Shown in pieces: positions 1 to 52,565 of a stretch of DNA of 52,565 nucleotides (position 1 is its first letter; each line of letters starts with the position of its first letter). The translations under genes and the position numbers were made by a program. The stretch is from Phycisphaeraceae bacterium (lineage in GTDB: Bacteria; Planctomycetota; Phycisphaerae; Phycisphaerales; UBA1924): the NCBI GenBank assembly GCA_021297895.1, contig JAJTHN010000034.1, forward strand, positions 1 through 52,565, written 5' to 3'. The notes beneath the pieces are model-generated. The model searched no databases. It saw only the letters and a list, made by a program, of their open reading frames with translations, and had not been told where the DNA came from.

Positions 1-382
1 GCTCCGGAATGAAGGAAGCGGCGGAAAGCAGGATCAACGCGGAAGACAAACGCCGTGCGCACAAGATTCTAGAACAACGCCACCCCCGGCCGCAAGCCCC
101 CGGCGAGGGTGTTCACGCTGAGGGGTGGCCAGAGCATCGAGCAGACGCCGCATACCACCCTCTCCACACTGCTCGCGTCGGGCGTCGGGGGGCAGATGGC
201 GATGGAGGCACGTGGTCGGCTCGTGGCCGCGGCGATCCCGCCGATGGTGCACATCGCGGGGATCGTCCTATAGATGTGGTTAGCGAAGCGGTCGCGGCGA
301 CCGCGGCCGGAGCAGCCTGACGCGCTGAATCCTGAGCGTGGACGGCCCGAGCGCAGGGCCACGGGGCTTCTACAGTCCGCCC
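1..382. other. No confident gene; possible 54-codon remnant at 109-273 (+)
   Basis: This stretch upstream of the alpha-mannosidase holds no gene I can support. Several short frames overlap on both strands, as expected at this GC content. The most protein-like reading starts at a GTG at 109 on the plus strand and ends at a TAG at 271-273. It gives 54 residues, with GC-rich third codon positions and a hydrophobic tail ending near MVHIAGIVL. It has no Shine-Dalgarno and no recognised domain, and the antisense frame is equally open. It could be a small hypothetical gene, the eroded end of one, or chance. An in-frame stop at 10-12 could end a gene entering from the left, but only three codons are visible. 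Confidence 0.3.
371..376 (+). promoter_or_regulatory. Putative -10 element, leaderless start of the GH38 gene
   Basis: TACAGT lies six bases before the ATG at 383, with no Shine-Dalgarno between. That spacing would put transcription initiation at the start codon. No clear -35 is visible. Six other genes in this window share the arrangement. Confidence 0.4.
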
Positions 383-3300
383 ATGGCTACGCCGATTGAA
401 GGTGCGATTGCGTCGATGGAGGTTCATCTGCGGTCGGTGATCGAGCCGGCGGTGCTGGTGCGGAGGGTGAGGCTGGATGCCGCGGTGCATCAGACGCGCG
501 AGCGGCTGACGGTCGGGGAAGTTCGGCGTCGGGCGTTCAAGGCGGTGCGGCCCGGGTGGGAATGGGGACCGAAGTGGTCCACGGCGTGGTTCCGGCTGCG
601 CGGCACGGTGCCTGCGGAGATGCGGCGACTGGCGGGAGGACAACGCGGCCGCGTGCTGGCGCTGCGGTTCAGCACGGACACCGAGGCGCTGGCGTTCGAT
701 GGCGAGCGGCCGATGGCCGGGCTGGATGTCAATCGCGACCTGGTGATGCTGCCGCCGTCGATGTTCCGCGCGGGTGCCCGGACGCAAGCAGGAAAGAGGG
801 CCGGCTCGCTCGAGATGTTCATCGAGGCCGCGTGCAACCATCCCTTCGGAGCGCGAGGGCTGCTGTGGGATGTGCCGGATGTCCAGCGTCGATGGGAGAG
901 CCCCAAGCCCGGGCGATTCCTGTACGCGGAGGTCGTGGAGGTTGACACCGTTGTGCGCGAACTGGCGCAGACAATGGCGTTCGCGATCGGGCTGGTGCGG
1001 GAGCTCATGCCCGCGAGCCCGCCGATGTTCACGGCCACCGCGCCGTGGATGACGGGCCCGGCCTGGCAGAGTTCACGCGCTGAGGAACTCGCACAGGCCG
1101 TCGAGCGGGCGATCCGACTGGTGGACCCCGCGGATGTATCAGGGACGGCCGCGGCGGGGCTGGCGGTGCTGCGCGGGGCGATCGGGTCGGGATGTGCGCC
1201 ATCCGCGCTCAACGCGCACGCTGTGGGGCACGCGCACATCGATACGGCGTGGCTCTGGCCGCTGGGCGTGACGCGACGCAAGTGCCTGCGGACCTTCAGC
1301 AGCGTTCTGCGGCTGATGGAGAGCGACCCGTCGTTCGTGTTCCTGTGCTCGCAGGCGCAGCAGTATGCGTACGTGGAGGAAGACTCGCCGGAACTGTTCA
1401 CAGAGATCGGCCGTCGCGTGCAGGAGGGACGCTGGGAGGCGGGCGGGGCGATGTGGATCGAGCCGGACTGCAACGTGCCCAGCGGCGAGTCGCTGGTGCG
1501 GCAGATCCTGCACGGGTGCGGGTACTGGCGCGAGAAGTTCGGCAGCGCGGGCGCGCAGCGCTTCGTGTACCTGCCGGACACGTTCGGGTTCCCCGCGTGC
1601 CTGCCCCAGATCATGCGGTTGAGCGGGCTGGACACGTTCATCACGAACAAGCTGAGCTGGCACGACACGAATCCGTACGTCGACACGACGTTCGTCTGGC
1701 GCGGTCTCGACGGCTCGGAGGTTCTGGCGCACCAGACGCCGAGCCACGACTACAACGCGGCCAACACGCCGCGGGAGTTGCGGCGAGCCGAGAACAACCA
1801 TCGCAGCAAGCAACTCCTGGCATCGGGCGAGCACACGGGCGATGATCGCGGCGGCGCCGGCGAGACGCGTGGGGCGCGGTTCCTGACGCCCTTCGGCTTC
1901 GGTGATGGCGGCGGCGGGCCGACAGAAGCGATGCTCGTGAACACGAGGCTCAGCGCCGCGTGCGATGGTCTGCCGCGGGTCGAGATGACACGGGTGAGCG
2001 ACTTCTGCGAGCGGCTGCACGAGGATGTGCAGGCGGCGCAGGACCGCGGCGTGAACGTGCCGGTGCACACGGGCGAGCTGCCGCTGGAGTTGCACCGCGG
2101 CACGCTGACGAGCCAGGCGTGGCTGAAGCGAGCGATGCGCCGGGCCGAGGAGGATCTGCGACTGGCCGAGATGCTCGTGAGCGATGCGCTGCTGCGCGGA
2201 ACGCTTCGAGCGAATTCGGCGGAGTTCGCGGCGGCGCGGGCGGATCTTGATCGGGCGTGGAAGACGACGCTGCTGAACCAGTTCCACGACATTCTGCCGG
2301 GCTCATCGATCCGCGAGGTCTACGACGATGCCCGCACCGACATGGCGCGGGTGCAGGAGACGATCTCGCCGCACATCGAGCGACTGCTGGCGCGCGCGGC
2401 GGAGGGTGTGGAGCGCGGACGGGTGATGATGTTCAACCCGGCATCGTGCGAACGGGACGAACTCGCGGCGTTCGGCGATGGACTGGTTCGCGCGCGGCTG
2501 GCGGAGCTTTGCTTCGGCGCGAGCGATGGGCGCGAGGATCTCTCGGGGCTCGGCACGGCTGGCATCGAGCCGGCGGCGGATGGCGCAGTGCGGGTGAGCA
2601 ACGGCGTGATCAGCGCGATCATCGATCGCGCCGGGCGGGTGCTGAGCCTTGCGCTCACGCACGGCGATGGGCGCATCGTCGCGGACCTTGCCGACGGGCC
2701 ACTGAATCAACTGGTGCTGCACGAGGATCGGCCGGTGCTCTGGGACGCGTGGGATGTCGACGCCTTCGCCGTGCGCGAGGGCGAGGTCGATGCTCGTATC
2801 GGTCGGCTGACGGTGCTCCAACGCGGCCCCGCGCGGGTACGGGTGCGCGTATCGCGGGCACTCGGACGCGCCAGCACGATCACGCAGGATTTCGAATTGA
2901 CCGCCGGATCGCGGCGGCTGGATGTGCGAACAAGCGTGGACTGGCGCGAGAAACACAGGATGCTGCGCGTGATGTTCCCCGTGCGGGCGCACGCGAGTCA
3001 CGCGGCGTTCCAGACGCAGTTCGGTCGCATCGAGCGACCGACGCACACCAACACGCACAAGGAGCGGGCGGCGTTCGAAGTGCCGGTGCAGCGGTGGATG
3101 GACCTGTCGCAGCCGGACCGCGGGCTGACGGTGCTCAACCAGAGCCAGTTCGGATGCTGCGTGGATGAGAACGTGCTGGGTCTGACGCTGCTGCGCTCAT
3201 CGCGCTATCCCGATGCGACGGCGGACATCGGCGTGCACGAGTTCACGTACGCGATGATGCCGCACGGCCCACGCGAGCGCGGGCTGTGGACACCCGACGC

Positions 3301-3712
3301 CGAGGCGCAGCGGCTGTGCAGACCGGTGATCGTTCGCGGCGGAACGGGAACCGCCGGCCGCGGAGCGAAGGGACGCCCCGCGCTCACGGGCGGTGCCGAG
3401 GGCGTGAGCGTGTCCAGCGAGCACGCCGGCGGCGAGATCGAGGTCAGCGCGATCAAGCCAAGGGAGAGCGGCGGCGCGGGAATCGTCGTGCGCGTGGTCG
3501 AGACGGGCGGCCGATCGCAGCGGGTACGCGTGCGGGTGCTGGGGGCGCGCGGGTTGCGGGTGGTTGATCTGCTGGAGCGTCCGATCGGCGCCCTGCTGGG
3601 GCCGGACGCGGAGCGGCGTGTGACCGGCCCGGAGATGGTGCTGGAACTGCGGCCGTTTGAGGTCGCCAGCGTGCTGGCGGAGATCGGCGGGCGGACGGGG
3701 CGCTATGCTTGA
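383..3712 (+). CDS. Alpha-mannosidase, glycoside hydrolase family 38
   Basis: A 1109-residue GH38 retaining alpha-mannosidase, expected to hydrolyse terminal alpha-mannosides. The catalytic Zn-binding signature HAHIDTAWLWP is at about residue 282. The nucleophile is probably Asp399 in YLPDTFGF. EGRWEAGGAMWIEPD follows the family pattern, and the C-terminal half is the beta-sandwich region typical of long GH38 enzymes. The ATG at 383 is preferred over an in-frame ATG at 338 because family-like sequence begins there and a -10-like hexamer sits just upstream. No signal peptide is seen, so it is probably cytoplasmic and may turn over imported mannosides. Its last codons overlap the start of nadB by 8 bases, so the two are probably translationally coupled although no metabolic link is obvious. 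Confidence 0.93.
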   Translation: MATPIEGAIASMEVHLRSVIEPAVLVRRVRLDAAVHQTRERLTVGEVRRRAFKAVRPGWEWGPKWSTAWFRLRGTVPAEMRRLAGGQRGRVLALRFSTDTEALAFDGERPMAGLDVNRDLVMLPPSMFRAGARTQAGKRAGSLEMFIEAACNHPFGARGLLWDVPDVQRRWESPKPGRFLYAEVVEVDTVVRELAQTMAFAIGLVRELMPASPPMFTATAPWMTGPAWQSSRAEELAQAVERAIRLVDPADVSGTAAAGLAVLRGAIGSGCAPSALNAHAVGHAHIDTAWLWPLGVTRRKCLRTFSSVLRLMESDPSFVFLCSQAQQYAYVEEDSPELFTEIGRRVQEGRWEAGGAMWIEPDCNVPSGESLVRQILHGCGYWREKFGSAGAQRFVYLPDTFGFPACLPQIMRLSGLDTFITNKLSWHDTNPYVDTTFVWRGLDGSEVLAHQTPSHDYNAANTPRELRRAENNHRSKQLLASGEHTGDDRGGAGETRGARFLTPFGFGDGGGGPTEAMLVNTRLSAACDGLPRVEMTRVSDFCERLHEDVQAAQDRGVNVPVHTGELPLELHRGTLTSQAWLKRAMRRAEEDLRLAEMLVSDALLRGTLRANSAEFAAARADLDRAWKTTLLNQFHDILPGSSIREVYDDARTDMARVQETISPHIERLLARAAEGVERGRVMMFNPASCERDELAAFGDGLVRARLAELCFGASDGREDLSGLGTAGIEPAADGAVRVSNGVISAIIDRAGRVLSLALTHGDGRIVADLADGPLNQLVLHEDRPVLWDAWDVDAFAVREGEVDARIGRLTVLQRGPARVRVRVSRALGRASTITQDFELTAGSRRLDVRTSVDWREKHRMLRVMFPVRAHASHAAFQTQFGRIERPTHTNTHKERAAFEVPVQRWMDLSQPDRGLTVLNQSQFGCCVDENVLGLTLLRSSRYPDATADIGVHEFTYAMMPHGPRERGLWTPDAEAQRLCRPVIVRGGTGTAGRGAKGRPALTGGAEGVSVSSEHAGGEIEVSAIKPRESGGAGIVVRVVETGGRSQRVRVRVLGARGLRVVDLLERPIGALLGPDAERRVTGPEMVLELRPFEVASVLAEIGGRTGRYA

Positions 3713-5573
3713 TGCTCTGAATCCGCGACGCTATCTCATCCCGTTTCGTTCGCTGCTTCTGCCGCAGATTTTCTGCGATACGCTGATCATTGGCGGCGGC
3801 GTGGCGGGGCTTCGTGCGGCGATTTCCGCGGCCGAGGATGGCCAGCGGCTCGGCGGCGCGAACTTCGGCGGCGTCATCGTGCTGGCCAAGGATGAACCCT
3901 CGCAAAGCAACACCGCGTGGGCACAGGGCGGCATCGCCGCGGTGACCGGGGCGGACGACACGATCGACGGGCACGTCGAGGACACGCTGGTCGCGGGAGC
4001 GGGGCTGTGCGATGAGCCGGTGGTGCGGCTGGTCTCATCGCGCTCGGGCGCGGCGATCGAGGAACTCGTGTCGTGGGGAATGCGGTTCGATGTCGGGCCC
4101 GATGGCAAGCCCAGCCGCGGACGCGAAGGCGGGCATGCGCTGGCACGAATCCTGCACAGCGACGGTGACGCGACGGGGCGGGAACTCATGCGCGTGCTGT
4201 GGGCACGCGCCAAAGCCACCGCCGGTGTCCGCGTCTTTACGGGGTGCTTCGCTCTGGATCTGATCACGCCGCCGGGAGCGAACGGCGGCCAGGCGGGTGC
4301 CGCTGGGGACGGGCGGCCCGTGCTCGGGGCGATCACGCATCACCCGCGCTACGGCCTGCAGATGATCTGGGCGCGGACGACCATCCTCGCCGCTGGCGGC
4401 GCGGGAATGCTCTATCGCGAAACGACCAATCCCCGTTCGGCGACGGCCGATGCGGTGGCAATGGCCTATCGCGCAGGCGCGGACGTCGCGGACATGAGTT
4501 TCGTTCAGTTCCACCCGACGGCGTTGTACCTGGCCGGTGCGGGGCGGTTCCTGATCTCCGAAGCCGTGCGAGGGGCGGGAGCGCACCTGGTGGATCAGGA
4601 CGGCGTGCGGTTCATGATCGGCGAGCACGAACTTGCGGAACTGGCGCCGCGCGACATCGTGTCGCGGGCGATCGTCCGGCGGATCGCCAGCGCGCCGGGC
4701 GGGGCTGGCCCGACGACGGGGGACAACGGCGGCATCTCGATGCACGGCGGAGCGCACGCGGGCGGGAGGGTGTTCCTTGATTGCCGGCACCTCCGCTCGT
4801 TCGCATCGGCGTTCCCGGGCATCACGGCGGTCCTTGGCAGGTTTGATATCAACCCCGCGCGCGACCTGATCCCGATCCATCCCGCCGCACACTACATGAT
4901 CGGCGGCGTGTTCACCGATGCACTGGGTCGGACGAATCTGCCGGGGCTGCTGGCGGCAGGAGAGGCCGCGTGCTCGGGGCTTCATGGAGCCAATCGTCTG
5001 GCGAGCAACTCGCTGCTGGAGGGCCTGATCTTCGGCGACCTCGCGGGGCGCGTCGCGGCGCGACGGGCGTCGGGCGGCGATTCCGATGATCTCGCGGCGG
5101 AGGTCGCCGGTGTGTCCGGACTGCGACTGGGCACTCCCGCGGGATGGCGAGCCCCCTCCAGCGCAGCGCCGATGGCGATCGTCAGCGACATCCGTCCGAG
5201 CGACTCGGCGGAACTGGATCTGTCGGACGTTGAGAGTTCCTTGCGCTCGGCGATGTGGCGCAACGCGGGGATCGAGCGCTCCGGAACGCGGCTGAACGAC
5301 TGCCGCGACATGATCGAGTTCTGGGCGCGGTACACGCTGGACAAGATCTTCGATGATCCGCGCGGCTGGCAGGTTCAGAACATGCTCCTGGCCTCGTGGC
5401 TTGTGGTTCGGTCCGCGGCGTGGCGGACAGAGAGCCGCGGCTGCCATTGGCGGGCGGACCACCCAACGCAGCGGCCGGAACTGGCCGTTCATGATGTCTG
5501 GCGCCTTGGCGCCGGCGAGCCGGCGAAGGTTCCGGTGGTGTCACCGTTGGTGAGCGGGCGGGCGGCGGAGTAA
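3705..5573 (+). CDS. nadB: L-aspartate oxidase NadB
   Basis: A 622-residue flavoprotein that oxidises L-aspartate to iminoaspartate, the first step of the aspartate route to NAD. The FAD-binding GGGVAG is at residues 30-35. Family blocks follow in order: AWAQGGIAAV, EGGHALARILHSDGDATGRE, FVQFHPTALY, SEAVRGAGAHL, and near the end of the flavin domain HGANRLASNSLLEGL. A helical C-terminal domain completes the protein, and length is normal for NadB rather than for succinate dehydrogenase flavoprotein. The ATG at 3705 sits inside the last codons of the mannosidase gene. An upstream in-frame start at 3657 is rejected because it would add sequence foreign to the family. No nadA or nadC lies in the window. 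Confidence 0.95.
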   Translation: MLDALNPRRYLIPFRSLLLPQIFCDTLIIGGGVAGLRAAISAAEDGQRLGGANFGGVIVLAKDEPSQSNTAWAQGGIAAVTGADDTIDGHVEDTLVAGAGLCDEPVVRLVSSRSGAAIEELVSWGMRFDVGPDGKPSRGREGGHALARILHSDGDATGRELMRVLWARAKATAGVRVFTGCFALDLITPPGANGGQAGAAGDGRPVLGAITHHPRYGLQMIWARTTILAAGGAGMLYRETTNPRSATADAVAMAYRAGADVADMSFVQFHPTALYLAGAGRFLISEAVRGAGAHLVDQDGVRFMIGEHELAELAPRDIVSRAIVRRIASAPGGAGPTTGDNGGISMHGGAHAGGRVFLDCRHLRSFASAFPGITAVLGRFDINPARDLIPIHPAAHYMIGGVFTDALGRTNLPGLLAAGEAACSGLHGANRLASNSLLEGLIFGDLAGRVAARRASGGDSDDLAAEVAGVSGLRLGTPAGWRAPSSAAPMAIVSDIRPSDSAELDLSDVESSLRSAMWRNAGIERSGTRLNDCRDMIEFWARYTLDKIFDDPRGWQVQNMLLASWLVVRSAAWRTESRGCHWRADHPTQRPELAVHDVWRLGAGEPAKVPVVSPLVSGRAAE

Positions 5574-5576
5574 ACT
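5571..5576 (+). promoter_or_regulatory. Putative -10 element before the lipoprotein gene
   Basis: TAAACT overlaps the nadB stop codon and lies six bases before the GTG at 5583. A -35-like TTGGTG is at 5547-5552 with an 18-base spacer. The spacing fits a leaderless promoter, although a GGAG at 5567-5570 could act as a distant ribosome site. Confidence 0.4.
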
Positions 5577-5582
5577 CGACGC

Positions 5583-6221
5583 GTGAGCGCGAGCGCGAGC
5601 CAGCGTGTGCGGGGCGGGCGGTTGCGATCTTCTGGTCGCGGCGTGCTGCTGTCGGTCTACGCGGCCGCGGCGGCGGTCGGAGCGGGCGCGGTCTTGGCAG
5701 GGTGCGAGGAGCGCGAGGTGAGGCGGACGCCCGGGCTGCTCGAGGGCCTGCCGGGGGTCATCCGCGGCGATGGTCGCGAGGCAGCGCCGCAGCGGCCCGC
5801 CGAGACAGCAGCGGATCTTGGTGCCGAGCGGCCGCTGGTGACCGAGAACGTCGACGGCAGCGTGACGCTGCGCACGTATCAGATGCGCGATGTGATGGTG
5901 CTCATCGCGCGGCTGCTGAGCGAAGAGAAGGATGACCTGCTGCATGAGCAACTGGTCTCCGATGCAATCAAACTGGATCTGGAGCTGCGCGGACGCTCAT
6001 CGCGGGACGCGGTGAACCTGCTGCGCGAGAACCGAGAGGACATCCTCAAGATGTTCGGCCGCATGCCCGCGGCGGAGCAGACGCCGGGCGTGATCGCCGA
6101 GAAGCAGGCGCGGAACATGTACGAGTTGCGTCTGACCGGCACGCTGGCGCAGGACATGGCGTTCACGAAACTCTGGGTGGTGTTCGAGAAGGGCATGTGG
6201 AAGTTCTACTGGGCGAACTGA
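5583..6221 (+). CDS. Putative lipoprotein of unknown function
   Basis: 212 residues with a GTG start. The N-terminus is basic, followed by an alanine-rich hydrophobic stretch ending in a lipobox-like AVLAGC at about residue 41. It is therefore probably an exported lipoprotein lost from the cytoplasm after signal peptidase II cleavage. After a proline-rich linker comes a charged, mostly helical domain containing YQMRDVMVLIARLL and SRDAVNLLRENREDILKMFGRMP, ending in an aromatic-rich segment (KLWVVFEKGMWKFYWAN). I do not recognise the domain. It starts 9 bases after nadB on the same strand and converges with the RidA-family gene. Confidence 0.75.
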   Translation: MSASASQRVRGGRLRSSGRGVLLSVYAAAAAVGAGAVLAGCEEREVRRTPGLLEGLPGVIRGDGREAAPQRPAETAADLGAERPLVTENVDGSVTLRTYQMRDVMVLIARLLSEEKDDLLHEQLVSDAIKLDLELRGRSSRDAVNLLRENREDILKMFGRMPAAEQTPGVIAEKQARNMYELRLTGTLAQDMAFTKLWVVFEKGMWKFYWAN

Positions 6222-6307
6222 GTTCTCGCGGGTGAAAGAGACCCCGGGGAGGGTCCAGACCTCAGACTTCGCGCCAGCACCATCGCCCCGAATGGCCACG
6301 CACCGCG

Positions 6308-6802
6308 CTACGCATCGGCCTTGGCCGCCACGACCTTGAGCTCGACGTTGATCGGGGCCTCACCGCCCTGTGGAAGTGCCGCGACCTGCACAGTCGTGCG
6401 GCACGGCGCGGTGGTGGGGTCGGGAAATGCCTCGGCCCAGAGGCGGTTGAAGGTCGCAAAGTCGCGCGGGATGTCGGTCATGAACACCGTGACATCGACG
6501 ATGTCGCTCCACGCAAAGCCGGCCTGAGCCAGCACGAGCCGCACGTTCTCGAAACACGCCCGCACTTGCGGGGCGATGTCGTACGACTCGACGCGGCCAT
6601 CGCGGAGGACCACTCCGGGGATCACGCGGCTGCCACGGGAGCGCGGGCCGAGGCCGGCCAGGTAGAGCGTCGCGGTGCCGCCAGCACGGACTACGCGGCA
6701 GTGGGCGTACGTGCCCAGAGGTTCGGCGGCGAGAGGGCTGGTGCGAGCGTCCGGTGTGTTCATCGACATGGTGGGCTCGAAAGGCTGAGAGTCAGGATTC
6801 AT
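6308..6802 (-). CDS. RidA-family protein, possibly 2-aminomuconate deaminase
   Basis: 164 residues of the RidA/YjgF fold. Generic members hydrolyse reactive enamine/imine intermediates. Conserved blocks include GTATLYLAGLGPR, DIAPQVRACFENVRLVLAQAG, DIVDVTVFMTD and PCRTTVQVAALPQGGEAPINVEL. It starts 15 bases after the kynureninase stop on the same strand. One branch of this family is 2-aminomuconate deaminase in kynurenine catabolism, so the context makes that plausible, but the dioxygenase and decarboxylase steps are not in the window and a general imine deaminase is equally possible. The start is uncertain: an in-frame ATG at 6769 (MSMNTP) is an alternative and neither has a Shine-Dalgarno. 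Confidence 0.85.
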   Translation of the reverse strand: MNPDSQPFEPTMSMNTPDARTSPLAAEPLGTYAHCRVVRAGGTATLYLAGLGPRSRGSRVIPGVVLRDGRVESYDIAPQVRACFENVRLVLAQAGFAWSDIVDVTVFMTDIPRDFATFNRLWAEAFPDPTTAPCRTTVQVAALPQGGEAPINVELKVVAAKADA

Positions 6803-6816
6803 CGTCGCGGACGCGC

Positions 6817-8316
6817 TTATGCCGACCGCAGATGGTCGCGAAGAATCATGGCGAATCGCCACACGTCGTGGAACGAGTTGTACATCGGGACCGGCGCAGC
6901 GCGGATGATGTTGGGCTCGCGGAAGTCGCAGATGACCCCGGCGGCCTTGAGTCGCTCGTTGAACGCGCGGGCGTCCTTGCGGATGAGCATCGATAATTGG
7001 CAGCCTCGCTGCGAAGGGTCGCGCGGAGTGATGACCTCCAGCGGCGTGCTCCCACCACTTGCACCCCCAGAACCCGCACCGCCCGCCTCCTGCAGCACAA
7101 AGTCGATCATGCGCTGCAGGTACGCGGTGAGCAATTCGCTCTTGCGGCGCAGCGCGTTCATGCCGCCTGCGCGGTCGAACAGGTCCAGCGAGACCTTTAG
7201 CGGGGTGAGGCTCAGGATCGGCGGGTTGCTCAGTTGCCAGCCGTCGGCGCCGTGCCGCGGCGTGAAGTTCGGGTGCATGGCAAAGCGTGTGGCGGGGTCG
7301 TTGCCCCACCACCCGGCCAGCCGCGGCAGGTCGGCGCGGTCGGCGTGCTTCTCGTGCACGAACGCGCCGGCAACAGCGCCAGGCCCGGCGTTGAGGTACT
7401 TGTACGAGCACCACACGGCGAAGTCGGCCTCGATGTCGTGCAGCCGCAGCGGCACGTTGCCGACGGCGTGGGCCAGGTCCCATCCCACAACGCACCCGGC
7501 GGCGCGGGCCGCGGCGGTGATGCGGGGCATTTCCATGAACTGGCCGGTGAGATAGTTCACACCGCCAAGGAGCACCAGCGCGATCTCCGGCCCCTCGCGC
7601 TCGATGATCGCCAGCACATCTTCGGTGCGGAGCGTGTGCTCGCCATCGCGCGGGACCATGCGAAGCACGGTCATCGAGGGGTTGAAGCGGTGGAATGCGG
7701 CTTGGCTGATGACGGCGTAGGAGTCGGACGGAAAGGCCGAGTCTTCGATGAGGATCTTGTACCGCTTGGGTGTCGGTCGATAAAACGAGATCATCATCAG
7801 GTGCAAGTTGACCGTCAGCGTGTTCATCGCGACGACCTCGCCGGGCTTCGCACCGACGATGCGTGCCAGCGGCTCGCGGAACATCTCGTGATAGTGCAGC
7901 CACGGGTGCTTGCCGTGGACATGCCCCTCGACACCGAGACGAGCCCAATCGGCCAGTTCGTCATCGACCGCCGCGCGGACGCCCTTGGGCTGGCAGCCAA
8001 GGGAGTTGCCGGTGAGGTAGACGCATGGCCCGTGGCCATCGGTCATGGGCGATCGGCCATCGGGCCGCGAAGCGGGGTGGGACGCAGCGTGTCCGCCGGC
8101 GGCGTGGGCGCTTTGGGCGTGGTCGGCGGCGTGCAGGGCCTTGATGGTCGGAATGAAGAACTCATCGCGCAAGCCGCGGAGTGGATCGAGTTCGTCCAGT
8201 CGCCTGGCAAAGCCCTCATCGGGGCTGAAGGCGCGCGGGACCGGAGGGGCGGGGGGTGCCGAAGGACTGGCCGCCGCGGCGGGCGAAGATGGGCTCGGAG
8301 GTTCGTTCGTGGCCAT
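6817..8316 (-). CDS. kynU: Kynureninase
   Basis: 499 residues. A PLP enzyme that cleaves kynurenine, or 3-hydroxykynurenine, to (hydroxy)anthranilate and alanine. Family blocks: VYLTGNSLGCQPKGV, HPWLHYHEMF, MNTLTVNLHLMMISFY, GWDLAHAVGNVPLRLHDI, and the PLP lysine (about K306) in WCSYKYLNAGPG. GWWGNDPATRF follows. The N-terminus carries a Pro/Ala/Ser tail, and at about residues 60-100 there is a His/Ala/Ser-rich insertion not expected in the family. The ATG at 8316 is preferred to an upstream one at 8349 that would run back across the promoter-like hexamer. It lies between an MDR oxidoreductase and a RidA-family gene on the same strand. Confidence 0.94.
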   Translation of the reverse strand: MATNEPPSPSSPAAAASPSAPPAPPVPRAFSPDEGFARRLDELDPLRGLRDEFFIPTIKALHAADHAQSAHAAGGHAASHPASRPDGRSPMTDGHGPCVYLTGNSLGCQPKGVRAAVDDELADWARLGVEGHVHGKHPWLHYHEMFREPLARIVGAKPGEVVAMNTLTVNLHLMMISFYRPTPKRYKILIEDSAFPSDSYAVISQAAFHRFNPSMTVLRMVPRDGEHTLRTEDVLAIIEREGPEIALVLLGGVNYLTGQFMEMPRITAAARAAGCVVGWDLAHAVGNVPLRLHDIEADFAVWCSYKYLNAGPGAVAGAFVHEKHADRADLPRLAGWWGNDPATRFAMHPNFTPRHGADGWQLSNPPILSLTPLKVSLDLFDRAGGMNALRRKSELLTAYLQRMIDFVLQEAGGAGSGGASGGSTPLEVITPRDPSQRGCQLSMLIRKDARAFNERLKAAGVICDFREPNIIRAAPVPMYNSFHDVWRFAMILRDHLRSA

Positions 8317-8322
8317 ACGGCC

Positions 8323-8328
8323 ATGGTA
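8323..8328 (-). promoter_or_regulatory. Putative -10 element, leaderless start of kynU
   Basis: On the minus strand TACCAT lies six bases before the kynU ATG at 8316. No Shine-Dalgarno is present. No good -35 is seen. Confidence 0.35.
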
Positions 8329-8424
8329 CCGGGGCTCGCGCCCAACCATGGCGTGTATCCACAGGCGACGGCTGCGCGGGGCGAACGGCAGTGGCGGAGC
8401 ACCGAGGGCGGAGGTGTCGGGACA

Positions 8425-9396
8425 TCAGGTTGAGATGCGAAGGATCGCGGTGCCGAGTTTGCGGCCGGAGTCCACGAGCGCATAGGCATCGGCGATCTGG
8501 TGCATGTCGAAGCGGTGGCCGATGACGGGTCGAAGAGCCCCCTTCTCGGCGAGGCTCATGACCTCCGCGAGAGCGGTCTTGCTGTCGCCGGCGACGCCCG
8601 CGATGACGCGGCCACGGGCGGTGATGAAGGCCTGGCGGAACTCGCGAAATGTGGCGACGACGGGAACGAATCGGCCGGTTGGTGTCATGGCGTGCCGTGC
8701 GCGGGCAAAGGTGGTCACGCCGACGGTGTCGAGAATGACGTCATAGGGCCGGGCCGCAGCGAGGGGATCAACGGCCGAGTGATCGATCGTCGCATCAGCA
8801 CCGAGGGAGCGAACGAGTTCGGCGTTGTGCGGCCGAGCGGTGGCGGTCACATGGGCACCGAGGTGATGGGCGAACTGGACCGCGGCGACGCCGACGGCTC
8901 CGGTGCCGCCGATGATCAGGATGCGCTCGCCACGCTGCAGGCGGGCGAGATCGCGGAGAAAGTGGATCGCGGTGTTGGAGCCGAATGGAAGCGCAACCGC
9001 ATCCTCGAACGAGAGGCGGTCAGGGATGCGGACAATGGCCCGATCGGCACCCATGGCGACGAACTCGGCGTGAGCACCGAAGCGCACGCCGGTGAGGGCG
9101 ACGACGCGATCGCCCACTGAGAACGAGGTGACGTCGTCAGCAACCGCGTGAATGATGCCAGCCAGCTCGGTGCCAAGGACATGGACGCGCGGGCCGCGGA
9201 ATCCGATGGCCACGCGGCCAAGGACCGCGAAAGCCGGTGATGGCATCTTCATCGCGCGGATGCGTGCATCGGCGGTGGTGACGGTGCTGGCGATGACGCG
9301 GATGAGGACCTGGCCCGATCGTGGTGCGGGAATGGGGCGATCGACGATGGAGACGATGGAGGGCGGGCCGAAGCGTGGGCAATCGATGACGCGCAT
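8425..9396 (-). CDS. Zinc-less MDR oxidoreductase, quinone-oxidoreductase-like
   Basis: 323 residues of the medium-chain dehydrogenase/reductase superfamily, quinone-oxidoreductase/zeta-crystallin branch, probably NADPH-dependent. A GroES-like N-terminal half (GQVLIRVIASTVTTADARIR, VLGTELAGII, FSVGDRVVAL) precedes a Rossmann domain with ILIIGGTGAVGVAAVQFAHH at about residues 143-162. The cysteine set that binds structural zinc in classical alcohol dehydrogenases is absent. It is transcribed toward kynU with a 108-base gap and is divergent from the cytochrome gene. The substrate cannot be inferred. The start at 9396 is chosen for family length; an open frame extends to 9651 but is low-complexity and overlaps the cytochrome gene. 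Confidence 0.85.
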   Translation of the reverse strand: MRVIDCPRFGPPSIVSIVDRPIPAPRSGQVLIRVIASTVTTADARIRAMKMPSPAFAVLGRVAIGFRGPRVHVLGTELAGIIHAVADDVTSFSVGDRVVALTGVRFGAHAEFVAMGADRAIVRIPDRLSFEDAVALPFGSNTAIHFLRDLARLQRGERILIIGGTGAVGVAAVQFAHHLGAHVTATARPHNAELVRSLGADATIDHSAVDPLAAARPYDVILDTVGVTTFARARHAMTPTGRFVPVVATFREFRQAFITARGRVIAGVAGDSKTALAEVMSLAEKGALRPVIGHRFDMHQIADAYALVDSGRKLGTAILRIST

Positions 9397-9401
9397 CGAT
9401 G

Positions 9402-9407
9402 AGGGTA
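9402..9407 (-). promoter_or_regulatory. Putative -10 element, leaderless start of the MDR gene
   Basis: On the minus strand TACCCT lies five bases before the ATG at 9396, and no Shine-Dalgarno is visible. The same hexamer is in the same place before the RNase HII-like gene and the sigma factor gene. Confidence 0.45.
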
Positions 9408-9453
9408 GCGGCAAATGTGATAGGCTCAGGCGGGAGGCATAAAGGAGCGTGCG

Positions 9454-10179
9454 ATGGAACGTGTGCTTGTGTGGGACTGGCCGGTGCGTGTGTTTCACGG
9501 GTTGTTGGTGGTGGGGTTCGCGTCCGCGGCGGGCATCGCTTTGGGCCTGGGAGACGACAGCACGAGCTTCTGGCTCCATGCGGTAATCGGGCTGGGGATG
9601 GCGATGGCGGTGCTGCTTCGAGTCGTGTGGGGGTTGATGGGGAGCAGGCACGCACGCTTCACATCATGGCTGCCGGGGCCGCGGGCGGTGGTGCGGTACT
9701 TCCTCCGCGTGCTCAGCGGACGCGGCGAGCGTCACATGGGGCACAATCCCGGCTCGGCGGGAGCGATCGTGCTGATCATGCTGCTGACGCTCGGACTTGC
9801 CGGCAGCGGCGTGGCGATGGCGCGCGGCGTGCACGGCGTCAAGGATGCGCACGAGTTCATGGCCTGGGCTTTGGTGGCGGTGGTCGGTCTGCACATCGCC
9901 GGCGTGTTGCTGCACATGGTCATGCACAGAGAGAACATCGTGGCTTCGATGCTGCACGGCCGCAAGCGGGCAGAGACGGATGCCGAGCGGGGGCAGGGGA
10001 TCAGCGCTTCGCACCGGACGCTCGGCGCGTTGATGGGCATCATCACACTCGCGTGGACCGGCGCACTCTGGTGGTCGTACAACCCCGCGACAGGCGTGAC
10101 CAAGGTGCCGATCGTGGGAACGGACCTGAAGATCGGAGACGCGACGGAGGGTGAACCCGAGCCCGCCGATGGCGATTGA
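9454..10179 (+). CDS. Cytochrome b561-like di-haem membrane protein
   Basis: 241 residues with four to five predicted transmembrane helices. The N-terminal VWDWPVRVFHGLLVVGF and the later DAHEFMAWALVAVVGLHIAGVLLHMVMHRENI supply the spaced histidines typical of b-type haem ligands in the COG3658/cytochrome b561 group. After a cytoplasmic segment a final helix (LGALMGIITLAWTGALWW) is followed by a short acidic tail. It probably passes electrons between the quinone pool and an unidentified partner. A good Shine-Dalgarno (AAAGGAG at 9440-9446) sits 7 bases before the ATG. Only two bases separate its stop from the convergent AhpD-like gene. Confidence 0.85.
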   Translation: MERVLVWDWPVRVFHGLLVVGFASAAGIALGLGDDSTSFWLHAVIGLGMAMAVLLRVVWGLMGSRHARFTSWLPGPRAVVRYFLRVLSGRGERHMGHNPGSAGAIVLIMLLTLGLAGSGVAMARGVHGVKDAHEFMAWALVAVVGLHIAGVLLHMVMHRENIVASMLHGRKRAETDAERGQGISASHRTLGALMGIITLAWTGALWWSYNPATGVTKVPIVGTDLKIGDATEGEPEPADGD

Positions 10180-10181
10180 AG

Positions 10182-10544
10182 TCAGGCCGGAGTGGACTGC
10201 AGGTGATCGAGCGCGGCGGCGACGACGGTGGTGTACGTGAACACCGGTCCGCCTCCCATCATCACGGCCACCCCCGCGGCGTCCATGACCTCCTTCCCGG
10301 TCGCACCGGCCCGGAGGCACTTTTCGACGTGCGAGTAGATACACGCGTCGCAGCGCGAGGCAATGCCGATTCCAAGAGCGATGAGTTCCTTCTGCTTGAC
10401 ACTCAGCCCGCCCTCCGCCGCGGAGTCCTTCATGAGACTCTGGAACATGGCGGAGAATGACCTGCCGATATCGGGCGCGTGAGCCTTCATGGCGCCCATC
10501 TTGCCCGGCCAGGACTGGTAAAACTCGGCGGCGTTGTGGTTCAT
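10182..10544 (-). CDS. AhpD/carboxymuconolactone decarboxylase-family protein with CxxC
   Basis: 120 residues of the alpha-helical AhpD/CMD fold. The redox pair is Cys65 and Cys68 in RCDACIYSHV, followed by the characteristic histidine and then KCLRAGATGKEVMDAAGVAVMMGGGP. CxxC-bearing members act as alkylhydroperoxidase-type thiol reductants. The true carboxymuconolactone decarboxylase activity usually lacks this pair, so a redox role is preferred. A strong Shine-Dalgarno (AAGGGAGAGG) precedes the ATG. It lies downstream of the rhodanese protein on the same strand and converges with the cytochrome gene, forming a small redox neighbourhood. Confidence 0.88.
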   Translation of the reverse strand: MNHNAAEFYQSWPGKMGAMKAHAPDIGRSFSAMFQSLMKDSAAEGGLSVKQKELIALGIGIASRCDACIYSHVEKCLRAGATGKEVMDAAGVAVMMGGGPVFTYTTVVAAALDHLQSTPA

Positions 10545-10619
10545 GAGCCTCTCCCTTTGGAATACGAGTGATGGACGACGGAGGACGGTTGGACGAGGGT
10601 CGTGGTTACGGGAGTGATC

Positions 10620-11222
10620 TCACACTCCGCATGAGGCAGACTGTGCACGATTCCACGGGAGAAACGAGAGCAGCGTGGCCAGGGCGCACGTGCCGCTCGC
10701 ACCGGCGAAGGTGAGGCCGGCACCGAGGAACGCCGGCAGCGCGATGAAGGCCGGGTGGACGAACCACGCAAGTGCGGAACCGACGAGCGTGAGCGAGCCG
10801 ACGACGAGCTGGACCTGCCGCATGATGCTGATGCGGGTGACGCTCGTGTTGATCAGCGTTGGCAGGTTCGCGGCTTTCCAGGCCTCGAGCCCTCCGAGCA
10901 TCACCAGGACGGGGATGCCCGAATCAGCGCAAGCGCTCGCGGCATCGGCGGAGCGCTTGCCGGACTTGCAGTGAAGCATGACGCGTTGTCCCGGTGCAAG
11001 GCCCTTGATGACATCAGCGGGGTTGAATCGCGAGAGCGGGAGCAGGCGTGCGCCTGCGATGCGCTCGCGGGCGTACTCATCGGGTTCACGGACATCGATC
11101 AGGACCGCGCGGCTGGAGGCGAGCATGGCCTGAGCCTCCGCCGGGCTGATCTGGATGATGTTGACGGCGGGCGATGCGGCGGAGGTGGCGGACGGCGCGA
11201 GGGCTGGGGAGAGTGTCGTCAT
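10620..11222 (-). CDS. Rhodanese domain with C-terminal membrane domain, YgaP-like
   Basis: 200 residues. Residues about 20-115 form a rhodanese domain with LIDVREPDEYARERIAGA and the catalytic Cys85 in MLHCKSGKRS, where persulfide sulfur is carried. Residues about 130-190 contain two hydrophobic segments (VQLVVGSLTLVGSALAWF and FIALPAFLGAGLTFAG) resembling the DUF2892 membrane domain of E. coli YgaP. The layout therefore matches a membrane-anchored sulfurtransferase. AAGGAG lies 6 bases before the ATG, immediately after a GC-rich hairpin. The AhpD-like gene follows downstream. Confidence 0.9.
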   Translation of the reverse strand: MTTLSPALAPSATSAASPAVNIIQISPAEAQAMLASSRAVLIDVREPDEYARERIAGARLLPLSRFNPADVIKGLAPGQRVMLHCKSGKRSADAASACADSGIPVLVMLGGLEAWKAANLPTLINTSVTRISIMRQVQLVVGSLTLVGSALAWFVHPAFIALPAFLGAGLTFAGASGTCALATLLSFLPWNRAQSASCGV

Positions 11223-11238
11223 GGGGTGCTCCTTGGCG

Positions 11239-11265
11239 GGCGGGCGGAAAGCAGAACCGCCCGCC
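11239..11265 (-). terminator. GC-rich hairpin between the FlbD-like and rhodanese genes
   Basis: A perfect 9-bp stem (GGCGGGCGG/CCGCCCGCC) with a 9-base loop lies 69 bases after the FlbD-like stop and ends just before the Shine-Dalgarno of the rhodanese gene. It has no T-run. It may be a weak terminator or a leader structure affecting the ribosome site. Confidence 0.35.
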
Positions 11266-11333
11266 TGTGGTTTGGAGGCGGGCGGGGCGGGGCGGGTTTC
11301 AAATTCGCCGCGTGATCTGTGAGCGAGCGTCCG

Positions 11334-11594
11334 TCAGTCGGCGGCATCGCCTTCGGAGTCGTCCTCGCTGGTGGGCTCAAGGAAGAAGGCCTTGGGCATG
11401 GCTTCGGAGATTCTTCGGGCGACTTCGGCGGTGACTTCCGAGACGATGATGGGCGTGACCATGGCACCCTGAGAGAAGCCGATCACGGACCCCTTCTTCG
11501 CGCCGAACGTGCCGCGGTTCTCGCGGACGAACTTGACGTGAATCGGATTGATCCAGACTTCCAAGCCGTCTTTGTCGGTGAACTTGACAAGCAT
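11334..11594 (-). CDS. Small protein with distant FlbD-like pattern
   Basis: 86 residues. The first part (LVKFTDKDGLEVWINPIHVKFVREN) has the lengths and Asn-Pro turn of the small flagellar-associated FlbD family, in which a short beta region is followed by a helix. The second half (VIVSEVTAEVARRISEAMP-like) is helical and the tail is acidic. The FlbD resemblance is weak and no flagellar gene is nearby. It starts 9 bases after the E1-alpha stop on the same strand and is probably co-transcribed with it. Confidence 0.75.
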   Translation of the reverse strand: MLVKFTDKDGLEVWINPIHVKFVRENRGTFGAKKGSVIGFSQGAMVTPIIVSEVTAEVARRISEAMPKAFFLEPTSEDDSEGDAAD

Positions 11595-11603
11595 GACGCG
11601 GGA

Positions 11604-12728
11604 TCAGCGGTGTGCGGGAGAAGCGGAGAGACCGACCTGCTCGGGATACTGCCCGAGGCTGTGGGTGCGCATCGTGTTGCGCTGGCGAGCCAGTTCGGGC
11701 GTCAGTTCGGCGTACATGCTGTCGAACATCTCGGTCGGACTGGGCTTGGCGATGCCCTCGCTGGCCTTGACAACTTCGGAGACGATGGCCTTGGCTCGCT
11801 CTTCGAGTGCGGCCTGCTTGGCATCGTCCCAAAGTCCCTTTCGCTCGATGTACTTGCGAAGGCGGATGGCGGGGTCCTTGGCCTGCCACGACTCGACCTC
11901 GGCCGGATCGCGATAGCGTCGCGCGTCGTCCGCCGTTGTGTGGTCACCGAGGCGATAGGTAACGGCTTCGATCAGCGTGACACCGCCCCCGGCCCGAGCG
12001 CGTTCGCGGGCATCGAGCGTGGCCTTGTAGACCGCGAAGATGTCGTTACCGTCGACCTGGATGCACTGAGCGCCGTACGCCAGTGCCTTCTGGGCGATGG
12101 TCTCGGAGGCCATCTGCTGCTCGCGCGGAACGGAGATGGCCCACTGGTTGTTCTGGCAAAAGAAGATGGCGGGAACGTTGAAGGTGGTCGCGAAGTTCAT
12201 GGCCTCGTGGAAGTCACCCTCGCTGGTCGCGCCATCGCCGAAGTACGTGATGACGACGCGGTCTTCCTTCTTCAACTTGAATGCCCAGGCCATGCCGGTG
12301 GCGTGGAGCATCTGGGTGCCGATGGGGATGGCGATCGGCGTGACGTTCACGCCCGCGGGGATGGCGTTGCCGCGCTCATCGCCCATCCAGTGCAGGAAGA
12401 CCAGATGGGGCGGCAAGCCGTGGAGAAAGAGCGCGGCATTCTCGCGATAGCACGGAACGAGCCAGTCGATGCCCTTGCGGAGTGCGAAGCCCGACCCGAG
12501 GGCGCAGGCTTCCTGACCCTTGTTTTGCGGGTAGGTGTACATGCGGCCCGAACGCTGCAGCGTGAAGGCGATCTCGTCGATTCGGCGATACTCGATGAGC
12601 TTCTCGTAAAGGAAGACCGCCTGCTCGTCGGAGAGGACGTCCTTGCCGAGTTTCTCGTCGAGGATGCCATCCTCGTTGAGGATCTGCAGGTGGTCGATCT
12701 TGGCTGAATAGGCGGTGGTGGTCGGCAT
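11604..12728 (-). CDS. 2-oxoacid (pyruvate) dehydrogenase E1 component, alpha subunit
   Basis: 374 residues. A thiamine-diphosphate-dependent E1 alpha subunit that decarboxylates pyruvate or a branched-chain 2-oxoacid and feeds the lipoyl E2. The ThDP/Mg motif begins GDGATSEGDFHEAMNF and ends in FFCQNNQWAIS. The phosphorylation-loop region YRLGDHTTADDARRYR is present. YRRIDEIAFTLQRSGRMYTYPQNKGQE is the family N-terminus. The ATG at 12728 has GGAG nine bases upstream. The beta subunit and E2/E3 are not adjacent, which is unusual because alpha and beta genes normally sit together. Substrate choice between pyruvate and branched-chain acids cannot be settled here. Confidence 0.9.
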   Translation of the reverse strand: MPTTTAYSAKIDHLQILNEDGILDEKLGKDVLSDEQAVFLYEKLIEYRRIDEIAFTLQRSGRMYTYPQNKGQEACALGSGFALRKGIDWLVPCYRENAALFLHGLPPHLVFLHWMGDERGNAIPAGVNVTPIAIPIGTQMLHATGMAWAFKLKKEDRVVITYFGDGATSEGDFHEAMNFATTFNVPAIFFCQNNQWAISVPREQQMASETIAQKALAYGAQCIQVDGNDIFAVYKATLDARERARAGGGVTLIEAVTYRLGDHTTADDARRYRDPAEVESWQAKDPAIRLRKYIERKGLWDDAKQAALEERAKAIVSEVVKASEGIAKPSPTEMFDSMYAELTPELARQRNTMRTHSLGQYPEQVGLSASPAHR

Positions 12729-12824
12729 GCATGTGCTCCGCGAGAGGGGTCGACGAAAAGCGTAGACAGGGTGCCGGGGGGACGGGCTGTTGATGCGGGC
12801 AGATGGCGTTGAGGGCGGTTGGCT

Positions 12825-12830
12825 TAGACT
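12825..12830 (+). promoter_or_regulatory. Putative -10 element, leaderless start of the cyclodeaminase gene
   Basis: TAGACT lies five bases before the ATG at 12836, with no Shine-Dalgarno between. No clear -35 is visible. Confidence 0.45.
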
Positions 12831-12835
12831 GGGGC

Positions 12836-13462
12836 ATGAGCCAGACCACGCCGTCACCGTTGGGCGAGATGCGAGTCGCGGATTTGCTCGATTCGCTGGC
12901 CGCCAAGACGCCCGCGCCGGGCGGCGGCGCGGCGGCGTGCGTCGTCGGGGCGGTCGGCCTAGCACTGGCCGGAATGGTGCTGTCCTACAGCGTGGGGCGA
13001 AAGGTGCGGTCGCCGCACGAAGGGATGCTGCTGACGGCGCAGGAGCGGCTGGCCGCGATGCGCGGGCGGCTGCTGGAACTCGGCGATGCCGACGCCGCGG
13101 CGTACGCCACGCTGAACGCGATGATGCGCAAGGACGCGAATCCGGCACCGGGGATGCTGGCGGAGGCGAGCCGCGCGTGCACCCAGATCCCGATGGACGC
13201 GCTGGGGGTGATCGCCGAGGCAATCGATGTGATGGCGTCACTGGCCGACACGACCAACCCCCACCTTCGGAGCGACCTGCGCGTGGCCGTACAAACGGCG
13301 CGGGCAGCGGCGCAGGGGTGCGCGGAGAATGTGCGCGTAAACCTCGGGACGCTCGGAACACATGCCGGGGAGGACGAGGCGCGTATCGCTCGCGAGCGGT
13401 GCGATCGCGTGCTTGCGTCGGCGGTCAACGCGGCCGACGGGGTCGAGCGGGCGACGGCGTGA
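12836..13462 (+). CDS. Cyclodeaminase/cyclohydrolase-fold protein (FTCD C-domain family)
   Basis: 208 residues, all helical, matching the C-terminal domain of formiminotransferase-cyclodeaminase and bacterial FchA. The hallmark is LLDSLAAKTPAPGGGAAACVVGAVGLALAGMV near residues 10-42, followed by later helices that include NPHLRSDL. Relatives either deaminate 5-formiminotetrahydrofolate or act as methenyl-tetrahydrofolate cyclohydrolases. No formiminotransferase or histidine-degradation gene is nearby, so a one-carbon folate role is an inference. The start at 12836 is preferred over an in-frame ATG at 12803 because of the -10-like element and family length. It is divergent from the E1-alpha gene. 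Confidence 0.85.
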   Translation: MSQTTPSPLGEMRVADLLDSLAAKTPAPGGGAAACVVGAVGLALAGMVLSYSVGRKVRSPHEGMLLTAQERLAAMRGRLLELGDADAAAYATLNAMMRKDANPAPGMLAEASRACTQIPMDALGVIAEAIDVMASLADTTNPHLRSDLRVAVQTARAAAQGCAENVRVNLGTLGTHAGEDEARIARERCDRVLASAVNAADGVERATA

Positions 13463-13464
13463 GC

Positions 13465-13481
13465 CGGGGCTGCTCGCCCCG
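13465..13481. terminator. Small hairpin between convergent genes
   Basis: CGGGGC-TGCTC-GCCCCG, a 6-bp perfect stem, begins just after the cyclodeaminase stop and before the convergent aminotransferase end. There is no T-run; it may act as a weak terminator. Confidence 0.3.
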
Positions 13482-13551
13482 CGGGACCCGCAAACGCAGA
13501 GGGACCGGAGCAGTCGATGCGCAGACGCGACAGGACGCGGAGGGCCGAAGT

Positions 13552-14874
13552 TCAGTGCGCCGGCGCGTGGGTTCGCGGGGTGCGGTCGCGCGGTTGGACG
13601 TGGTGGCTGGCGTCGGGGCCGGCCGCCGCTTGCTCGCAGATCGTGGTCACGGCCGCGATCGCAGCGCGAATGTCGGATGGGGTGTTGAACGGCCCCACCG
13701 AGAGGCGGGCGGCACCGAGGGCTCCCGGCGTTTCGCGCGTGCCCAGTGTCGTGTGGGCGGCGGGAGCACAGTGCAGCCCCGCGCGGGAGAGGATGTTGTG
13801 ATCGCGTTCAAGCAGATCGCCGAGGGTCGCGGCGGGGATCGTGTCGTGCGTGAATGAGACGACACCGACGCGGCCGACACTCGCGGAATCAACGGGGTTG
13901 AGCGCCCGAGCGGCAGGGCTCAGGACTCGGACACCGAGCGGAGCAAGAGCCGAGAGTCCGTCGAGCAGCATGTTCGTCAGCTCTGCCTCGTGACGAACAA
14001 CGGCGGGCATCCCGGCCCGCTGGAGGTACGCGATCCCTTCGCTCAAACCGGCGATACCGACGGCGTTGTGCGAGCCGGGCTCGAAGCGGTCGGGGAGGAA
14101 GTCGGGCATCTGTTCGAGTTCGCTGCGGAAGCCCGTGCCGCCTTGGCGGACGGTGAGCATGAGCCGCTCGACACCAGGGCGGATGTACAGCACGCCGGTC
14201 CCGGTCGGACCGAGAAGGCCTTTGTGGCCGGGCATGGCCAGCAGGTCGACGTCGGCATCTCGCACGCTGATGGGGACATGGCCGAGGCTCTGAGCGGCAT
14301 CGAGCAGGAAAAGTGCGCGGTTGTCGCTTCGGGCGCGGATGATGCGGGCGATATGCGCCGCGTCCTGCAGCACGCCGGTGACATTGCTGGCGTGAATGAC
14401 CGCGACCAGGGCGGTGGCCGGAGAGATGAGACTGGAGAGATGATCGAGATCGATGCGGCCCGTGTCGGCGTTGAACCTGGCTCGCTTCTGCACTACGCGG
14501 CCGGGGAATCTCTCGGCGAGCGCGTTGAAAGGTCGCAGGGCCGAGTTGTGATCGAGTTCACTGGTGACCACTTCGATCGGCGAGGAGGCCGCCGCGTGGT
14601 CGAGCCGGTGCGTGAGCGTGCCCCAGATGGCAAGATTCATCGCATCGGTGGTGTTGAGCGTGAAGATGATGTGGTTGGGATCGTCGCCGTCGATGAAAGC
14701 GTTGAGGCGCTCGCGGCAGCGCGTGAGCAGGTTTCGGGTCTGGCTGGCCTCGGCATATGCGCCGCGGCCGGGGGTTCCCAGGTGACGCGAGTAGTCGATC
14801 ATCGCCTCGAGAACTTCGGGAGGCTTGGGGCGGCTGGTCGCGGCGTTGTCGAGATAGATGCGTTCGGCGGTCAC
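13552..14874 (-). CDS. Class-V aminotransferase, cysteine-desulfurase-like
   Basis: 440 residues of the PLP-dependent class-V family. IYLDNAATSRPKP opens the protein. The PLP lysine is about K218 in MPGHKGLLGPTGTGVLY. A cysteine at about 369 in RAGLHCAPAAHTTLG is in the position of the SufS/Csd persulfide cysteine. It is therefore probably a cysteine desulfurase or selenocysteine-lyase-like enzyme, but not the main IscS. The start is a GTG whose last two bases and the following A form the stop codon of RibD (GTGA overlap), implying translational coupling. The tail after about residue 420 is Arg/Pro/His-rich and probably disordered. Confidence 0.88.
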   Translation of the reverse strand: MTAERIYLDNAATSRPKPPEVLEAMIDYSRHLGTPGRGAYAEASQTRNLLTRCRERLNAFIDGDDPNHIIFTLNTTDAMNLAIWGTLTHRLDHAAASSPIEVVTSELDHNSALRPFNALAERFPGRVVQKRARFNADTGRIDLDHLSSLISPATALVAVIHASNVTGVLQDAAHIARIIRARSDNRALFLLDAAQSLGHVPISVRDADVDLLAMPGHKGLLGPTGTGVLYIRPGVERLMLTVRQGGTGFRSELEQMPDFLPDRFEPGSHNAVGIAGLSEGIAYLQRAGMPAVVRHEAELTNMLLDGLSALAPLGVRVLSPAARALNPVDSASVGRVGVVSFTHDTIPAATLGDLLERDHNILSRAGLHCAPAAHTTLGTRETPGALGAARLSVGPFNTPSDIRAAIAAVTTICEQAAAGPDASHHVQPRDRTPRTHAPAH

Positions 14875-16202
14875 GGGAGAGATGGTACGTCGGCGCGGGA
14901 CGGATCACGCCGCGGGAGGCGATAAGTCAGACGAAGATCGCGAGCGATGTGACGGGTGTCAAAGTGCTCAAAGACACGGAGGGCGTCGAGGGTTGGCGTA
15001 GCGCCGGCGTCGAAGGCCGACGGCGCCTCCTGATCGCCCATGATCGTCGGAGCAACGTAGACCTGGCACTCGTCGACGAGGCCGTTTGCCAGGAACGAGC
15101 CAAGGAGACCCGGACCGGCTTCGAGCAGGACATTGGCGACCGGGGGCCGCATCGCGTCGCCGTTCGTCGAGAGGTTGACAGGGCGGAGCGCCAGGAACTC
15201 GGCATCCGGATCGGCGTTCGGCGTGGCCAAGACGCGAAGCAGATGGCGGAGGTCGATTCGGCCGGGGACTTGCGGATCCTCGGGGATGCACAGCAGCGTC
15301 ACGCCCTGCGCGGCGAGTTTCGGGGCCAGGGCATGGGGGCTGATGTCGGCGTTGGCGCGAATGACAAGCGCCGTCGGCGTTCGGTCGGTGTGCGCAAAGA
15401 CGCGGCGCGACTTGAGAAGCCCGTTGGGCTCGACGAGCGAGGCGTCGGGATCGATGACGACGCGGAGCGCGGCTCGACGGATTGGAACGTTTCGGGCGTT
15501 GAGGCTCGGGTCGTCGGCGAGGACTGTGCCGACGGCGGTGATGATGGCGTCGACACGGGCGCGGAGACGGTGCACGCGCAGGCGGGACCGCTCGCAGGAG
15601 ATCCACTGCGATTGGCCGAGCCGCGTAGCGACCTTGCCGTCGAGCGTCTGGGCCCACTTGGCGATGACCCACGGCGTACCCGTGAGCATGCGCTTGATGA
15701 AGGTGTCGGCCAGGCGCGTCGCCTTGAGGTTGTACGCGGGGCTGGAGGGATGATCGGCCCAGATCACCCCGACGCCCGCAGCGCGAAGGCGCTCTGCTCC
15801 GTTGCCCTTGGCCGGGCTCGCGTCGGCGCGAGCGATGACGACGCGCGAGATGCCCGCGGCGAGCAGAGCGTCGACGCACGGCGGATTGCGGCCCGTGCTG
15901 TTGCAGGGCTCGAGCGTGACATACGCGGTTGCGCCGACCGTCGAGCGGCCCAGCGCGCGGGCGCGGGCGATGGCCAGAGCCTCTGCGTGCGGCCCGCCGT
16001 ATCGCTCGTGATGCGCGACCGCGATGATGCGATCGGCGACCGGCAACGGACGGGACGGATCGATCGGGCCGACGAGCGTGCAGCCGACAAGGGGGTTGGG
16101 CTCGACATAACCCGCGGCGCGGCACGCAGCACGGGCGGCAAGGGCCATCGGCAAGGGCGAAAGGTCGGCGTGATCAGTATGGGCGGGCAGGTCGGTGGGC
16201 AT
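14871..16202 (-). CDS. ribD: Bifunctional riboflavin biosynthesis protein RibD
   Basis: 443 residues with two domains. The N-terminal deaminase carries the zinc ligands His72 (PHAEAL), Cys100 and Cys109 (EPCNSTGRNPPC). The C-terminal reductase begins near WVIAKWAQTLDGKVATR. Together they convert diaminohydroxyphosphoribosylaminopyrimidine to 5-amino-6-ribitylamino-uracil phosphate. The usual S-H pair after the first zinc cysteine is replaced by N-S, but the metal ligands are intact. The reductase region is longer than in E. coli RibD (about 367 residues). It begins 6 bases after the RNase HII-like gene and overlaps the class-V aminotransferase. Other rib genes are absent from the window. Confidence 0.93.
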   Translation of the reverse strand: MPTDLPAHTDHADLSPLPMALAARAACRAAGYVEPNPLVGCTLVGPIDPSRPLPVADRIIAVAHHERYGGPHAEALAIARARALGRSTVGATAYVTLEPCNSTGRNPPCVDALLAAGISRVVIARADASPAKGNGAERLRAAGVGVIWADHPSSPAYNLKATRLADTFIKRMLTGTPWVIAKWAQTLDGKVATRLGQSQWISCERSRLRVHRLRARVDAIITAVGTVLADDPSLNARNVPIRRAALRVVIDPDASLVEPNGLLKSRRVFAHTDRTPTALVIRANADISPHALAPKLAAQGVTLLCIPEDPQVPGRIDLRHLLRVLATPNADPDAEFLALRPVNLSTNGDAMRPPVANVLLEAGPGLLGSFLANGLVDECQVYVAPTIMGDQEAPSAFDAGATPTLDALRVFEHFDTRHIARDLRLTYRLPRRDPSRADVPSLP

Positions 16203-16208
16203 GGGTGA

Positions 16209-17225
16209 TCAGGCTCGGCGGACCATTTCCTTGCGATCGCGCGCCGGGATGACGGACTTGAGATCGTCGAGCCAGCGCCGCGCGTCCTGAACGTAGCCGG
16301 CTGTCGGCTTGACGCTCAGGCCAGCGAGCGAGGCGCGGGCGATCCAGTAGCGGTTCATGCGAGCCATGAGCAGTTCGCGAACAACCTTCGCGGCCATCGA
16401 TGCCAGCGCAACGGGCAGATATGACGACTCGGCCTCCGGTTGCACGAGCGCAACGAGCGCCCGGGCCTCGGAGTCGGGCGTTGTGCCTCGGAGTGTGTAT
16501 CTCGCACGCTGCGGGGACTCGTGATCGACGTTGACGGTCAGCGTGGAAGCGTGCGACTGCGGGATGAGATTGGCGAGGTAGTTGGCGTAGTCGGTTCGGC
16601 CGCCCTGTCGATCGAGGATGACGCGGGTTTCGTGGCCGGGCGTTGTCATGTCGGCCCAGCGGGACCAGACCGTGGACATGTGACTCGACAGACCCAGCGC
16701 GGTGGCGCGGGCTTTGGAGCCCTCATCTCTCACGACCTGGTTGAAGCGGGTCTCGCCGACGACGAAGACGGAGAGCTCGAGAAGTTCAACGCGAGCGTCC
16801 GCCATGGCGCGGGCCAGGAGGTTTGCGTCGATCTTCAGTCGGTCAAGATCAACAGGCAGCGCGACCGGTTCCCCTTCGTACCACGGGTGCGGCTCGATGG
16901 CGCAGCCAAGGGCGGCGAGGAGATCGGAGTCACTTGTGGGCGAGAGGCCGGTCGCCGAAAGGGTGGAGAGCACGCCGCGGAGGAGATGGGTGAGCGGATG
17001 GCGCTTCGAGTCGTTGGGGAGCTTGAGACGCTTGCTGTCCTCGATCGGGATCTTTCGAGCGTCAGAGGGAGATCGCGTGACGGCGGGCGCGAGCAGCGAC
17101 CAGAAGTCGGGTGCAGGAGAGTCGGGGGACCAGTCGTGGACGCGAAACGCGGCCATGCCGACCGTCAGCGGGCCGATCATGGGGCCGAAGCCCGCTTCAT
17201 CCATGCCGACGATGGTGAGAGCCAC
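16209..17225 (-). CDS. RNase HII-like protein, divergent and enlarged
   Basis: 338 residues beginning at a GTG. The N-terminus VGMDEAGFGPMIGPLTVGM has the RNase HII DEAG block (Asp9, Glu10). IEDSKRLKL matches the DSK motif, ILDRQGG lies where the third acidic residue is expected, SSYLPVALASMAAKVVRE replaces the usual SIxAKVxRD block, and KPTAGYVQDARRWL resembles the terminal GYPT region. Classical RNase HII is about 200 residues, so over 100 residues are inserted. The final catalytic acid appears as Glu instead of Asp. It probably processes RNA-DNA hybrids but activity is uncertain. It heads a unit with ribD and the aminotransferase. Confidence 0.75.
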   Translation of the reverse strand: MALTIVGMDEAGFGPMIGPLTVGMAAFRVHDWSPDSPAPDFWSLLAPAVTRSPSDARKIPIEDSKRLKLPNDSKRHPLTHLLRGVLSTLSATGLSPTSDSDLLAALGCAIEPHPWYEGEPVALPVDLDRLKIDANLLARAMADARVELLELSVFVVGETRFNQVVRDEGSKARATALGLSSHMSTVWSRWADMTTPGHETRVILDRQGGRTDYANYLANLIPQSHASTLTVNVDHESPQRARYTLRGTTPDSEARALVALVQPEAESSYLPVALASMAAKVVRELLMARMNRYWIARASLAGLSVKPTAGYVQDARRWLDDLKSVIPARDRKEMVRRA

Positions 17226-17230
17226 GACCG

Positions 17231-17236
17231 AGGGTA
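17231..17236 (-). promoter_or_regulatory. Putative -10 element, leaderless start of the RNase HII-like gene
   Basis: On the minus strand TACCCT lies five bases before the GTG at 17225. A weak -35-like TTCGCT is 17 bases further upstream (17254-17259). There is no Shine-Dalgarno. Confidence 0.45.
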
Positions 17237-17259
17237 GTCGGAGGGAGCATGGCAGCGAA

Positions 17260-17276
17260 GGGCCTGCAACAGGCCC
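17260..17276. other. Hairpin with CAA loop between tRNA-Leu and the RNase HII-like gene
   Basis: GGGCCTG-CAA-CAGGCCC, a perfect 7-bp stem. A second stem of the same design (GCGGGC-CAA-GCCCGC) is at 17309-17323. Both lie between the tRNA terminator and the next promoter. Function unknown. Confidence 0.45.
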
Positions 17277-17333
17277 AAAGCGGCTACGGGCAAAGCGGCA
17301 AGGAACGAGCGGGCCAAGCCCGCAGAAATGAAC

Positions 17334-17359
17334 AAGGCCCGCCTGATGGGGCGGGCCTT
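17334..17359 (-). terminator. Terminator-like hairpin after tRNA-Leu
   Basis: A perfect 10-bp stem (AAGGCCCGCC/GGCGGGCCTT) with a 6-base loop, 10 bases downstream of the tRNA 3' end. The following minus-strand bases are moderately T-rich (GTTCATTTC). It is probably an intrinsic terminator. Confidence 0.6.
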
Positions 17360-17368
17360 GGTCGAAAG

Positions 17369-17452
17369 TGCGGTCGAGAGGAGTTGAACCTCCAAGCCCT
17401 TGCGGGCACTAGAACCTGAATCTAGCGCGTCTGCCAATTCCGCCACGACCGC
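17369..17452 (-). tRNA. tRNA-Leu (anticodon CAG)
   Basis: 84 nt on the minus strand. The acceptor stem GCGGTCG pairs perfectly with CGACCGC and the discriminator base is A. The anticodon arm CTAGA-TTCAGGT-TCTAG places CAG in the loop, reading CUG leucine codons. The long variable arm (GCCC-GCAA-GGGC) is typical of class II leucine tRNAs. The 3' CCA is not encoded. It has its own promoter and is followed by a hairpin terminator. Confidence 0.95.
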
Positions 17453-17463
17453 GTTCGGGGGGA

Positions 17464-17492
17464 AGAATAGACCGGTGCAGGGGCGGAGGCAA
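17464..17492 (-). promoter_or_regulatory. Promoter of tRNA-Leu
   Basis: On the minus strand TTGCCT (17487-17492) and TATTCT (17464-17469) are separated by exactly 17 bases, and the -10 lies 11 bases before the mature 5' end. Confidence 0.65.
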
Positions 17493-17569
17493 TGGCCGGG
17501 AACAGGCCACTGGCCGCCGCGGTCGGTCAGGGGCCACCAAAGGCACTTATCGGGATGTCCGCACCGCTG

Positions 17570-17860
17570 CTACGCGGCCCGGGGAGCGGGGCGGGGCGGC
17601 GTGGACCGCGGGGGCGTTGAGGTCGGACGCAGGGCGCGGTCGGAGAGGACCCAGAGGAGCATCGCCTCGTTGTGCAGGTGGGCGGGGACGTCGTCCTCGC
17701 CGCCGATGGCACCGAGGCTGGAGCCGGTTTCCCAGAGCAGCACCATGTCATCGGGGTCGATGCGGATCTGGAGGGTGGGGTCGTTCCACGCGGTGCCGGC
17801 CGCGGCACGCACGAAGGACTCGAAGTCATCGGACAACATGGGCCACTGCTCTCGCGTCAT
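17570..17860 (-). CDS. Small hypothetical protein
   Basis: 96 residues. The N-terminal two thirds looks folded and acidic (LSDDFESFVRAAAGTAWNDP, then IRIDPDDMVLLWETG), followed by HLHNEAMLLWVLSDR and a Pro/Arg/Thr tail that is probably disordered. I do not recognise a family. The ATG at 17860 is chosen because AGGAG lies 7 bases upstream; a longer frame to 18004 would add only low-complexity Pro/Arg/Ser sequence. It lies between the tRNA-Leu promoter and the DUF4259 gene on the same strand. Confidence 0.6.
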   Translation of the reverse strand: MTREQWPMLSDDFESFVRAAAGTAWNDPTLQIRIDPDDMVLLWETGSSLGAIGGEDDVPAHLHNEAMLLWVLSDRALRPTSTPPRSTPPRPAPRAA

Positions 17861-18165
17861 GCGTGTGCTCCTGAGTCGGGTGCCGAGGTGAGACGGCGCG
17901 ATGCGGGCTGCAGCGGGCCGGCGGCGTTGCCGCGGGGGGCGACGGGAATGCGACGGGGGTGAACTGCGCGTGAGCGTCGCTGGATGCGGCGAACCTGAGA
18001 TCATCCGTGAAGTGCCGAGGCGTGCCGAAGGGCAGAAGGCCCCTTGGCGGGAGCGTGAGACAGATCTTCGAGTAGTTGTCCGGGAACCCGATGCGTGAGT
18101 TTCGGCGATCCGCCAAGCAACGCAAGGGAAAAGCGAGATGTCGATTCCGGTGGGCAGGCGGTGGA
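17861..18165. other. Intergenic, nothing recognised
   Basis: About 305 bases between the small hypothetical gene and the DUF4259 gene. Apart from the AGGAG of the downstream gene I see no convincing promoter, hairpin or conserved small frame. Confidence 0.5.
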
Positions 18166-18588
18166 TCAGCGGTCGGTTGCAGGCCCGGCAAGCCGCGAAA
18201 TCAGCGACTGGAGATGACCATCCCAGGCCGGGAAATCCGGGGATTCACCCCAGAGTTGCTGCAACTCGGAATCTGTTCGCACACGGGTTATCGCTCTGCG
18301 TGCCAGTGCGAGCAGGTCCGCGGAAGGCACTTCGAGCGCGTTGGCATCAAGCCAGAGGTGAACTTCTTCGGGCAGCGAGGTGTGCGGCCGGCCGATGAGC
18401 GCGGCGAGAGTCTCGGCGGCGGCGATGGCGTTGGCGGCCTCGGTGATGTCGACGTATCGCTCGGGCGGAGCCAGGGCCACGAGCTCGATCGACCGCTCGG
18501 GCAGGTTCAGGCCGAGGGACTCGACCAGTTCAAAGAGCCAGTCTCCGGAATCGTCGTTGTCGAACGGGCCGGTGCCCCATGCGCCCAT
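18166..18588 (-). CDS. DUF4259-like protein
   Basis: 140 residues. The opening MGAWGTGPFDNDDSGDWLFEL is the signature of the DUF4259 family, small cytoplasmic proteins of unknown role. The rest is helical: EAANAIAAAETLAALIG is followed by a SELQQLWGE block. Length is typical. It lies downstream of recA on the same strand, separated by about 150 bases holding a terminator-like hairpin. No Shine-Dalgarno is seen. Confidence 0.8.
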   Translation of the reverse strand: MGAWGTGPFDNDDSGDWLFELVESLGLNLPERSIELVALAPPERYVDITEAANAIAAAETLAALIGRPHTSLPEEVHLWLDANALEVPSADLLALARRAITRVRTDSELQQLWGESPDFPAWDGHLQSLISRLAGPATDR

Positions 18589-18668
18589 GGCGTGTCTCGT
18601 TTGGCAGGCTTTGCTCGTTGAAGGCGCGCCGCGTCTCAGCGGGAGGACGTTCGTGCCGCGGATCGAAT

Positions 18669-18698
18669 GCCGACGGCGGGCGGTGGCCCGGCGTCGGC
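18669..18698 (-). terminator. Hairpin downstream of recA
   Basis: GCCGACG-G-CGGGC, loop GGTG, then GCCCG-G-CGTCGGC: twelve base pairs interrupted by one G-G mismatch, 38 bases after the recA stop. There is no T-run. Confidence 0.4.
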
Positions 18699-18735
18699 GT
18701 GATGGAGTGATTGAGGCCCGCGATCGAACGCCGAT

Positions 18736-19953
18736 TCAGTCCTCGAGGACTTCGCCGGTGTCGGTGTCGACATCGGCCGGGGGCGTGGGTGCGGGGCTTG
18801 AGGCGAGCGCGGCCATCTTGACCTTCATCGTGTTGGCGCGGATCTCCTTGGCGAGGTCGGCGTTCTCCTTGATGAACTTCTTGGCGTTCTCGCGGCCCTG
18901 GCCAAGGCGTGTGGGGCCGTAGGTGAACCAGGCGCCGGACTTGTCGACGACCTTGGCATCGACGGCGAGGTCGAGAAGATCGCCCGAGCCGGAGATGCCC
19001 TCGTCGAACATGATGTCGAACTCGGACTCGCGGAAGGGCGGTGCGATCTTGTTCTTGACCACGCGGGCACGGGTGCGGTTGCCGACGGTGACCTCGCCGT
19101 CCTTGATCGCGCCGGTTCGGCGGACATCGATGCGCACGGACGAGTAGAACTTCAGGGCGCGGCCGCCGGTGGTGGTCTCGGGAGAGCCGAACATCACGCC
19201 GATCTTCTCGCGGATCTGGTTGATGAAGATGACGGTGCAGTTGGACCGGGCGATGATGCCGGTGAGCTTGCGCATGGCCTGGCTCATGAGGCGTGCCTGA
19301 GCGCCGACCGTGGCGTCGCCCATGTCGCCCTCGATTTCCGACCTCGGGATGAGCGCGGCGACGGAGTCGACGACAATGACATCGACGGCGTTCGAGCGAA
19401 CGAGCATCTCGCAGATCTCCAGCGCCTGCTCGCCGGAGTCGGGCTGGCTCACGAGGAGATCGTCGATGTTGACGCCGATCTTGCGTGCCCAGGACGGGTC
19501 GAGGGCATGCTCGGCATCGATGAATGCGGCGACGCCGCCATCTCGCTGGCCGTGCGCCGCGACGGTGAGTGCGAGCGTGGTCTTGCCGCTTGATTCCGGG
19601 CCGAAAATCTCGATGATTCGCCCACGCGGGATGCCGCGACCGCCGAGGGCCAGGTCGAGGCTGATCAGGCCGGTGGAGATGCCGGGGATCGCGAGATAGG
19701 CCTTCTCGTCGAGCTTCATGATCGAGCCCTTGCCGAAGGCCTTCTCGATCTGACCGACGGCCTGACCCAGAGCCTGTAGTTTCTCCTTGGTCGGAGGCTG
19801 AACGGCGGCGGGCTTGTTTGCGGGAGCCGCGGCGTTTGGAGTGCCGGGGCCGGAGGACTTGCCGTCGCTGCGAGCGGGAGGCTTGACCTCAACCGGAGCC
19901 GAGCGGGGCTTGGTGCCGTTGGACGAGGACGGAACGGGGGCGGGACGATTCAT
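18736..19953 (-). CDS. recA: Recombinase RecA
   Basis: 405 residues. The ATP-dependent strand-exchange protein for homologous recombination and SOS signalling. Walker A is GPESSGKT at residues 118-125; [40 protein letters not shown] and [21 protein letters not shown] are canonical. Compared with E. coli RecA it has an extra N-terminal tail of roughly 55 residues rich in Pro, Ser and Ala, and it lacks a strongly acidic C-terminus. The ATG at 19953 is supported by GAGGAG nine bases upstream. Transcription should start near 20114, giving a leader of about 160 bases. Confidence 0.97.
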
Positions 19954-19992
19954 GCAAAAACTCCTCAGCAAGCGGACGTGGCCTGAGGGGAC

Positions 19993-20019
19993 GGGCGGTC
20001 GAGCAAGCTCGATTCGCCC
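19993..20019 (-). promoter_or_regulatory. Stem-loop in the recA leader
   Basis: GGGCG-G-TCGAGC-AA-GCTCGA-TT-CGCCC: two perfect helices separated by a small internal loop, lying 40-66 bases before the recA start within the predicted untranslated leader. It could affect translation or message stability. Confidence 0.35.
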
Positions 20020-20120
20020 CTCGCGGGCGTCCGGGGCCAAGCGCTGGGCAACGAGCGGAAGGAACGTTCGATCCGCGTCGCTGAGCCGGGGGCGGCGCTG
20101 TCGCGGGCCCGGCTGTTCGG

Positions 20121-20149
20121 AATATACAAGTGCCCAAACAGGCTGTCAA
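20121..20149 (-). promoter_or_regulatory. recA promoter
   Basis: On the minus strand TTGACA (20144-20149) and TATATT (20121-20126) are separated by exactly 17 bases. The -35 is a perfect consensus and the -10 differs at one base. It is the best sigma-70-type promoter in the window. Confidence 0.8.
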
Positions 20150-20177
20150 CATTCGCCCTGACAAAAGTCGACTATCC

Positions 20178-20197
20178 ACTGACATACTGTTGTCAGT
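20178..20197 (-). promoter_or_regulatory. Perfect inverted repeat upstream of the recA promoter
   Basis: ACTGACA-N6-TGTCAGT, centred about 40 bases upstream of the recA -35. TGACA half-sites recur: one overlaps the -35 (TGTCA at 20144-20148) and one lies between (TGACA at 20159-20163). It is a candidate operator, possibly for an SOS-type repressor, but it is neither the E. coli nor the Gram-positive LexA box. Confidence 0.45.
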
Positions 20198-20642
20198 CGC
20201 CAAAGACAAGCGCACTGTTTTCAGCCTCACAGGCCCATCCCAGACTCGCTCGATGAAGCCCATGAGGACTTCGTGGTGATCGGCGGCTCGGCCGGCGTTG
20301 TGGATTGTTTCTCCGATGGCCCGAGGCCCAACTCGCATGGAGAATCGCGGATGCTCTCAGCACGCCGACACCGTGCCAGCAGCACGCGTCGCGGCGAAAG
20401 ACACACGCGGCCAGATGATCCGGGCTCGTCCAAACAAAGCGGCCGCCCACCCACAGAGAGGCCGTCGATGATGACGACCGAACTTCGCAGGAGCAGCAAG
20501 CCTCCGCACGCCCCCCCCACTTCACGACGACCGCGTGCTGATGCGTGACCGGCGATGTGCGCCGAAACGCGTGCGAGATGGAGGACGGCTGCCGCGGAAA
20601 GCGGCCGCGGCGGTTTGCAGAGGCGCCGTGGGAGGCCGTAGC
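20198..20642. other. Intergenic between recA and lptD, nothing further recognised
   Basis: About 445 bases of divergent intergenic sequence. Open frames on both strands are arginine/serine-rich, have no ribosome sites and look like chance. The last 15 bases carry GGAGG for lptD. I could not identify the lptD promoter. Confidence 0.5.
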
Positions 20643-23600
20643 ATGGCGACCCCCATGCCCGCTCAATTTCAACGTCGCCGTGTGTGTGCTCTGGTCCGAG
20701 TTGCCGGGTCGGCGGTGATGCTGACCGCTGCGGTGATCGGGTTGGCTGGCGCGACTTCGTGGACATCCTCCGCACGTGCACAAGCGCCGGGCGGTTCGGG
20801 GGGTGATGTCGCGCTGCCGCTGCCCGGGGAAGTGACCGGGCAGGACTTCGCCGGTTTGCGCCTGGCGGCAACGCCTCAGCGCGGCGTGATCGAGATGAGC
20901 GCCCAACGCGGCGCCGTGTGGACGGTTGAGCCAAGACGAGGACCAGAGGCGGGGACGACACTCGGCGCGCCGGTGCAGCGTGTTCTGTTGCGCGGCGATG
21001 TGCGCGTCACGTTCGGTCGGCAGCGCTTCAGCGCGGCCCAGGCAGTGTTGTGGATAGAGCGGCTGGAAACCTCGGCACGCGATCCGCGCGGGTCGGTGTA
21101 TCAGGTCGCGGCGTACTTCGACCGCGTGGGCGATCCGGGCGGAATGTCGGGCAGCACGCAGGTGGGCGACCGCCTTCTGGTGACGGGGCTGATCGATGCG
21201 CCGGCCGGCCAGCCGGCGCTGGCGCTGGACTCTCTGGCGAGCGTGGTGCCGGATGCCGAGTCGGCCCCGTTCGTGGTTGAGAGCGAGCAGCGGCTTTCGA
21301 GGTTCTTGCTGGAGTTGATCACGCCGCGGGGGCAGGAGGTCGAAGGGAACTTCGACACGCGGACGTTCGACCTTGCAAACCCTATGGTGGGGCCGATCGT
21401 GCCCGGGCAGAGCCAGCCGTACGAGCCGGGCTCGCCGCTGAGCGATGAGCGGCTGCGGCAGACGCGATCGGCATTGCTGGAGCGTGCGCGTGCGCGGGGC
21501 GAAGGCATCGCGACCGACGGGCTCGGTGAGCCGTTGCCGGATGCGGGCAGCAGACGCGCGATTGCGACGGGGCCGTTGTTCAGCAGCGCGGGGTTCGTGA
21601 CGGTGTCGGCACGCGACCCGGTTCTCGTGCAGGGCACTGGCGATGAGGGCGAGTCGACGCTTGTGGCCACGGGCGGCGTGGTGGTGCAGTACGCCGACAC
21701 GCGGCTCGGGCGGAACCTTGAGGTGTCGGCCGAGCGCGTCGTGGTGTTCTTCAAGCCCGGAGCGCTCGCGGATGTCCTGCGGACCCCGGCATCGGCGGTC
21801 CGCGGGTTCTATCTCGAAGGCAATGTCGTCGCGACCGACGGAACGAGCACGCTGCGCGGGCCGCGGGTGTACTACGACCTGGAGAACAACCGCGCGTACA
21901 TGATCGACGGCGTGTTCTGGACCTACGACGAGCGGCGCGGCTTGCCGCTGTACGTGCGGGCCAAGACCATCGCGCAGACGGCCGCCAACCAGGTGCGTGC
22001 AACGGACGTTCGGGTGAGTTCTTCGAGCTTCTTTGAACCGCAACTGGCCATCGGCGCATCGGACGTGACGATCACGCGGGAAGCCCCGCCCGGAGAGGTC
22101 GCGGCGACGATCCTCGATGCGAAGAACACGACGCTACGGGCCGGAGGCGTGCCGGTCCTCTGGTGGCCCGGGTTCCGCGGCGATGTGGACCGCTATCTTC
22201 TGCGAGAGGTGAGCCTCGAAAACTCATCGGCCACCGGCTTCGGCGCACGGACACGGTGGGACCTGTTCGGCATTCTGGGCGTCAACGCTCCCAAGGAGTA
22301 TCAGGCCGACCTGCTCCTTGACGCGGCGACCGAACGCGTCTTCGGCGGCGGCGCCCGTGCGGCGTGGAACACGATCAACAACGCCGGCACCGCGTACGGC
22401 TACGTCATTCCCGATGATCGCTCGAGCGATCGCACGCCCAGCGGCACGGACATCGAGAACGATGGCCGCACGCGCGGCGCCGTGCTGTTCGACAATCGCT
22501 GGAAGCTCAGCGACACCTGGAACCTCTTTACGCAGGCGGCGTACGTCAGCGACCCAACCTTCCTGTTCGCCAACGACCGAACGCTGACACAGAACCGCCG
22601 GGAACTGACCTCCAGCGCGGAACTGCGTGGCACCAGCGACAACGCGACGTTCAGCGCGACGGCCAAGGGAACGCTCAACGACTTTATTTCGAACCAGGAC
22701 ATTCTTCAGAGCCAGGGCTATTACGTTCAGAAGCTGCCCGAACTGGCGTACATCCGCGTGGCCGATGATCTCTTCGCGGGAATCAGCCCGGGGCTGCTGA
22801 ACTGGTCTCATGAGTACCGCGTCTCGCGGATGAGCCTGCGGTTCGACGACACGACGCTGAAGGATCTCGGCTTCAACACCACAAGCCTGGCGCAGCAGGC
22901 CCTCGGGCTCGGGCCGAACGATTCGCTCGAGCGCGTGCTCAAGAGCCGCGGGTTCATCGATGATGACGTCACGCGGCTGGACACGCGTCAGCAACTGGAC
23001 CTGACATATCAGGCCGGGCCGGTGACGATCACGCCGTTCCTGACCGGCCGCGCGACATTCTGGGATGACAAGTTCCGCGCTTTCGCGGGTGAGGATGAGG
23101 ATCGGCTTCGTCTCTTCGGCGCGGCGGGCGTGCGGGCGAGCACGACGTTCGCGCGCGTGTACAACGGCGTTGAGGTCGGGTGGCTGGATATCAGCCGCAT
23201 CCGCCACATCGTCACGCCCAGCGTCACGGCGATGGCCAGCGGGGCGACGCGCCCGCAGAGCAGCCTGCCGATTTACGATGACGGCGTCGAGGCGCTCTCG
23301 AGCGGGCGCACGGTGCGCTTCGGCGTTGACCAGGTCTTCCAGACCCAGCGCGGCGGGCCGGGGCGAGCGCGATCGGTGGATCTGCTCAAGGTCAGCACCG
23401 ACCTTGTGCTCTCGACCGACAGCACGGACACGCGCTCGCCCATCCGGCGCTTCTTCGATCCGCAGCCGGAACTGAGCCAGCTCGGAGACTTCCAGACCAC
23501 CGACGCGGTGCTTCAGGTCACCGATGCGGTCGCGCTGACGTTCGCGAACATCTACGATCTGGATGTGCAGCAGAACGCGCGCACGACCGCCGGGCTCCAG

Positions 23601-24074
23601 ACGCAGCACTCGGCGGACTTCTCATCGTTCCTCGAGCTCCGCTACATCAACGCTCGCGATGTGACGTATGTCGCCAGCGGCCTGAACCTGCGGCTCACGC
23701 CCTTCTACACGGGCACGCTCGTCAGCACGTACGACACGACCGAGGGCGAGTTGCAGACCATCGGCGTGGGCCTGACAAGAGAGTTCCCGAGCGTGCTTGC
23801 GAGTCTCACCCTCGGTTACAACAACATCGATGAGGAGACGGGCTTCGGCGTGAAGATCGTTCCGCTGCTCGAGGACCGGCGCGCGGCGGCGATCCGCAGG
23901 ATCAACCCGAACGATCTGTCCCGCGAGGTGGCCGAGGGCGCGGGCGGGGCCGAGGGGGGCCTGAGCGCGATGGGCCCGGGCACGGGCAGCCCGATCGGCA
24001 TCCCGGGTGATGTCACGCCGGGCACGCGGCGGTTGCCGCTGGACACGGTCGTTCCGTCTACGCGGCCGCGGTGA
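20643..24074 (+). CDS. lptD: LPS-assembly outer-membrane protein LptD (OstA/Imp)
   Basis: 1143 residues with an N-terminal signal (AVMLTAAVIGLAG, cleavage probably after ARAQA near residue 47). An OstA/LptA-like beta-jellyroll region follows (for example VQRVLLRGDVRVTFGRQRFS and the later ATGGVVVQYADTRLGRNLEVSAERV), then a long C-terminal beta-barrel half rich in alternating aromatic strands. It would insert lipopolysaccharide into the outer leaflet, supporting an LPS-bearing outer membrane. The only cysteine I can find is in the signal peptide, so the inter-domain disulfides of E. coli LptD are absent. The ATG at 20643 has GGAGG upstream; an open frame back to 20535 is rejected. argJ follows after 141 bases. 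Confidence 0.88.
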   Translation: MATPMPAQFQRRRVCALVRVAGSAVMLTAAVIGLAGATSWTSSARAQAPGGSGGDVALPLPGEVTGQDFAGLRLAATPQRGVIEMSAQRGAVWTVEPRRGPEAGTTLGAPVQRVLLRGDVRVTFGRQRFSAAQAVLWIERLETSARDPRGSVYQVAAYFDRVGDPGGMSGSTQVGDRLLVTGLIDAPAGQPALALDSLASVVPDAESAPFVVESEQRLSRFLLELITPRGQEVEGNFDTRTFDLANPMVGPIVPGQSQPYEPGSPLSDERLRQTRSALLERARARGEGIATDGLGEPLPDAGSRRAIATGPLFSSAGFVTVSARDPVLVQGTGDEGESTLVATGGVVVQYADTRLGRNLEVSAERVVVFFKPGALADVLRTPASAVRGFYLEGNVVATDGTSTLRGPRVYYDLENNRAYMIDGVFWTYDERRGLPLYVRAKTIAQTAANQVRATDVRVSSSSFFEPQLAIGASDVTITREAPPGEVAATILDAKNTTLRAGGVPVLWWPGFRGDVDRYLLREVSLENSSATGFGARTRWDLFGILGVNAPKEYQADLLLDAATERVFGGGARAAWNTINNAGTAYGYVIPDDRSSDRTPSGTDIENDGRTRGAVLFDNRWKLSDTWNLFTQAAYVSDPTFLFANDRTLTQNRRELTSSAELRGTSDNATFSATAKGTLNDFISNQDILQSQGYYVQKLPELAYIRVADDLFAGISPGLLNWSHEYRVSRMSLRFDDTTLKDLGFNTTSLAQQALGLGPNDSLERVLKSRGFIDDDVTRLDTRQQLDLTYQAGPVTITPFLTGRATFWDDKFRAFAGEDEDRLRLFGAAGVRASTTFARVYNGVEVGWLDISRIRHIVTPSVTAMASGATRPQSSLPIYDDGVEALSSGRTVRFGVDQVFQTQRGGPGRARSVDLLKVSTDLVLSTDSTDTRSPIRRFFDPQPELSQLGDFQTTDAVLQVTDAVALTFANIYDLDVQQNARTTAGLQTQHSADFSSFLELRYINARDVTYVASGLNLRLTPFYTGTLVSTYDTTEGELQTIGVGLTREFPSVLASLTLGYNNIDEETGFGVKIVPLLEDRRAAAIRRINPNDLSREVAEGAGGAEGGLSAMGPGTGSPIGIPGDVTPGTRRLPLDTVVPSTRPR

Positions 24075-24124
24075 GCGGGCGTGGCGGACTGTGCCGCCCG
24101 TGTGCGCAGGGGCGGCGCCAGCGC

Positions 24125-24208
24125 AGCGAAAAGCAGAGGACCGCAAGCGAAAAGCAGAGGACCGCAAGCAGGAATCACAGGACAGCAAGCAGGCATCAGA
24201 GGACAAGA
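24125..24208 (+). repeat. Four degenerate 21-base tandem repeats upstream of argJ
   Basis: Two near-identical units (AGCGAAAAGCAGAGGACCGCA) at 24125-24166 are followed by two diverged ones at 24167-24208, ending 7 bases before the argJ ATG. The period equals seven codons and the repeats are in frame with argJ, reading roughly AKSRGPQ, AKSRGPQ, AGITGQQ, AGIRGQE. They are purine-rich. Confidence 0.8.
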
Positions 24209-24215
24209 GACAAGC

Positions 24216-25496
24216 ATGAGCATCACGTTTCCCGGGGGCTTTCGTGCGTGGGGAACTCGGGCGGGGATCAAGCCCTCCGGCAAGCCGGATCTGGCGATGA
24301 TCGTGCGCGACGGCCCGAGCGACCGCGCGGGCTCGGCGATGGTCTTTACGCGCAGCGTCATCGTCGGCGCTCCGGTGATCATCGGGCGAGAGGCCCGTGC
24401 ATCGCTGCTGTCGCCGGTGGGCTCGCCCGGCCGGCTCGCGGCGTTGCGCGCGGTGCTGGTCAACGCGGGCAACAGCAACTCGGCGACGGGCCAGCCGGGC
24501 ATCGACGATGCGCGGGCGTGCATGAGCGCCGCGGCGGCGCTTCTGGGGTGCGACGCCCGCGAAGTCCTGCCCAGCAGCACGGGCATCATCGGGCGGCCTC
24601 TGCCGGTGGACAAAATCACGCGGCAACTGCCCGAGCTGCACGCGTCGCTGGCCCGCGGCGATGAGGCCGATCGACGGGCCGCCGAGGCGATCATGACCAC
24701 CGACATGCGCCCGAAGACTTCGCGGCGCGAGGTCGTCATCGACGGGGCAACCATCCGCATCGGCGCGATCGCCAAGGGCTCGGGCATGATCGCCCCGCGG
24801 CTGGATTCAGCGCGCGGCCCATCGGCCCCTTCGGCCACGATGCTGGCGTTCATCACCACCGACGCGTGCGTCGCTTCCGCCGACCTGCAGGACCTGCTCG
24901 AGCGCACCAGCGGCGCATCGTTCGAGCGGATCAGCGTCGACAATCACCCTTCATGCTCGGACACGGTCGTGTGCGTGGCCTCCGGTGCGAGCCCCGGGCC
25001 GCGGCTGGTGCCGGGCACGGCGGGGTTCGTCGCCTTCGCCTCGGCCATGGCGGAGGTGTGCGATGAACTGTCCATGGCGATCATCCGCGATGGCGAGGGG
25101 GCCACGCGGATCTTCCGCGTGCGCGTGCGCGGGGCGGCGCGCGAGGCCGATGCGGCGATGATCGCGCGCGAGGTGGTCAACTCCCCGCTGGTCAAGTGCG
25201 CGATCCACGGGCGCGACCCCAACTGGGGCCGTCTGGTCACCGCCGCGGGCAACGCGGGCGTGAGTTTCGACCCGCACCTGGCGAGCCTGAAGATCGGCCC
25301 GGTGGAGGTCTTCCGTGCCGGCGTGCCGATCACCCCGGCCCTGAGCGACCCGCGGCTGAAGGACGCGATGTCCGGCGGTGCTCAGGGGCTGGTCGAGTGC
25401 GAACTGACCATCGGCGACGGCCCCGGCGAGTCGTTCATGATCGGCTGCGACCTCAGCCGCGAGTACGTGACGATCAACGCCGACTACACGACCTAG
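24216..25496 (+). CDS. argJ: Arginine biosynthesis bifunctional protein ArgJ
   Basis: 426 residues. An ornithine acetyltransferase, possibly also N-acetylglutamate synthase, of the arginine pathway. It self-cleaves before a catalytic threonine. Blocks: VLVNAGNSNSATGQPG, LPSSTGIIGRPLP, KGSGMIAP, SATMLAFITTDA, and VKCAIHGRDPNWGRLVTAAGNAG. The nucleophile should be Thr208 after Ala207. Between the conserved IAP and ATML there are twelve residues (RLDSARGPSAPS) where the family normally has two. The ATG at 24216 gives normal length, but the frame is open back to a GTG at 24081 through a 21-base repeat array, so an N-terminal extension is not excluded. It is probably co-transcribed with lptD and convergent with the FN3 protein. 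Confidence 0.9.
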   Translation: MSITFPGGFRAWGTRAGIKPSGKPDLAMIVRDGPSDRAGSAMVFTRSVIVGAPVIIGREARASLLSPVGSPGRLAALRAVLVNAGNSNSATGQPGIDDARACMSAAAALLGCDAREVLPSSTGIIGRPLPVDKITRQLPELHASLARGDEADRRAAEAIMTTDMRPKTSRREVVIDGATIRIGAIAKGSGMIAPRLDSARGPSAPSATMLAFITTDACVASADLQDLLERTSGASFERISVDNHPSCSDTVVCVASGASPGPRLVPGTAGFVAFASAMAEVCDELSMAIIRDGEGATRIFRVRVRGAAREADAAMIAREVVNSPLVKCAIHGRDPNWGRLVTAAGNAGVSFDPHLASLKIGPVEVFRAGVPITPALSDPRLKDAMSGGAQGLVECELTIGDGPGESFMIGCDLSREYVTINADYTT

Positions 25497-25559
25497 GCCG
25501 GGGCGGCCAAATGAAGAAACGTTCAAATGGTCAAATGACCAAATGAAGACAAGGACAAA

Positions 25560-25589
25560 CGGCCGCGCGATCTGGCGATCGCGCGGCCG
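25560..25589. terminator. Strong hairpin between argJ and the FN3-protein gene
   Basis: A perfect 13-bp stem (CGGCCGCGCGATC/GATCGCGCGGCCG) with a TGGC loop between two convergent genes. It could terminate transcription from both sides, although neither side has a long T-run. Confidence 0.65.
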
Positions 25590-25616
25590 GGGGTGAACAG
25601 TGTGCCTTCTCTGATT

Positions 25617-25644
25617 TGAACTTTGAGCTCTGAACTTTGAGCTT
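25617..25644 (-). repeat. 14-base tandem duplication beside the terminator
   Basis: TGAACTTTGAGCTC and TGAACTTTGAGCTT lie head to tail between the FN3-protein stop and the terminator. A second AT-rich cluster with three AAATG elements is on the other side (25510-25546). Both are strikingly AT-rich for this sequence. Confidence 0.7.
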
Positions 25645-25658
25645 TGGCGTCTCGCCAC

Positions 25659-26336
25659 TCACGCGGCGAGCTTCACGACCGACACCGAGCGCTCCCCGGC
25701 GCTGCCGCCGATGACGACGGTGAAGATCGGGCTGTCGGCGCCGCGGACCGAGCCACGCTGGCCGTAGATGATGTATTGCATGTTCGTGCTCCCGGCCGGC
25801 AGGGTGTCATCGATGAACGTCTTGACCACCGAGCGGGTGCTGGTGGCGGTGCCGATGAACGAGAAGTTGCTTTCGGTGGCGAGCTTGCGGCGGATCAGGA
25901 AGCTCGTGCCGCTTCCGCTGTTGACCGCGCGGAAAGACAAGGTGAGCTGGCCGGTCGGGGAGATCGTTGCGTTCAGATCGGTGGGCTGCGCGGGGGGCGG
26001 AGCGGGGGTGCGGGCCGCGGGCGCGGGGATCTGGGCGAGCGCGTAGACGTTCGGGTTGTTTGTTGCCTCGGCGAAGAGGCGGATCTTCTGCACCGCGTCG
26101 CTCAGCCGGGTCCGCATGGTGCGGGTGCTGGTGCGCAGGGCCTCGGTGGCGGCCTTGCTGGCGGCCCGCGCCTTGACGGCGTTGTCGTTGCTGGTGCTGA
26201 AGCCGTCGTTGGCGTCCTCAAGGGCCGAAACTTCGCTGGCGGTCAGACCAATCTGGGTGGCCAAGACCGACCAGACGCCGACCCGCGCGGCAGAGAACTC
26301 GTACACCTCAAGAGCCTTATCCGGAATGACGCTCAT
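25659..26336 (-). CDS. Fibronectin-type-III-like protein with helical N-terminal domain
   Basis: 225 residues with no signal peptide. Residues 1-110 are helical and alanine-rich (EFSAARVGVWSVLATQIGLT, then SKAATEALRTSTRTMRTRLSD) and end in VQKIRLFAEATNNPNVYALAQIP. A Pro/Ala linker (PAPAARTPAPPPAQP) leads to a beta-rich domain of about 95 residues (TDLNATISPTGQLTLSFRA, FLIRRKLATESNFSFIGTA, FIDDTLPAGSTNMQYIIYGQ) with a fibronectin-III-like strand pattern. GGAGG is 8 bases before the ATG. The start overlaps the stop of the heptad-repeat gene by 4 bases (ATGA). It is the last gene of the sigma-kinase unit. Its function is unknown; binding a partner or surface is an inference. Confidence 0.82.
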   Translation of the reverse strand: MSVIPDKALEVYEFSAARVGVWSVLATQIGLTASEVSALEDANDGFSTSNDNAVKARAASKAATEALRTSTRTMRTRLSDAVQKIRLFAEATNNPNVYALAQIPAPAARTPAPPPAQPTDLNATISPTGQLTLSFRAVNSGSGTSFLIRRKLATESNFSFIGTATSTRSVVKTFIDDTLPAGSTNMQYIIYGQRGSVRGADSPIFTVVIGGSAGERSVSVVKLAA

Positions 26337-26935
26337 TGCTGGACCTCCGTGCTGCGCTGCGGCGGGCATTTCGTGACCGGCGCTAACGCGTTCCATGCGT
26401 GCGGGCCGGGCAACACGCCGCGACCGCCGCACGGTGTGCATCGGAATGCCGTGATCATGACTTGAGCCATGCGCATCATCCCGGGGACAGCTTGTGTTCC
26501 CTGATCCGCAACACAAGCCTCGGAGGCCGTGATTTCTGTTTCAACGCCGGCCCCGCCCGATCGCACGAACGCGCTGAACTTGCGCACAACCGCCCCGCTC
26601 GTTGCATCAAACGGAGCATTGGACGCCTCGAACGGAGCGTTCGATGCATCGAATGGAGCGTTTGTCGCATCGAACGGAGCGTTCGTCGCCTCGAACGGAG
26701 TATTCGTCGCCTCGAACGGAGCATTCGATGCATCGAACGGAGCATTCGATGCATCAAACGGAGCGTTCGTCACATCGAACGGAGCATTTGATGCATCGAA
26801 CAGAGCATTCGACGCCTCGAACGGAGCATTCGTCGCATGGAACGGAGCATTCGTCGCCTCGAACGGAGCGTTCGGCACCCCGAACAGACCGCTCCTCGCC
26901 CCTAACAAACCGCTCGCCCCTTCGACAACCCCCAC
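26333..26935 (-). CDS. Protein of tandem seven-residue repeats (NAPF[DE]A[ST])
   Basis: 200 residues from a GTG at 26935, 40 bases after the kinase stop. After about 20 residues come 13 near-perfect heptads of the form N-A-P-F-D/E-A-S/T, covering residues about 21-112. A tail of about 88 residues with several cysteines follows (CVADQ, CTPCGG and KCPP). Evidence that this strand codes: its stop overlaps the FN3 gene start, it is collinear with the kinase, and most repeat variation is conservative in this frame (D/E, S/T) whereas the other strand gives D/V, G/R and S/W changes. Against it: there is no clear Shine-Dalgarno and other frames are also open. I do not recognise the repeat. Confidence 0.5.
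   Translation of the reverse strand: MGVVEGASGLLGARSGLFGVPNAPFEATNAPFHATNAPFEASNALFDASNAPFDVTNAPFDASNAPFDASNAPFEATNTPFEATNAPFDATNAPFDASNAPFEASNAPFDATSGAVVRKFSAFVRSGGAGVETEITASEACVADQGTQAVPGMMRMAQVMITAFRCTPCGGRGVLPGPHAWNALAPVTKCPPQRSTEVQQ
26601..26894 (-). repeat. 14-unit, 21-base tandem repeat array
   Basis: Fourteen head-to-tail units of exactly 21 bases with no insertions or deletions; the unit is approximately GCATCGAACGGAGCRTTCGAT. Units differ at a few positions, mostly third codon positions. The last unit (26874-26894) is the most diverged. No length change breaks the codon phase, which argues for selection on the protein. Confidence 0.9.
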
Positions 26936-26974
26936 CGTCGAGCCGCCGCCCTCTGCCGAGCGCCCGGGAGAGGG

Positions 26975-29900
26975 TCACGGCCACTCGATCGTGATCCCCG
27001 GGAACCGAGCCCGAACGGCGGCGACGCCTTCCGCGGTGACCTTGGTGCCTCGAAGATCGAGGGTGGTCAGGTTCTTCAGCCCCGTGTCCGCCACCGCCAG
27101 GGTCTTGAGGCCATTGTCGGTGATCTTGGTGCTCCACAGGTTGAGCGTCGTCAGGTTCTTCAGGCCAGTGTCCGCCGCCGCGAGGGCCTTGAGGCCGTCG
27201 TCGGTGATGGCGGTGAAGGAGAGATGGAGCGTCGTCAGGTTCTTCAGCCCCGTCTCCGCCGCCGCCAGGGTCTTGAAGCCCTTGTCGGTGATCTTGGTGC
27301 TCGATAGGTTGAGCGTCGTCAGGTTCTTCAGGCCCGTCTCCGCCGCCGAAAGGGCCTTGAGGCCGTCTTCGGTGATGGCGGTGCTATAGAGGTTGAGCGT
27401 GGTCAGGTTCTTCAGGCCCGTGTCCGCCGCCGCGAGAGCCTTGAGGCCTTCGTCGGTGACTTCGGTGCCGTAGAGGTTGAGCGTGGTCAGGTTCTTCAGA
27501 CCCGTGTCCGCTGCCGCGAGGGCCTTGAGGCCATCGGCGGTCACCTTGGTGTCCCGCAGGTCGAGCGTCGTCAGGTTCTTCAGGCCCGTGTCCTCGGCGG
27601 CCAAGTCCTTGAGGCCGTCGGCGCCGATGGCGGTGTTTGAGAGATCGAGCGTCGTCAAGTTCTTCAGCCCCGTGTCCGCCGCCGCCAGGGTCTTGAGGCC
27701 ATTGTCGGTGATCTTGGTGCTCGACAGGTTGAGCGTCGTCAGGTTCTTCAGGCCCGTCTCCGCCGCCGAAAGGGCCTTGAGGCCGTCATCGGTGATGCGG
27801 GTGCCGCCGAGGCCGAGCGTGGTCAGGTTTCTCAGGCCCGTGTCCGCCGCCGCGAGAGCCTTGAGGCCTTCGTCGGTGACGCTGGTGCTGGAGAGGTTGA
27901 GCGTGGTCAGGTTCTTCAGACCCGTGTCCGCTGCCGCGAGGGCCTTGAGGCCGTCGGCGGTAACGTTGGTCCAGGAGAGGTCGAGCGTCGTCAGGTTACT
28001 CAGGCCCGTGTCCGCCGCCGCGAGGGCCTTGAGGCCATCGGCGGTGACCTTGGTGTCCCGCAGGTCGAGCGTCGTCAGGTTCTTCAGCCCGGTGTCCGCG
28101 GCGGCCAAGGCCTTGAGGCCGTCGGCGCCGATGGCGGTGTTTGAGAGGTCGAGAGTCGTCAGGTTCTTCAGGCCCGTGTCCGTCGCCGCCAAGGCCTTGA
28201 GGCCGCCGGAGGTGATGGCGGGGTCGTAGAGTTCGAGCACTATCAGGTTCTTCAGACCTGTGTCCGCCGCCGCGAGCGCCTTGAGGCTGGCGTCGGTGAA
28301 GTTTCTCCCCACGACGTAAAGCGTTCGCAGTTTCTTCAGCGCGGTCTCCGGTTCCGCGAGGGTCTTGAATACATCCGGAGTGACCTTCCCCCCCACGCTC
28401 AAGCTCGTTCGCTCCGCGATGCCCGGCAATCGCCCGAGGTGACGCAACGCGCGCTCCGTCGGTTCGGCGAAGAAGACCAAATCGAACTCGCCTGTCCCGT
28501 ACGTCGCGCACGCCGCGAATGCCGCCGCATCCAGGACCAGTTCCGCCTGCCGCTCCGCCTCCGCCGCGCTGGCCCTGGCGGCTTCTGCCTGCTGCGCCTC
28601 GCGGCGCGAAGCGCGCACGGCCATGTCCGCGAAGATGATCACCGTCGTTCCCGCCGCCATCACCACCGCCGCGATGCTGCTCAGCGCCAGCACCGCCACC
28701 TTGTTCCTGCGAACGAACTTCCTGATGCGGTACGCCCTGCTCACCGGCGCCGCGATGACCGGTTCGCCCGCGAGATGTCTGGCCACATCATCGCCCAGAG
28801 CGCTGGCCGTCTCGTACCGTCGGGCCCGCTCCTTTTCCAGCGCGCGCATGACGATCCAGTCCAGTTCGCCGCGCACCAGCGCGCCCAGCCTCGCCGGTTC
28901 GGCCCCGCGGCTGGCGGCGGTCGCGGCGAGTCTGTCCAGCGAGCGCGAGAGCCTGATGCTGGGCGAGGGCGGTTCCTCCTCGCGGATGATGCGCCGCATC
29001 TCATCGAACGCGGCCCTGCGCAGACGCTCGCTGTCGATGGGCGTGCTCCCCGTGAGCAGCTCGTAGAGCAGCACGCCCAGGGCGTACACATCCGTGCGCG
29101 TGTCGATGTCCGGCGAGCCCTCGGCCTGTTCCGGGCTCATGTACTCCGGAGTTCCAAGGAGCGTGCGATGCTCCGTGAACAGCGTGCGGTCGGTCAGGCC
29201 GCCCCCCGCCAGCCCCGCGCCCCCCGTGGCCTTGGCGATGCCGAAGTCGATGACCTTCGCGAAGGGCTTGTCATCGACCATGCTCACCAGCACGTTCCCC
29301 GGCTTGAGGTCGCGGTGGATGATGCCCTTTGTGTGCGCGTGCTGAACCGCCGAGCAGACCTGCCGGAAGACCGTCAGACGATCGGCGATGCTCAGGGCGT
29401 GCGCATCGGCGAAGGTGGTGATCGGATCGCCGATGACGTACTCCATCACGAAGTACGGCAGCCCGCCGCCACCGCCCGGTGCATGTCCGCGCTCGCCCGT
29501 GGCCGGGCCGCGCTCGCCCGGGCCGCCGTCCGCCGCCGCGGTGCCCACGCCCGCCAGCGGCGTCACCCCGCCATCGAGCACGCGGGCGATGTGCGGGTGG
29601 TCCATCAGCGCCAGCGCCTGCCGCTCGGCCTCGAACCGCGCGATGATCGCCTTGGAATCCATCCCCGGCTTGATGATCTTCAGCGCCACGCGACGGCGCA
29701 CCGGCTCGGTCTGCTCGGCCATGTACACCGTGCCGAAGCCCCCTTCGCCGATGATCTGCAGCAGCTTGTACCGGCCGATCATCGTGCCGACCCTGCTCTG
29801 GGCGTACGGGTCCGAGGGGCCGGTCGTGCTCATCGCCGCCACCGCCGCGGCCGCTCCGGCGGTGCGCACGATCGACAACGTCCTGGCCGAAAGCAGAGAC

Positions 29901-30028
29901 TCGACCTCGCGCCGCAGTTCCGCATCGCCGGCGCAGAGCCGCTCGACCAGCGCCCCGCGCTCGGCCATCGGCACGGCCAGGGCCGCGTTGAACGTGTCCT
30001 TGATGCGCTCCCATCGTGTGCCGGTCAT
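26975..30028 (-). CDS. Transmembrane Hanks-type Ser/Thr kinase with 16 leucine-rich repeats
   Basis: 1017 residues. An N-terminal helical module (WERIKDTFNAALAVPMAERG, ELRREVESLLSA) precedes a Hanks kinase domain at about 75-365 with GEGGFGTVYMAE, catalytic HRDLKPGNVL, IDFGIAKA and GTPEYMSPEQAEG. One membrane segment lies at about 443-468 (VAVLALSSIAAVVMAAGTTV). The outer part, after a short linker, has 16 leucine-rich repeats of 28 residues (about 565-1015), consensus LDLSxTxITADGLKALAAADTG. This is a receptor-kinase plan, with the LRRs presumably sensing outside the cytoplasm. The ATG at 30028 overlaps the sigma-factor stop by 4 bases. Its likely substrate is that sigma factor, by analogy with the ECF43/PknT pair. 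Confidence 0.93.
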   Translation of the reverse strand: MTGTRWERIKDTFNAALAVPMAERGALVERLCAGDAELRREVESLLSARTLSIVRTAGAAAAVAAMSTTGPSDPYAQSRVGTMIGRYKLLQIIGEGGFGTVYMAEQTEPVRRRVALKIIKPGMDSKAIIARFEAERQALALMDHPHIARVLDGGVTPLAGVGTAAADGGPGERGPATGERGHAPGGGGGLPYFVMEYVIGDPITTFADAHALSIADRLTVFRQVCSAVQHAHTKGIIHRDLKPGNVLVSMVDDKPFAKVIDFGIAKATGGAGLAGGGLTDRTLFTEHRTLLGTPEYMSPEQAEGSPDIDTRTDVYALGVLLYELLTGSTPIDSERLRRAAFDEMRRIIREEEPPSPSIRLSRSLDRLAATAASRGAEPARLGALVRGELDWIVMRALEKERARRYETASALGDDVARHLAGEPVIAAPVSRAYRIRKFVRRNKVAVLALSSIAAVVMAAGTTVIIFADMAVRASRREAQQAEAARASAAEAERQAELVLDAAAFAACATYGTGEFDLVFFAEPTERALRHLGRLPGIAERTSLSVGGKVTPDVFKTLAEPETALKKLRTLYVVGRNFTDASLKALAAADTGLKNLIVLELYDPAITSGGLKALAATDTGLKNLTTLDLSNTAIGADGLKALAAADTGLKNLTTLDLRDTKVTADGLKALAAADTGLSNLTTLDLSWTNVTADGLKALAAADTGLKNLTTLNLSSTSVTDEGLKALAAADTGLRNLTTLGLGGTRITDDGLKALSAAETGLKNLTTLNLSSTKITDNGLKTLAAADTGLKNLTTLDLSNTAIGADGLKDLAAEDTGLKNLTTLDLRDTKVTADGLKALAAADTGLKNLTTLNLYGTEVTDEGLKALAAADTGLKNLTTLNLYSTAITEDGLKALSAAETGLKNLTTLNLSSTKITDKGFKTLAAAETGLKNLTTLHLSFTAITDDGLKALAAADTGLKNLTTLNLWSTKITDNGLKTLAVADTGLKNLTTLDLRGTKVTAEGVAAVRARFPGITIEWP
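27010..28330 (-). repeat. Homogenised 84-base LRR repeats within the kinase gene
   Basis: Sixteen consecutive 84-base units with very high DNA identity. Their variable heads show a block duplication: repeats 3-8 (SNTAI, RDTKV, SWTNV, SSTSV, GGTRI, SSTKI) reappear as repeats 9-13 with one unit lost (SNTAI, RDTKV, YGTEV, YSTAI, SSTKI). This points to unequal exchange within the gene. Confidence 0.85.
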
Positions 30029-30771
30029 GATGCAGCCTCCGGATTCTGCAGGTTCCGCTCCAGCCATGCCCTGGCGAAGGCCCAGTCGTTCTTGACCGTG
30101 CGCTGCGAAAGGCTCATGGCCGATGCGATCTGCTCCATCGTCAGCCCCGCGTAGAACTTCAGGCGTACAACCCGGGCCGCGCGGGGGTCCTGAAGCTCCA
30201 AGCGTCCGATCGCTTCATCGAGGGCAACAAAATCCGTCGACTCGTGCGCCGGGTCATCGGCCGTCGTCGGCGGCCCATCGGGCACGCGGGCCGGGGGAGG
30301 AGACGGCCGCGGCGAGAGGGACGAATCGCCCGCCGCGCTGGCCCCCGCGGGTCCGGCGTTGGCCCCCGTGCCCCCCGCCACCGCCCTCGTGTCCCCCGCC
30401 CCGGCGCCCTTCTGCCCCCCACGCTTGATCGCCGCGCGGGCGCGAGCGTGATCGATGAGGATCCGCCGCATCGCCTCCGCCGCCGCCGCGTAGAAGTGCG
30501 CCCGGTGCGCCCACGGAACCTCCCGCGGACCGAGCAGGCGGAGGAAGGCCTCGTGCACAAGGGCCGTGGGCTGGAGCGTGTGGTCGCGGCGTTCGTGCTT
30601 CATCGCCGCGGCCGCCGCCGCGCGAAGCTGCTCGTAGACCATCGGCAGCAGTTCCGCCGCCGCGGCCGAGTCACCATCGGACACGCGCTGGAGAATGATC
30701 GACGCAGGGCCCGCCGCCGGCGAAGCGCCGGACGCGGGTTCACGCTCGGGCGTGGGATCTGAGAATGGCAT
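30025..30771 (-). CDS. ECF-like sigma factor, PF07638/TIGR02999 type
   Basis: 248 residues. Region 2 is represented by AELLPMVYEQLRAAAAAAM and HTLQPTALVHEAFLRLLG, followed by WAHRAHFYAAAAEAMRRILIDHARARAA, the hallmark of the planctomycete/acidobacterial sigma group related to ECF43. A linker of about 75 residues rich in Gly/Ala/Pro is longer than usual. Region 4 is IGRLELQDPRAARVVRLKFYAGLTMEQIASAMSLSQRTVKNDWAFARAWLERNL. The start at 30771 has a -10-like TACCCT six bases upstream. No anti-sigma gene is present; the kinase directly downstream overlaps it, so control by phosphorylation is likely. Confidence 0.9.
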   Translation of the reverse strand: MPFSDPTPEREPASGASPAAGPASIILQRVSDGDSAAAAELLPMVYEQLRAAAAAAMKHERRDHTLQPTALVHEAFLRLLGPREVPWAHRAHFYAAAAEAMRRILIDHARARAAIKRGGQKGAGAGDTRAVAGGTGANAGPAGASAAGDSSLSPRPSPPPARVPDGPPTTADDPAHESTDFVALDEAIGRLELQDPRAARVVRLKFYAGLTMEQIASAMSLSQRTVKNDWAFARAWLERNLQNPEAAS

Positions 30772-30777
30772 CGCCGC

Positions 30778-30783
30778 AGGGTA
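30778..30783 (-). promoter_or_regulatory. Putative -10 element at the head of the sigma-kinase unit
   Basis: On the minus strand TACCCT lies six bases before the sigma-factor ATG at 30771, with no Shine-Dalgarno. It may be the promoter of the whole four-gene unit and leaderless. No clear -35 is seen, so an alternative sigma factor, including its own product, could recognise it. Confidence 0.4.
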
Positions 30784-30952
30784 CCGCCTGAGCCGGGCCG
30801 AACACACCCCCTCACGCCGACCGAGCAAGGGCCTGTGTCCGCGTGGCGATCCGCGTATCCTTCGGGGCCATCGCGAAGGCTCTGGTTCACGGGCGAGCGA
30901 ACCGTCCGCAGATGTCCGGCGCGAGCGGCCAGATCCATGGAGATCGCGCGTC

Positions 30953-32542
30953 ATGCCCAGCAACCCGTCCGCCACCACCGCCGCCGCCGTTCCCGCCTCC
31001 GCAGGCTCATCTCACGCCGCCGCTCGCGGCCCTTCGCTCAAGATCGCCCTGACCGGCGGTGACGGCATCGGCCCCGAGATCATGGATGCCACGCTCGAGC
31101 TGTTCAAGGCCGCGGGTGTCATGGACGCCGCCGCCCCAGGCCGCGCCGCGGGCATCGAGTTCATCCCCGTCGAGATGGGTCGCAGCGTGTTCGAGAAGGG
31201 CAACACCAAGGGCATGACCGATGAGGCCATCCGCATCACCGAAGACTGCGGCCTGCTCTTCAAAGGCCCCATGGAAACGCCCAAGGGCGGCGGCGGAAAG
31301 TCGATCAACGTCACCGCCCGCAAGATGTGGAACGCCTTCGCCAACCTCCGCCACTTCCGCACGCTCCCCGGCGTGCAGACGGTCTACAGCAAGGCCGGGA
31401 TCCACATCGATATGTACATCGTCCGCGAGAATATCGAGGACACCTACGGCGGCGTCGAGCACCGGCTGTCCAACGACATGATCCAGTGCAAGCGGCTCAT
31501 CAGCGCACCCGGCTGCGACCTGGTCAGCCGCTTCGCGTTCAAGATCGCGCGGCAGATGGGGATCAAGAAGGTCCACTGCGGCCACAAGGCCAACATCATG
31601 AAGATGACCGACGGCATCTTCCTCGATCGCTTCAAGGTCGCCGCGAAGGACTTCACCGAGATCGAGGCCGCCGATGTCATCGTTGATGCCCTCTGCATGA
31701 ACCTGGTCATCAAGCCGCAGCAGTATCGGATGGTCGTGCTGCCGAACCTTCAGGGCGACATCGTCAGCGACCTGTGCGCGGGCCTTGTCGGCGGCCTGGG
31801 CTTTGCGCCCTCGGCCAACATCGGCCGGCATATCTCCATCTTCGAGGCGGTGCACGGCACAGCGCCCGATATCGCCGGCAAGGGCATCGCCAACCCCACC
31901 GCGCTGATCCTCTCGGGCCTGATGATGCTCCGGCATATCGGCCTGCTCCGCGAGGCGGCGATCATCGAGAACGCCGTGCTCAGCGCGCTGGAGAGCGGCG
32001 TCCGCACCGGCGACTTCGGCGACCCCGCCAAGCCCGTGCTCGGCACGAAGGACTACACCAAGGGCATCATCGACCGCCTGGGCCAGAAGCCCACGACCAT
32101 CACGCCCGTGACCGTGCCCGAGACCAACCCCGCGGCCCCCGCGTCGGCCCCCGTGCCGCGCCCGCAGGCGACACAAGTGATCCGGACGTTCACCGATGTC
32201 GTCCGGCACGTCGTCGGCTGCGACATCTATCTCGATACGCCGCTGAGCCCGGCGAGCGTCGCCGAGGAGATGCAGCGCTGCTGCGAGGACACGCCGTTCA
32301 AGCTCACGCTGATCTCCAACCGCGGCACGCAGGTCTGGCCCACCGGCAGCGCGTACACCGAGTGCGTCGACTACTACCGCGTGCGCTTCGAACTGCGAGA
32401 GGGCAGTAGGCCGGGCGACTTCGGCCAGAGCCGCTGCGTGGCACTCATGGACCGCATCGCCGAGAAGTTCACCGTGTGCAGCTACGAATTGCTGCGGGTG
32501 TTCGATGGGGTCAAGGGATACTCGCTCGCTCAAGGGCAGTGA
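30953..32542 (+). CDS. icd: Isocitrate dehydrogenase, Thermus-like with C-terminal extension
   Basis: 529 residues of the isocitrate/isopropylmalate dehydrogenase family, oxidising isocitrate to 2-oxoglutarate. Conserved blocks: IALTGGDGIGPEIMDATLELF, TPKGGGGKSINVTARK, DMYIVRENIEDTYGGVEHR, KVHCGHKANIMKMTDGIF, LPNLQGDIVSDLCAGLVGGLG and EAVHGTAPDIAGKGIANPTA. The last about 150 residues form a separate domain (IRTFTDVVRHVVGCDIYLD, LISNRGTQVWPTGSAYTEC) known from Thermus-type isocitrate dehydrogenases. The cofactor preference is not assigned. The N-terminal about 28 residues are Ala/Pro-rich. The ATG at 30953 has GGAG upstream. It is divergent from the sigma-factor gene. Confidence 0.9.
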   Translation: MPSNPSATTAAAVPASAGSSHAAARGPSLKIALTGGDGIGPEIMDATLELFKAAGVMDAAAPGRAAGIEFIPVEMGRSVFEKGNTKGMTDEAIRITEDCGLLFKGPMETPKGGGGKSINVTARKMWNAFANLRHFRTLPGVQTVYSKAGIHIDMYIVRENIEDTYGGVEHRLSNDMIQCKRLISAPGCDLVSRFAFKIARQMGIKKVHCGHKANIMKMTDGIFLDRFKVAAKDFTEIEAADVIVDALCMNLVIKPQQYRMVVLPNLQGDIVSDLCAGLVGGLGFAPSANIGRHISIFEAVHGTAPDIAGKGIANPTALILSGLMMLRHIGLLREAAIIENAVLSALESGVRTGDFGDPAKPVLGTKDYTKGIIDRLGQKPTTITPVTVPETNPAAPASAPVPRPQATQVIRTFTDVVRHVVGCDIYLDTPLSPASVAEEMQRCCEDTPFKLTLISNRGTQVWPTGSAYTECVDYYRVRFELREGSRPGDFGQSRCVALMDRIAEKFTVCSYELLRVFDGVKGYSLAQGQ

Positions 32543-32621
32543 TCCCGCCGATGCGGCCGGGACCGGTGACCCCGCCGGGCCGCGTGAGCGGGCACCGGCC
32601 GATCGGCACGCACGTCCATTC

Positions 32622-32653
32622 CGCGGACCGCCCGGCTCTACGGGCGGTCCGCG
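32622..32653 (+). terminator. Strong hairpin after isocitrate dehydrogenase
   Basis: A perfect 13-bp stem (CGCGGACCGCCCG/CGGGCGGTCCGCG) with a 6-base loop, about 80 bases after the icd stop. It overlaps the last codons of the convergent serine hydrolase gene. It is followed by GTTCGTTGTG rather than a pure T-run. Confidence 0.6.
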
Positions 32654-33930
32654 TTCGTTGTGTCCTTGCGCTCCGCCGGGGGCCGGATGTCGGCGGTGCG
32701 CGGGGCCAATTCGCGGATCACCGCCTGCTCGGCACGCTCAAAGAACGCCGATGCACGAGTCCGGCCGCCGGAGAGGACCACAACCATCACCTGCTGGTCA
32801 GGGAACCACGAAAGGGCGGCGCTCGTGCCGAAGGAGCCGCCGGTGTGCCCGGCGCGGCGGCAGATCTCAAAGCCCCGGGCCGGCGAATAGCCCGAGACGA
32901 ACCAGCCCAGCGCCATGAGTTCGCCGCCCTCGGCCCCGGGGGCGACCTGCCCGCGTCGGCGAACGGGCGTGACGCCGGTGAGCATCTGCGCTGAGAGCTG
33001 AGCGGGAAGCAGCGTGTTGGTGCGGAGGGCCTTCTCAAAGGCCAGGAGGTCATCAAGGCTCGTGACGATGCCCCCGCAGCCGCGGTAGCCCCAGGCCCAC
33101 GGATGATCGACCTGCGTATGCCCGGGAATTCGGCTCGCCGCACGCGGGCGGAGGCGATCATCGCCGAGGAAGCCGGTGCTCTTCATGCCAGCGGGGTCGA
33201 AAATGCTCGACTTGATCCGCTGCTCAAAGGGCTGGCCGCTGACCTCCTCGATGATCGCCGCCAGAACGATGTAGGCGTGGTTGTTGTACGAGAAGCGCTC
33301 GCCCGGCGGCGCGATCGACGCCGAGTCCATGAAGTCGCGCACGACCTGATCGCGGTCCTCGGCCAGATACGGCGGCATCTTGCTGTCGTTGTCGCGTCCG
33401 GATGTGTGCGAGAGCAGGTGGCGGATGGTGATCCCGCTGGCGGGCCCTGGAGGCTCCGCGTTCGCCGGTGCGAGAATTCTGCTCAGGGGCTTCTCGATCG
33501 CCTCGTCGAGCGAGAGCTTGCCCTCGCTGACCAGTTGCAGCACCGCGATGGCGGCAAAAGGCTTGGAGATGCTGGCCAGCTCGAAGATCGTTGAAGAGGT
33601 GATCGGCTCGCTGCCGGGCTCGCCCGGCGCCGCGTCGATCAGCCGCGGCCCGTAGCCCCTTGACACGATCGCCTCGCCGCGATGGGCGATGAGCAGCGCG
33701 CCCCAGAATCGCTCATCGACGACGGCCTTTGCGACCAAGCGGTTGAGCCGCCCCCGGGCCTCATCGTCAAGAACGCCCGCGGTGCCGATCGCCGCCGTCG
33801 GCGGCACGAGCGGGGCCTGCGGGATCGCCGGAGCTTCCCGGGCGCTCGCGACGCGACCGGACAGGTCGGCACACGAGCCGACGACAAGGGCCGCAAGCAG
33901 GCCACGGACGAGCATGTCTCGTTGCATCAT
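32638..33930 (-). CDS. Exported class-C beta-lactamase-fold serine hydrolase
   Basis: 430 residues with an N-terminal signal (LVRGLLAALVVGSC); the cysteine after it could be a lipidation site, otherwise cleavage is likely after VASA. Catalytic motifs of the class C beta-lactamase/esterase family are present: SxxK as SISK in FELASISKPFAAIAVLQL, YxN as YNN in RFSYNNHAYIVLAAI, and HTGG in RAGHTGGSFGT. Such proteins are D-aminopeptidases, esterases or penicillin-binding-like enzymes; the substrate is unknown and resistance should not be assumed. The ATG at 33930 overlaps the GNAT stop by 4 bases. It belongs to the glnS-GNAT-hydrolase unit. Confidence 0.9.
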   Translation of the reverse strand: MMQRDMLVRGLLAALVVGSCADLSGRVASAREAPAIPQAPLVPPTAAIGTAGVLDDEARGRLNRLVAKAVVDERFWGALLIAHRGEAIVSRGYGPRLIDAAPGEPGSEPITSSTIFELASISKPFAAIAVLQLVSEGKLSLDEAIEKPLSRILAPANAEPPGPASGITIRHLLSHTSGRDNDSKMPPYLAEDRDQVVRDFMDSASIAPPGERFSYNNHAYIVLAAIIEEVSGQPFEQRIKSSIFDPAGMKSTGFLGDDRLRPRAASRIPGHTQVDHPWAWGYRGCGGIVTSLDDLLAFEKALRTNTLLPAQLSAQMLTGVTPVRRRGQVAPGAEGGELMALGWFVSGYSPARGFEICRRAGHTGGSFGTSAALSWFPDQQVMVVVLSGGRTRASAFFERAEQAVIRELAPRTADIRPPAERKDTTNADRP

Positions 33931-34451
33931 CGGGTCTCCGGAGTGAGTTCCAGAAGCATATCGATCGTTGCGACGCGGAAGCCCGCCCGCTCAAAGAGAC
34001 GCCGGGCGCCGTCATTGGCGAGGCTTGTCTCGAGCCGAACCTGAGCAACACCGATCCGGCGGAACCGGTCGATCGCGGCCCGCGCGAGCATTTCGCCCAG
34101 GCCGCGGCCGCGCGCCGCCGGCTCGACCCAGAGGTCGTGCACGAACCCGAACTCCGCGACGCGATAGATCGGGATCGCACGCTCCACGCTGGCGATGAGG
34201 AACCCCAGCAGCCCGGGCCGGGGGCCGGCATCCGCGTCGGTGACGCCCGCCCGATCGGTGCGCTCGTGGCCAACCAGAAAGACGCTCCGCGGATCCTGCG
34301 CTCGCTCGGGCAGCCAGCGTGCGTACATCTCGACCACATCGCCGCGGGCGGCGTATCGCGCGGGGTCCCACGACTCGTGCAGCGCGCAGATCGCCGCCAC
34401 CATCGGCAGGATGTCGGGGATGTCGCTGAGCACAGCAGGCCGGACGACCAC
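33927..34451 (-). CDS. GNAT-family N-acetyltransferase
   Basis: 174 residues starting at a GTG. The fold is recognised from VRPAVLSDIPDILPMVAAIC at the N-terminus, FGFVHDLWVEPAARGRGLGEML (acetyl-CoA pyrophosphate loop) and LETSLANDGARRLFERAGFR. The start choice is decided by GGAGG at 34458-34462, six bases before the GTG; the longer frame to an ATG at 34538 overlaps glnS and adds 29 low-complexity residues. The acceptor substrate is unknown. It lies 56 bases after glnS and overlaps the serine hydrolase gene. Confidence 0.88.
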   Translation of the reverse strand: MVVRPAVLSDIPDILPMVAAICALHESWDPARYAARGDVVEMYARWLPERAQDPRSVFLVGHERTDRAGVTDADAGPRPGLLGFLIASVERAIPIYRVAEFGFVHDLWVEPAARGRGLGEMLARAAIDRFRRIGVAQVRLETSLANDGARRLFERAGFRVATIDMLLELTPETR

Positions 34452-34457
34452 GGGGCA

Positions 34458-34462
34458 CCTCC
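34458..34462 (-). promoter_or_regulatory. Shine-Dalgarno fixing the GNAT start
   Basis: GGAGG six bases before the GTG at 34451. It supports the short form of the acetyltransferase over the upstream ATG at 34538. Confidence 0.7.
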
Positions 34463-34507
34463 GCTCGGCGGCGTTCCGCCCGCGAGCCGGGCGGACTCGG
34501 CCCCGAG

Positions 34508-36523
34508 TTACTTCGTCGGCGGATTCTTCTTGATCCAATCCTTGAGCCCGCGCACCTCCGCGAGCGTCAACTGGGCGGGCGTTCTGCTCGCAAAGTCGCT
34601 GATCCCCGCGCCGGGCAGCATCGCCGCGAGTTTCTCCTGCTTGAGCTTCAGCTCGTGCGCCGCCTCCGCGATGCTGTACATGCGCCCGGCGGCGCCAGCT
34701 CCCTTGGACTTGCCGCTCTCGCCGGCGGGCCTGCTGTCCTTGAGCGTCACCGCACGATTGAGAACGAGCGTGCCGCTGACGCTGTCCTCATCGACGCGGA
34801 AGTACCCGAGCCGCTCGAACTGGAACGTGTCGCCGACCTTCGCGGTGCTGAGGCTCTGCTCCAGCTTGGCGCGGGCAACCTCGAGGGACCTGGGGTGGAG
34901 ATCGTCGGCCCAGTTTCCCGTACGCGTGCCCGGCTCCTCCGCGACAAAGAGCCGATCGAACAGACGCACCTCCGCGTCCGTCGCGTGGTCGGCGCTCACC
35001 CAGTGGATCGTGCCCTTGACCTTGCGCAAGGGCTGGCCGTCGGGCCCTGCCGGCGCATCGCCGCCGCGCGTCGCGGGGTCGTAGGTCGCATGAACCTCCG
35101 TGATCGTGCCCGACGCATCCTTCACCACGCCCGTTGCGGTGATGAAGTACGCCCAGCGCAGACGCACCTCCTGCCCCACCGCCAGGCGGAAGAAGCCCTT
35201 CTCGGCCGCTTCCATGAAGTCATCGCGCTCGATATAGATCTCTCGGGCAAAGCGCGTCTTGCGCTTCGGCTGCGCCGGATCCTCCGGGTTGATCACGAAG
35301 TCCAGATCGTCAACATTGCCCTGCGGCCAGTTGGTGATCACGACCTTCAGAGGCCTGAGCACGCCCATCGCCCGAGGCGCGACACGATTGAGGTGATCAC
35401 GCAGCGCATTTTCCATGCGGCCGATATCGATCGAACTCTCGACCTTCGTAATGCCGACATCCTCCATGCACGCCCGAATCGCCCGCGGCGTGTACCCGCG
35501 CCGCCGAAGCCCGCTGATCGTCGGCATGCGCGGATCATCCCACCCCGAAACGATCCGCTCGCTCACCATCTTCAGCAGGTTCCGCTTCGACAGAATTGTG
35601 TACGTCGGGCGGAACTTGGCAAACTCGATCTGCTGCGGGTGCTGAATCCGGCGGCCCCACGGCCCGGAGCCGTCATCGGTCCGTCCCTCGTTGATCGCAT
35701 CGATGAACCAGTCGTACAGCGGACGGTGGTCCTCGAACTCCAGCGTGCAGATCGAGTGCGTGATCCCCTCGAGCGAATCCTCGATTCCGTGAGCCCAGTC
35801 GTACATCGGATAGATGCACCACGCATCGCCGGTGTTGTGGTGGCTCTCGTGCACGATGCGGTACATCACCGGGTCGCGCAGATTGAAGTTCGGGCTGGCC
35901 AGATCGATCTTGGCCCGCAGCGTCCTCGCACCATTCGGAAACTTGCCCATCCGCATGTCCCTGAACAGCGCCAGGCTCTCCTCGATCGGACGATCACGGT
36001 GCGGGCTGGTCGCCGGCACGCCGGGCTTGCCGCGTCGAGCGCTCACCTCATCGCCCGTCAGGTCGCAGACGTACGCCTTGCCCTTGCGGATGAGTTCCTC
36101 GGCGAAGAGATACATCTGCTCGAAGTAATTGCTCGCGTAGAACAGCCCGCCCGCCGCGGGCCCGGTGTCGTACGAGCCGGCCGAGAAACCCGCACCCGCA
36201 TCATCGAACGCGCTGGTGATCCACTTGACATCGCGGATGATCGAGTCGACGTACTCCTGCTCTTCCTTGCTCGGGTTCGTGTCGTCAAATCGCATGTTGA
36301 ACTTGCCCTGATAGCGGAGGGCAAGCCCGAAGTTCAGGCAGATGCTCTTGGCGTGGCCGACATGCAGATAGCCGTTCGGCTCCGGCGGGAACCGCGTGTG
36401 CACCTTCGGCACGCCGCGTTCGTTCAGGCCCCAGACACGCTGCGCGTTGTCGTTCTCAACGATCTGCTCGATGAAGTTCAGCGTGCGTTCGCTCGCTTCG
36501 CCGCCGGTGTTCGTGTTGGTCAT
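34508..36523 (-). CDS. glnS: Glutamine--tRNA ligase
   Basis: 671 residues. Class I synthetase charging tRNA-Gln directly. The HIGH motif is HVGHAKS in RFPPEPNGYLHVGHAKSICL, the KMSKS counterpart is ILSKRNL, and VMYRIVHESHHNTGDAWCIYPMYDWAHG and THSICTLEFEDHRPLYDW are diagnostic of GlnRS. E. coli GlnRS has 554 residues. Here about 60 extra C-terminal residues after a Gly/Ser/Lys linker form a small helical segment (IAEAAHELKLKQEKLAAMLP) plus a second helix, perhaps a tRNA-binding appendix. The ATG at 36523 is chosen for family length; an open frame upstream is arginine-rich and rejected. It is divergent from the epimerase. Confidence 0.95.
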   Translation of the reverse strand: MTNTNTGGEASERTLNFIEQIVENDNAQRVWGLNERGVPKVHTRFPPEPNGYLHVGHAKSICLNFGLALRYQGKFNMRFDDTNPSKEEQEYVDSIIRDVKWITSAFDDAGAGFSAGSYDTGPAAGGLFYASNYFEQMYLFAEELIRKGKAYVCDLTGDEVSARRGKPGVPATSPHRDRPIEESLALFRDMRMGKFPNGARTLRAKIDLASPNFNLRDPVMYRIVHESHHNTGDAWCIYPMYDWAHGIEDSLEGITHSICTLEFEDHRPLYDWFIDAINEGRTDDGSGPWGRRIQHPQQIEFAKFRPTYTILSKRNLLKMVSERIVSGWDDPRMPTISGLRRRGYTPRAIRACMEDVGITKVESSIDIGRMENALRDHLNRVAPRAMGVLRPLKVVITNWPQGNVDDLDFVINPEDPAQPKRKTRFAREIYIERDDFMEAAEKGFFRLAVGQEVRLRWAYFITATGVVKDASGTITEVHATYDPATRGGDAPAGPDGQPLRKVKGTIHWVSADHATDAEVRLFDRLFVAEEPGTRTGNWADDLHPRSLEVARAKLEQSLSTAKVGDTFQFERLGYFRVDEDSVSGTLVLNRAVTLKDSRPAGESGKSKGAGAAGRMYSIAEAAHELKLKQEKLAAMLPGAGISDFASRTPAQLTLAEVRGLKDWIKKNPPTK

Positions 36524-36722
36524 GCTCGAGTCTGACAAGATCGTTCTCCCGTGGAATCCTGACTTCGTCAGCATCGTAGAGACCGCCCGCACTCCCGTCC
36601 GAGGACATACGGCCCGATCCACCCGCCTATCACTGATCGTCCCTCTCGGCGTTCCGGCCGTCCGCCCCCGGACCCGCCCACCCCGGCGCGGCGTACGAAC
36701 CCGTCTCGTCACGGAGAACCTC

Positions 36723-38111
36723 GTGCCGATATTCGAGCATGTCAGCGACTTCGACATCCCCGCACAACAGGTCTGGGACTTTCACGCACGCCCCGGCGCC
36801 TTCGCTCGTTTGGCACCGACATGGCAGAATCTCCGCGTTGTTGAAGCCATCGGGCCGTTCGAGTCCATGCGGCTGACCTTCCGAATTCAGCCCGGACCGA
36901 TCGGCGTCACATGGGTCGCCCAGCACGAAGGCTACGAACCCGGCCGACAATTCCAGGACCGGATGGTCCGCGGCCCGCTCGCCCGCTGGCTGCACACCCA
37001 TCGCGTCATCGATCTGGGTTCGGGCCGGTCGCGCCTGCACGATCACATCGACTACGCACTGCCGATGGGCCCCATCGGCGCGCTCGGCCGCGGCCTGTTC
37101 GAGGCCGACTTGCGCCGCATGTTCACCATCCGGCACAATCGCACGCTCGAAGACTGCACGCGGCACGCAGCGTTCTCCGGCGTCGGCCCGCTCCGCATCG
37201 CGATCACCGGCTCGACCGGTCTCATCGGCGAGAATCTGTGCGCGTACCTGCTCAACGCCGGAAACACCGTCTATCGCCTCGCACGCCCCGGCAGTACCGC
37301 CGGCTCGCCCGACTTGCCCACGCCCGTGATCCGCTGGGATCCGGACACGGGCACGATCGACGCCGCGGAACTGGAAGGCATCGACGCGGTCGTGCATCTG
37401 GCCGGTCGGAACATCGGCTCGGCCCGCTGGACACAAGCCTTCAAGCATGAAGTGATGCAGAGCCGCGTGCGTTCGACCTCGCTGCTCACCAAAACGCTGG
37501 CATCGCTCAAGAACCCGCCGCGCGTGCTCATCAGCGCATCGGGCGTCAGCGGCTACAGAGACAACGGAGACTCGCCCGTCGATGAATCATCGCCACTGGA
37601 CGCCTCGTTTCTTGCCGAAGTCACGCGTGCCTGGGAGGGAGCGACCGGCGATGCGCAGCGGGCCGGAGTTCGCGTCGTGCTTCTCCGCATCGGCGCTGTT
37701 CTCACGCCCCGCGGCGGGCTGCTCGCCCGATTGCGGCCGATCTTCAACGCCGGGCTCGGCGGACGAATCGGCCCGGGCACGCAGCGGCTCGCCGCCCTGG
37801 GCATGGACGACATGCTCGCGATCATCGAGCACGCGATCCACACGCCAACCCTGCGCGGGCCGGTCAACGCCGTCGCGCCCGAGTGCCCCACCAACGCCGA
37901 CTTCACGCGCACGCTCGCGAGGGTTCTGCGCCGGCCGGCAGTCCTCCCGGCACCGGCGTCGATCATCCGGGCGCTCTTCGGCGAGATGAGCAGCGTCGCG
38001 CTCAAGAACAACTACGTCCGGCCACTGGCGCTTGAGCGCAGCGGATACCGCTTCGTGCACCCGACGATCGAAGCCGCGCTTCGCACGCAGCTCGGCCGGC
38101 CGAACCTCTAG
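36723..38111 (+). CDS. SRPBCC domain fused to a TIGR01777-type SDR epimerase
   Basis: 462 residues from a GTG. Residues 1-155 form an SRPBCC/START-like ligand-binding domain (FEHVSDFDIPAQQVWDFHARPGAF and a terminal TRHAAF). Residues from about 158 form an NAD(P)-binding extended short-chain dehydrogenase of the TIGR01777 group, with IAITGSTGLIGENLCAYLL, DAVVHLAGRNIGSARW, VLISASGVSGYRDNG and VVLLRIGAVLTPRGG. This fusion occurs in other bacteria and the substrate is unknown. GGAG lies upstream. The gene is divergent from glnS and ends 12 bases before the convergent nuclease gene. Confidence 0.9.
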   Translation: MPIFEHVSDFDIPAQQVWDFHARPGAFARLAPTWQNLRVVEAIGPFESMRLTFRIQPGPIGVTWVAQHEGYEPGRQFQDRMVRGPLARWLHTHRVIDLGSGRSRLHDHIDYALPMGPIGALGRGLFEADLRRMFTIRHNRTLEDCTRHAAFSGVGPLRIAITGSTGLIGENLCAYLLNAGNTVYRLARPGSTAGSPDLPTPVIRWDPDTGTIDAAELEGIDAVVHLAGRNIGSARWTQAFKHEVMQSRVRSTSLLTKTLASLKNPPRVLISASGVSGYRDNGDSPVDESSPLDASFLAEVTRAWEGATGDAQRAGVRVVLLRIGAVLTPRGGLLARLRPIFNAGLGGRIGPGTQRLAALGMDDMLAIIEHAIHTPTLRGPVNAVAPECPTNADFTRTLARVLRRPAVLPAPASIIRALFGEMSSVALKNNYVRPLALERSGYRFVHPTIEAALRTQLGRPNL

Positions 38112-38123
38112 TCCGCACGCGGA

Positions 38124-40004
38124 TCAGGGCAGCGGGCAGCCCACGAAGAAGTAGTTAAAAAACGCCGTGAAGTCGCCGTTGTCGATCGTCCCGTCAGGAC
38201 CGGCACCCTCGCGCACAGTCTCGCCATCGGTGTTGGCGATATCAGCCTGAACACGGATCGGGTCCGCGGCGTCGGCAAAGAACCCGGCAAAGAACGCCGT
38301 GAAGTCGCCATTGTCGATCGTGCCGTCCGGCCCACCGCCGACCAGCGTCGTCTCCCCATCGGTGTTGGCGATGTCCGCCGGCGAGCATTGAACAACCACG
38401 GGCGGGGAGATCGTGACGTTGAGCGTGAGCGTGAGGCTCGGCAGCGAACCGCCGCCGAGAGTGCCCGCCGCGTCCGCGCACAGAATCGTGTACGTCGCGC
38501 TGTACGTGCCCGGCGCGACGCTCGTGTTGACCGTCGCATCGAACGCGCGGCTCGTACCCGCGACGATCACGCTCTGCGGCGAGAACCCCGTCGAGAACGC
38601 GGACGTCGCACCGGTCGCGGTGATACCCGTCGCGTCCATCGAAGCGGTCGTCGTCGGCGTTGTCGAACGGTTCCAGACGCGCCATGTCGTCACCGGCGAC
38701 GCCGCGTTCTGGGCGATGGTGCCGAAGTTGATCGTCTGCGTTCGGAACGTCAGCGAGTTCGAGAGCGAAGAGTTCGCCCGCGTCACCGCCCGCCCCGTAA
38801 TGCTGATCACGTCGTTGCCATCGGCGTTGCCGGTCCCCGTCGTGGCGGTCGGCGTGGTGTAGGGCGGCTCGGTCACATCTGTATTGTCGATCGTCACCGT
38901 CGAGGTGAAGTTGCCGACGCTGACCGGCGTCTGGACACCAACAAGCAACTGCCGCGTCTGGCTCCCGCCGGTAAACGCGTTGAACGGTCCGATCACGCTG
39001 GCCGCTGGCGATCCGGCGGACACCGTCACGCCGGAGCTGCCGGTGACATTGAACGTCGTCGGGTTGCTCCCGCTCTTGCGGAGCGTGACCACCTGCGTGG
39101 GGATCGTCGTGCTCGTGACGACATCACCCAGCGCAATGGTCTGCGTGCTGGCGCCATCCGTCGGCTCCGGCGTCGCGGGGCCGACCCAGATTCTCGAGTT
39201 GTTGGTGATTCGTGGCGTCGGGTTCGCGGGCGGCCCCGGCGTCGCCGTGCCATAGATCGCCCACACCCACTCCGGCCGATCGATGAACGGGTTGCGATTG
39301 AACTGATAGCTCGTGTAAATCGTGTGGTTCTTCTTCCGCTCCCAAAGGTCCGGCGGCTCTTGGAAGTGCCAGTCGATCAGCGTCGCGCGATCGCCGAGGG
39401 TGTTCGATGTTCCGGGATTGCCGTTGACAAGCGTCAGGCCGGTGTATCGCGTCTCGACGTAGAAAGCCGCGCGGGCGATGCGACCGCGATCGCGACCGCC
39501 CAGCGAGTTCGGATCCCAGAACGAGCCGCCGATGCCAAAGTTGCTGTTGCCACGCGACGAGTTGGCACTCGGCGTCGCAGCACGAAGGTGGTGCAAATCC
39601 GACCGCGCCGGCTCGCTCGACGTCCCGCGCGACTGCGGCCAGCCATGCTCACGATTCCACGTCACGCCCGAGTCCCACGTGCCCGAGACCGTCGTCCCCG
39701 TGTACGCCAGCAGAATCAGCGATGAATTGGATTCCGTCGCCTCGGTCACACCCATATCAAAACGCACCGCGTCGTACCCGCGCTGCGTATAGGGCGAGCT
39801 GACCCGCGTCCGCAGCGCGCTCTGCAGCGACGAGCCCGTGCCCGTGATCCCTTGGTAGTACGTCGCCGGCGGATCGAACTGTGCCGCGGCGGTCCCGGCG
39901 AACGCCGCCAGCCCGATCGCGCACACCATCAACACTCGGCCCGCTCGGTGCGCTCGCCAAGAAGATACAGATACCGGCATCGACAAATCGGTCGGCTCGA
40001 TCAC
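38124..40004 (-). CDS. Secreted endonuclease I-family protein with GC-type dockerin-like tail
   Basis: 626 residues. A signal peptide (AGRVLMVCAIGLAAFAGTAAAQ) precedes an endonuclease I domain at about 45-265 with the active-site block WNREHGWPQS and DLHHLRAATPSANSSRGN. A Thr/Ser-rich middle of about 270 residues resembles choice-of-anchor beta-domains. The C-terminus has two repeats, each containing ADIANTDGE and GPDGTIDNGDFTAFF, bounded by single cysteines (VQCSP and VGCPLP), matching the GC-type dockerin-like anchor of Phycisphaerae. The protein is therefore probably secreted, degrades extracellular nucleic acid, and is retained through its tail. The GTG at 40004 is favoured by GGAG seven bases upstream; an ATG at 39980 lacks one. 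Confidence 0.9.
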   Translation of the reverse strand: MIEPTDLSMPVSVSSWRAHRAGRVLMVCAIGLAAFAGTAAAQFDPPATYYQGITGTGSSLQSALRTRVSSPYTQRGYDAVRFDMGVTEATESNSSLILLAYTGTTVSGTWDSGVTWNREHGWPQSRGTSSEPARSDLHHLRAATPSANSSRGNSNFGIGGSFWDPNSLGGRDRGRIARAAFYVETRYTGLTLVNGNPGTSNTLGDRATLIDWHFQEPPDLWERKKNHTIYTSYQFNRNPFIDRPEWVWAIYGTATPGPPANPTPRITNNSRIWVGPATPEPTDGASTQTIALGDVVTSTTIPTQVVTLRKSGSNPTTFNVTGSSGVTVSAGSPAASVIGPFNAFTGGSQTRQLLVGVQTPVSVGNFTSTVTIDNTDVTEPPYTTPTATTGTGNADGNDVISITGRAVTRANSSLSNSLTFRTQTINFGTIAQNAASPVTTWRVWNRSTTPTTTASMDATGITATGATSAFSTGFSPQSVIVAGTSRAFDATVNTSVAPGTYSATYTILCADAAGTLGGGSLPSLTLTLNVTISPPVVVQCSPADIANTDGETTLVGGGPDGTIDNGDFTAFFAGFFADAADPIRVQADIANTDGETVREGAGPDGTIDNGDFTAFFNYFFVGCPLP

Positions 40005-40053
40005 TCAAAGGCTCCAGTTGGCCGGGCTCTGGGCGGGCACGTCGGCTCGGTGA

Positions 40054-40059
40054 AGTATA
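40054..40059 (-). promoter_or_regulatory. Possible -10 of the nuclease gene
   Basis: TATACT on the minus strand, 49 bases before the GTG at 40004. There is no good -35, so this is tentative. Confidence 0.25.
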
Positions 40060-40133
40060 CACCAAGCCGCACTGATTGCCGCTCAGTTCCAGACGGACTT
40101 GCCGGACCCGGAATCGGGGCTATCGCCGGCCGC

Positions 40134-40595
40134 TCACTCCTGCCGCGCCTCAACCACCACCCGAACCGACGCCGGCTCGACACGCGTGACGACCACCCCC
40201 AGCTCCCGCAACTCCGGCTGCGCTGCAACCAATTCCGCCAAATCGATCACATAACGCCCGGCCGTTGATGGCAGCAGAGGCTGCAGCGCGATCTGCCGCG
40301 ACGCCTCTTCGCCGCCGAACGACACGCCGCGTCTGCTGCCGCCCGGCCAAACGACCAGCGGCTGCACGAACGCGCGCTGCGTGCGATCGATCCCGGCCCC
40401 AGATCCTCGCAGCGTCACGCGAACCACACCGGTCCAACCCGGGTCATCGACCTTCGCCGAGTAAGTCCCGACGGGGTCTGCGGTGAACTCCACAATCGTC
40501 GCCGACTGCACGGTCGCGAGCGAATCGCTCTCGGCCCAGGCCCACGCCAGCGCCGCGATCAGCGTTACCAGCACGGATTGAATCAGCAGTTTCAC
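40134..40595 (-). CDS. CdaR/YbbR-like protein, single domain
   Basis: 153 residues. One N-terminal membrane helix (LLIQSVLVTLIAALAWAWAE) is followed by a beta-rich region of about 125 residues ending in LRELGVVVTRVEPASVRVVVE, like the end of a YbbR domain. CdaR proteins bind and regulate the diadenylate cyclase CdaA; Firmicute versions have four YbbR domains, whereas this one has at most one and a half. Its position 36 bases after cdaA on the same strand is the main support, because sequence similarity is weak. It should lie on the outer face of the membrane. Confidence 0.7.
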   Translation of the reverse strand: MKLLIQSVLVTLIAALAWAWAESDSLATVQSATIVEFTADPVGTYSAKVDDPGWTGVVRVTLRGSGAGIDRTQRAFVQPLVVWPGGSRRGVSFGGEEASRQIALQPLLPSTAGRYVIDLAELVAAQPELRELGVVVTRVEPASVRVVVEARQE

Positions 40596-40631
40596 GGGCC
40601 TTTGGTCCTCGGATCGAGTTGGTCAACGAGC

Positions 40632-41642
40632 TCATCGTGTGCCGCGCGGCTCGGCGTCATGGGCGTGCTCATCTACCTCGGGCGTGCGCGTCGCACCAAG
40701 ATCAAGTTCCGAAGACGACAACTCAGCGCGGGCCTCGCGAGCGTCCGGGTCGTCATGGCGACGCCCCTGCCGCACGTCGGCATCGGCCCCGCTCTGGCCC
40801 CCGCCCGCGTCATCCACCGGCGCGTTGGTCAGCGCCGTCACCAGACCCCGATTGAGCTTCAGCAGCAGCAACCCCCGCAACTCATCGGCGTTCAGCGACC
40901 TAGTCAGTTCGCCCCGCTCCGCGAGCGAGATGATCCCCGTCTCCTCGCTGACGATCACGACCAGCGCATCGGTCTCCTGCGTCACACCCACACCGGCGCG
41001 GTGGCGGGAACCGAGCTGACCATCGCTCATTTCACTCGGCTCGGCCAGCGGCAACTGGACCCCCGCCGCGAGAATCCGCTCCCCGCGGATGACCACTGCA
41101 AGATCATGCAGCGCCGTCCCCGGGAAGAAAAGCGTCTGCAGCAGCCTGCTGGACATATCCGCGTTCAGCACCGTCCCGCCCTCGAGCAGGTTCTTCAGCG
41201 GCGTCGACCGTTCAATCACCATCAACGCGCCGAACTTCGCCCGGCTCAGGTACACCGCTGCCTCCACCACCGCATCAACGGTGATCGTCACCGGCTGAGG
41301 CTTGCGTCGGAACAGCGGCGTATCACCGATGCGGCTGATCGCCCGCCGGATCTCCGGCTGGAACACCACCACCAGCCCGATCGCCACCAGCGGCAGCATC
41401 GCGTCGTACAGGAAGGCCAGCCGCGTGAAGGACTCTCCATGCCCCAGCACGCGCACAAGCATCGACGCGACAACGAGCAGGAAGAACATGACCTTGACAG
41501 GTCGCGCCACCCTCGCCGAAATCACGAACCGAACTACGATGAACACGACCACCCAGATCACCGCGAACTCGATCGCCACCTGCCACCATGGATAGGTGGT
41601 CAGCCGCTGCGCGAGTTGGTCCAGTCGATCAAGAGGGTTCAC
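40632..41642 (-). CDS. cdaA: CdaA-type diadenylate cyclase with altered DGA motif
   Basis: 336 residues from a GTG. Three N-terminal membrane helices (about 20-100) end in the family block VVFQPEIRRAISRIG. The DAC domain (about 120-275) makes cyclic di-AMP from two ATP. RHR is present at 213-215 (LGSRHRAGVGV) and VIVSEETGIISLA follows. The DGA motif, however, reads D180-L181-A182 in TALHDLAVVIRGERI, with leucine replacing the conserved glycine. The C-terminal about 60 residues are acidic and disordered. It pairs with the downstream YbbR-like gene. Either the enzyme tolerates the change or it has lost or altered activity. Confidence 0.9.
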   Translation of the reverse strand: MNPLDRLDQLAQRLTTYPWWQVAIEFAVIWVVVFIVVRFVISARVARPVKVMFFLLVVASMLVRVLGHGESFTRLAFLYDAMLPLVAIGLVVVFQPEIRRAISRIGDTPLFRRKPQPVTITVDAVVEAAVYLSRAKFGALMVIERSTPLKNLLEGGTVLNADMSSRLLQTLFFPGTALHDLAVVIRGERILAAGVQLPLAEPSEMSDGQLGSRHRAGVGVTQETDALVVIVSEETGIISLAERGELTRSLNADELRGLLLLKLNRGLVTALTNAPVDDAGGGQSGADADVRQGRRHDDPDAREARAELSSSELDLGATRTPEVDEHAHDAEPRGTR

Positions 41643-41807
41643 GTGGTCGCCCGATCCGCACCATTCGCCAAAACTCGATGCCCGGATGCCGCCTGCCTCA
41701 TGCCTTCTTCAGAATCTACCCGCCATGCTAAGTGTAAAGGATCGCCACCGCCCGGGCGAGCCCGAACCGACCTTCGGGATGAGTATCGTTCGCGACGGAG
41801 CCCGCGC

Positions 41808-42083
41808 ATGCCCTACCGCGTCACACGCTACCAGCAGACGCCCAACCCCGACGCCCTCAAGTGCGAACTCGATCGCTCCACCGGTCGGCACAAAGGCCCC
41901 CCGCGCTCATTCCGCTCCGCAGAACAGGCCGCGGGCGACCCGCTGGGCCGGGCGATCATGCAGATCCCGGGCATCGCGGGGGTACTGATCCACGAGGACT
42001 GGCTGACCATCACCCGAGCGCCGAACACACCGTGGGAGTCGCTCAAGCCGCATCTCGAACGCACCCTCGGATCGGCGACATGA
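41808..42083 (+). CDS. Nfu/NifU N-terminal-domain protein (no CxxC)
   Basis: 91 residues matching the Nfu N-terminal domain (PF08712-like): YQQTPNPDALKCELD, then GDPLGRAIMQIPGIAGVLIHEDWLTITR and TPWESLKPHLERTL. In full-length Nfu a second domain with CxxC carries the Fe-S cluster; that domain is absent. The single cysteine is in ALKCEL. GGAG lies upstream of the ATG at 41808. The stop overlaps the mutY ATG (ATGA), so the two are translationally coupled. It is divergent from cdaA. It may deliver or stabilise the Fe-S cluster of MutY, an inference from coupling alone. Confidence 0.82.
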   Translation: MPYRVTRYQQTPNPDALKCELDRSTGRHKGPPRSFRSAEQAAGDPLGRAIMQIPGIAGVLIHEDWLTITRAPNTPWESLKPHLERTLGSAT

Positions 42084-43249
42084 CCGCCCGCCCTGCCTCC
42101 CCCGCCGCCTCCCCCACCGGCTCAACAGACGCCGCCATCACCCGCGAACTGGAGGCCTGGTTCCCGGCCGCGGCTCGTGCCCTCCCCTGGCGAACCTCGC
42201 CGCGCGACCCCTATAACGCGCTCGTCGCCGAGGCCATGCTCCAGCAGACGCAGGTCTCGCGTGTGATCGATCGCTACACCGCCTTCATCGCCCGCTTCCC
42301 TCGTGTCAACGATCTGGCCGGCGCGAGTGAGGGCGATGTGCTGGCGATGTGGTCCGGTCTCGGCTACTACCGCCGCGCTCGCCTCCTTCACGCCGCCGCG
42401 AAAGCCATCGTCACCGACCATCACGGCGTCGTGCCCCACGATCCCGAAGTGCTCCGTTCACTCCAGGGCGTGGGCCGCTACACCGCGGGCGCGATCACCT
42501 CCATCGCGTTCGATCGCCCCGCGCCGATCGTTGACGGGAACGTCCGCCGCGTACTGATGCGGCTGCACGGCCGCGCCTTCGCGCCCGATGACCGCGACGC
42601 CGAACGCTGGGCCTGGACACGCGCGAGCGAACTGGTCCACGCCTCAGCGAGCCCCGCGGTGTTCAACGAAGCACTCATGGAGCTCGGCGCAACCGTCTGC
42701 GTGCCCCCGCCCGCCGCACCGCGCTGCGATCAGTGCCCGTGGGCTGGCCGCTGCAACGCCCGGCGTGAAGGCACGACAAATCAGATCCCTGCACCAAAGG
42801 CCGCGGCGAAGCAACGCGTCGTTTGCTGCATCAGCCTCCTCGCCCGCGATGCCCGCGGCAGGTTCCTCGTCGAGCAACGCCCAAGCTCCGGCATGTGGGC
42901 CGGCATGTGGCAACTGCCGACCCTCGAACGCGAAACCCGCTGGCCCGATGACGCCGCCATCCGCGACTTCGCGGCAATCCGCGGGCTCAATCTCCCCACT
43001 CCCGCCGAACCCCTCGGCACATTCACCCACCAGACGACCCACCGCATCGTCCGCTTCCGCGTGCTCGCCGCGTCGCCCATCGCTTGCAATCGCAAATCCG
43101 CATCGCGCACGTGGGTCGACTCATTCGACGGTCTCGGCGTGTCCTCCGCCCAGCAGCGTGCGCTGGCTCTGGGCATCACCCCCGGCCGCGGCCAGACCAC
43201 AACGCCCTCCTCACGACCAACACCCGCGCGACGCTCGCCCCGGCGTTAG
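42080..43249 (+). CDS. mutY: A/G-specific adenine glycosylase MutY
   Basis: 389 residues. Removes adenine mispaired with 8-oxoguanine. The catalytic Glu is in VAEAMLQQTQVSRVIDRY, the helix-hairpin-helix is LQGVGRYTAGAITS, and the catalytic Asp is in PIVDGNVRRVL. The [4Fe-4S] cysteines are C207, C216, C219 and C225, giving C-x8-C-x2-C-x5-C, two residues longer than the standard first spacing. A NUDIX-like 8-oxoG recognition domain follows (VVCCISLLARDARGRFLVEQ, GMWAGMWQLPTLE). The tail after about 365 is Pro/Arg-rich. The start overlaps the Nfu-like gene by 4 bases. Confidence 0.93.
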   Translation: MTARPASPAASPTGSTDAAITRELEAWFPAAARALPWRTSPRDPYNALVAEAMLQQTQVSRVIDRYTAFIARFPRVNDLAGASEGDVLAMWSGLGYYRRARLLHAAAKAIVTDHHGVVPHDPEVLRSLQGVGRYTAGAITSIAFDRPAPIVDGNVRRVLMRLHGRAFAPDDRDAERWAWTRASELVHASASPAVFNEALMELGATVCVPPPAAPRCDQCPWAGRCNARREGTTNQIPAPKAAAKQRVVCCISLLARDARGRFLVEQRPSSGMWAGMWQLPTLERETRWPDDAAIRDFAAIRGLNLPTPAEPLGTFTHQTTHRIVRFRVLAASPIACNRKSASRTWVDSFDGLGVSSAQQRALALGITPGRGQTTTPSSRPTPARRSPRR

Positions 43250-43261
43250 ACTTGCCCCGGC

Positions 43262-44059
43262 ATGAAGCTCGGCGTCATCATCCCGGTCTACAACGAGGCG
43301 CGGCTCGCCCCGCGCCTGCTCGAGCGGCTGCTCCAGACCCCGCCGCCGACCTTCACGCTCCAGACCGACGAACGCCGTCCGCAGCAGCACCAGACCCCCA
43401 TCACCCGCCGCGTGTACCTGGTCGACGACGCCAGCACCGACGGGACACGCCAGTGGGCGCAGTCACTGACCAGCGACCCGGCCAGCCCCGTCCGCGTGCT
43501 GCTGCACGACCGCAACATGGGCAAGGGCGCCGCCGTACGCACCGGCCTTGCCGCCGCGCTCGCCGATGGCGAGGCCTGCGACATCGTCCTGATCCAGGAC
43601 GCGGACCTCGAGTACGACCCCGCCGATCACGCCCGCCTGCTCGCGCCGATCCTCGACGGCCGCGCCGATGCGGTCGTCGGAACACGCTTCGGCGGCGAGG
43701 CCCACCGCGTCCTCTACTACTGGCACTCCGTCGCCAACCGGGCCATCAGCACCTTCTCCAACATGCTGACGAACCTCAACCTCTCCGATATCGAGTGCTG
43801 CCTGAAGGCCTTCACGCGCGAGGTCGCCCAGCAGATCACCATCGAGGAGCCCCGCTTCGGCATCGAGCCCGAACTAATCGCCAAACTCGCGCGGGCGACG
43901 GTCCGGCGCGACGACCACGCCGGCGCGCTCCACCGAGCACGAATCTTCGAAGTCGCCGTGTCCTACGCGGGCCGGACCTACGCCGAGGGCAAGAAAATCA
44001 CCTGGCGCGACGGCGTCTCCGCGCTCCGCTGCATTGTGCGATACAACCTGCTTCGTTGA
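43262..44059 (+). CDS. Family 2 glycosyltransferase, dolichol-phosphate-mannose-synthase-like
   Basis: 265 residues of the GT-A fold. LGVIIPVYNEARLAPRLLER opens the domain, VYLVDDASTDGTRQWAQ carries the nucleotide-binding Asp pair, HDRNMGKGAAVRTGL and IVLIQDADLEYDPADH (DxD region) follow, and YAGRTYAEGKKITWRDGVSALRCIVRYN closes it. There is no membrane helix. It would transfer a sugar from a nucleotide donor to a lipid or glycan acceptor. About 25 residues (TLQTDERRPQQHQTPITRR) are inserted between the first two blocks. It begins 12 bases after mutY; a TAGACT overlaps the mutY stop nine bases upstream. Confidence 0.9.
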   Translation: MKLGVIIPVYNEARLAPRLLERLLQTPPPTFTLQTDERRPQQHQTPITRRVYLVDDASTDGTRQWAQSLTSDPASPVRVLLHDRNMGKGAAVRTGLAAALADGEACDIVLIQDADLEYDPADHARLLAPILDGRADAVVGTRFGGEAHRVLYYWHSVANRAISTFSNMLTNLNLSDIECCLKAFTREVAQQITIEEPRFGIEPELIAKLARATVRRDDHAGALHRARIFEVAVSYAGRTYAEGKKITWRDGVSALRCIVRYNLLR

Positions 44060-44098
44060 GCATGTCGCGCCGCGCCCCCGCTCGCCCGCAGGCGTGCC

Positions 44099-44488
44099 TC
44101 AGCCGATGCGCAGCAAAGGAGCGTTCGCCGGGACATCCTGACCCTGGCGGACCATGATCTCCTGCACGGTTCCGCCGATCGGCGAGTGGACCGAGCCCGC
44201 CAGCGTGCAGCCCGCCGGGTTGATGTGCCCGGATGCCTGAAAGTCCAGCACCGTTTCGCCCGCTCGCACGCGATCACCCGGTTTGACGTGCAAGGCCAGA
44301 ACCTTCCCGGCGATGTGCAGCGTCACCGTCTCCGGCGTCACCTTCCCGGCAAGCGCCGTCGGCGTCGCGGGCGTACTCGGCAGCACGGGCGCGGCCGATG
44401 CGACCGCCGGCTCGGCCACCGGCTCACCACCGATCACATCTACCTCAACGTCATACGTTGCATTCTCGACCTTGATCCGCAGTTTCAT
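44099..44488 (-). CDS. Biotin-carrier-like protein lacking the biotinyl lysine
   Basis: 129 residues. The N-terminal VENATYDVEVDVIGGEPV and Ala/Pro linker, then LHVKPGDRVRAGETVLDF and SVHSPIGGTVQEIMVRQGQDVPANAPLLRI, are those of a biotin/lipoyl carrier of acyl-CoA carboxylases. The loop that should read EAMKM is instead QASGHINPAGCTLAG, longer and with no lysine. No alternative frame restores the motif. It overlaps the 89-residue gene by 4 bases and has AGGAG upstream, so the gene looks intact and expressed. It may be a structural subunit, while a biotinylated carrier is encoded elsewhere. Confidence 0.8.
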   Translation of the reverse strand: MKLRIKVENATYDVEVDVIGGEPVAEPAVASAAPVLPSTPATPTALAGKVTPETVTLHIAGKVLALHVKPGDRVRAGETVLDFQASGHINPAGCTLAGSVHSPIGGTVQEIMVRQGQDVPANAPLLRIG

Positions 44489-44754
44489 CGCTCGCTCCTG
44501 ATCGTGCCCGGTGTCGGCTCCCCCGGTTGCTTCTCCGCCTGCCACGCGTTCCACGGACCGCTCCGCCCCGCACGCGCATGCCGCCAGCCGGCACGGGCCC
44601 AAGATCGGTGCGGCGGCAGAATCGGCCTGACCGTCGCCCCCGCGGCGTCGGAACTCGCCAGCGAAACACGCCGAACGCGCGCCCGCTCGCCGAGAATCGC
44701 CGCGACCGCCGCCGCGATTACCACCAGATGCTGTCTCGGAACTCTCGCCGACAT
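44485..44754 (-). CDS. Small acyl-CoA carboxylase accessory subunit, OadG-like
   Basis: 89 residues. HLVVIAAAVAAILGERARVRRVSLA matches the N-terminus of small proteins encoded between carboxylase beta and biotin-carrier genes in several phyla, and SWARAGWRHARAG resembles their terminal WxxAGR region. The function in these operons is unclear; related OadG/MmdD subunits stabilise decarboxylase complexes. GGAGG is 4 bases before the ATG at 44754 and the stop overlaps the carrier gene (ATGA). The helix is only moderately hydrophobic, so membrane insertion is not certain. Confidence 0.68.
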   Translation of the reverse strand: MSARVPRQHLVVIAAAVAAILGERARVRRVSLASSDAAGATVRPILPPHRSWARAGWRHARAGRSGPWNAWQAEKQPGEPTPGTIRSER

Positions 44755-44823
44755 CGCGCCTCCGTGCCGCCCAATCACCCCAACCGCACACTTCCACGCC
44801 CGTCCGCACTCCACCTTGCGTCA

Positions 44824-46488
44824 TTACAGCGGCATCGTTCCGTGCTTCTTGACCGGCCGCAGGTCGCGCTTGGTCCGCAGCGCTTCAAGCGCCCGCGCGA
44901 TGTAGATCCGCGTGTCCGCCGGCTCAATGATGTCATCGACCATCCGGCGCCCGGCCGCCACGTACGGATTGCTGAACAGCGAGCGGTACAACTCGATCAT
45001 CTCCGCCCGCTTGGCCGCGGGGTCCGCCGCCTCAAGGATCTCCTTGCGGAAGATCACCTCGACCGCACCCTCAGCGCCCATCACCGCGATCTCCGCGCTG
45101 GGCCACGCCGCCACCGCATCGGCCCCGAGATCCTTCGAGCTCATCGCCACATACGCGCCGCCGTACGCCTTGCGCACAACCACGCAGATCTTCGGCACCG
45201 TCGCCGCGGAGTACGCAAAGAGCAGCTTCGCGCCGTGCCGGATGATTCCGCCGTACTCCTGCTTGACGCCGGGGAAGAACCCCGGCACATCCACCAGCGT
45301 GACGATCGGCACATTGAACGCGTTGCAGAACCGCACGAACCGTGCCGCCTTGTCCGATGAGTCGATATCCAGCGCGCCGGCTTTGACCGCCGGGTTGTTC
45401 CCCACGATGCCGACGCTCAGACCGTTGATCCGCCCGAACCCGACGATGATGTTCGCCGCGAACCCGCTCTGAACCTCTAGGAAGTCACCGCCGTCGACGA
45501 CCTTCTCGATGATCCGGCGCATGTCGTACGCGATCCGCGCATCCGGCGGCAGCAGCGTGTTGAGTTCCTCAACCCGCTCCACACCGCCCGCCCACTCGGC
45601 CCGCGGCGGGTCTTCCGTGTTGTTCGCCGGCAGAAAACTCAGCAACTTCCGGCAGATCGCGAGCGCATGCCGATCCGTGTCCGCGATGAAGTGCACATCG
45701 CCCGAGTAGTGCATGTGCGCCTCGGGGCCGCCCAACTCCTCCGCCGTCACCACCTCGCCCGTGACCTTCTTGATCACCTGCGGGCCGGTGATGAACATCT
45801 GCGCCTGACGCGTCTGAATGATGAAGTCCGTGATCGCCGGGCTGTACGCCGCGCCGCCCGCGCACGGCCCGCAGATCAGCGAAATCTGCGGCACGACACC
45901 GCTCAGCAGCGTGTTGCAGAAGAAGATCCGCCCGTACGCCCCCAGCGAGTCAATCCCCTCCTGAATCCGCGCGCCGCCCGAGTCGTTGATGAACACAAAC
46001 GGCGAGCCCGTCTTGAGGCTCACCTTCATCATCTCCACGATCTTGTCCGCGTGAACCTCGCCCACCGCACCGCCGCCGGAGGTGAAGTCCTGACTGGCCA
46101 CGTGCACCAGCCGACCGTCAACGGCCCCGAAACCCGTGATCACCCCGTCGGCCGCGAGTTCCTTCTTCTCCATCCCGAGGTACGTGCAGCGATGCCTCGC
46201 AAAGCCGTTCCGCTCGGTGAACGACCCCGGGTCCATCAGCGTGTCGATCCGCTCCCGCGCCGTCAGGTTTCCCGCCGCCTTGACCTTGGCGATGCGTTCC
46301 GCACCGCCCATGAGCATCAGCGTCTCGCGCTTGCGCTTGAGTTCCGCCAGTTTCTCCGCCATCGTCACGGGCGAACGCGCCACCGCCTTCTCGGGCGACT
46401 TCTCGCCCTGCTTGCCCGCGACGCCCGCCGCCGCACCGGCGGCCACTTCCACCTTCGCCGTTACATTGTTATTCATTGCGTTCGACAT
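44824..46488 (-). CDS. Acyl-CoA carboxylase beta (carboxyltransferase) subunit
   Basis: 554 residues. A biotin-dependent carboxyltransferase of the propionyl-CoA carboxylase beta/methylmalonyl-CoA decarboxylase alpha family. Blocks: LTARERIDTLMDPGSF, SQDFTSGGGAVGEVHADKI, FINDSGGARIQEGIDSL, CGPCAGGAAYSPAITDFI, GGPEAHMHYSGDVHF, VDVPGFFPGVKQEYGGIIRHGAKLL and YGGAYVAMSSKDLGADAV. The N-terminal about 40 residues are Ala/Lys-rich. It should produce (S)-methylmalonyl-CoA from propionyl-CoA, or the reverse, upstream of the epimerase and mutase. The biotin carboxylase alpha subunit is not in the window. It is followed by the small accessory and carrier genes. Confidence 0.93.
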   Translation of the reverse strand: MSNAMNNNVTAKVEVAAGAAAGVAGKQGEKSPEKAVARSPVTMAEKLAELKRKRETLMLMGGAERIAKVKAAGNLTARERIDTLMDPGSFTERNGFARHRCTYLGMEKKELAADGVITGFGAVDGRLVHVASQDFTSGGGAVGEVHADKIVEMMKVSLKTGSPFVFINDSGGARIQEGIDSLGAYGRIFFCNTLLSGVVPQISLICGPCAGGAAYSPAITDFIIQTRQAQMFITGPQVIKKVTGEVVTAEELGGPEAHMHYSGDVHFIADTDRHALAICRKLLSFLPANNTEDPPRAEWAGGVERVEELNTLLPPDARIAYDMRRIIEKVVDGGDFLEVQSGFAANIIVGFGRINGLSVGIVGNNPAVKAGALDIDSSDKAARFVRFCNAFNVPIVTLVDVPGFFPGVKQEYGGIIRHGAKLLFAYSAATVPKICVVVRKAYGGAYVAMSSKDLGADAVAAWPSAEIAVMGAEGAVEVIFRKEILEAADPAAKRAEMIELYRSLFSNPYVAAGRRMVDDIIEPADTRIYIARALEALRTKRDLRPVKKHGTMPL

Positions 46489-46531
46489 GCTCGCTCGCTT
46501 TCTCTGGTTCTCGCCCGCCCGGGTCCGCGTC

Positions 46532-46969
46532 CTACTTCCCCGCGTGGGCCGCCGCCGGCTCGCACAGTTCCGTCAACACACCGTTGGACGCCTTGGGATG
46601 CACAAACGCGATCTTCGCGCCGTGCGCCCCGCCCCGCGGCGTCGCATCGATCATCCTCACCCCGCCCTGCGCCAGCGCCGCAAGCCGGTCCTCGATCTTC
46701 TCGACCGTGTACGCCAGATGGTGCAGCCCCTCGCCGCGCTTCTCGATGAACTGGGCGATCGGTGAATCGGCGCTGGTCGGCTCGAGCAGTTCCAGCCGAA
46801 CCTCCGCCCCCGTGGGCCCGATGACATAGAACGCCACCCGCACCTTCTGGTCGGCCACATCCTGCACACCCTCGAGCCGCGCGCCGAGCACCCCCTCATA
46901 AAACGCCCGCTGCGCCTCAAGGCTCCGCACCGCGATCCCGACGTGATTGAGGGCCTTGGCTTGGATCAT
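46532..46969 (-). CDS. mce: Methylmalonyl-CoA epimerase
   Basis: 145 residues of the vicinal-oxygen-chelate fold. Interconverts (S)- and (R)-methylmalonyl-CoA. Metal ligands are in LNHVGIAVRSLEAQRAFYEG (His), GEGLHHLAYTVE (His) and the C-terminal LTELCEP (Glu). VRLELLEPTSADSPIAQFIEKRG is typical. The ATG at 46969 has AGGAG upstream and gives the family length; an open frame to 47032 is rejected. It lies between meaB and the carboxylase beta gene on the same strand. Confidence 0.95.
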   Translation of the reverse strand: MIQAKALNHVGIAVRSLEAQRAFYEGVLGARLEGVQDVADQKVRVAFYVIGPTGAEVRLELLEPTSADSPIAQFIEKRGEGLHHLAYTVEKIEDRLAALAQGGVRMIDATPRGGAHGAKIAFVHPKASNGVLTELCEPAAAHAGK

Positions 46970-47114
46970 CTCAGCGCTCCTGCGATTGGGGGTTCGCCGA
47001 TCATCGCCGCCCGCTCCCCACCGATGCCGCAACTGCGTCCCAATCGCTCACAGTTGCCGTCGTACAGCACACTCTACTGCCAAAGCGCAAGCCGCGTCCA
47101 ACCCAACGGACTTC

Positions 47115-48185
47115 TCAGCCTCCCAAATGGCCCAAACCGGCGGTACGAACTTCGCGCAGCCATGCCGAAACCACCATCTCCGAGGCCGCACTCGGGGGGG
47201 TCTGTCCATCAAGCACCGCACGCTTGGCGGCCTCCATCGCATCGCGGGCCGCGGGCGACTGCTCGATCATCGCCTCAAGCCGATCGTGCACCAGCGTCGA
47301 GAGCCACCGGAGGTTCTGCTCGCGTCGACGCCGGTCCAGCCGCCCGCTGCTTCGCCGCTGCTCCACGCGCTCCGCCACGATCTGCCACACCCGCTCGATC
47401 CCCTCGCCGGTCAGGGCGCTGCACGTGACCACCGCCGCGGGGCCCTCGCCGTCATCGCGTCCGGCCATATGCATCGCCGCGGCCAACTGCCTCGCCGCCG
47501 CTTCCGCCCTCACCTTGTTCTCGCCGTCGGCCTTGTTGATCGCCACCGCATCCACCAACTCTAGCACCCCGCGCTTGATCCCCTGCAACTCATCGCCCGC
47601 ACCGGCGATGAACAGCCCCAGGAAAAAGTCCGTCATCTCCGACACGCTCGTCTCGCTCTGGCCCACCCCCACCGTCTCGACAAGCACCACCCCATACCCC
47701 GCGGCCTCGAGCACGATCATCGCCTCGCGCGTCCGCCGCGCAACGCCGCCGAGCGTCGTTCGCGCCGGCGACGGTCGGATGAACGCCCCCTCCGCCGCGG
47801 CCAACTTCGGCATCCGCGTCTTGTCGCCCAAAATCGACCCGCCCGTCACGCCCGATGACGGATCCACCGCCAGCACCGCCACCCGCTGCCCCCGACCGAT
47901 CAGGTGCATGCCCAGCCGCTCGATAAACGTGCTCTTGCCCGCCCCCGGAACACCCGTGATCCCCACCCGAATCGCCGCCCCGCTCCGCGGCAGCAGCAAC
48001 TCCAGCAGCTTCCGCCCCGCGATCTCATCCTCCGGCCGCACCGATTCAACGAGCGATATCGCCCGCCCGATCGCCGCACGCTCCCCGCGCACCACCGCCT
48101 CCGCGAGCGCCTCGGGAGTCGCAGACTTGCTCGGCGTCAGCGCGGGCCGCCTCGGCTGGCCCGACTTGCCCACACCTTCACTCAT
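47115..48185 (-). CDS. meaB: Methylmalonyl-CoA mutase-associated GTPase MeaB
   Basis: 356 residues. A G3E-family P-loop GTPase that loads and protects the adenosylcobalamin of methylmalonyl-CoA mutase. The P-loop is [50 protein letters not shown] and INKADGENK supply the remaining G motifs. A C-terminal helical dimerisation region is present ([18 protein letters not shown]). Its ATG overlaps the mutase large-subunit stop by 4 bases, so it is coupled to its client. Confidence 0.95.
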
Positions 48186-50392
48186 GCGCCCGCCCCGCCT
48201 GCCTGCTCGTCGAGCAGATCCAACAGTTTCCCCGCCGCGTCGCTGATCACCGTACCCGGCCCGAAGATCGCCGACGCACCGGCATCGAACAGCGCCTGGT
48301 AATCCTGAGGCGGAATCACACCGCCGACCACCACCAGCACATCCTCGCGGCCAAGGTCCTTCAGCGCCTTAACCAGCGCCGGCACCAGCGACAAGTGCCC
48401 CGCCGCCAGCGACGACACGCCGACAACATGCACATCGTTCTCCACCGCCTGCCGCGCGCTCTCCTGCGGTGTCTGGAACAACGCGCCGATATCCACATCA
48501 AACCCCATGTCCGCGTACGCGCTGGCCACGACCTTCTGACCGCGATCGTGACCGTCCTGCCCCATCTTCGCGATCAGGATCCGCGGCCTGCGCCCCGTGC
48601 GCTTCTCGAAGGCCTCGACACGCTTGCGAACAGCCTCAACGGCGTTATTGCCCATGGCCTCGCGAGCATACACGCCGCGGATCGACCTGACCTCCGCCTC
48701 GTGCCGTCCGTAGACCTTCTCCAGCGCCATGCTGATCTCGCCGACCGTCGCCATCGCCCCCGCCGCCACGATCGCCAGTTCCAGCAGGTTGCCCGTGCCG
48801 TCCTTGGCGGCCTGAGTCAGCGCGGCGAGCGCACGCTCCACCGCCGCCGAATCCCGCGACGCGCGCAGCTTTGCCAACTGGGCCACCTGCGCCTCGCGCA
48901 CGGCGGGGTTGTCGATCTTCAGCACGTCCGGAGTCTGATCATGCTCCGGGCGGTACTTGTTCACGCCGACGACCGTCTGCAGGCCCGAGTCGATCCGCGC
49001 CTGCGTCCTGGCCGCGGCCTCTTCGATCCGCAACTTCGGAATCCCCGCCTCGATCGCGCGCGCCATCCCGCCGAGTTCCTCGACCTCCACCATGTGCGCC
49101 CACGCCCTTGTCGCCAGTTCGTGCGTCAACCGCTCGATGAAGTACGACCCGCCCCAAGGATCGATCACGCGGCACGTATCGGTCTCCTGCTGCAGAAACA
49201 ACTGCGTGTTCCGCGCGATCCGCGCCGAGAAGTCCGTCGGCAACGCCAGCGCCTCATCCAGCGCGTTGGTGTGCAGGCTCTGCGTGTGCCCCTGCGTCGC
49301 CGCCATCGCCTCCATCGCCGTTCGAATCACGTTGTTGTACACATCCTGCGCCGTCAGGCTCCAGCCGCTGGTCTGGCAGTGCGTCCGCAGGCACTCGCTC
49401 TTGGGGTTCTTCGGGTTCAGCGTCCGCACCAGCCGCGCCCACAGCAGCCGCGCCGCCCGCAACTTTGCAACCTCCATGTGGAAGTTCATCCCGACCGCGA
49501 AGAAGAAGCTCAGCCGCGGCGCAAAGTCATCCACGCTCAGCCCGCTCTTCATCCCCGTCCGCAAGTACTCAAGCCCGTCCGCCAGTGTGTACGCCAGTTC
49601 CAGATCCGCCGTCGCCCCGGCCTCCTGCATGTGATACCCGCTGATCGAGATGCTGTTGAACTTCGGCATCTTCTGCGACGTGAACCGGAAAATGTCCGCG
49701 ATGATCCGCATGCTCGGCCCCGGCGGATAGATGTACGTGTTCCGGACCATGAACTCCTTGAGGATGTCGTTCTGGATCGTCCCCGAGAGCTTCCCCACCG
49801 CCACTCCCTGCTGCTCCGCCGCCGCGATGTACATCGCCAGCACCGGAATCACCGCACCATTCATCGTCATCGACACGCTGATCTGGTCCAGCGGAATCCC
49901 GTCGAACAGCGCCCGCATATCCAGAACGCTGTCCACCGCCACACCCGCCATGCCCACATCACCCGTCACCCGAGGGTGGTCGCTGTCGTACCCGCGGTGC
50001 GTCGCAAGGTCGAACGCCACCGACAATCCCTTCTGCCCCGCCGCGAGATTCCGCCGATAGAACGCGTTGCTCGCCGCCGCCGTGCTGAAGCCCGCATACT
50101 GCCGCACCGTCCACGGCTTGAGCGTGTACATCGTCGCATACGGCCCGCGAACAAACGGCGCGATCCCCGGCAACGAGCCCATGTGCCCCACGCCCTCAAG
50201 ATCCGCCGGCCCGTACTCGGCCCGCAGCCTGATCTGCTCGGCCGTCATGGTCGACAACCCCTCGCCACCGCCCGCGCCCGCCTTCATCGCCGCGCCACCG
50301 CCGGCACCCTCAAGCGGCACCCCCACCAGGCTCGGGATCTCCGCGACCGCAGGAACGCTCACGCTCGCCATCCGTTCACGCGTCGTGCTCAC
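48182..50392 (-). CDS. mutB: Methylmalonyl-CoA mutase, large (catalytic) subunit
   Basis: 736 residues. Adenosylcobalamin-dependent isomerisation of (R)-methylmalonyl-CoA to succinyl-CoA. The TIM-barrel substrate domain begins at [25 protein letters not shown], and [16 protein letters not shown] and [19 protein letters not shown] are canonical. The C-terminal B12 domain carries the cobalt-ligating block [18 protein letters not shown], later [13 protein letters not shown] and VVVGGVIP. The GTG at 50392 overlaps the small-subunit stop (GTGA); an ATG 21 bases further in is an alternative. The first about 60 residues are Gly/Ala-rich. Confidence 0.96.
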
Positions 50393-52560
50393 AGCACCGC
50401 TCCTTCCTGCGCCAGCAGTTCGCTCAGAACCTTGACAACATCGCACCGCACAAAGATGAAGCGGTCCACACCGCTCGCGGCGTACTCCGCCTGCTTCTCA
50501 CCCGGATGCCCCGCCAGCACCACCGTCCGCGCCCCAGCGCGATGCAGCGCCGGCGCGAGCACCCCGACAACATCCGCGTACTGCGCATCGCCGCCGCAGA
50601 TCACCGCGATCGATGCGCCGCTGCCCTTGAACGCCTCGGCCAGTCCGTCCACATCCCCCTCCGCACCCACCGTGGCGAACCCGCCGGCCTCAAAGAACCC
50701 CTTGCTGTACGTCGTCCGCGCCAAGTGCTGCGCCGGCGTGCCAACGCTCGCCAGAAACACCCGCGGCCGCTGGCCGCACTGCTCCGCCAGCCGATCCGCC
50801 GCATCGCGCAGGTGCTCGAACGCCTCGCCATAAGGATGCGCCGTCAGCGCCTCGCCCAGCGTCGCGCCGACGCCGTGCGCACCGCCGATCCCGACATCCG
50901 CGATACCCGCAACCTGCCCGATGCTCGCCCCCGCCGCCGCGGCACGCCACGCCCTGGCTACCGCCGTCGTCGCGCCCGCAACATCGAGCGTCGCCCCCCA
51001 CGCGGGCCTGGCCGCCTGCACGCGCGCTGCGCACCGCACACGCAACGTCGCAAGGTCCACCGGCGCGGGCATCGGCGGCTGCTCGCCAAGGTTCGCAAAC
51101 TCGCTCACGCCGATGATCGCATCACGCCGGCTGGCGACGTTCGCCTCCCGCGGCGTGCGCGCCCGGCGCACCTGCTCGCTGATCCACCCCGACGCCAGCG
51201 CCGACATCATCCCGCCGCGAGACTCGATCTGCTGGAGAATCTCCCACGCCCCGCGAGCCAGCTCCTCGGTCAGCGTCTCAACGTAGTACGACCCGCCCGC
51301 CGCATCATTGACGCGGTGCAGGTGGCACTCTTCCTGCAGGATCACCTGCGTGTTCCGCGCGATCCGCCGCCCGAGCGGCGACGGCGATGCCCCCGGCCCG
51401 CACAGCGGCGCATCGAACGCCGTCGCCGTGATGCTGTCCGCCCCCGCGCTGGCCGCCGCGAACACGCACGAGGTCACCCGCAGGATGTTCACCCACGGAT
51501 CACGCGTCGTCAGCACACGCTTGCTCGGCCGCACGTTCATCACCATCCGCTGCGCCGCCGCATCACTCCTGCCCGCCCCCGCCACCTCGACCACGCGGCT
51601 CCACAGCCGCCGGGCCGCGCGCAGCTTCGCCATCGCCATGAACATCCCCGTCCCGATCGCGTAACTGAACAGCATCTGCCCGCACGCGCGATCGACACTC
51701 ATCCCCGCCCGCACCATCGCCCGCAGATACTCCAGCCCCGTCGCCATCGAGAACGCAAGATCCTGCGTCGCCGTCGCGCCAGCGTGGTGATACGGCGCGG
51801 TCCCCACCCGGATCGACCGCACATGCGGATACCGCTCGCCCGCCCACGCCGCCAGTTCCGCCGCAACTCGCACCGACTCCTCCAGCCCCATCGTCAGGTG
51901 CCCCTCGCGCGCCAGCACCGCCAGCGGATCGGCATTGAAGCACCCGCGGCACTGCCCCGGCGACAAACCCTGCCGCTCCCACAACGCCGCCAGCATCGCC
52001 GCACCCGGCACAAACGCCGAGCCCGCCTCCAGCCCCACCGTGATCATCCCAAGATGCACGCCGCGAAACGCACGGTCCCAGTCCGCCGCCGTCGCCAGCG
52101 ATGCGCCATCGACACCGACCAATCCATCCGCGCCGTTGCCATCGGGATCGAGCCCGCGCCGCGACGCCGCATCCAGCCGCAACTGAACGCTCGTCACGCC
52201 GTTCTCAAGATCATCGAGGATCGCCGCGTTGAGCACCTCCGGCTCCGCCTCCGCGTGCTCCTGGCGAATGTCCCACCCCGCCAGCACCGCGGCCAAAGAC
52301 CGCGCCCCACGCGTGTAAGGCGGCACCCCGCTCGCCGCTCCTTGAGCCACCGCACCCGCACCAGCCACCGCACCCGCCGCCACCGAGCGCGCCAAGTCCT
52401 CCGCCGTGTACAACGGCTTGATCGTCAGCCCCTCATACGTTCGCGTGAGCAACTTCTTCTCAAACGCGGCACCGTGAAGGTCATCCTCCACCAGCGCTCG
52501 CCACTGCTCATACGCCGGGGTCGGGAACTCACCGGCGATATCCAGCACCTTGGGCAGCAT
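50389..52560 (-). CDS. mutA: Methylmalonyl-CoA mutase, small subunit
   Basis: 723 residues. The non-catalytic partner of the heterodimeric mutase. It retains the barrel blocks [52 protein letters not shown] and [24 protein letters not shown]. In its B12-like domain the DxHxxG motif is absent ([28 protein letters not shown]), as expected for the small subunit. The N-terminus [25 protein letters not shown] is typical, so the gene is probably complete, with its ATG five bases inside the window edge. It heads the mutA-mutB-meaB unit; its promoter lies outside. Confidence 0.95.
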
Positions 52561-52565
52561 AATGG

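Follow-up and report, generated by a model that had tools for sequence, protein, structure and literature searches.

The closest described counterparts of the protein studied here are MmdC of Pyrococcus horikoshii and the 1.3S subunit of transcarboxylase, which it resembles in sequence, in fold and in its position beside an MmdA/12S-type subunit, but from which it differs in lacking the biotinyl lysine, in carrying a hairpin eight residues longer, and in that neither MmdB nor a 5S partner was found in the biotin-less genomes searched. In transcarboxylase, the N-terminal segment of 1.3S contacts the 12S carboxyltransferase, and in malonate decarboxylase the carboxyltransferase-like subunits MdcD and MdcE decarboxylate biotin-free. 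The sodium-pumping methylmalonyl-CoA decarboxylase is comparable in gene order, as seen in relatives with an AMKM carrier (G021, G175, G174 and G001), whereas the operon described below lacks MmdB and a biotin site, and its delta has no hydrophobic helix. Two further systems can be likened to the protein by description. According to the available part of the source, BADC proteins of plants are BCCP-like, lack the AMKL motif and act as ‘glue’ for acetyl-CoA carboxylase, an older model being one of inhibition (PMC11926652). The shared trait is a BCCP-like domain without a biotinylation motif, which in BADC works for a biotin-dependent carboxylase although it bears no biotin itself (PMC11926652, same part); BADC acts on plastid acetyl-CoA carboxylase, whereas our protein is encoded in a methylmalonyl-CoA operon, has a putative role, and has MmdC and 1.3S as its nearest solved sequences. 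TfAcCCE, of the epsilon type found in actinobacterial acyl-CoA carboxylases, is presented in the accessible text as a small non-catalytic subunit for holoenzyme assembly, which attaches to the carboxyltransferase and increases Vmax/Km roughly 20-fold; at 8.7 kDa it is not described there as having a carrier fold, and the likeness is one of description alone (PMC7835884). Among titles and the beginnings of abstracts, with subscription journals mostly uncovered, we found no description of a biotin-less MmdC variant.

The window, meaning the whole stretch of 52,565 nt that was analysed, is one entire contig of a draft genome (3.48 Mb, 84 contigs) from the uncultured planctomycete bacteria. The carrier-like gene lies on the minus strand, a detail absent from the earlier note, and is the final gene of an operon with the order mutA-mutB-meaB-epimerase-mmdA-delta-carrier, whose features are as follows.

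44099–44488, minus strand: biotin-less MmdC/1.3S-type carrier-fold subunit, 129 aa (translation, Pfam, structure model, alignment)
44198–44239, minus strand: 14-residue hairpin QASGHINPAGCTLA (residues 84–97), replacing the 6-residue EAMKME turn (alignment with 16 biotin-less and five AMKM proteins)
44485–44754, minus strand: small OadG/delta-like subunit, hydrophobic helix absent (hydropathy; start inferred, GTG at 44814 possible)
44824–46488, minus strand: MmdA/PccB/12S-type carboxyltransferase, 554 aa (Carboxyl_trans, E 3.1e-188)
46532–47032, minus strand: methylmalonyl-CoA epimerase (TIGR03081, above cut-off)
47115–48185, minus strand: MeaB GTPase (NF006958, above cut-off)
48182–50446, minus strand: methylmalonyl-CoA mutase, large subunit (NF006944, above cut-off)
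50389–52560, minus strand: methylmalonyl-CoA mutase, small subunit (TIGR00642 the best match, below its cut-off; start near the contig end)

The earlier note had described an intact frame with an AGGAG and an overlap with the upstream gene, set within a methylmalonyl-CoA operon, and both points held. The translation runs through 129 residues with no internal stop, AGGAG (CTCCT on the plus strand, 44495–44499) lies 6 nt 5′ of the carrier ATG, and this ATG shares the sequence ATGA with the TGA of the gene before it; the epimerase, MeaB and the large mutase subunit score above their family cut-offs and the small mutase subunit below. Elsewhere in the window, a minus-strand frame at 38124–40004 encodes a 626-aa protein that is endonuclease I-like by eye and ends in two similar ADIANTDGET...GPDGTIDNGDFTAFF repeats resembling a dockerin-like C-terminal motif, and a second minus-strand frame at 40632–41642 has, again by eye, the appearance of a CdaA-type diadenylate cyclase.

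Judged from its sequence and predicted fold, the window protein is a biotin carrier of the methylmalonyl-CoA decarboxylase gamma type (MmdC/1.3S) without the biotin site. Its N-terminus, MKLRIKVENATYDVEVDV, has the same opening as the AMKM relatives, and the conserved N-terminal segment of MmdC/1.3S is present in the sequence. Biotin_lipoyl_2 and Biotin_lipoyl (Pfam) are both matched above their cut-offs, in two stretches per family, and the turn reads VLDF-QASGHINPAGCTLA-GSVHSPIGGTV. The (E/D)AMKM turn has lost its biotinyl lysine: as first noticed from the sequence, the EAMKM hairpin is exchanged for a longer loop, here eight residues longer and with no lysine at any position. Of the 17 biotin-less proteins, 14 have a hairpin of 14 residues, one has 15 and two have 17; all five aligned AMKM relatives have 6. 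A glycine follows the hairpin directly in 17/17, and three positions on there is an arginine in 14 and a histidine in three. Two members of genus g73 (L079 and L082) have the sequence EVSKL, in which a lysine occupies the biotinyl-lysine column, flanked by S and L and not by M; because it sits in the aligned column, biotin on these two carriers stays conceivable, and the lysine may be a leftover of the old site or offer a test case for the ligase. The nearest solved sequences are the MmdC-type BCCP of P. horikoshii (2d5d/2evb/2ejf, E 1.3e-5) and transcarboxylase 1.3S (1dcz/1dd2, E 4.4e-4). An AlphaFold model computed with eight sequences in the input is confident over the domain at residues 51–129 (block means 76–90), is of low confidence for the linker and the residues before it (block means 38–44), and places the hairpin loop at residues 86–95. 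Its best structural match is the gamma chain of P. horikoshii methylmalonyl-CoA decarboxylase (Foldseek E 5.3e-6, 2evb), and superposition gives Z 14.0 and rmsd 1.1 over 70 aligned residues for 2d5d, and Z 12.6 and rmsd 1.6 over 71 residues for 1dd2.

We found the biotin-less form in 17 genomes including that of the window, 15 in one family and two in another family of the class. An MmdA search of 163 genomes of the first family gave 18 at 66% identity or more, the window genome among them: G021, G175, G174 and G001 have an EAMKM carrier followed by MmdB, and the other 14 have a biotin-less carrier with MmdB absent, the copy in G018 being divided between the ends of two contigs. Searching with a profile built on biotin-less carriers added one genome of the family, G087, whose biotin-less copy stands at a contig end with MmdA not seen. 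At order level this profile matched 37 of 400 genomes (15 biotin-less, 21 with a lysine motif, G218 left out), at class level 38 of 397 (the window genome, biotin-less G490 and G661 of the other family, and 17 with a lysine motif, a count that leaves out 18 weak matches without loci), and at phylum level 32 of 392 (the window genome and 20 with a lysine motif, 11 weak ones left out); the three draws of genomes overlap one another. Scanning a collection of named genomes for MmdA returned 90 relatives, of which the best 80 comprise 64 loci with a lysine motif, seven biotin-less and nine with the carrier unseen or cut off. The seven are recorded as Phycisphaerales, Phycisphaerae or Planctomycetota and were all already among the G-numbered genomes. 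Within the same best 80 of 90, MmdB was matched at 46 and a PycB/5S-like protein at 14 of the 64 lysine-motif loci, and neither was matched within the seven biotin-less loci. Wherever the contig permits, the biotin-less carrier lies beside MmdA, and the reading frames are open in the copies read, that of G018 being interrupted by the contig ends. Most of these genomes are drafts, so absences weigh less than presences, for which agreement over 14–17 assemblies compensates in part. Orthologues with a normal AMKM turn, which the earlier note had paired with sequencing error or recent decay as a ground for doubt, do exist (4 of the 18 family genomes with MmdA), but nothing points to an error or to decay in recent times; the biotin-less form itself is shared by 17 genomes. 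In L192, a member of the Krumholzibacteriota, we saw by eye an MmdA with no adjacent carrier, upstream of 2-oxoacid:ferredoxin oxidoreductase-like frames.

The loss of the biotin site goes together with the absence of the membrane pump, a point missing from the earlier note. MmdB (OAD_beta, PF03977) was found in none of the 17 biotin-less genomes, which are the 15 of the family, with the window genome and G087, and G490 and G661 of the other family. It was found in 5 of 163 family genomes (G021, G175, G174, G001 and G140), in 5/5 with an adjacent EAMKM carrier. The membrane anchor follows the same division. In AMKM operons the N-terminal helix of delta is strongly hydrophobic (highest mean hydropathy 2.58–3.17 in the five read), and one such delta, that of L085, is matched by OAD_gamma of Pfam (E 2.3e-13). 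The delta-like subunit of the window reaches a maximum 19-residue hydropathy of 1.48 and has no Pfam match, OAD_gamma included; across the nine biotin-less operons read, the maximum is 1.25–1.96 and the hydrophobic helix is absent in 9/9, and the C-terminal segment (in the window, VPRQHLVVIAAAVAAILG) is recognisable in most of the nine. This set leaves out the biotin-less loci L075, L076, L077, L080, L081 and L084 and the AMKM loci L164 and L171, in which the gene was not identified, together with G087 and G661.

Five pairs from three genera gave a dN/dS of 0.08–0.17 for the whole biotin-less carrier gene, and the four pairs computable for the domain gave 0.06–0.12; no sequence was close enough to pair with the window copy, so these are values of its relatives. 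For L072/L073 saturation of synonymous sites leaves the domain value without meaning, and the whole-gene value is close to that limit. The corresponding MmdA pairs gave 0.02–0.08. The single AMKM pair gave higher values than the biotin-less carriers (0.28 for the gene, 0.17 for the domain), and the constraint on the latter is therefore no proof of any particular role. In a quick tree search with SH-aLRT support only, the 15 MmdA sequences from biotin-less operons group, with SH-aLRT 100, in a single clade nested inside other MmdA; the 72 rows labelled AMKM include some with the carrier cut off or unseen, and the tree omits nine duplicate rows, rows of fewer than 400 residues and the partial MmdA of G661. 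Because hairpin length is kept, dN/dS is low and the 15 MmdA fall in one clade, loss of the biotin site looks like a single, old event. As far as sequence can speak to it, retention of the biotin-less carrier under selection is supported, and the same can be said of the suggestion that it is a functional, structural or regulatory subunit, in view of its presence in 17 genomes, its hairpin length, its low dN/dS and its place beside MmdA.

We next considered where MmdA could obtain biotin. In all 14 biotin-less genomes surveyed there is exactly one biotin carboxylase; AccB (EAMKV) was found in 13 of the 14, and not in G084. The two genes are adjacent by coordinates in 12/14, and in the window genome AccC and AccB stand on separate contigs. 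The remaining PF00364 matches read in these genomes are lipoyl, HlyD-like or partial, a reading that leaves out six matches below the cut-off. A further BCCP, for which the earlier note had proposed a search, is present in the window genome in the form of AccB, the sole PF00364 match with a biotin motif; the others are three lipoyl domains and weak or partial matches, and a replacement carrier was rejected. A transcarboxylase partner was rejected as well, the PYC_OADA/5S-type domain (PF02436) being found in 0/21 genomes, that of the window included. A PccA (biotin carboxylase plus carrier) dedicated to propionyl-CoA carboxylase was not found in the 14 genomes, where the biotin carboxylase is single. 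The idea that MmdA replaces an acetyl-CoA carboxylase that has lost its own subunits was discarded, with AccA present in 18/18. A further carboxyltransferase frame of 512–674 aa accompanies the one biotin carboxylase in 11 of the 14 biotin-less genomes, and the three listed are 34–36% identical to MmdA; the window genome, in which none was found, is an exception to this pattern. As several carboxyltransferases with one biotin system are common, sharing of AccB-AccC is favoured. By eye, the second carboxyltransferase lies near enoyl-CoA hydratase and acyl-CoA dehydrogenase-like frames in L310 (G105:C5) and beside a biotin-ligase-like frame in L311 (G068:C98). For these two neighbourhoods plus-strand frames of at least 200 aa were listed and small genes judged from the genome-wide PF00364 search, in which no biotin-type carrier appeared beside either gene.

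Our preferred reading, which we hold to be about evenly balanced between right and wrong, is that the operon encodes a soluble carboxyltransferase that borrows the biotin of AccB-AccC and retains the emptied carrier for assembly, without a part in catalysis. The ancestor of the operon would have been a sodium-pumping methylmalonyl-CoA decarboxylase composed of the MmdA carboxyltransferase, the delta anchor, the MmdC carrier and the MmdB pump. Going by the pattern of gene content, and leaving the order of events aside, one lineage of Phycisphaerae would have arrived at a soluble complex by losing MmdB, the part of delta that anchors it in the membrane, and the biotinylation site of MmdC. MmdA, whose active-site motifs are retained, is probably the carboxyltransferase of a propionyl-CoA carboxylase that feeds the epimerase and mutase, a direction we infer because no pump remains to exploit decarboxylation. 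Carboxybiotin for MmdA may be supplied by AccC and AccB, the sole biotin carboxylase and carrier found; use of AccB is reached by exclusion, as no other biotin carrier was found in these draft genomes, and G084 is without AccB. By extension from transcarboxylase 1.3S, the conserved N-terminal segment of the biotin-less MmdC would grip MmdA, and the carrier-fold domain with its remodelled hairpin may, in a BADC-like manner, dock AccB/AccC or stabilise the assembly. In function BADC is the closest precedent for such a role, and TfAcCCE is another.

Less likely is a regulatory decoy: lacking biotin, the carrier would vie with AccB for binding to MmdA or AccC and so hold the enzyme back. Its anatomy is like that of BADC, for which the accessible part of the source reports an inhibition model (PMC11926652), and the carrier fold is predicted to be intact without the cofactor site. 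However, the protein is encoded one-to-one with MmdA and is the only carrier-like gene of the operon, so a stoichiometric subunit suits better; a hairpin of fixed length points to some specific contact, which would fit either reading.

It is improbable, in our estimate, that the enzyme is biotin-independent, with MmdA decarboxylating methylmalonyl-CoA directly, as MdcD/MdcE do with their substrate in malonate decarboxylase, and delta and the dead carrier serving as a scaffold. In the genomes searched a cognate biotin carrier, a pump and a 5S partner were all not found, and the same fold serves the biotin-free malonate decarboxylase, of which kind there are weak family matches here. MmdA itself bears on this point from both sides. 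The nearest solved sequence to the window MmdA is transcarboxylase 12S (1on3, E 5.9e-205), and MmdA of the biotin-less clade retain 143 of 152 near-invariant columns, with nine changed (L089 and L234 excluded from the count). Gly244 in window numbering, present in 70/70 comparison rows, has been replaced by Arg or His in 12/15 biotin-less MmdA (VTGE to VTRE or VTHE), and F404 is changed to Y in 12/15 and N346 to S in 11/15, which speaks for this reading. Against this, the glycine-rich motifs GPCAGGA and [KR]A[YF]GGAY are each kept in 15/15, and the window, L072 and L073 have the ancestral residue at all three positions, so these changes are no mark of the whole biotin-less clade. Similarly improbable is a variant in which MmdA of this clade acts on methylmalonyl-CoA as a decarboxylase or carboxyltransferase with no biotin carrier at all, the old carrier having turned, via its larger hairpin, into a new active-site or docking element.

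That the hairpin carries another group on another residue is, we think, very unlikely. The fold is that of a swinging-arm carrier, and a serine at the third hairpin position, the commonest modifiable residue, is present in 13/17, but no such residue is invariant: lysine occurs in 8/17, spread over four alignment columns, and cysteine in 1/17. The single cysteine is that of the window copy, and the proposal in the earlier note that something is attached to it does not hold up.

We give still less credence to slow decay, in which a functionless gene is being lost. At L173 (Phycisphaerales RS_11_12, 4827–5159 and around) MmdA is followed by a delta-like protein and next by a frame that by eye resembles uvrC, and a carrier gene looked for beside the first two was not found. 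The subunit is thus dispensable in this relative, where it may have been lost in a separate, additional event. Ahead of the domain, 11/17 biotin-less and 0/5 AMKM proteins have a tryptophan-histidine motif, which the window copy lacks, as do the two relatives closest to it. The dN/dS of 0.06–0.17 in relatives, the kept hairpin length, the open frames in the copies read, and the presence of the tryptophan-histidine motif in biotin-less proteins but in none of the AMKM proteins argue against decay. A sequencing or assembly error is ruled out: the same form stands in the same place in 16 other genomes, from several different assemblies, so it is due neither to chance nor to assembly, no AMKM lies in another frame, and a simple frameshift is excluded because, by eye, ATG-AAR-ATG is absent from the other frames of the stretch.

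For annotation, family names alone could suggest that the protein is a biotin carrier and that the operon encodes either a sodium pump or a propionyl-CoA carboxylase with all its parts, and both are probably wrong. The operon offers a natural experiment in which a membrane ion-pumping enzyme appears to have become soluble, with pump, anchor and cofactor site gone and the carboxyltransferase and an emptied carrier kept. If the preferred assembly role is true, the window protein would do in bacteria what BADC does in plants, having been derived from a different carrier family, and it would suggest that in these planctomycetes one AccB-AccC pair serves several carboxyltransferases.
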